30,446 bases of DNA. It comes from a virus. This document shows positions 1 to 30,446 of the stretch, piece after piece; position 1 is the first letter of the stretch; the number at the start of each line of letters is the position of its first letter. The stretch lies in the IMG/VR virus record IMGVR_UViG_3300009418_000074, positions 1-30,446 of that record; one strand, 5' to 3'. Below the pieces are notes generated by a model. It saw nothing but the letters and a program-made list of their open reading frames with translations. It had not been told where the DNA came from and made no database searches. The translations under genes and the position numbers were made by a program.

Positions 1-1364
1 CTCGTGCCATGCAGGTTAGCGATGCCGCTGATCTTGATGATATCGTAGCCGATACTAACGAGCTACAAGGTGACTGGACTAACGGTGGACGCCTTGATCT
101 CCTCTTAGATGCTACCCTTGCGGACACCAACGAGCTTCAAGGTGACTGGGCCAATGGCGGTCGGCTTGATCTTCTCTTGGATGCCATCCCGACTACTGCA
201 ATGCGCGGTACGGATAGTGCAGCCCTAGCGTCTGTTGCTGGTGCATTAACTGATGGTGCTGTAGGAGCGGTATCTACAACGGATACCATGATGGGGTACA
301 TTAAAGGTATTCTCACGGATACTGGCACTACGATCCCTGCAACGCTCTCAAACTCTGCAACCGCACTGACTACTATCCTTGCGGATACTAATGAGCTTCA
401 AGGTGATTGGACCAACGGTGGTCGTCTCGACACTATCGTAGATTCTATCCTCACGGATACCGCTCAGATTGGCGCGGCTGCAGGCGCGAGTATCTCGGCT
501 GACATTGCTGCCGTTAAGTCCGTTGTTGATGCGGTCCTTGTTGATACCAGTACTACTCTTGATGATCTGATTGATACTGAGGTAGCGGCTATCTTAGCTG
601 ATACGACAGTGATCGGAAGTCCTTCTGGCGCTAGTGTAGTTGCAGATATCGCTGCTAACTTAACAGCCATTAATGCCCTTAACGACCCAACTGTTGCTGC
701 TAGTTCTGATGCAGTGTGGGATGAGGCTCTTTCGGGTCACACTTCGGCGGGAACTGCCGGTTTGACGTTAGGAAGTATCTTAGTTGACACCAATGCGCTT
801 GATACTGCTTGGGCCGATGGTGGTCGTCTTGACCTCCTCTTGGACAAGGCCGCCAGTACGGTTCACCAGGCGACGTTTAAGAAGTACTTCAAGAACGACA
901 CTACGGTGATTTCTGCTGATCCAAGTGATGACGCAATCGCGGCATCTAATACGACTCAAAATACTGCTTATCGGATCTTAGACTTGGTGAGCATTACTTT
1001 GGGAGAGGGTGGCGATGCTACTTTCACTGACGTATTCTCAGTGTTTAAGTGGAAGCATCAGGGCACCAATGGCGGTGGCGGTGGAGCTATCACTACGAAG
1101 TGGATGGTTTCCGGAGCCGCTGAGACCGCAGGCTCTGCTCCTAGTGGAAGTGCTGTAACGGTTACCTCTGAAGTAACGGGTAGCACTACGGTTAATACTG
1201 CAAGCCTCAGTGGTCTCTTAAACTCTACGGCTATTGCAGCCCTTGCTACGGCAGGTAATGGAGTTCTAAGGTTCCTTCTCGTTGGAAAGGTAGCGGATGC
1301 TCAAGATACGTGCACGTGCCACGTGTATAAGTCTGCGAGTGCAGAAATCTCTTACAACGTTTAA
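1..1364 (+). CDS. Repeat-bearing fibre/stalk-like virion protein (5' partial)
   Basis: The frame is open to the left edge (codons CGT GCC precede the ATG at 9), so the gene probably begins outside the window. The ATG at 9 has no visible ribosome site because the upstream DNA is missing. About 451 residues are seen. Residues 14-59 carry two back-to-back 24-residue units of the type ADTNELQGDW-x-NGGRLD, with further copies near residues 125 and 259. Many shorter (I/V)L-x-DT units lie between them, giving a regular Leu/Asp-Thr rhythm suited to a rod or trimeric stalk. From about residue 285 to the end the protein is a Gly/Ser/Thr-rich, beta-type globular domain that includes a GGGGG stretch. Repeats of this kind are known to me from phage structural proteins, but no biochemical role is visible. 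A strong terminator follows, so this gene ends the transcription unit upstream of the tail operon. It could be a head fibre, whisker or tail fibre. Confidence 0.7.
   Translation, partial: RAMQVSDAADLDDIVADTNELQGDWTNGGRLDLLLDATLADTNELQGDWANGGRLDLLLDAIPTTAMRGTDSAALASVAGALTDGAVGAVSTTDTMMGYIKGILTDTGTTIPATLSNSATALTTILADTNELQGDWTNGGRLDTIVDSILTDTAQIGAAAGASISADIAAVKSVVDAVLVDTSTTLDDLIDTEVAAILADTTVIGSPSGASVVADIAANLTAINALNDPTVAASSDAVWDEALSGHTSAGTAGLTLGSILVDTNALDTAWADGGRLDLLLDKAASTVHQATFKKYFKNDTTVISADPSDDAIAASNTTQNTAYRILDLVSITLGEGGDATFTDVFSVFKWKHQGTNGGGGGAITTKWMVSGAAETAGSAPSGSAVTVTSEVTGSTTVNTASLSGLLNSTAIAALATAGNGVLRFLLVGKVADAQDTCTCHVYKSASAEISYNV
48..185 (+). repeat. Tandem pair of 72-nt coding repeats (ADTNELQ units)
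   Basis: Two adjacent 22-codon cores (48-113 and 120-185) encode nearly identical peptides with the pattern ADTNELQGDW-x-NGGRLDLLLDA, differing only by Thr/Ala at one position. The DNA differs at 12 of the 22 codons, and 11 of those changes are silent. The peptide is therefore conserved while the DNA has drifted, so the duplication is old and the peptide is under selection. Confidence 0.9.
381..848 (+). repeat. Dispersed further copies of the ADTNELQ unit
   Basis: A third copy lies at 381-446 (ADTNELQGDWTNGGRLD followed by TIVDS). A more diverged fourth lies at 783-848 (VDTNALDTAW then ADGGRLDLLLDK). The conserved core is DTN-x-L, W, and GGRLD. Between the copies are shorter degenerate (I/V)L-x-DT units at roughly 313, 451, 535 and 592, so the whole stretch from 48 to 848 is one decaying repeat array. 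Confidence 0.8.
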
Positions 1365-1384
1365 TAGGCTGAGTTGAATTGACT

Positions 1385-1429
1385 AACCCCTCACTTGTGG
1401 AATTTCTACGAGTGGGGGGTTTTTCTTTT
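1385..1429 (+). terminator. Rho-independent terminator
   Basis: An 11-bp stem pairs 1385-1395 (AACCCCTCACT) with 1411-1421 (AGTGGGGGGTT), with one G-U pair. An inner GTGG/CTAC pairing extends it around a short AATTT loop. A T-rich run at 1420-1429 follows directly. It lies 20 bases after the stop of the repeat-bearing gene and separates it from the tail operon. Confidence 0.9.
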
Positions 1430-1547
1430 ATAGAGCTTAGGTAATTTAGTGTAGGATACTAATCAAATCAGCCCTTCTTTTTAGAAGTGTGCTTTCGTGT
1501 AAAGGGTCCACTTTTTATGAGACCCGTTGGAATAAGGACAATTAGGA
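1430..1547 (+). promoter_or_regulatory. Leader region with small hairpins upstream of the tail operon
   Basis: This is the only sizeable gap after the terminator, so a promoter for the downstream operon is expected here; I see no convincing -35/-10 pair. Two small hairpins can form: 1474-1478 with 1483-1487 (CTTCT/AGAAG, TTTT loop), and 1504-1508 with 1521-1525 (GGGTC/GACCC). A competing pairing of 1472-1476 (CCCTT) with 1502-1506 (AAGGG) would exclude both. AAGGA at about 1534-1538 serves as ribosome site for the ATG at 1548. A regulatory role is inference. Confidence 0.3.
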
Positions 1548-2042
1548 ATGTTAAACGCGCCAAAACCAGTACACATAAATTTAATCCAGATTGGTGATTA
1601 CCTTGCCGCCGACGGAACTTCTACAGTAAGTACTCCAGGATTAACTGGAGGCGCTTCTTTAGATTTACCTGGCTGGGAAGCTGTTCCTGGCATAGGGGAT
1701 GGAGGCGTAGCAGGTAACGCTTTTAAGGTGGTGGTCCCCGGCATGGGGGCTGGACCCGACACTACTTGGACTGGTGGTGTTGGTGGGGCTGCTACGGGGG
1801 GTCGATCTAGTTGGCGCAAAGCTAGTTGGATTTGGTTTAGAAATACGGGTGTCCCAGCACTTGAGATTAGCTTTGATAATGGTAATAACTTTATTACGGT
1901 CCCTCCAGTGGGGACGCCCTCAGCCCACATCTTCGAAGCGTCGATATCTTTTAGATACTTCTATGTACGGGAGGCAACAGCCGCCCCTATCTCTCATGCA
2001 GGGGCTTTTGCGTGCATCGTGGGCATTAATGGTCCTAACTAA
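1548..2042 (+). CDS. Small virion-associated protein, function unknown
   Basis: The protein has 164 residues and I do not recognise its family. It starts at ATG 1548 behind AAGGA. There is no signal peptide or membrane helix. The N-terminal half is Gly/Ala/Pro-rich, with GGVGGAATGG near residues 77-86. The C-terminal half is beta-like, with LEISFDNGNNFITVPP near residues 104-119 followed by an aromatic FRYFYVRE segment. That layout resembles the small beta-sandwich decoration or fibre-tip proteins common in phage structural modules, but this is a guess from composition. It is the first gene after the terminator and therefore heads the long co-directional tail operon. Its stop codon (TAA, 2040-2042) overlaps the strong ribosome site of the next gene, so the two are likely translationally coupled. 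Confidence 0.7.
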   Translation: MLNAPKPVHINLIQIGDYLAADGTSTVSTPGLTGGASLDLPGWEAVPGIGDGGVAGNAFKVVVPGMGAGPDTTWTGGVGGAATGGRSSWRKASWIWFRNTGVPALEISFDNGNNFITVPPVGTPSAHIFEASISFRYFYVREATAAPISHAGAFACIVGINGPN

Positions 2043-2086
2043 GGAGGATTTTCGTGAGCGAAGAAGCTCCAAGGGTTACTATTATG
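2041..2086 (+). promoter_or_regulatory. Two ribosome sites and two candidate starts for one membrane protein
   Basis: AAGGAGG at 2041-2047 sits six bases before GTG 2054. A second site, AAGGG at 2071-2075, sits eight bases before the in-frame ATG 2084. The short form would lack the first ten residues (MSEEAPRVTI) but keep the membrane helix. I annotate the GTG as the start because its ribosome site is nearly perfect. Confidence 0.5.
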
Positions 2087-2398
2087 TCTAAGATTCAAAC
2101 ATATTGGCCCATTTTCGTTGCTGTTGTGGTCGCGATAGTGTGGGTTACGTCCGCTGCTGTATCCGCATCTTTTTCTGCGGCTGAAGTTAAATCTGATGTT
2201 GAGACTAATAAGCGAGATATTAAAAAAACATCAGAGAAGACGGATGTTCATCAAAAGACCGTTAGTAAAGTTAATGAACGTTTGATTGCTGTGGAGACGG
2301 AAGTTAAACACATCCGTGTACATCAGTCTGAGAATCACAAGGATATCAAGTCTGAACTCAAGATCCTTCGGCAAGATATTAAAAAGATGTCTAAGTAG
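2054..2398 (+). CDS. Single-pass membrane protein with long coiled coil
   Basis: This 114-residue protein starts at GTG 2054 behind AAGGAGG, or at ATG 2084 behind AAGGG. Residues about 17-42 (YWPIFVAVVVAIVWV and on) form one hydrophobic membrane helix. From about residue 45 to the end the chain is charged and heptad-like, with EVKSDVETNKRDIKK early and ELKILRQDIKKMSK at the C terminus, which suggests a coiled coil. The layout of an N-terminal anchor followed by a helical rod matches i-spanin-like or holin-associated phage proteins and some small membrane-tethered virion proteins. No cysteine lipobox partner gene was found nearby or nested in another frame, which weakens the spanin reading. 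No other lysis gene is in the window. Function remains uncertain; the membrane topology is well supported. Confidence 0.8.
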   Translation: MSEEAPRVTIMSKIQTYWPIFVAVVVAIVWVTSAAVSASFSAAEVKSDVETNKRDIKKTSEKTDVHQKTVSKVNERLIAVETEVKHIRVHQSENHKDIKSELKILRQDIKKMSK

Positions 2399-2406
2399 GG
2401 GGTATC

Positions 2407-3300
2407 GTGCCAGACCAAATCTTTTCAACAGTTCAGATTCCTGTAAATCAGTGGCGCTGGTTGCCGGTAACGTGTTTAGACTCGGCAGGAAATGCTGTAG
2501 ATAGCGTTCTTGCGACTCAGGTAGAGATATCTTTTATTCGCAGTGGTGAGCTTTCAGTTACACTGTATGCGGCACCGGATTTTGATTCCACAGCATCTAC
2601 AGTGGTGGGAAATTTTGCTGCTGGTGTAACTACTATTAAGTTGCTTGATACTAGTAGTTTTCCTCCTGAAAACGGCAAAATTGTAATAAATCCTCTAGTT
2701 CCGGCATCGATAGAGACGCTTGAATACTCATATAATAACGTATCTACCGGAGAACTGCTCCTTACGTCCCCAACTGTTAACGTACATAACGCGACAGAGC
2801 CCGTAGAGCGTGTTGATTGGGTAGAGGTCAATGCTACTATTGCTCCTGGAAGTTATTTACTTCTTCTTCCGCCAACTATCCTAAGTAAAGAAGATGTATT
2901 TACGTACATAGTAACTAACGGTTCTCCTCCCCCCGTACCTCCTGCCGTCGCTCTTTTTGAGCCGTACTTCAATACAATTGATATTGTAGGCAGTCTTGAC
3001 CCGGTTACGTTTACTCCTCCGTCTATTCCTACCTGTAAGCTTTATGGATTTGTAGTAGATTTGGCGGGCGTTGCTGTAGCCAACGCGTCGATTTCTGCGA
3101 AGCTATTGGCGGTGCCGTCTACTATGGGTAACGCTGGTTTTTATGACAGGATCATGTCATCTAAAACGGACACAAACGGTTATTTCGAGTTTGTTGTGGC
3201 TCAGCAGACAACGATTGACATAGTCATAGCGGATATTGGTTATCGACGAACTGTCGTCGTACCCGACACCACGTTGGCTAAGTTATTTGAGTTGGCATAA
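2407..3300 (+). CDS. Virion protein with beta module and carboxypeptidase-regulatory-like domain
   Basis: The protein has 297 residues and starts at GTG 2407, eight bases behind a G-rich ribosome site. The N-terminal ~60 residues are beta-type and start IFSTVQIPVNQWRWLP. Residues ~66-138 form a small beta module (FAAGVTTIKLLDTSSFP, then IETLEYSYNN, then LLLTSPTVNVHNA) that reappears in the baseplate wedge protein at 22895. After a proline-rich linker (SPPPVPPAV), residues ~215-297 resemble the prealbumin/carboxypeptidase-regulatory-like fold: CKLYGFVVDLAGVAVANASI, then KTDTNGYFEFVV, then IADIGYRRTVVVP. Such domains act as rigid binding or spacer modules; no enzymatic residues are evident. The stop shares one base with the next ATG (TAATG). 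It is probably a neck, fibre or decoration protein. Confidence 0.75.
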   Translation: MPDQIFSTVQIPVNQWRWLPVTCLDSAGNAVDSVLATQVEISFIRSGELSVTLYAAPDFDSTASTVVGNFAAGVTTIKLLDTSSFPPENGKIVINPLVPASIETLEYSYNNVSTGELLLTSPTVNVHNATEPVERVDWVEVNATIAPGSYLLLLPPTILSKEDVFTYIVTNGSPPPVPPAVALFEPYFNTIDIVGSLDPVTFTPPSIPTCKLYGFVVDLAGVAVANASISAKLLAVPSTMGNAGFYDRIMSSKTDTNGYFEFVVAQQTTIDIVIADIGYRRTVVVPDTTLAKLFELA

Positions 3301-4778
3301 TGGCTATTACTGAGATTACATCGATTGCTGTAGACCACGAGGAGTACAGCCGATTTGAAGAAGATCGAGCAATAATTGAGGCTGTCACTTTTGTGACTGG
3401 CACTGTTAGCGCTGTTGCGGCAGAGAACACGCTTACGTTTGAGATTCGTAAGGCTAGAAGGTCCAGGGACGTTGTTGTTTACACGTTAGATGTAGATGTT
3501 GCTGCGTATTTCGGTTTGGGCGTAGGTGTAGCCTTTGATGCTAACACTCCAATGTACACCAACCTGGATATCCGTCTCGCCATTGCCTCCCCCTCGTTAG
3601 TAAGTTTGATTCGTCGGGGTAAGTATTTTGTAAAGGTGTACCGGAGTGACGAAGTTTCTCCGTATCCTGTAGCGGGGACGGTAGAGTCTGCGGATTTCTT
3701 TATAAATCCTATTACGGTCCACCGCATGAAGAGTGACTGGTGCTTTGGTATTGATTTCCAGTCGTCTGATTTACGAAAGTGGCGCTTTGATCCCCGCCTT
3801 ATAACTGGTGTGTCGATCAAAGAGGTAAGTAGGAACCACAAGCTGTCGTTCTTTCCTCTTAATTATAGCGTAGATGCGGCGGGTAATAAGTTTATCTCTT
3901 GGAACAATGGGAGTCTTGTAAAGATACTCCCCGCGCATAAAGAGTATATGTTACCTGCTGGTGGTCCTAGTTCTGAGTATATTGTCGTAAAGGTTGATCA
4001 CAATCGTCTTCCTACCACAACTCAGCAAGAGGAGTTGTTTATTGAAGAGATGGTGTTGGATGATATTGCGATACGCAGGTATATCAGCGACTCTATTGAT
4101 CACGTCGAAAACACTCTTTTACAGGTTTATATAGAACCTACAGAGCTTGTTACTGACATAGACCCCTCACAGCTTACCTATGGTGGAAGCGGGGGCTCCC
4201 TGGTCATTAACAGTGATTATGACTTTGTTAAGTCTCCTATAACGTTTTACCCGAGACAGGCGGGACAGTGGATTGAGATTCAGTTTCCCTTTCCCAGCTT
4301 GCTCTCTGTAGACCAACTTTATGGTGCTGTAGCTAATACCCGAGTAATCCACATCAACACAGAGTGGATTGAGATTGCAGAGAAGTCAGGCTATACCCAA
4401 TTAGTGCCTTTTAATACCGAGTTGGCTTTTGATTTTATCGGGCTTGTGTGGGTTGAGGCGTTGCGAGGAGCAACTCCTATTCCAAACTTTTGGCACTACA
4501 ATATTACAGCAGGACTTCGGGACTGTTCCGGTGGTATTATGGAGCTTATTGGAAAGCACGCCGCTATTCCCATCTTGACGGCAGCAGGGGCGGCTTTCCG
4601 GGGCGGCTATTCAAGCCAATCTATTTCTCGTGATGGCATATCAGAGAGCGTGTCGTATACATCGTCTGCTATCTACGGCATCTACAGTGCCAGCATTGAG
4701 GATTACAGAAACTGGATTCGAGAGCATTTACCGGCTCTCAAGAATCGTTACCGTGGACCTCAAATGATTGTGATGTAA
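3300..4778 (+). CDS. Large neck/tail-associated structural protein, unknown family
   Basis: The protein has 492 residues. Its start overlaps the previous stop by one base, with only a weak ribosome site, so coupled translation is likely. There is no membrane segment. The N-terminal ~130 residues look like a beta-sandwich ending in FINPITVHRMKSDWCFG. The middle holds alternating beta and charged stretches. The C terminus has a distinctive SSQSISRDGISESVSYTS motif (near 439-456) followed by a helical YRNWIREHLPALKNRYRGP. A C-terminal serine-rich Q-S-I-S-x-DG-x-S motif followed by a helix and an RYRG end recurs, to my recollection, in neck-region proteins of large myoviruses, but I cannot name the family. 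Position before the zinc-ribbon and tail-completion genes supports a head-tail junction role. Confidence 0.7.
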   Translation: MAITEITSIAVDHEEYSRFEEDRAIIEAVTFVTGTVSAVAAENTLTFEIRKARRSRDVVVYTLDVDVAAYFGLGVGVAFDANTPMYTNLDIRLAIASPSLVSLIRRGKYFVKVYRSDEVSPYPVAGTVESADFFINPITVHRMKSDWCFGIDFQSSDLRKWRFDPRLITGVSIKEVSRNHKLSFFPLNYSVDAAGNKFISWNNGSLVKILPAHKEYMLPAGGPSSEYIVVKVDHNRLPTTTQQEELFIEEMVLDDIAIRRYISDSIDHVENTLLQVYIEPTELVTDIDPSQLTYGGSGGSLVINSDYDFVKSPITFYPRQAGQWIEIQFPFPSLLSVDQLYGAVANTRVIHINTEWIEIAEKSGYTQLVPFNTELAFDFIGLVWVEALRGATPIPNFWHYNITAGLRDCSGGIMELIGKHAAIPILTAAGAAFRGGYSSQSISRDGISESVSYTSSAIYGIYSASIEDYRNWIREHLPALKNRYRGPQMIVM

Positions 4779-5560
4779 TGACAGATAAGAAGAACATCGC
4801 TAGGAGATTGAACCAGCAGACGGGTCTGGGAGTGGACTGGTCTGATAATTTCCGTATGCAAGATGGTCTTATCGCCAATCGGGGCCAGGTTGTTATTCAC
4901 GAGATCGGCCTCTCATGCACGTGTCGTGACGGTAATTTTGGGGAAGCAGTCATAGGTGGGAGCGGTCAGATGTACTGCACCAAGTGTGAGAACGGTATTA
5001 TTTACCGACAGCCCCTACAGATTATGGGCCTAATATCTGGGATTTCTTCAAATCGTCAATTAATAGAAACAGGATTTATCAATCCTGGTGATTGTGTTTT
5101 GTCTGTTTCTCCTAACTTAGAAGTTCCTCCCTCCGACTTTGATAAGGTTACGTTTACGTGGCCTGAGAATGTTGGCGACGGGCAGGTTATTATACGTGGG
5201 GAGTCAATGCCGAGCATGGTCCCCCTTGCCGCCAATGAAGATTTGCTCCACTACCAAGGGGCGAAGGCTGTTTACTGCGAGGATGAGGCAGGAAAGGTTT
5301 ATAAAGAGGGGTCTGATTTTTATTTTGAGGCTCGAAAGATAGTTTGGACTAACCCTCCTGAGAATAAGACTCGATACACAATTAAGTATCAAGCGTATCT
5401 AGAGTGGCTTGTTTTCAATTCTCCTATGTCTCGCAGGGACAAAGATAGAGATTTAGGGTATCGTATAGCTCTTCGTAAGAAACATCTTGTTAACTTACGG
5501 GATGGTGTTGACGAGAAGCCTATGGATAAGGCCCTATTTAGGTCTCGTGTGAGGGCTTAA
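4778..5560 (+). CDS. Neck-region structural protein with zinc-ribbon-like cysteines
   Basis: The protein has 260 residues, and TAATG overlaps occur at both ends. Cysteines 47, 49, 67 and 70 form C-x-C...C-x2-C (SCTCRDG then YCTKCENG), a zinc-ribbon-like knuckle placed in a long loop. The surrounding sequence is beta-rich (VVIHEIGLSC; RQPLQIMGLISGIS). The C-terminal third is basic (SRRDKDRDLGYRIALRKK, RSRVRA). Zn-ribbon insertions of this type occur in phage neck or connector-associated proteins, where they stabilise the fold rather than bind DNA. The assignment to the neck rests on that recollection plus location between the unknown 492-aa protein and the HK97-gp10-like protein. The spacing and the flanking glycines argue against chance cysteines. 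Confidence 0.7.
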   Translation: MTDKKNIARRLNQQTGLGVDWSDNFRMQDGLIANRGQVVIHEIGLSCTCRDGNFGEAVIGGSGQMYCTKCENGIIYRQPLQIMGLISGISSNRQLIETGFINPGDCVLSVSPNLEVPPSDFDKVTFTWPENVGDGQVIIRGESMPSMVPLAANEDLLHYQGAKAVYCEDEAGKVYKEGSDFYFEARKIVWTNPPENKTRYTIKYQAYLEWLVFNSPMSRRDKDRDLGYRIALRKKHLVNLRDGVDEKPMDKALFRSRVRA

Positions 5561-6288
5561 TGACTACAAACACAACTCAACTGTTTACGAAGAAGCAAGT
5601 CAAAGACTATGCAATCGTAGACTATTCTCGGTTTAAGAAACAAACCGAAGTGCGGATGCTTGCTTTAGCGGCGGCAGCTATTTCTAAATGGGTTGAGCAC
5701 GCACAGGCGACATTCAGCGTGTCTACGGCTAATAGGTATATCCGTGCCCTTTATTGGGACCCTAGCAACCCCGACCACATTAGGTTAGGGCTACAGCCAG
5801 GAACTCTTGGCGATATTCTAGAGCATGGTCAGAATGAGCATGATCTCAGAAGTATATTTATGTTAAACGCTAAAGTCTCCAAGGAAGGTCTCCCCTATCG
5901 GGTCATTCCAATGCGGGATAAGAACCGTGTGGAGACTTCTGAGAAGAGTGCCACCCCGTTCTTGGCGAGCGTAGATAGTATGCGCTCTGTGGTGCAGAAG
6001 CGTGAGCCACAGATTGCAGAATACATTATTCGGTCTGAGATGTCTCAGTTTGATAGGGCTTCTGTTAGCGTTAGGTCTACTAAGGCTCGTGGAAACTTCT
6101 TACCGTCTGGAAATACTCAATTTAGAACGATAACCGGATTTAGAGATCTGAGTAAACCGGCAGATACTTGGAAACACCCAGGTATTCGAGCAGCATTAAT
6201 TGGAAATCAAATCTCATCGTGGATGGACCTTAATAGGGAGTCGTTTACCTCTGATATGTTCTACGGAGATCCTGGAATCACAGAATGA
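5560..6288 (+). CDS. Tail completion/neck protein, HK97 gp10-like
   Basis: The protein has 242 residues. TAATG overlaps the upstream stop, and the gene overlaps the next start by four bases (ATGA). A helical N-terminal region (QTEVRMLALAAAAISKWVEHA) leads into LGDILEHGQNEHDLRSIFM (about residues 82-100), which fits the 'iE-x-G...dm' signature of HK97-gp10-type minor tail and neck proteins. Near the end is TWKHPGIRAALI (about 203-214), matching the 'W-x-HPG' motif of the same families. In myoviruses, members act where the completed tail joins the head. Order fits: it lies just before the tail-terminator-like gene and the sheath. The family call is from motifs, not from a search. Confidence 0.75.
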   Translation: MTTNTTQLFTKKQVKDYAIVDYSRFKKQTEVRMLALAAAAISKWVEHAQATFSVSTANRYIRALYWDPSNPDHIRLGLQPGTLGDILEHGQNEHDLRSIFMLNAKVSKEGLPYRVIPMRDKNRVETSEKSATPFLASVDSMRSVVQKREPQIAEYIIRSEMSQFDRASVSVRSTKARGNFLPSGNTQFRTITGFRDLSKPADTWKHPGIRAALIGNQISSWMDLNRESFTSDMFYGDPGITE

Positions 6289-7913
6289 TTATACCTGAGA
6301 TAATCGTACAGCGTGTTCTGGTAAACGGGATACGCCGAATACGCAACATCCCTTGGAAGTCTGATCAACTTTTCAAGAGTGTTCCGCAGAGCTTTGCTCA
6401 GCAGTTCTACGAACTTATTCAAAGCACTCCCATCGACATTACAATTAACTACCCAAGAGAGGATAGTCAGTTCCCCTGTATTGCAATTCTTCTTCGGGCT
6501 GAAGAAGAGAGTGATATATTCTTGGGGGACTTGTTGTCTGCCGGGTATGACGATACCGACCGCTTGTTTGGGTCAGAAGGGCTCTTCTACATGAAAGGAG
6601 AGACCTCATCCTTAGCAGACGACACTTATGGCTTAGCCTTGGGGCTTGGACAGGGTGAGAAGTACGAAGATACGCCCAAAATCTTCGATAAAAGTGTACA
6701 GAAATATAAAGAACGAAGGGGATCTGGGTACTCGTGTAGCTATCTGCTACAGGTTATGACAGATGATCAAGACTTCACCATCTTCATGTATCACCTTGTC
6801 CGTTATATTTTAATGGCCGGAATACCGACGTTTACTACGAATGGGATGCACCAAATTCGATTCAGTGGTACCGATTTCCTTCCCCAGGCAGCCCAACAAC
6901 CTAACTTCATATTTATGCGCGGGATAAATATGAACTTCTTGTACTTTGCAGATCACTATCTCGTAGAAGGCGACGAGGGCTTAGAAGCAGCGGCGAAAGC
7001 ATTTGTCATTAATATGGGAAATGCTTGGGGAGATACACCCGACATGCTTGCTGAGGTGCAAAAACCCCTCATCACAGCCGTGTCCGTAGTTACAGGAGTC
7101 ACAGGAACCTCAATCGTCAAGGTAAGCGAGGGAGACCTTTTGACGGTTACGTCGGGCACGTCAGAGAATATTATAGCTCCAGTTGTTGAAGTTTTATCAA
7201 ATCAATTGATATTTGTAGCAGGTACGTTCGTTACGGTACCTGAGGCAGACGTAAGCTATTCTCTTAAAGGAGGTATAACCAGTGCTGGAAATATCACTCT
7301 TTTATCAGACGGTAGGGAAGCTTTAACGGATACAAATATGGTATTTGGTGGCGGGATTGCCGTAACAGGGATTAACTTCCAGAACGGCCTCACTATTGAG
7401 TTTATAAAAAGTACCCCAGGATCTACGTTTGATGTCTTAGGCAGCGACGTAGGAATAGTTGTAAGTAATATCTCCGTGGGTAGTACTGAATTTAAAATAG
7501 AGTTTACTCCGGTAAATTCAGGTACTACGGGCTCTACTAAGAAAATATTCTCCGCGAACGTAGCTGACGTAGTTCCAACTACGCTGTCTGCGGGGATGTT
7601 CCTAGAGGTACTCGGACCTAAATCCCACTCGACTTATGGGGAAAAGCGTAGAATTATTAGTTTTACAAGCGGAGCTAGTGGGACTATAACTGTCGCTAAT
7701 GATTTTTCCGACAGTTTGGCAGGGGTTTCTGTTCAAGTAATTAAGGAAAGTTCGGTAGAGACAGTGACCTCGGTAGGTGGCCACGCTGTCACAAAGAAAT
7801 TTACTTTTGATTTAACAATTTCAGCAGAAGCCACTGTTGGGGTGTGGGATATTAAAGTTACCAACCCCGATTTAATCTCAACTACCCTAACTAAATCGTT
7901 TACTATTACGTAA
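6285..7913 (+). CDS. Tail-terminator-like protein with C-terminal Ig/TIG-type domain
   Basis: The protein has 542 residues, and its start overlaps the previous stop (ATGA). Residues 1-~230 are globular with INYPREDSQFPCIAILL (about 54-70), FLGDLLSAGYDD, and SYLLQVMTDDQDFTIFMYHL (about 154-173). The 'QFPCI...LRAE...FLG' pattern and the late helix resemble sheath- or tail-terminator proteins that cap the tail; this gene lies between completion and sheath genes, as expected. From about residue 350 an Ig/TIG-like domain starts (VTGINFQNGLTIEF) and finishes with GVWDIKVTNPD. It appears interrupted by a small module with YGEKRRIISFTSG (451-463), which resembles inserts in the sheath. Terminators are usually 150-280 residues, so the extra ~300 residues are an added surface domain. 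Confidence 0.65.
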   Translation: MIIPEIIVQRVLVNGIRRIRNIPWKSDQLFKSVPQSFAQQFYELIQSTPIDITINYPREDSQFPCIAILLRAEEESDIFLGDLLSAGYDDTDRLFGSEGLFYMKGETSSLADDTYGLALGLGQGEKYEDTPKIFDKSVQKYKERRGSGYSCSYLLQVMTDDQDFTIFMYHLVRYILMAGIPTFTTNGMHQIRFSGTDFLPQAAQQPNFIFMRGINMNFLYFADHYLVEGDEGLEAAAKAFVINMGNAWGDTPDMLAEVQKPLITAVSVVTGVTGTSIVKVSEGDLLTVTSGTSENIIAPVVEVLSNQLIFVAGTFVTVPEADVSYSLKGGITSAGNITLLSDGREALTDTNMVFGGGIAVTGINFQNGLTIEFIKSTPGSTFDVLGSDVGIVVSNISVGSTEFKIEFTPVNSGTTGSTKKIFSANVADVVPTTLSAGMFLEVLGPKSHSTYGEKRRIISFTSGASGTITVANDFSDSLAGVSVQVIKESSVETVTSVGGHAVTKKFTFDLTISAEATVGVWDIKVTNPDLISTTLTKSFTIT

Positions 7914-7954
7914 AATACGTATTAATGTCATAGCAGAAATCGTGGTGAACTTAG

Positions 7955-8200
7955 ATGGCTGTTAAAAAAGTTTCAAAACCTATTGGAAAAAAAGTAGAAG
8001 GGGCTTCTGCAAAGAAGGTAGAGCCGCCTAAAGGTCCCCCTCTTGTGGTACGACAAGACCCTGCTTCAGATGCTAAAACCTATTTGATGAGTATTGGTAC
8101 TCGACCGAATAGGATCGCGCCTATGGTGGCGTGGGCAAAAGGCAGGGGATTAGCTATAGCGACGTTTTCTCAGTGGGAAAACTTGTTTAAGACTTTTTAG
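7955..8200 (+). CDS. Small basic protein upstream of sheath
   Basis: The protein has 81 residues. Residues 1-30 are lysine- and proline-rich (KKVSKPIGKKVEGASAKK) and probably disordered. Residues ~37-81 look folded and helical, ending in IATFSQWENLFKTF. The ribosome site is weak (GGTG about 7942-7945). It lies in the 7914-8210 interval between the terminator-like gene and the sheath gene, only 10 bases before the sheath start, so it is co-expressed with sheath. I do not recognise the family. The disordered basic arm plus compact end could suit a minor tail or nucleic-acid-contacting protein, but nothing in the sequence decides this. Confidence 0.65.
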   Translation: MAVKKVSKPIGKKVEGASAKKVEPPKGPPLVVRQDPASDAKTYLMSIGTRPNRIAPMVAWAKGRGLAIATFSQWENLFKTF

Positions 8201-8210
8201 GAGAGCGTAA

Positions 8211-10940
8211 GTGTCAAAATTTATTACATTTAATGGAGTAACGCTCTATCATCCGGGCGGCTTAACTAAGGTTGATGCTGCGGGGATGGCCCAGGTAGCT
8301 GCTGGCGCTAGTGGTATTGTGGGTATTATTGGTGAGGCTGATTACGGTCAGCCGTATGACCCCGCCAACAACTCCCCAAAAGTCTATACATTTACAGATC
8401 CTGACACTGCAGTAGACGCATTTAAGAGCGGTCCTCTTGCCGACTCGATCGACTTCTTATTTAATCCATCGAACGACATTCGTATCCCCGGTGGCGCTCA
8501 ACAGATAGTTGCCATTAAGAGTAATATTGATACGCAGTCTTCAATCGTTGCTCAGAATCAGGCATCTGATGCTGTTTCTTTAACTTTTACTTCTGTAATT
8601 TACGGAAAGTACTCGAATGCTCTTTCCGCCAAGGTTGCTCGTAACGAGGCCGACACGGATACGTTAGATGTAACGGTGACGGATGGTAATACCGCTACCG
8701 TAGAGACATTTACTCAGATTTGCGGAGATCCTCTCTTAGACGTTCAGTACGCTCCTAGTACACCCGTTCAAGTTGGAAGCAATTACACAACGACGGGGGC
8801 AGGCGGAGTTGGTCGCCTTGTCGTGGCGGGACTTTCGACGGAAGATGAAGGTCGTTGGGTAATGATTGTTTCGTCTCCTGGAGGAGTTCCTGGGGGCACT
8901 ATTCGTCGTATTGGTGATACCGGTACGGGTACGGGTGGTGTAGCAGGGTCGAATATCGACATTGAAGGAGACTTTTTTAACGCTGCTGGTGCAAGTACCG
9001 CTCCTGGTTCGGGTACCGTGTTTCAGGTTCTAAGAGAGGCTGCTGGGCCGTTCTTTGTACACACTTATAACTCAGCGACTACTACTATAACGGTAAACGC
9101 TAGATCAGACCAACAGCCTGCTGGGTACACGGCAGGCGCTCCCCTTTTCTGGACCAACGCTTCTGGAGACGGTGCTTACGGAGCCCCCAGGACCGGGCCG
9201 TGCTATGTACATATTGTGTCGGGTACGGGTGCGGGGCAGGTTCGACGAATTGTAACCACTGGTGCAGTGACTGCTGGTGCAAGTACTGATATCGAGGTTG
9301 TTAACGGGTTTGCTACTAACCCGGACAATACTTCTCAGTTTGTATTCATTAACGCTGTACCTAAAAATACAGCAGGTACGCCAGATGCCCCTACCGCTAC
9401 TGGCGGTAACGCTATGGGCGAGGGCGCGTTTGGCGTTATTGCCGGGGCAAGCGGCATCTCTAACTCGCTATCCTTGCAAGTGCGCCCTGGTTGGGGTGAG
9501 CCCGCGTCTCACGGTGGAGCATCCGTAGACTTTAATAACGCTGGCCCTGCTCGTGCTGCAGATTGGACTTTTACGCTAGCGTCTACTTTGAATGTTAATG
9601 CGTTTGTTACTGCCCTTAATAATGGAAATGTTATTTCTGGGGCTACGAAAGGGTCAGATACCTCTGGTTCTTGGAAGGCTCGTGTTGGTTTAGGTCGTGA
9701 TGGGACTCTCCCTACGAGTCGTTTTGATTTTACCGGACGAGCTAATGGTGCCTACGTGGGGGCTGCTACTGCAGCCGGTGTAGATTGTCTCTGTGATTTC
9801 GAGACAGATCACCCCGCAGATAAAGAAACTGGAGATTTTGGAACTAATCCAAATCGTTACCACCGATTTACTGATAACCTGGCGTTGTTGATTGACACAA
9901 TCAACTCTCAAAGTCAGCTTGTTAGTGCGGCCCGCGCCACTGTGGCAGGTAGTGCCCCCTATGCAGGAGCTAACTTTGGTGACGGCGTAACGGCGTTTGC
10001 TACTTTCGCCCTTTCAGGTGGTGCTTACAACGCTACGACAGCGTCTGGGCTAGTTGATTGTTTTGAGGAGCTAATTAAGCACCGACAAGATACGGCAGTC
10101 GCTTTGTGGAGTTCTGACGCAACTAATTTCACAATTGATTACGTCCACTCTCTTCTTGCTCAGCACGCGAAGAACGGTGCAGGAGCCTATAAGAACGAGG
10201 TTGACTGTATTGCAGCGGTTCGGCCCCCCGCTACTGATACAAAAGCAGTGGGTATGACCCTTATTAAGACTGGTGCTTCTACTCTTAACGATCGAAACGT
10301 TGCTTTAGTGTTTCAGGATGTTAAGCGTGCTGGCCTAACTGGTGCTGTTACTCAGTTTGAGCCTCACATGCTTGCGTGTGCGGCAGCGGGTATGCAGGCA
10401 GGGTCTCCTATCGGTACTCCTCTTACGTTTAAATTAGTAAAGGCCACTGATATTCTTTGCCGGAATCAGAAGATCGACACGTTAGATAAGAATACATCTG
10501 ACGAGCTTTTACAGAGCGGTGTTCTGTTCTCTGAGAAGGTTAAGGGTCAGGGGTTCCGTATTGTTAAGAACCTTAGTACTTATACTTCCACTGATAACGT
10601 AGCGTATACAGATCGTAATGTTAATTACGAATTGAATTACATTGCATACGACCTTCGTACTTTCATTGAAAACCGGTTCACGGGAGCAAAGGCAACTCCT
10701 GCTATTGTAGCTTCGGTTAAGAGTTCAGTTATTAGTAAGCTGGAGGTTTACAAGCGTGATCTAGAGATCATTGTAGACAGCGAAGATCTAGCAACTGGTA
10801 CAAAGTTAAATGCCTATAAGAATCTCAAAGTAACTGTTTCTGGTGATATCTGTACAATTCGTTTTGAGATATTCCCAGCGGTTGGTATAAACTACATAAC
10901 TTTCGAGATTTTTGCACAACTCCCCACACTCAGCGCCTAA
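8211..10940 (+). CDS. Contractile tail sheath protein
   Basis: The protein has 909 residues and starts at GTG 8211 behind AGGAGA (8199-8204). The N terminus (FNGVTLYHPGGLTKVD, then GIVGIIGEADYGQP) is the typical opening of sheath proteins. About 555-700 is the central fold, with the conserved 'LSGG-x-YN' segment (FALSGGAYNATTASG) and the stretch leading to DCIAAVRPP. The C terminus (ENRFTGAKATPAIVAS... then VTVSGDICTIRFEIFPAVG and YITFEIFAQL) is the conserved part that grips neighbouring subunits and the tube. At 909 residues it exceeds T4 gp18 (659). The extra length sits between about residues 175 and 400 as two Gly/Thr-rich beta modules with RRI at 232-234 and 345-347. Those inserts are likely on the outside of the tail. 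Tail sheath is the most secure call with gpJ. Confidence 0.93.
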   Translation: MSKFITFNGVTLYHPGGLTKVDAAGMAQVAAGASGIVGIIGEADYGQPYDPANNSPKVYTFTDPDTAVDAFKSGPLADSIDFLFNPSNDIRIPGGAQQIVAIKSNIDTQSSIVAQNQASDAVSLTFTSVIYGKYSNALSAKVARNEADTDTLDVTVTDGNTATVETFTQICGDPLLDVQYAPSTPVQVGSNYTTTGAGGVGRLVVAGLSTEDEGRWVMIVSSPGGVPGGTIRRIGDTGTGTGGVAGSNIDIEGDFFNAAGASTAPGSGTVFQVLREAAGPFFVHTYNSATTTITVNARSDQQPAGYTAGAPLFWTNASGDGAYGAPRTGPCYVHIVSGTGAGQVRRIVTTGAVTAGASTDIEVVNGFATNPDNTSQFVFINAVPKNTAGTPDAPTATGGNAMGEGAFGVIAGASGISNSLSLQVRPGWGEPASHGGASVDFNNAGPARAADWTFTLASTLNVNAFVTALNNGNVISGATKGSDTSGSWKARVGLGRDGTLPTSRFDFTGRANGAYVGAATAAGVDCLCDFETDHPADKETGDFGTNPNRYHRFTDNLALLIDTINSQSQLVSAARATVAGSAPYAGANFGDGVTAFATFALSGGAYNATTASGLVDCFEELIKHRQDTAVALWSSDATNFTIDYVHSLLAQHAKNGAGAYKNEVDCIAAVRPPATDTKAVGMTLIKTGASTLNDRNVALVFQDVKRAGLTGAVTQFEPHMLACAAAGMQAGSPIGTPLTFKLVKATDILCRNQKIDTLDKNTSDELLQSGVLFSEKVKGQGFRIVKNLSTYTSTDNVAYTDRNVNYELNYIAYDLRTFIENRFTGAKATPAIVASVKSSVISKLEVYKRDLEIIVDSEDLATGTKLNAYKNLKVTVSGDICTIRFEIFPAVGINYITFEIFAQLPTLSA

Positions 10941-10957
10941 AATAGGAGATTTCGAAA

Positions 10958-12310
10958 ATGCCCACCCTTACTGCAGCTACTCATCAAAACCTTTTAAGTA
11001 TTCTTCAGAGTAACTTAAATGGTAATACGTCCGTCTTGGTCCCTTCTGGACAAGCGTTTTACGTCCCAGGAACTAGTGTTCCTCTTACTCTTAAGTACGA
11101 TGGGTACGTGACTAAGAGGGGGACTTTGAGTGCTCCGTCGCCCGCTAACGGCGCGACCCTCACTCTTGGGGCTTTTACAGAGGCTGCTCAATTTCGGGCA
11201 GGGGATGTCTGCTACTTAGTGGGTAACTCTTTTGCAGGCGCTGTGGGCGCTGCTGATAACACAGCAGATCAGGTCACAGTAACTAGCGTTAGCGGTCAGG
11301 ACGTTACGGTCACTGGTCGTGCTGGGGGTGCTTACGCCGTTGGTTCTAGCCTTGTGGTGGTTGATGATTCCCAGCCGGGGGGTTACGCAGGCGGTACTTC
11401 GGACGGAGGTCCGGTTGGTAACCAGGCGTTGGGAGAGTTGTTGGCTGGTCTTGAGGAGCTTTGCAACAGCACCGGAACTGCTGATGGTGGCGGTCACACC
11501 GCTACGACAATTGATATTGACAACGCGGGGGGCTGGGACGAAGCCGGCTCCATTGAAGGCGCGACGGTTACAATGCTTACGGCTACTGCGGCAAACAACG
11601 TGGGAGTTACCGCCGTAGTGGTGAGCGCTACTGTAGCCGACCCGTCAGTGTTGACGCTGACAGATTTTAAAGACTCTGACGGAAACGCGCTTACTCAGTG
11701 GCCTACTGTACCAAGCGATGCTGATACAGTCTCTATTGAGCTTGATCTTTCTGACGGTAAGCTCACAGACTTGCGTGAGGCTGGTGGTGATATGACCACC
11801 ATGATTTCTGCGATGCTAACCATGCACCGCAAATTAGATGAATCCCTTGACTCTCCTGAGATCCCCCTCGTTAATGAGTGGCAAGTTTGGGGCCAGAAAA
11901 CAGGCTCGTTGATTCGCAGCAGTCTCCCGTATAACAACGCGGGACCAGACCTTACCATTACCGTGCAAATGGATGGCGCTGTAGGGGATATCCCCTTTCC
12001 TCTTAGTGGGATGGTTCGCGTTATTGATGCAGATGATGGTGTTGGTAGCTCCGCATGGGATAGCGCTTCGTCGGCAAGCAACTTTGTGGCGTATACTCGG
12101 GCTAAACGCTCTAACGTCCTGGATTTCGGGGCTGGATTCGCCGGTCTGGGCGCTAACTACGGCACTGGCTGCCTCGTAGAGCTTCAGGGTACTGTTAATG
12201 GTTTTGCCACTAACCGAGGTTTTGCTCCAGAGGCAGCTAACAAGTACCTCTCTGGGCTGCTGTATCAGTTAGTCAATGCTGTTAATGCGTTTGCTATCCT
12301 TGGTGCGTAA
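10958..12310 (+). CDS. Tail protein between sheath and tube, unknown
   Basis: The protein has 450 residues and a good ribosome site (AGGAG, 10944-10948). The N-terminal ~135 residues are a beta barrel-like region: TLKYDGYVTKRGTLSAP, then GAFTEAAQFRAGDVCYLVG, then ADQVTVTSVSGQDVTVTG. A glycine-rich linker (GGYAGGTSDGGPVG) follows. Next come a helical bit (ALGELLAGLEELCNS), a second beta module (TATTIDIDNAGGWDEAG...), and a C-terminal segment with helical TTMISAMLTMHRKLDESLD and a closing KYLSGLLYQLVNAVNAFAIL. There is no membrane anchor or enzyme motif. Sheath and tube genes are usually adjacent, so an intervening 450-residue gene is notable; it may be a second sheath-layer, decoration or tube-related protein. 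Function unassigned. Confidence 0.7.
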   Translation: MPTLTAATHQNLLSILQSNLNGNTSVLVPSGQAFYVPGTSVPLTLKYDGYVTKRGTLSAPSPANGATLTLGAFTEAAQFRAGDVCYLVGNSFAGAVGAADNTADQVTVTSVSGQDVTVTGRAGGAYAVGSSLVVVDDSQPGGYAGGTSDGGPVGNQALGELLAGLEELCNSTGTADGGGHTATTIDIDNAGGWDEAGSIEGATVTMLTATAANNVGVTAVVVSATVADPSVLTLTDFKDSDGNALTQWPTVPSDADTVSIELDLSDGKLTDLREAGGDMTTMISAMLTMHRKLDESLDSPEIPLVNEWQVWGQKTGSLIRSSLPYNNAGPDLTITVQMDGAVGDIPFPLSGMVRVIDADDGVGSSAWDSASSASNFVAYTRAKRSNVLDFGAGFAGLGANYGTGCLVELQGTVNGFATNRGFAPEAANKYLSGLLYQLVNAVNAFAILGA

Positions 12311-12333
12311 TTACTAAATAACGAGGTTCAGAG

Positions 12334-12807
12334 ATGGCTGAAGTCTTTACCGGAGCACGAGCTAAATTTTACATCAATGGACAAGCTGTTGGTTACTGCG
12401 CTGGTGTTAGTGGTGAGGAAGCCATCGACTACGAGCCCGTAGAGACGCTTGACTTCTTAGAGGTCCGGGAGCACATCCCCGTTGCTTACCGGGCCTCTTT
12501 GAGCGCAGCGTTCTTCCGCCTTGTTGGCTCTTCGTTAAAGAGTTATCTAGGTCGCTACAATAGTGACTTTGGCGGGGCGTCTATTTTCCCGAAGTTTGAT
12601 GATATTCTTACCTCAGGCGTTCTTTCTGCGGCAATCCACAACACTAAGTCTACTGATACTGAGTCTGGGGAGTCGGTGCCTGACATCGTTGCGTTGTTCA
12701 CATCGGTTCGTGCGGCCAGTAAAACGTTTGACGTATCCGCCCGTGGTATTGTAACAGAGAATTGTTCTTTCGTAGCTATCAAGCAGCAAGACGAGTCTGA
12801 GCTTTAA
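12334..12807 (+). CDS. Tail tube protein
   Basis: The protein has 157 residues and starts at ATG 12334 behind GAGG (12323-12326). The N-terminal segment AEVFTGARAKFYINGQAVGY followed by GVSGEEAIDYEPVETLD is the expected beta-hairpin opening of myovirus tail tube subunits. It continues EVREHIPVAYRASLSAAFFR. The middle has the long loop, and the C-terminal strand pair includes ASKTFDVSARGIVTENCSFV. Length matches the family (about 140-170 residues; T4 gp19 is 163). The subunits form stacked rings inside the sheath around the tape measure. Its position immediately before the chaperone pair and tape measure fits the canonical tail order. Confidence 0.85.
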   Translation: MAEVFTGARAKFYINGQAVGYCAGVSGEEAIDYEPVETLDFLEVREHIPVAYRASLSAAFFRLVGSSLKSYLGRYNSDFGGASIFPKFDDILTSGVLSAAIHNTKSTDTESGESVPDIVALFTSVRAASKTFDVSARGIVTENCSFVAIKQQDESEL

Positions 12808-12857
12808 ATCCGGTCATTAGGCCGTTAGAGTATAATTTTAAGAAATAGGGGAAGTGG
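12808..12857 (+). promoter_or_regulatory. Possible promoter with a consensus -10 before the chaperones
   Basis: The 50-base gap between tube and chaperone genes contains a perfect TATAAT at 12831-12836. No good -35 sits 16-18 bases upstream (the region reads AATCCGG), and there is no extended TGn. A phage-specific or activated promoter is possible. The gap ends with a GGGGA ribosome site for the ATG at 12858. Confidence 0.3.
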
Positions 12858-13334
12858 ATGCGGGACTTTAATAAGTCTTTTAGTATCGATCACCTGTCCG
12901 AGATGGATGGGCAGCGATACATGGGAACGTTTACCGTTAAGAAGCTCACGATTGGTGATCTCTCTCGGTTAGGCGCACGTAAAGCCCAGCTTTGTGGTGG
13001 GTACACTGTAGGTTTAGAGGGCGGGAACAATATTGATCCTGGCACTGCCATGCTCAATGAGATGATTGCTCATTGCGAGATCGCCCTCATGTCAAAGCCA
13101 GACTGGTTTGACCCTGAGAAGCTGATCGATCCGGCCCTTCTTAATAAAGTTTACGAGGAGGTGGCCCGATTCGAGGCTAACTTTCTCGGAACTAAATCCG
13201 AAACTGGAGGGGAAGGACCTTCTGAGCGCAGCGAAGACACAAGCAGCGCTGAACTTACGCGGGTCGGGGGATCCGATCACTCCTTTGCGGATGTGGTGGA
13301 CAAAAAAATACCAAAAATCTCCCCGCTCTCCTGA
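12858..13334 (+). CDS. Tail assembly chaperone, upstream frame
   Basis: The protein has 158 residues and starts at ATG 12858 behind GGGGA. The first ~115 residues are folded (FTVKKLTIGDLSRLGARKAQ, then GTAMLNEMIAHCEIALMSKP, then WFDPEKLIDPALLNKVYEEV), with the pattern of tail assembly chaperones. These bind the tape measure during tail assembly and leave the mature particle. Residues ~116-150 are a Ser/Glu/Gly-rich linker. The frame reads through A7 at 13302-13308 and stops at TGA 13332-13334. The next frame is open across that point, so a fraction of ribosomes should shift to make a 272-residue product (or 273 if the shift is -2). Location between tube and tape measure is exactly where this pair belongs in tailed phages. 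Confidence 0.8.
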   Translation: MRDFNKSFSIDHLSEMDGQRYMGTFTVKKLTIGDLSRLGARKAQLCGGYTVGLEGGNNIDPGTAMLNEMIAHCEIALMSKPDWFDPEKLIDPALLNKVYEEVARFEANFLGTKSETGGEGPSERSEDTSSAELTRVGGSDHSFADVVDKKIPKISPLS

Positions 13335-13677
13335 GTACCTCTCCTATACAATCTTTGAGTTAGTAGTCGAATTCTTCGAAGACTATTACGCACAGAACCG
13401 TGGTGAGATGTATGGGCTTGATCTCCCACCAGATAACACTGGCGATCAAATGATCGACAAGTGGGAGAGAGAGATTCGTTCGGGTATTGTGCCAGATCTT
13501 ATGGAAGATTTACCAAAAGACGAGGCTGAGAAAATACTCAATTGGAGTAGAAAAGCATATAAAAAGAGGGCTGGTGGGGGTATGGTAACATCACCGCCAG
13601 AAGGTAGTATTGGTGACCGAATAAAAGAGTTAGATGATCTGCTAGGTAGTGACGATAACTTTAAGGAAGAATATTAA
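13285..13677 (+). CDS. Tail assembly chaperone, frameshift extension
   Basis: This is the downstream part of the chaperone pair. The ATG at 13285 opens the frame but has no ribosome site, so I expect translation only by frameshift on the A7 at 13302-13308; the true unique segment is 13309-13677 (122 residues). It reads YQKSPRSPEYLSYTIFELV, then EFFEDYYAQNRGEMYGLDLP, then a helical WEREIRSGIVPDLMEDLP, then an acidic end. This helical, charged composition is typical of the 'T' segment of lambda G/GT-type chaperones, which recruits tube subunits. It overlaps the tape measure start by one base (TAATG). Confidence 0.8.
   Translation: MRMWWTKKYQKSPRSPEYLSYTIFELVVEFFEDYYAQNRGEMYGLDLPPDNTGDQMIDKWEREIRSGIVPDLMEDLPKDEAEKILNWSRKAYKKRAGGGMVTSPPEGSIGDRIKELDDLLGSDDNFKEEY
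13302..13308 (+). other. Programmed ribosomal frameshift site (A7; +1 or -2)
   Basis: Seven A's preceded by C and followed by TAC. The upstream frame reads GAC AAA AAA ATA; the downstream frame reads ACA AAA AAA TAC. Moving from the first frame to the second needs +1 (giving ...DKK-YQKS) or -2 (giving ...DKKK-YQKS). A -1 slip does not enter the downstream gene. The two Lys codons on a homopolymer allow tRNA re-pairing in either direction. Twenty-three bases remain before the upstream-frame stop. Confidence 0.75.
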
Positions 13678-15560
13678 TGGCTAAGGACGCTGTTAGCGCG
13701 AGTATTCTAAAATCTAATTTAGATTTACTTAAGCGAGAAGGAAGTGAGCTACTTAGCCTATTTGATGATGTTAATAAGAAGGCTGCGTCCCTTGGGACCA
13801 ATATGTCTTCGTCCGTCCGTAGCATCGTGGGGGAGATCAACCGCCTTGAATCCTCTCTAAGTGGTCTACAAAGCCGTCTACAGCGTCTTACCAGTACAGG
13901 TAGTGCCCTGGGTGCCGCAAACATCAGCAGTGCCTTAGGACAGCTTACAGGGCAAGGTCGTGGGTATGGTGGTGGTGGTGCCTATGGCGGCGGTGGTGGT
14001 GGCGGCGGCGGATTAGGCATTCCAGGACACGGAGGAATATTTAATAGAGGTATTGGTTCTGCAATGGGGGGGCTAGCAGCACAAGCTGCGCTTGCGGCCA
14101 GTAAAACGGCGGGGAGTTGGATGGACCTCATTCCGGGAGGCGGCTGGAAAAAGGGTTTGGGCAAGTTTCTTGGCACAAGTGCCATAGCAGGGGTTGGGCA
14201 CGGTACTGCCATAGCAGCGCGAACGGCGGGAGCGGCAACTGATGTCTCTACAGGCATGGGCATGGCTGCGTTGCAGCAATCATACGCTACTGGGCTAGCT
14301 GCAGAGCAGGCATCAAGGTATGCTGCTGGAAGGTCACTTATTGGTTCGCCTAACCAGTTTACTTACTCTTGGAAAGATAAAAAGGGAGTAAAACATCGTG
14401 GTGGGTTAGTGGGGGGCCAGGGGCACGATCCTATGGCCGCGCACGCAATGATGCAGGCTTATTATGGTACGGGCGGCGCTATTTACGGCGTAGGCCATGG
14501 GACGTATAGCAGACATGTTGGTGCCACTAGTCGAGACATGTGGGCCACTCAATCGGGCATAGACCCGATGTCAATGTTACCAATGATTTCTGGTGCTAGA
14601 ACATTGGGGGTTAGTGGTGCGGGCGCGTGGCGCGGTACGAAGGGTTCGTATGGGACGTTACAGGAGATTATAAGAAGGCGCGGATTTAGTGGTGCAGCGG
14701 CCAGAGCGGAATCTAAGGCCATTGCCCCATTTTTTCTAGGGGGCGCTTCAGCTTTAATGAAGATGCAGGGTTTAGGTGGTGCTGGAGATTTTACAGGGTC
14801 ACAGAAGGGTATAGAGGGCTTTGTAGCAAGTTTGCTTACTAGGATGAAGAGCCCTCAAGCTGCAGCAAGTGTAGCGCAGAGGATGGGTGCGGGTACTTTT
14901 AATCCTGGTGGTGGTGAAGCGGGCCAATTATTCATGATGCGTGCGTATGGGTTTGGTAATCCTCGTTTGGGGGAATACCAAGACCAGGCGCGGAAGATGG
15001 GCGTAGATCCAAACCTTTTTAAACGTCGTGGGTATTTTGAATACCTGAGATTTAAAGAGGGGGACACGCTTAGCAAGATCCAGGCTTCTGTAGTTGGTAC
15101 AGCAGTTGAGGGTCGTGGCAATAGAGAATTCCAAGCGAAGATGCTTTCTGAGCAATTCAATATTCCCTTCACCCAGGCTGAACAAGTTATTGGTTTGGGT
15201 GCGTCAGGGGGTCTTAGTCGAAGTGCTCTTGCGGGTATAACGGGAATAGATCCCACCGGAAAACGCGCTAATGCGGCGCTCAGCAGGGAGGCTGCTAGCT
15301 TAAAAGAGAAAGCCATTAGCGTAGCCACTACGAGTGGTATAAAGGAGGTTGCGAAAGCAATGGCGACGCTCCAGGGGATACAATATGACGCACTTCAGGG
15401 GGGCATAAACAAAGTTGCAAAGGGATTTGATGATCTTGGGAAGGTATTTAAAGATAATGAGTGGCTGATTACTGGGGGTCTGGAAGCGACAATTAGCCTC
15501 ATTAGTGTTCTACTGGAACAACTTCCCAAGCCCTCCAAGCCCCTTAAGAAGAGCCCATAA
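13677..15560 (+). CDS. Tape measure protein
   Basis: The protein has 627 residues. Its ATG shares one base with the chaperone stop and is preceded by AAGGA (13662-13666). Residues 1-~90 are coiled-coil-like (KSNLDLLKREGSELLSLFDD; VRSIVGEINRLESSLSGLQS). A very glycine-rich run at residues 94-120 (nt 13956-14036) follows. The remainder is Ala/Gly-rich and helical, with repeated MGGLAAQAALAASKTAG-type stretches and a helical C terminus (VAKAMATLQGIQYDALQGG; ISLISVLLEQLPKPSKPLKK). No peptidoglycan-cleaving domain is visible. If the known ~0.15 nm per residue holds, the tail is about 94 nm long. It would lie inside the tube, bound by the chaperones during assembly. Position directly after the chaperone pair makes the call firm despite low sequence conservation in this family. 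Confidence 0.8.
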   Translation: MAKDAVSASILKSNLDLLKREGSELLSLFDDVNKKAASLGTNMSSSVRSIVGEINRLESSLSGLQSRLQRLTSTGSALGAANISSALGQLTGQGRGYGGGGAYGGGGGGGGGLGIPGHGGIFNRGIGSAMGGLAAQAALAASKTAGSWMDLIPGGGWKKGLGKFLGTSAIAGVGHGTAIAARTAGAATDVSTGMGMAALQQSYATGLAAEQASRYAAGRSLIGSPNQFTYSWKDKKGVKHRGGLVGGQGHDPMAAHAMMQAYYGTGGAIYGVGHGTYSRHVGATSRDMWATQSGIDPMSMLPMISGARTLGVSGAGAWRGTKGSYGTLQEIIRRRGFSGAAARAESKAIAPFFLGGASALMKMQGLGGAGDFTGSQKGIEGFVASLLTRMKSPQAAASVAQRMGAGTFNPGGGEAGQLFMMRAYGFGNPRLGEYQDQARKMGVDPNLFKRRGYFEYLRFKEGDTLSKIQASVVGTAVEGRGNREFQAKMLSEQFNIPFTQAEQVIGLGASGGLSRSALAGITGIDPTGKRANAALSREAASLKEKAISVATTSGIKEVAKAMATLQGIQYDALQGGINKVAKGFDDLGKVFKDNEWLITGGLEATISLISVLLEQLPKPSKPLKKSP

Positions 15561-15574
15561 TTAAGTGATTTATT

Positions 15575-18500
15575 GTGTCAGTATTTAAACCAGATGGTCC
15601 CGGAGTAGATACTCGCGGGGCGGCTAACACAGAATGCCTTGTGTTGGTGCATACCCACGACCGGGGGCCTAAGAATCCGTCCACAGCTATAGATCTATCT
15701 CCATATATTACATCCGTATCAACCACTCAGCACCTAATTGGCGGGGGCGTGGCACAAATTAGTATGCCCGCTGTCGATCATATGGAAGATGTTTTAGGCG
15801 CTGGAGATATAGTAAATATCTATTTTAATACAAATAGAAGTAATGAGAATTTATACAACACAGGACGTGTAAGGACGTTCTTTGGCTATATTAATAGTAT
15901 CTCTAAGTCCATATCTGTAGGTGGGTCTGGTACCAAACTTACCTCGTACACCATATCCTGTAAGGACTTCAGTAAGGCTATTCGCAATACAGAGATTTAC
16001 AACAACGAGCACCTGTCGAGTCAGTCTCGTGGGGGTAAGGGTGACGTTACCCGAGCAGACTTAAGCAGTAACATAGGCGGTATTGCACTTCTAAACCGGG
16101 GAATTGCGCTTGAAGGAACTCCTAGAAAAATTATCCTTCAGAATCTTATGAGATTTCTAGGGTTTGGTGGGCAGTGGGCACTCCCCCCCTCGTATAAAGA
16201 GGGTCTTGGAGGAGCAACTTGGAATTTTAAAGTTATTGAAGATAAGGATACCCTTAAAACAAGCCTACAGGCTGTTTACGAAGCGGCCCTAAAAGAAAAA
16301 GACGATACAACGCTGGCCATGTTTGCAGAGGCCCTTGCTGCGATGTCACAGGAAGTTGGACAGGTTTTAACGGGAGGACACGCGGCTAGTGTTTCGGCAT
16401 TTTGGGACGCCGTTCCTGTAGGCGTCGTCCTTGGCGAGAGTACTGGTTGGGCACACGCCGTGTCTGAGCTTAAGGCAAAGTACCATAGGCTTAGCTATAA
16501 GCTAGAGCCCTCTGTAGATAGTCGGGGACACATAGGGAATACGTTTTTTACGGTTCAGGGAATTATACACGGTAAGAAAAGAACTCCACTTTCAACAGTT
16601 ACTCCTACTGTTACTGTTGATAAAAAAGAGCAAAGACTAGAAAGCACACTAGAGAGGGTTATTGAGGCTGTATTGGCTGAGATTGAAGGAACTAATCCAT
16701 CGGCCATAAAAGAGTCCTTTAATAGCTTTCCGTTGGCAAACCAATTAGCTCAGAAATACGAGCACACCGAGAATAATGACCCGGTTTATACTATTTTTAA
16801 TATTTTATGTTTAGATTATATGGAAGACGTGGGTGGATTTTGGGCTAAACTTCGTATGATGAATCACCAGGGCTCTTTGATGTCTGCGTTGCAGCCGGGG
16901 TCTAACCCCACAATGAACGAGTTCTTTCTTGATCTACGCCCGTCGCCATTGTTTACCCCCGCAGATAAGGATGGCTTAGGCATAGACGTGCGGGGAGCCA
17001 TCCCCATGGTGCCAGCGGTTGTTCTTCGTCGTAAGCCGTTTACAAATTATCGCAAACCGTCCGCTCAGACGCTCGAAGCTCAGATAGATGGCAACATGGT
17101 TGTGGGGGGTATGACTGGTGCGACAGATCAACTGTTGATCAACAGCGGTGGGGCCATGGGAGCTTCCGGAGCATCTCCTGTAAAAGTCCCCAGCAGTGGG
17201 GCTGGCCGTGCCACGGCACGGAGTGTAGTAGGTGCGCTAGAAGAGTTGGGGAAGGATGGGCGTTTATATGAAATTGGAGACTTCAATATAGTCGAGAAAA
17301 CCATAACCCCACCCACTAAGGGAAAGTCTGCTAAGGGTATAGTTAAAAAGAAGCACAAAAAGAAGATAAAGGCGTGGCAAGATAAAATGGTTGCGTTGGC
17401 GGCTGCCGCTGCGGTGACCGGTGTTAACAAAAACAAAGCCTTAGTGGATATATACAACGCCTCTGATGATGAGGGGGTTGCTGACGCTGTAGTACAAACC
17501 CAAGTTTTAATGGGAGGGGTTACATCAAATATTGCGGTAGCTACTAAGGCTTTGTCTACGATAATAACACTCCCCCGCCCCATATTTAGGTCTCCGGACA
17601 ACTGCAGAATCACCAGAGAGCTAGACCTATCTAGAACACAATATGTCTTAGGGTTTTTAGAGACAATCCCAGCAAAAAAGGGGGTTCCAGCACGGACTAA
17701 ATTCTATGCGTTTGAGGCAAAACCTGACGCAGGTATCGTTGGGAGTACCCACGCATTTACTTTTGAGTCTAAGCTCGCCAAGACAAAAACCCTAAACGCT
17801 GACAAATCAGGTAATCCCCATAAAGCAACGCGGGTCATTTTAACGAACGACTCAAGATCTAAAGTAATTAAAGCTGAACTGGAGAAAGCAGCGGGAGAGG
17901 TTTCCAAGCTTGAGGGGAAACACAACCCAGAAGATACAGATTGGCACGTTCTTGATTACATGACTATTCGGCCTGAAGACGTTTCACAGGAAAGTTATAC
18001 TCGTGGAGATTTTGACGTTGTAAACGTTCTTGAATACTTTGGGTCTACTACTGGTGGGTTCGAAGCAGAACGCCTATTCCTGGGCACTGTAATGCCAATT
18101 ATGACCCCCATATCCATCTATAGGTTTGGTGTGCGTGCCATGAAAGGTCGAACGGAGCACGTACAGGCCATGCTGACAGGAGGCTCTGAACATCTACATG
18201 AGAAGAATATTCTTTTGCGATGGGCGATCCTGCAAGACATGTGGAACCAACACAACCACGAGCTTTTGGCCGGTAGTATGTCCCTTCGTGGGATGCCCGG
18301 ACTTCGACCCGGATACCGAGTAGATAGACCCGATGTTAATCTCTCATTCTACGTTGAGCAGGTAGCGCACTCTTGGACCTATCCTGGTGCGCTCTCTACG
18401 AATATATCGGTGTCCAGAGGACAGCCTATGGATGGGGAGAATGCTTTAGACTACGAGCGTCCTACGTCCCAAATTGCAGCGCACAAGAGTGAGCGCCAAA

Positions 18501-18709
18501 ACTTAGGAAGAATATTTAAAACATCTGAGTATAAACGTGGGGGTAAAGACGCTACCATCCCCCCAGCCGGGTCTTTTACAGGTAAAACCGGAGTTGGTGG
18601 ACAGATAAAAGACACAATTAAAGCGCGAGAAGATGACCCCGGTAAGGCGGCGAACGAACGGGGAGAACTCCCAAAGAAGCCTAAGATTCCGAAGAAAAAG
18701 CCACAATAA
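15575..18709 (+). CDS. Baseplate hub protein, gp27/gpD-like, enlarged
   Basis: The protein has 1044 residues and starts at GTG 15575; an in-frame stop (TGA) lies two codons earlier. The ribosome site is poor. Residues ~48-140 (SVSTTQHLIGGGVAQISM; GDIVNIYFN; RTFFGYINSISKSISVGG; LTSYTISCKDFSKAI) match the first hub domain of gpD/gp27-type proteins. The C-terminal part (YRFGVRAMKGRTEHVQAM; WAILQDMWNQHNHELLAG; SLRGMPGLRPGYRV; FYVEQVAHSWTYPG; NISVSRGQP) matches the last hub domain including the closing 'sRG'. The ~600 residues between are extra; residues ~581-605 are lysine-rich (KHKKKIKAW). T4 gp27 is 391 residues. No hydrolase motif was seen. The protein should form the trimeric ring that carries the spike and starts the tube. 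Confidence 0.8.
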   Translation: MSVFKPDGPGVDTRGAANTECLVLVHTHDRGPKNPSTAIDLSPYITSVSTTQHLIGGGVAQISMPAVDHMEDVLGAGDIVNIYFNTNRSNENLYNTGRVRTFFGYINSISKSISVGGSGTKLTSYTISCKDFSKAIRNTEIYNNEHLSSQSRGGKGDVTRADLSSNIGGIALLNRGIALEGTPRKIILQNLMRFLGFGGQWALPPSYKEGLGGATWNFKVIEDKDTLKTSLQAVYEAALKEKDDTTLAMFAEALAAMSQEVGQVLTGGHAASVSAFWDAVPVGVVLGESTGWAHAVSELKAKYHRLSYKLEPSVDSRGHIGNTFFTVQGIIHGKKRTPLSTVTPTVTVDKKEQRLESTLERVIEAVLAEIEGTNPSAIKESFNSFPLANQLAQKYEHTENNDPVYTIFNILCLDYMEDVGGFWAKLRMMNHQGSLMSALQPGSNPTMNEFFLDLRPSPLFTPADKDGLGIDVRGAIPMVPAVVLRRKPFTNYRKPSAQTLEAQIDGNMVVGGMTGATDQLLINSGGAMGASGASPVKVPSSGAGRATARSVVGALEELGKDGRLYEIGDFNIVEKTITPPTKGKSAKGIVKKKHKKKIKAWQDKMVALAAAAAVTGVNKNKALVDIYNASDDEGVADAVVQTQVLMGGVTSNIAVATKALSTIITLPRPIFRSPDNCRITRELDLSRTQYVLGFLETIPAKKGVPARTKFYAFEAKPDAGIVGSTHAFTFESKLAKTKTLNADKSGNPHKATRVILTNDSRSKVIKAELEKAAGEVSKLEGKHNPEDTDWHVLDYMTIRPEDVSQESYTRGDFDVVNVLEYFGSTTGGFEAERLFLGTVMPIMTPISIYRFGVRAMKGRTEHVQAMLTGGSEHLHEKNILLRWAILQDMWNQHNHELLAGSMSLRGMPGLRPGYRVDRPDVNLSFYVEQVAHSWTYPGALSTNISVSRGQPMDGENALDYERPTSQIAAHKSERQNLGRIFKTSEYKRGGKDATIPPAGSFTGKTGVGGQIKDTIKAREDDPGKAANERGELPKKPKIPKKKPQ

Positions 18710-18731
18710 AAACAATGCATGACAAACCACA

Positions 18732-20831
18732 ATGAAAGATAAAGCACCAGCCCCGTGGGGATACCACACACGGTCAAATGTTGATGGCGGTGGCGACGTC
18801 CCCTCGTCCCATAACGTCCCAGAAGGTGTTACGGCCCAGCACCAGATGTTCTTTCCTATTTTAGGGGTTATAGACGCCGTTTACTACGCAGATAATCCGG
18901 ACAATGATTCTAATTCTCTTAGAAACCCGGAAAGTACAAACGTAGAGGTCCATGATTTTTTATCTAACGGAGAGGACGATTGGTATCAGAGGTCTGTAAA
19001 GAAGACGGCATCATCGGGGTCTCGGTTAGAGGTTCGTGTAAAGATTATCTCAGGCCCTCCTGGGTCTGGGTCGTTTATTGAGAGTGTTCCTCTCTGCATC
19101 GGGTTTGGTGGAGTTCACAATTATGGCTATGTGGTGCCAAAGGCGACCACAAACACAGGACGTAAAGGTTTTCGAGGGACTGAAGACGGGGACTACTGTC
19201 TAGTTCAGTTTCTTAACGGAGATTACATGTCTCCTGTGGTCACTAGCATTTGGCCGAACCCGCTTAACATGGAGGATGCTGCGGTAATCTCTGACAAAGA
19301 GATTGCGTTTGCTCGAATTAATGGTGTTGAGTTTCTTGTAGAGAATGACGGGGACGTCGTTCTAGACGCTCGCAACGCGAACGCTAAGACAGTTGTAGAC
19401 CCAGATAGTGGGGCTTACGCTGTAGATCCTGGGGACAACACTACGGGAACGATTACCGTCGTCACTAGTAATGATATTTATATAGCGGCGGGGTTTCCCA
19501 GGGAAGGTGAGGGTGAAGGTGGTTTGCCGGAGGGGACGGCAGTTCTCCAGGCCAGTAAGGACGTAGAGGTCTATTCGTCTCTTAATTCGGTAAAAATCTA
19601 CAGCCCCAAAGATTTAGTAGACGACAATGGAGATCCTCTTAAAGACGACAAGGGGAACGTCACTAACCGTGTAGACATCCAAGGTCCTCGTGGGAGTCTA
19701 AGACGTGCAGCTAGGCAGCACGATTCTGTAAAGATGACGTCTGGGAACAGTGGAGACCTTTTTACATACTTAAAAGATCTTCATAAGTCGTTAAACGCAG
19801 TATCAATATCGTTAATGTCTTCTTTAGATCCTGGTGCAGCAGCAGCGGGTGAGGTTCTTGGTGGGTTTGTAGATTCTATAAATCCTCCCACCTATCAGAG
19901 TGGAGAGATCACAACCGGGAGTGACTACTGTTATATCGCGGGCAAAGGGGATGCTTCAGATGTTGGTTTTGACGAGAACGGTATTAAGAATGCCCTTGGT
20001 GAGGCGATCGACCCTGAAGTCTTAGACGAGCAGAAAGACGCGTGCTTTGCACAAGCGGGCACTGATGCCTTAAGTGCGGCGACGGACGCCCTGCCGGGTG
20101 GTGTGGATGACCTTGAGGCTAAGGCTATGGCTTCGGCAATAAACAGCTTAAAGAGCGCTCAGAAAGCGTTAGAGGTTATACCTGGGGGGCAGGGTGCTGC
20201 TGCTGCCATAGGGCTCGCTGTTCCGCAGATAGTGGCGCTTCTATACGCTACATTTTCTACGGGCGCTGCGCCAGACAGTGTTGTCCTTCCCTCAGGAAGT
20301 TCCTTAGAAGATGTAGTGGGTACAGATGGTACGGGTGGGGTGATTGGGGAGCTTTCCTCAGTAAATTCTGAATACAGCATTTTGGTTCAAATTAGGCAGG
20401 GAACGAAGACTGCTTGGGATTTTTATAGGGAGAATACAAAGGACATCCCACAGAACCCTAACCGAGTGAATGATCCAACATTGGATGCAGATATTCCTGA
20501 TCCAACCATTCCTGGGGGGGAGTTAGTAGAGGGGGCTGGGTATTGGTACGAGGAGGCTGATCTTACTATTACTGATCCCCTCTCTACTTATTATGACGCT
20601 ACTGCAATTTCTTCTAGGCAGTCCACACTAGACAGCTTAGGTAGTTCCTTGAGTGCTATGGTCGAGGGTGTGAACGTAATTGGTAAAGGTATACAAGACA
20701 CAATAGCCCTTGTTGCTGCATTAGATCAGGCCGTGGATTCTGGAGATTATAAAGAAGTAGATAAATTAACTGGAGGGAGTTTGTCTCAATCTGCTAATAA
20801 TTGCATAGACAGTAAGATACTAGAGGCATAA
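18732..20831 (+). CDS. Baseplate central spike-like protein, gp5/gpV-type OB fold
   Basis: The protein has 699 residues. ATG 18732 lacks a ribosome site; the two ATGs at 18715 and 18719 are in other frames. Residues ~36-185 (FFPILGVIDAVYYADNPDN, EVRVKIISG, GDYCLVQFLNGDYMSPVVTS, IWPNP) form the OB-fold domain of spike proteins. Residues ~185-330 are beta strands (EIAFARINGVEFLVENDGD; TVVTSNDIYIAAGFP; KDVEVYSSLNSVKIYSPKD), the start of the spike needle. From ~345 on the sequence becomes helical and Ala-rich, including a hydrophobic stretch at ~483-507 (AAAAIGLAVPQIVALLYATF). No HxH metal tip is seen. It follows the hub directly, as expected. No lysozyme domain is visible inside. Confidence 0.72.
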   Translation: MKDKAPAPWGYHTRSNVDGGGDVPSSHNVPEGVTAQHQMFFPILGVIDAVYYADNPDNDSNSLRNPESTNVEVHDFLSNGEDDWYQRSVKKTASSGSRLEVRVKIISGPPGSGSFIESVPLCIGFGGVHNYGYVVPKATTNTGRKGFRGTEDGDYCLVQFLNGDYMSPVVTSIWPNPLNMEDAAVISDKEIAFARINGVEFLVENDGDVVLDARNANAKTVVDPDSGAYAVDPGDNTTGTITVVTSNDIYIAAGFPREGEGEGGLPEGTAVLQASKDVEVYSSLNSVKIYSPKDLVDDNGDPLKDDKGNVTNRVDIQGPRGSLRRAARQHDSVKMTSGNSGDLFTYLKDLHKSLNAVSISLMSSLDPGAAAAGEVLGGFVDSINPPTYQSGEITTGSDYCYIAGKGDASDVGFDENGIKNALGEAIDPEVLDEQKDACFAQAGTDALSAATDALPGGVDDLEAKAMASAINSLKSAQKALEVIPGGQGAAAAIGLAVPQIVALLYATFSTGAAPDSVVLPSGSSLEDVVGTDGTGGVIGELSSVNSEYSILVQIRQGTKTAWDFYRENTKDIPQNPNRVNDPTLDADIPDPTIPGGELVEGAGYWYEEADLTITDPLSTYYDATAISSRQSTLDSLGSSLSAMVEGVNVIGKGIQDTIALVAALDQAVDSGDYKEVDKLTGGSLSQSANNCIDSKILEA

Positions 20832-20833
20832 TA

Positions 20834-22888
20834 ATGGGACTACCCCCCGACATAGCTGGCGGAAAGGTTGCGACTTTTAATGAGAAGTTGGAGGGGTTAC
20901 CCGGTGCGGGCAACACCAAGATCGCAGATTGGGCATCTGGTAGTAAAGGTAAGGGCGCTCTTGTTGATGCTCTTACCCCCAAAGCTTCAGAGATATTTGA
21001 GAAGAGATCTGCTACTCAAATATTCGTTTCGCACGAAGATATCGCCCTACAAAGTATTCAGGGCGGAAGAACTACAGATTTCAGTGAAAATGAAAATCTG
21101 TATGGCTTTAGTATTTTCAGCTTTAATAAGGGCATGATCGGAGGGGGATGGTCTGCCGCCAAAGCTAATAGCCTACTCGCGTCAAATATTGGGTCAGAGG
21201 CATTGGGGAATGGGGATCTACTAGGGACTAGTAGCTACTTCTTTAACCTACACCCTAAAGCCATGAACATTAGCGAACCCTTCGCAACACACATCATCCC
21301 CACACAAGGTGGTGGGATGTACGTGGAGTCTCAGGGTGTCGTTATTAGAACACTTACACTCTCAGGTACTACCGGCTATCGACCAGCTATGACTCGGGCT
21401 CAGTCTAGTCGGCCAGATAATGTTATCCCACACAAGGCGGGAGAACCTACGGGCTTTATGAATATTTTAAAGCTTCGTAATCTTTTTAGAAACTATTCTG
21501 ATTTAAAAAAAGATAAAGGGCAGTCATATAAAATATACATGGTCTGGTTTAACAACAAGGAGCAAGAAGCTTGGTTTTTTGAGCCTACAAGCTTTGTTAC
21601 TACCCGTGACGCTGCGTCCCCATTTACGTACAATTATGTCATTACCGGCACCCTTACTCAGAAGGTGAATTTTTCCTCTGTTGTTAATACGATTCACCCG
21701 GACCCTACGAGTGTACACGCACACGTAGCCTCGATGCGTAGGGGTGCAGCGATGATTAACAGCATTGTGGGAGCTTATTTACCAGCTTTTGGGGATGATA
21801 TTGTTGGAGATTTAAGATCATCCACTACCAAAGTCTTAGAGCTTGTGGATAAGCTTGATACAACCTTTACATCAATAGGGGCAACCCTACAGGGTATTTC
21901 GGGGGCGGCGTTAGCGGTTGGGTCAGCGATTGCGCCGATCCTACAGTTGGCTAAGGGCGCACTAAACAAACTTTCTAAAGTTCAACCTAACATATGGGGC
22001 AGTGAGGCCGTAGATACGTGGATAGGGAACTGGTCGGTGACCGCGAAAGCCATGTTTGAACTCTCACACGAGTTCGACATGTTATCCACGACGGTTGCAA
22101 CTTTGTCGCAGCCAGGAGCGGTTGAAGAACTAGTAAGAACACAAAATCGAGATAGTTTTCCAAGTACCCCTAGAAATAGAATAATGAGCCCGAACGGGGG
22201 AGGACCCCCGTCTGGCACACAACCTCAACCGTTTGCTTGTCCGGGGCCAGGAACAGACCTAGAAACCTGGGTTATAGATATACTAGGAGATCTGAACTGG
22301 CTTGCGTGGATCATTGAGTTTAATGGCCTAGACTCCCCCTACATAACAGATACACCAACGTATGCAGCCCCGTTTCAAAAGTTTTTAACTTCTGGTGATA
22401 TAATTTATTTACCCGTACCAACCGACTTGGTTTCGGGAGACAATAACGTAAAAATTAATCCCCTGAAGACCAGTTTAAATGTCTATGAAGAAGCTATGGG
22501 TCGAGATATAAAGTTAAACAAGAGCACGGACACCACGTTGGGGGTGTCAGAGTTTAATATTGCCATCAGCCCGACAGGAGATTTAGCTGTTGTAGGGGGC
22601 CAAGAGAATATAGTACAAGCTATAGAGATTAAGTTACACACAGAACGTGGGGAACTTAGTGCTCACCCAGAATTTGGGCTTGTTCCTGTTATGGGAAGAA
22701 AAGGGGACAGGAACTTAAACTTCAATCTATATTTATCTTTAAATGATACTATGTTAAGTGACGGTAGGATTAAAGAACTGGTCGATACGAAAGTAAATAT
22801 TTTAGGTGATATTGTAAACCTAAAAACGAAAGTACATTTGACGGGTAACGTGCCTTACGTGCCCGTGGCTATTACCATGACCGCATAG
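20834..22888 (+). CDS. Baseplate protein with LysM-like and gp25 domains (fusion)
   Basis: The protein has 684 residues and starts two bases after the spike stop. Residues ~90-290 form a beta-rich domain with the segments SYFFNLHPKAMNISEPF and WFEPTSFVTTRDAASPF (read with FF in the first position) and a closing NYVITGTLTQKVNF. It is followed by a hydrophobic helix at ~344-375 (GISGAALAVGSAIAPILQLA). Residues ~475-540 (LETWVIDILGDLNWLAWIIE, FNGLDSPYI, GDIIYLPVP) resemble a LysM-like/gp53 baseplate module. Residues ~555-684 are GPW/gp25: GRDIKLNKSTD, GDLAVVGGQENIVQAIEIKL, HTERGELSAHPEFG. gp25-type subunits nucleate sheath and usually stand alone (~130 residues). Here two or three wedge or adaptor functions appear fused. 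Confidence 0.8.
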   Translation: MGLPPDIAGGKVATFNEKLEGLPGAGNTKIADWASGSKGKGALVDALTPKASEIFEKRSATQIFVSHEDIALQSIQGGRTTDFSENENLYGFSIFSFNKGMIGGGWSAAKANSLLASNIGSEALGNGDLLGTSSYFFNLHPKAMNISEPFATHIIPTQGGGMYVESQGVVIRTLTLSGTTGYRPAMTRAQSSRPDNVIPHKAGEPTGFMNILKLRNLFRNYSDLKKDKGQSYKIYMVWFNNKEQEAWFFEPTSFVTTRDAASPFTYNYVITGTLTQKVNFSSVVNTIHPDPTSVHAHVASMRRGAAMINSIVGAYLPAFGDDIVGDLRSSTTKVLELVDKLDTTFTSIGATLQGISGAALAVGSAIAPILQLAKGALNKLSKVQPNIWGSEAVDTWIGNWSVTAKAMFELSHEFDMLSTTVATLSQPGAVEELVRTQNRDSFPSTPRNRIMSPNGGGPPSGTQPQPFACPGPGTDLETWVIDILGDLNWLAWIIEFNGLDSPYITDTPTYAAPFQKFLTSGDIIYLPVPTDLVSGDNNVKINPLKTSLNVYEEAMGRDIKLNKSTDTTLGVSEFNIAISPTGDLAVVGGQENIVQAIEIKLHTERGELSAHPEFGLVPVMGRKGDRNLNFNLYLSLNDTMLSDGRIKELVDTKVNILGDIVNLKTKVHLTGNVPYVPVAITMTA

Positions 22889-22894
22889 TGAGAC

Positions 22895-24817
22895 ATGGCA
22901 GATTTTACCCCTAAGACATCAGAAGAGATATTAAAAGATGCCATAAACTACCTGTATCTGAACACCAATATCTCTGATTTTAATGTTGGAAGCGTTATCC
23001 GAACCATCCTTGAGTCGATGGCTTTAGAGGACGCTAATCAATATTACCAGATGTATAACATCCTCAACTCATTCTTTTTGCAGAATGCGAGTGGGGGTGC
23101 GTTAGACGATCGGGCTGCAGATTATGATGTTTCGCGTCGGCCTTCTACTTCGTCTGCGGGTACTGTCTTATTTCTAGATACTAATCTTCAGCGGTCTTTT
23201 TTGACGACTAATGTAGCTGCTGGAGCTACTACGATATACGTAGAGGATGTCTCTGTTTTTGGAGCAACCCCATTTACTGTTCAGCTTGGAGAGAGCGGCA
23301 ATGTAGAGCAGGTAGCGATTAACGCCACAGACGCGGCTACGGGAGCGTTAACACTTGTTAATCAGACTACGTATTCCCACTCTTCAGCCACCACAGGCGT
23401 AGACGAGGTTGATAATCGTAGTAGTTTAGTGTGTCTATTTGACGCTGCCGCTGCTGACCGGCTTATCGCTTCAGGTACGACCCTTCGTGCTCAGCCAACA
23501 AACGTTACATTTGAGATTGAGTGTATAACGACGGCGGTTGGTCTTCACCAGCAGGGATACTTTGCGAGTGAGTCGGTTGACGTTCGAAGCACAACGGTGG
23601 GTGTTAACAGTAATATCCCCGCAAAACGTCTAAATCAGATTGTAGGCGGAATTCCCTATGCTGGGGCGTCTGTGGTTAACCTAGATCTTATTTCTGGGGG
23701 ACGTGGTCCTGAGCTTGATTCAGAGCTTAGAGATAGGATTCGAGATACTATTGCCAGCCTTCCTGCGGCTACAAAAGTGGCGCTTCTAACCAACCTACTT
23801 ACCACTACTGACCCCGTGACTAACTCAATCATAACCCGAGCTAGCATAGTAGAGAATTTTGAAAAGGAACTCGTCTACGCATATGTAGATGACGCTAGTT
23901 CCGCAGGGATTGTAAACAGCGAAGAAAGACACGCAGAAGATACTCTAAACGTACCTACCGTGCCTACTGACACCACAATAGTCTTGAATAGCCTTGTAGG
24001 GTTTTCATCAGCCACCCTATCGAATTTGTCTTATATTATTTTAAATCCGATGGGCGGTAACCCATTCATTACCCAATACGGCAACATGAATGTGGCGGTC
24101 AATACACTAGAGTCTATCCCGACGGCTGGAGTGCCAGATTTAAGTATGCCCGCGCTCCCCATAGGTACAACAGTTTCCCTATGTGAGGCGGTATCTCTTT
24201 CTTCTGAGGATAAGAGAAAGTATTACCAGTTGGATAAGTTCCCACTGGGGGATGATCTTCTTCGTTTATTCTTAGTGAACGGTCAAAAGATTGGAGCGGC
24301 TTCTCTGTTAGTGCCGTTGGCGTCTGGGGAATGTGCTACCGGAACAGAAGACTACGTAGTTAACGAGGCTCTGGGACAGATTGAGTTTCTGTCTGGAAAA
24401 ATTCCTGTTGATGGAAGTGGTATTTTTGCAATTTATGAGAATTTTACTAATCTGTTAAAAGAGGCCCAAAAGGTTATTGACGGGGATATATTTAATGCCG
24501 TTAACTACCCCGGAGTTCGATCGGCAGGCGTAAAGGTTCTTGTGCGCCCCGCGCAGAGAACGCCGATAGACGTAACTCTTAATATAACGATTGATTCTGA
24601 AGAGACAGATTTAGACACTGCAGCGTTTTTCTCAAAACAGCTTGTGATCTCATATGTTAATAATTTAGGTATAGGACAAGACGTAATTCTTGCGGAGTTG
24701 GTTGAGCGTGTAATGGGTGTAACGGGAGTTACTAACGTACATGTTATTGAACCTCAGGCTGATGTGACTGTTAATTCAGATCGCTCTCCTTACGCAGACA
24801 GCGTTCTTGTTGTTTAG
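22895..24817 (+). CDS. Baseplate wedge protein, gpJ/gp6-like (Baseplate J)
   Basis: The protein has 640 residues. The N-terminal signature (FTPKTSEEILKDAINYLY; ISDFNVGSVIRTILESMALE; GGALDDRAADYDVSRRP) is diagnostic of Baseplate J. The core segment includes SESVDVRSTTVGVNSNIPA, IVGGIPYAGASVVN, GRGPELDSELRDRIRDTIAS and the late LVEQ-type helix (VILAELVERVMGVTGVTNV). T4 gp6 is 660 residues, so the size is normal. Residues ~103-172 carry a beta module (VAAGATTIYVEDVSVFG, then GALTLVNQTTYSHSSATTG) nearly the same in pattern as in the protein at 2407. A second similar region is near 350-380 (VPTDTTIVLNSLVGFSS). It links the inner baseplate to the arms. It directly follows the gp25 fusion, in the common order W-J. 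Confidence 0.93.
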   Translation: MADFTPKTSEEILKDAINYLYLNTNISDFNVGSVIRTILESMALEDANQYYQMYNILNSFFLQNASGGALDDRAADYDVSRRPSTSSAGTVLFLDTNLQRSFLTTNVAAGATTIYVEDVSVFGATPFTVQLGESGNVEQVAINATDAATGALTLVNQTTYSHSSATTGVDEVDNRSSLVCLFDAAAADRLIASGTTLRAQPTNVTFEIECITTAVGLHQQGYFASESVDVRSTTVGVNSNIPAKRLNQIVGGIPYAGASVVNLDLISGGRGPELDSELRDRIRDTIASLPAATKVALLTNLLTTTDPVTNSIITRASIVENFEKELVYAYVDDASSAGIVNSEERHAEDTLNVPTVPTDTTIVLNSLVGFSSATLSNLSYIILNPMGGNPFITQYGNMNVAVNTLESIPTAGVPDLSMPALPIGTTVSLCEAVSLSSEDKRKYYQLDKFPLGDDLLRLFLVNGQKIGAASLLVPLASGECATGTEDYVVNEALGQIEFLSGKIPVDGSGIFAIYENFTNLLKEAQKVIDGDIFNAVNYPGVRSAGVKVLVRPAQRTPIDVTLNITIDSEETDLDTAAFFSKQLVISYVNNLGIGQDVILAELVERVMGVTGVTNVHVIEPQADVTVNSDRSPYADSVLVV

Positions 24818-24827
24818 GAGCTATTAG

Positions 24828-27800
24828 ATGGCTATTTATGTGAGGCTTACAGCCGGTAGTGCCGCCGCGCAGACATGGAGCGGTAGTAACCTTAGCGTTC
24901 CATTTGATGGAGCTACGCACGTTATTGTTCAGGCGTACTCTTCCGGCCCCCCCGGTTGGACTACGGCCCTTGCTCCGGGTATTACGCAGTGGACACTGTT
25001 AAATGCCCCAGAAGGTACCGCGTTTAATGCTGCCTGGTTTGCCGCTAACAACGGCGGTGGACCTCCTATTCTAGCCAACCCGTTAGCTTCTGGAAATGCC
25101 TTCATTTTAGACAAAGAAGGGACATGGTTTTTCCGTTGCACCCGAACAGACACTAGTGAGTCGATCGATTTTGTAGTTTCTACAAATAATGTTCGAACCA
25201 ATACCCGTATCCCAGCGGCAGGGGAGACTGTTGAGTCAGACCAGGATACCACTAATCACGCGTATACTGGTGGGTCTCCATCTGGACAAGGGTGGGCTAA
25301 AGACAGAAACTACGCGCTGGATGTATTAGACGATTTGTCCACCAGTGGTGGTGTTCAGCTTTGTTACTTTAATCACGCTACGATTCCTGGCGCTACCGCT
25401 CCCTGGAATGTTGCTCCTGCTGGCCTAAAGGCAGGCGCTGCCCTCGCCATGACGGGGTTGATGCACACGATCAATCCCACTACGGGTGAGCAAGTCCCTA
25501 TTGTGGGCCTCGCTAATGGCGATACTGAGCCTGAGTATGTAGGGCTGTTCAAAACAGACACTACAGGTAGTGACGGAACTGTTACGGCGGTAGATACTAA
25601 CCGTCTTATCTGGGTATCTCGCTCTGGTGTTGTAGAGGCTGCCCCAGGAGTTATCGACACTACAGCGTATACAACAGGGGAAATCTTATTCCTTGGTAAG
25701 AACCCCGGTAGGATTATACGCGGAAGCGACCGCTTCCAGCTAGCCGCTAATAAGCCTATTTTCTCAGTACCCACGTGTCTTGTCTTAAACAGTAATGCTT
25801 CCGGCACTGTTATGACGTTACCCAGTGAGTACCTGGGGGGCGTAAGCACGGCCTCAAAGAGCTTCAGATATTCCGGTATTGGAGACTTTTCTGGTCTTCG
25901 TGTGGGTGCTACAGAAGTCGGAACCTCGATTGATAACGAGGCTATCGGCGCGATTGAGATGCTTGCGATCAATGACGAGACCGGAACTATATCTGCGGGC
26001 ACTGTATGTATGCTTACGTATAGCGCCGCTGGTGTAGATTCCGTACATGCCCGTATAGCAGACGCTAACCCAGCGTCAGCCGTTAATCCCGGCGCTAGAG
26101 AAGGTATCGTAGGAATCGCTATTCAGAACGTGTTGACCGGCGCACAAGGGCACTTCGTTATCTATGGTCCTGCCGGAGGCACAACGTTAAGTGTGGCCGC
26201 TACTGCTGCTGCCGCAACAGGAGCCCCTCTTTTTGTAGGGTCGAGTCGATCGACAGTGGCGACGTCAGTAGGACAAGGAGTTCTTTTCGACGAGATTTCT
26301 GGAAACTTCCAGGACTCCTTCACCACCGCGCTAGACTGGACGGTGCCGAACAATGTTATCCCGGTAGGACAACTCTTAACGGCGGGTGGAGCAACTGTTG
26401 TCATGGTTGGGGTCCATGAGCAGGTTGGTTTTTCCCAAGACGTGCAAGGTGGTCTTCAGTTCCAAAGTCTTCCTTCTGGAGCAATGATACCCGCATCACA
26501 CCTCCAACTTGGTGCGGTGGGTCACAGCTATAATAAGTCAGCTATTCAGATTCAGGATTCGGCTGTTACCCAATCGGTACAGCTTGACGCGGCACCTACA
26601 GATTTAGGGGCTATTAACCCCGAGACGACAGTTGTTAAGGTTGCAGGTTCGGGAGCAGATGATCCTATAGCCGAAGTCTCGATGTACGAGTGTAAGCTCC
26701 CAGGTACCGCGCTGTGGAACGTCACTGCTGCCTCTGCTACAGCACTCGCAGGAACCTTGTCGTCAGGTTGGCCCGGATCAATCCTTTATCACACCGCACA
26801 CGCCTCGTATAACACGCTTTACGGGACGTTTAATTATGACATGCGGTGTGGGATTAACACTCCTACGGAGATTTCCCAAACGCATGGGATGTTTAACACC
26901 CCGACAAGAGTAAAGGTGTATGGGTTTACAACAGGAGATAATATTCTCCCTGTTGGCCTTAAGGTTAGTATTCGTTTCAACACTTTATCACAGCCCGCAG
27001 CTACAGCAGGCGTTGATATCCCGACTACAAATGAAACTCCAGACTACCCGTACTGGACGTTCATGCTTAACTTACCAAACATTAGTATTGACGACAATAA
27101 CCCCGGAGCGGCGGCAGACGAAAAAGAACTCTGCTTTGATATTCCACTATATGACAACACCACAGTTACTGGCGTAGCCGGGTCGGGAACAGGGGTGTCG
27201 GGCAATAAACTAGGGTCTAATGCAAAACCACAACTCAGCTTTTTGAGTAGTGGTCCGATTTTAGATGCCACGACTCCCGTTTCTGGAAACCCAGTACAGA
27301 ACAGTTTTTCAAACCCTATTGTCTCTGTAGACGTTGCACTCACCAGAACAGACGTTAATGTTGCTACTTTTGTAGTTTCTCAAGTCGTTTTAGAGTCTGA
27401 TAAGCACATTCAGTACCCGTATCGAAGAAGTGTGTTTGAGGCTTGCTGGCCCGCACACGCGTTCTTAAACGACACGGGCGCATTGGCGATTAGTAATGTA
27501 GGTGCTACCGTTAACCCGGCTCCCGCAGCGGGCATCCAAGTTCCTCTCGTAGGGATGGTAAATAGTGGTGCCTCTCTTAATACTCTTATTGGGTTTATCC
27601 CCAGAGACTCTCGCGCTCAAACTCCGGTAACTGCGCTGGCTACGGGATACAATCTTCGGGTTGATGGTCGGTTTTCTGGACCCTCTAACGTGGCTGCAGA
27701 CCAGCTTGGTCTAATCTTTTATATCAAAGAGGTGGAGTTAAACGACACTCTCGATAAAGACATTACACTAGCTGCTCCAGATGTTGCGGGAACCACGGTT

Positions 27801-29471
27801 GGTTGGGTTCCCGTCCTTACTGCCGCCACTTTGGAAGTGGCGAACTGTACACACATGGTACAGTTCCCCACCCCCACAAATGATAACGTTATTGGTTGGT
27901 GGTTTACCGTAGAGCGATCCGCTATTGCTCCGTACACTAGGGATATCGACGGAGCAGAAGTCTTCTATCAGATGACCAATGTCCAGCTTCAAGGGATGTT
28001 TAATGACGATGTTCGGCTAGCTAATACGTACGTTAGTGAGAACGTCTATGAGGAGCACGTACTGGCTACGGCACTGATTGATGAGGATACCTCATTATTT
28101 TCAGGAGCCTCTTACGGGGATATCGGTGGATTTAACTTCCCTACGGGGGGGTCAGACGAGGCGTATTTTACGACAAGTTTTGACTACCGATACGATGATA
28201 AGTCCGGAGTAATTGTAGAGGTTATTACTGCGGCAAAGGCTTCAGGAGGGAGCGTCCAATTCAGGCTTGATGCCCACTACTCTGATTGTGGAGATCTCTT
28301 CCCTGCGTACTCAACAGATACCAACAGTGTGGGTACGGTTGTTGTAGATAACACTGCAGCGTTTACAAACCCCGCTACTAACGTAAGGTTCTTAAAGCAT
28401 ACGTTTTTAGTTCCTCCGCAACGGTTTTGGTCGGACAAAAATACTCCGGGGAAAACATTTGGAAGCCCGAACGCAAGTTCTGGAGCTAACAAGGGTACTG
28501 TGCGGTGGAAACTGCAGAGGATGGACTCGCAGGGCTACGACGTTATCTTCTTGTCCGCTACCGTGCGTAGTAACCAGTCGAACAAGTCGTCGTTGAGTAC
28601 GGTACTACCTGGAAATATAAATGAGAGTTTGGATTCTAGCTCGTGGCCAACAGCAAATCCGGTTTACTTGCCCACGTACCCGTTTATGTCTCCGACAGCG
28701 AATACGAACCTATCAATCCAGAGGTTTACTTGGCAGTTTGTATCTCCGGCAGCAATGCTCACGACACGGATTGCAGGCCCTGGAGAGGGCGCGTTAGTCC
28801 CCGCAGGTATGGGAACTTACGACCTTGCTACGCCGTTTAGCACAACCGTATTTGGCCAGTATATCCCGTACAGTTTTGCGATCACGGATATCTATGGGTA
28901 CTGCATTCATAAAGACTCAGGACGTACAGCGGCTGACGGCCTTATTGGTGGTGAGGGGGGGACGGCTCAACTCGCATTAGATTTTAGAGTCATGGAGGTT
29001 CCACAGGCTACTGGTGACGCCACTCTTAACGCCGGTAAAGACCTGAACCAAGACCAGATTGTGGGTATGGGGCACGATACGGGAGCCACTGGCATGGCCG
29101 ACGTCATTGTCTATCCCGGTGTTCAGGGGTTCCCTCTGACTATTTACCCAGATGCCTCAGGAAATATCCGGTGGACACCGTCCTCAATGGCCTCTGGAAT
29201 TGGAGACAATACGGGTATGTTGGCCGCTTTCAGCCAACAAACCCAAGTGATGCCTAAAGTGCTATTGCCTGATCAATATAAGTCCCAAGGACACGCGTAC
29301 ATGGGCGGGCATCAATGGCAACTGTGCTGCTTTGCAAGGAACGTAACGGCGGGAGACTTGTTTCCCCTGGTTCATGTTTCTGTAGAGGTTGCTCTCATAC
29401 CGCACTACAATGATGACCGTCACGGAATGATGGGTGGCGCACTCTCCAGCGGAACTAAAAAGACGTACTAG
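24828..29471 (+). CDS. Very large fibre/adhesin-like distal tail protein
   Basis: The protein has 1547 residues, the largest gene in the window; a TAGGAG ribosome site (24815-24820) overlaps the gpJ stop. N-terminal ~120 residues are an Ig-like domain (VPFDGATHVIVQAYSSGPPG; EGTWFFRCTRTDTSESIDFV). Residues ~153-171 (GQGWAKDRNYALDVLDDL) resemble the attachment stretch of phage fibres. Two extended beta modules follow, at ~195-310 (GAALAMTGLMHTINP; GEILFLGKNPGRIIRGSD) and ~384-500 (GTISAGTVCMLTYSAAGV; GIVGIAIQNVLTGAQGHFVI). The remainder comprises several jelly-roll-like segments with Trp/Pro-rich motifs (YPYWTFMLNLPNISI; RRSVFEACWPAHAFLND), finishing in KKTY. No endosialidase, lyase, or chaperone domain is recognised. 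It follows gpJ, where side fibres usually lie. Its exact role in adsorption is inferred. Confidence 0.72.
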   Translation: MAIYVRLTAGSAAAQTWSGSNLSVPFDGATHVIVQAYSSGPPGWTTALAPGITQWTLLNAPEGTAFNAAWFAANNGGGPPILANPLASGNAFILDKEGTWFFRCTRTDTSESIDFVVSTNNVRTNTRIPAAGETVESDQDTTNHAYTGGSPSGQGWAKDRNYALDVLDDLSTSGGVQLCYFNHATIPGATAPWNVAPAGLKAGAALAMTGLMHTINPTTGEQVPIVGLANGDTEPEYVGLFKTDTTGSDGTVTAVDTNRLIWVSRSGVVEAAPGVIDTTAYTTGEILFLGKNPGRIIRGSDRFQLAANKPIFSVPTCLVLNSNASGTVMTLPSEYLGGVSTASKSFRYSGIGDFSGLRVGATEVGTSIDNEAIGAIEMLAINDETGTISAGTVCMLTYSAAGVDSVHARIADANPASAVNPGAREGIVGIAIQNVLTGAQGHFVIYGPAGGTTLSVAATAAAATGAPLFVGSSRSTVATSVGQGVLFDEISGNFQDSFTTALDWTVPNNVIPVGQLLTAGGATVVMVGVHEQVGFSQDVQGGLQFQSLPSGAMIPASHLQLGAVGHSYNKSAIQIQDSAVTQSVQLDAAPTDLGAINPETTVVKVAGSGADDPIAEVSMYECKLPGTALWNVTAASATALAGTLSSGWPGSILYHTAHASYNTLYGTFNYDMRCGINTPTEISQTHGMFNTPTRVKVYGFTTGDNILPVGLKVSIRFNTLSQPAATAGVDIPTTNETPDYPYWTFMLNLPNISIDDNNPGAAADEKELCFDIPLYDNTTVTGVAGSGTGVSGNKLGSNAKPQLSFLSSGPILDATTPVSGNPVQNSFSNPIVSVDVALTRTDVNVATFVVSQVVLESDKHIQYPYRRSVFEACWPAHAFLNDTGALAISNVGATVNPAPAAGIQVPLVGMVNSGASLNTLIGFIPRDSRAQTPVTALATGYNLRVDGRFSGPSNVAADQLGLIFYIKEVELNDTLDKDITLAAPDVAGTTVGWVPVLTAATLEVANCTHMVQFPTPTNDNVIGWWFTVERSAIAPYTRDIDGAEVFYQMTNVQLQGMFNDDVRLANTYVSENVYEEHVLATALIDEDTSLFSGASYGDIGGFNFPTGGSDEAYFTTSFDYRYDDKSGVIVEVITAAKASGGSVQFRLDAHYSDCGDLFPAYSTDTNSVGTVVVDNTAAFTNPATNVRFLKHTFLVPPQRFWSDKNTPGKTFGSPNASSGANKGTVRWKLQRMDSQGYDVIFLSATVRSNQSNKSSLSTVLPGNINESLDSSSWPTANPVYLPTYPFMSPTANTNLSIQRFTWQFVSPAAMLTTRIAGPGEGALVPAGMGTYDLATPFSTTVFGQYIPYSFAITDIYGYCIHKDSGRTAADGLIGGEGGTAQLALDFRVMEVPQATGDATLNAGKDLNQDQIVGMGHDTGATGMADVIVYPGVQGFPLTIYPDASGNIRWTPSSMASGIGDNTGMLAAFSQQTQVMPKVLLPDQYKSQGHAYMGGHQWQLCCFARNVTAGDLFPLVHVSVEVALIPHYNDDRHGMMGGALSSGTKKTY

Positions 29472-29482
29472 GAAATTGAGAA

Positions 29483-30412
29483 ATGGCCTGTAATGGATGG
29501 GGATTATCAGAATGGGGGGACGACCCCTGGGGAGGGGGCGACCAAAAAGCCCCCACGATAACCTCTATCAAGCCTGCGTGTGGTTCTACCGGGATAAACA
29601 TCAACACGCCCATCGTCATTACCGTCTGTGATGATGGCTGTTCTGGGATGGGAATTACGTGTATCCGCATTTACGTAAACGGCGTGTTAATATACGACGG
29701 TACGGGTCTAACGATTGGTACGTTAGACGACGGGTTTGCAGCGCCGTGTGCTGAGGCTTGCAGCAGCGTAACTGTCAACACGGACGCTGTAACGGGGGAG
29801 ACGTGTTACGTTTTTAATATCTGTTGTCTTCCGTTTGTGTGTGATGGGACTATTACGATTAGTGGTACGTTCTGTAATGCCAATGGGGACACCGTTAGTA
29901 TTGGGGACTGCTCGTTTACAACTAACCCGTGTAATTACATTTCTAGCGTTGAGATCATAGATGAGCGCCACATCGTTGTGCGCTTTGCTAACAACATGCT
30001 TCCCAACCCGAAGACGAATGGGGCTTTGTATGATCCTGCCAGTTGGAGCGTTATCCCAGTCTCTGGGGGGTTCGTGGGGGCAGAGAGTGTTCACGTAGAG
30101 ACAGTCTTAGTGGAGAAGACGTTTTTACCTAAGACGGTCATTTTAGAGACGTCCCCTCTTAGGCGGGGCGCGATGTATGAGGTAGTTGGAATTCCTCAGA
30201 TACTAGATATCTTTAAGCAGTCTCTGGTATCTCGTGGTAAATCTACACTTCTTACAAGAAAGACAAAAGTCGATAGTTTAATAAGTAAGTTACCAAAAAT
30301 GTATAAGCATAAGCTCAACTCAACTACAGAGGATGATCAGCGTGTTGTTTCTCTTTGGCAGATTCTTGCTGCTATCGGCTTAGAAGACGAGCGTAAGGGA
30401 GGGGATTATTAA
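29483..30412 (+). CDS. Cysteine-rich baseplate/fibre-associated protein with Ig-like domain
   Basis: The protein has 309 residues and starts at ATG 29483 behind AGGAA. The N terminus has a Trp/Gly motif (GWGLSEWGDDPWGGG), common in some phage tail proteins. Residues ~24-150 form an Ig-like repeat region (PTITSIKPACGSTGININTP; IRIYVNGVLIYDG). It contains fourteen cysteines at 3, 33, 49, 53, 60, 89, 93, 108, 114, 115, 120, 131, 143 and 150, and none after. Residues ~150-240 form a second Ig-like unit (EIIDERHIVVRFANNMLPNP). The C terminus (LISKLPKMYKHKLNSTTEDD, then LWQILAAIGLEDERKG) resembles the helical start of tail-protein-I/YmfQ-type wedge proteins; that is a weak inference. The stop overlaps the next ATG by one base. 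Disulfides or metal binding are possible. Confidence 0.7.
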   Translation: MACNGWGLSEWGDDPWGGGDQKAPTITSIKPACGSTGININTPIVITVCDDGCSGMGITCIRIYVNGVLIYDGTGLTIGTLDDGFAAPCAEACSSVTVNTDAVTGETCYVFNICCLPFVCDGTITISGTFCNANGDTVSIGDCSFTTNPCNYISSVEIIDERHIVVRFANNMLPNPKTNGALYDPASWSVIPVSGGFVGAESVHVETVLVEKTFLPKTVILETSPLRRGAMYEVVGIPQILDIFKQSLVSRGKSTLLTRKTKVDSLISKLPKMYKHKLNSTTEDDQRVVSLWQILAAIGLEDERKGGDY

Positions 30413-30446
30413 TGCCTAAGAATGCCTTACCTCCTGGTGTAGAAGC
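30412..30446 (+). CDS. Start of a further tail gene (3' partial)
   Basis: ATG at 30412 shares one base with the previous stop (TAATG) and the frame is open to the window end, reading MPKNALPPGVEA. AAGGGAGGGG at about 30395-30404 is a strong ribosome site. Too little is visible to say which family it belongs to; the location suggests a baseplate or fibre gene. Confidence 0.7.
   Translation, partial: MPKNALPPGVE

Follow-up and report, generated by a model that had tools for sequence, protein, structure and literature searches.

A GAGQ-R-I beta module of phage virion proteins in the tail sheath and, probably, the tail terminator of uncultured myophages

Introduction

Tail sheaths of large phages carry extra domains, and the origin of these domains is unclear. 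The multidomain (type 3) sheaths of large phages have extra beta or Ig-like domains in a conserved core, and the extra domains lie away from the tube (Evseev 2022, PMC9230969). In Staphylococcus phage 812, a beta-sandwich of the tail terminator clamps sheath domain I, and the outer sheath domains III and IV face outward (PMC12886913). Here we describe a sheath with a core of the SPO1/Herelleviridae type, in which the inserted segment is made up of two copies of a module that recurs across many other virion proteins, and a tail terminator that probably carries a third. The DNA analysed is the 30,446-base virus record IMGVR_UViG_3300009418_000074 (the window).

The tail gene cluster

Gene annotation identifies the window as the tail module of a contractile-tailed phage. 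The tail terminator (6285..7913, + strand, 542 aa; phrog_1000, 2e-7) is followed by a small ORF (7955-8200), the tail sheath (8211..10940, + strand, 909 aa) and a probable tube gene (12334-12807); tape-measure and baseplate genes, baseplate J among them, are also present. The sheath was assigned through phrog_279 (tail sheath, E 4e-43), and its profile matches the sheath of Staphylococcus phage 812 (5li2, E 7e-18); matches to PF04984 (1e-4) and PF17482 (0.009) are both weak and below the Pfam cut-off.

Several other proteins of the window were compared with the module. A 450-aa protein (10958-12310), which has no match in Pfam or PHROGs, sits between the sheath and the probable tube and is retained in those relatives that reach that far; nothing lies between sheath and tube in SPO1. 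It was ruled out as a carrier of the module (hhalign about 1% or less). The proteins at 2407-3300 and 22895-24817 have a beta unit of another kind, 'TTIxxxDxSSF..G', and their FPxG-type beta units were likewise ruled out as copies (hhalign about 1% or less). The first ORF (3-1364) is fibre-like, with repeats of ADTNELQGDWxNGGRLDLLLDA.

The module and its carriers

An earlier note, made from the sequence of the window, had pointed to a G-x-x-RRI frame in the terminator (residues 455-457, nt 7647-7655) and twice in the sheath (residues 232-234, nt 8904-8912, and 345-347, nt 9243-9251), and all three positions are correct. The pattern G-x-x-R-R-I occurs 3 times in the 9999 residues of the window against 0.08 expected from composition (Poisson P about 8e-5, for a pattern picked after the data had been seen). 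The shared frame proved to be more than a word match, in that the segments show profile-profile homology, but RRI itself is not the family signature, which reads G-Q-x-R-x-I and leaves the middle R variable. Only R and I are invariant in our alignment A9, and copy 1 in the sheath of the related contig L024 reads SRI (GQMSRI). A fuller signature extends over about 60-80 aa, [V/I]-x-I-x-S-G-T-G-A-G-Q-x-R-x-I ... T-V ... F/W ... P-D-x-T-S-x-[FY]-x-I, and sheath copy 2 of the window has GTGAGQVRRI.

A match to gp66 of Pseudanabaena phage Pam2, a protein with several GAGQ repeats, prompted a degenerate DNA scan for GTGAGQ-x-R-x-I over viral contigs, and at least 120 contigs were found. Among the matches listed, 121 of 121 fall in the reading frame of an ORF of 100 aa or more; one of the contigs, L149, encodes the present sheath itself and was excluded from the canonical profile. 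The carriers among the matches listed include a gp8 baseplate wedge (phrog_438, 1e-88; Phage-Gp8), phrog_376 and phrog_394 tail proteins, a head-tail adaptor Ad1 fusion, a phiJL001 Gp84-type hub, a kelch-repeat protein and a distant fibre-J-like protein. The module is the same unit as the GAGQ-R-x-I units of other phage tail and fibre proteins, and the earlier note had pointed to such units in phage fibres; its description of the module as mobile also holds, because the module is present in many unrelated virion proteins. Its presence in a gp8-like protein also suggests insertion, because a 341-aa gp8 aligns with the 600-aa carrier on both flanks of the module. The module alone gave nothing convincing in Pfam, PHROGs or NCBIfam (chance-level best matches, KOW 0.017 and Phage_BR0599 0.027) and no match by sequence in the PDB, and no description of it was found in the literature searched.

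Two tandem copies in the sheath

Copy 1 (8760..9053, + strand, sheath residues 184-281) aligns with the canonical module at hhalign 94-95%, and copy 2 (9054..9362, + strand, residues 282-384) at 98.8%, with an i-E of 1e-13 for the canonical HMM. The two copies match each other at 95.8% (E 7e-9) in a profile-profile comparison of segments from seven relatives, while reversed profiles gave mostly under 10%, with one at 26%, and control segments of the same proteins about 0-1%. A profile built without this clade finds copy 2 in the window (i-E 1e-13) and copy 1 in five relatives (7e-6 in L016, 2e-5 in L011, up to 0.06 in the others); the window's own copy 1 is not detected by the canonical HMM, only the copies of the relatives are. 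These profile comparisons establish homology between the two sheath segments and of both with the canonical module.

It might be argued that the shared RRI words are a chance or low-complexity likeness in beta-rich, Gly/Thr-rich proteins, especially since the motif was picked after reading and the proteins are rich in G, T and A. The homology, however, extends over 40-58 columns in comparisons that include an independent profile, controls with reversed or shuffled profiles stay low, and the matches listed for GTGAGQ-x-R-x-I all lie in frame. The independent profile and the controls refute chance resemblance for the sheath copies, and for the motif as a whole this explanation is highly improbable.

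An insertion relative to SPO1-type sheaths

The sheath was aligned with eight homologues from cultured phages, seven of them 568-572 aa long, the other being that of Myxococcus phage Mx1. Window residues 201-400 have an occupancy of 0 in the seven short sheaths (PHB04, Dolphis, Goe8, SPO1, ST4, CM1 and EalM-132), and the Mx1 sheath (L029:1072-3933, 953 aa) carries a large insert of its own there, unrelated to this one. No GAGQ-R-I module was found in any of these eight sheaths with the clade-free profile. As judged from the alignment, the segment that holds the two modules (8793..9410, + strand, sheath residues ~195-400) is a true insertion, because it is entirely missing from the seven SPO1-type homologues; the reading of the segments as sheath inserts is thereby borne out.

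Related records were found in seven viral contigs, L003 (99%), L005, L007, L004, L011, L016 and L024, and scans found none in bacterial genomes. Sheath identity to the window is 47-72% in the relatives other than the near-identical L003, and in each of the seven the two sheath copies are accompanied by the terminator copy. The suggestion that the inserts come and go therefore applies between sheath clades, because the seven short sheaths and Mx1 have no module, but not within this clade, where the copies appear to be fixed. Copy 1 changes faster than any other part of the sheath, with 36% mean pairwise identity against 63% for the core, as expected of an exposed add-on.

A probable third copy in the tail terminator

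The terminator consists of an N-terminal core of the SP10_terminator type and a C-terminal beta extension. PF23932 (SP10_terminator) lies above its cut-off of 27 bits in L007, L004, L011 and L016 (35.7-39.7 bits) and just below it in L005 (26.2 bits), and it is not listed for the window terminator at E up to 1. The extension that holds the probable third copy is an add-on as well, because homologues of the SP10_terminator type, those of the SPO1-like phages EalM-132 and SPO1, are only about 285-293 aa long. In L024 (2172-3526), the terminator gene is in two ORFs overlapping by TGATG, the second of which consists of the beta extension and module only; the split may have arisen by gene fission or reflect a frameshift close to a run of G.

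The candidate copy (7512..7754, + strand, terminator residues 410-490) lies inside this extension. It matches sheath copy 1 at hhalign 50.6%, or 80.3% with query and template swapped, over 56-58 columns, and in three comparisons its score exceeded those of all 40 column-shuffled terminator profiles. It is also more conserved than most of the flanking beta extension. From these profile matches, the segment is probably a third, diverged copy of the module. One could instead suppose that only the sheath copies are a genuine module, and that the segment in the terminator is a beta hairpin of other origin which converged on it around the short G-x-x-RRI turn. The canonical HMM misses the segment (E above 1), hhalign to the canonical set gives just 11-26%, and our scan A11 found the terminator variant only in the same seven phages. 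The likeness to sheath copy 1, however, reaches well beyond the turn and exceeds the shuffled profiles and also a reversed one, and the AlphaFold2 models have the same strand order around RRI in the terminator and a sheath copy, so that such convergence seems rather unlikely.

Two further parts of the terminator invited comparison by eye. A private insert of ~80 aa (7107-7350, residues 275-355), missing in L005, L004, L011 and L016, resembled the module and was ruled out (hhalign under 0.3%); L007 has a different insert at this site. An IPT/TIG Ig-like domain in the C-terminal flanks was also rejected, the joined flanks having no Pfam match.

Predicted structure

Structure prediction, which had been proposed as a check, yielded local five-strand modules within models that are poor overall: mean pLDDT is 42 for the sheath, whose model cannot place the module in the sheath, and 41.5 for the terminator. 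Copy 1 (pLDDT 60-84) and the terminator segment (72-89), which has five strands, are the most confident parts. Both follow the order strand, RRI strand, strand, F and final strand, as does copy 2 with lower confidence. The models have a single predicted strand from the RRI strand to F, not the two short strands that the earlier note had described. Strand order and local confidence suggest a common fold. Foldseek searches with both models gave no match below E 1e-3 (best 0.014-0.02 in the PDB and 0.0017 in BFVD); the weak local matches were to GH110B, endosialidases and the phi297 tailspike. No significant match of these weak models to an Ig fold was seen.

Discussion

The findings are very probably explained by a small five-stranded module that is re-used across many virion proteins and was inserted in the sheath, with a probable third copy in the terminator. 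An ancestor of these uncultured myophages would have received two tandem copies in a tail sheath of the SPO1 type and a diverged third copy in the C-terminal beta extension of the tail terminator. The module may be a passive structural domain exposed on the outside of sheath and neck, where it would pack against neighbouring subunits and thereby hold together the rings of the sheath and the junction between terminator and sheath; as a second role, it could adhere weakly to the cell surface.

We put the chance of such an external packing role at about even, and prefer it to adhesion. That the modules are receptor- or glycan-binding patches coating the tail and aiding in sticking to cells is possible but doubtful. 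The module occurs also in fibre-like and kelch-repeat proteins, copy 1 diverges fast, endosialidase and GH110 beta domains were among the weak fold matches, and weak glycan binding has been proposed for Ig-like sheath domains (PMC9230969). Against this, adaptor, hub and gp8 proteins, in which a binding role is not obvious, carry the module too, the fold matches are not significant, and the conservation of the terminator copy above most of its surroundings suits packing better. More speculatively, the module may be a virion block shuffled freely among tailed phages and along the whole tail, its copies in sheath and terminator making a matched sheath-neck interface here. If so, it would be an unrecognised counterpart of the phage Ig-like domains, used in neck, sheath, baseplate, hub and fibres.

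For this sheath, the extra domains can be traced to a source, namely a module, present in two copies, that recurs in many other proteins of the virion. Because Pfam, PHROGs and NCBIfam contain no family for the module and no solved structure matches it by sequence, a name for it would allow a great many viral proteins to be annotated and the movement of domains from one virion protein to another to be tested.

Among known systems, SPO1/Herelleviridae have the same gene order of terminator, small ORF and sheath. The N-terminal ~190 and C-terminal ~350 residues of the sheath align with sheaths of this group (phrog_279; phage 812, PDB 5LI2/5LI4), which are 568-587 aa long, against 909 aa here, and lack both modules in the seven aligned. 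The window terminator gave no sequence match to solved structures; like that of phage 812, it has a core plus an extra beta domain, with the difference that the extension here carries the module. The modules of Pam2 gp66 and of the gp8-like wedge, hub and kelch proteins share profile homology of 97-99% with sheath copy 2, but these carriers, unlike the window protein, are not sheaths. Extra domains in sheaths are already known; what is new, compared with type 3 sheaths, is a specific repeated module in the sheath that is common to unrelated virion proteins and, probably, the terminator.
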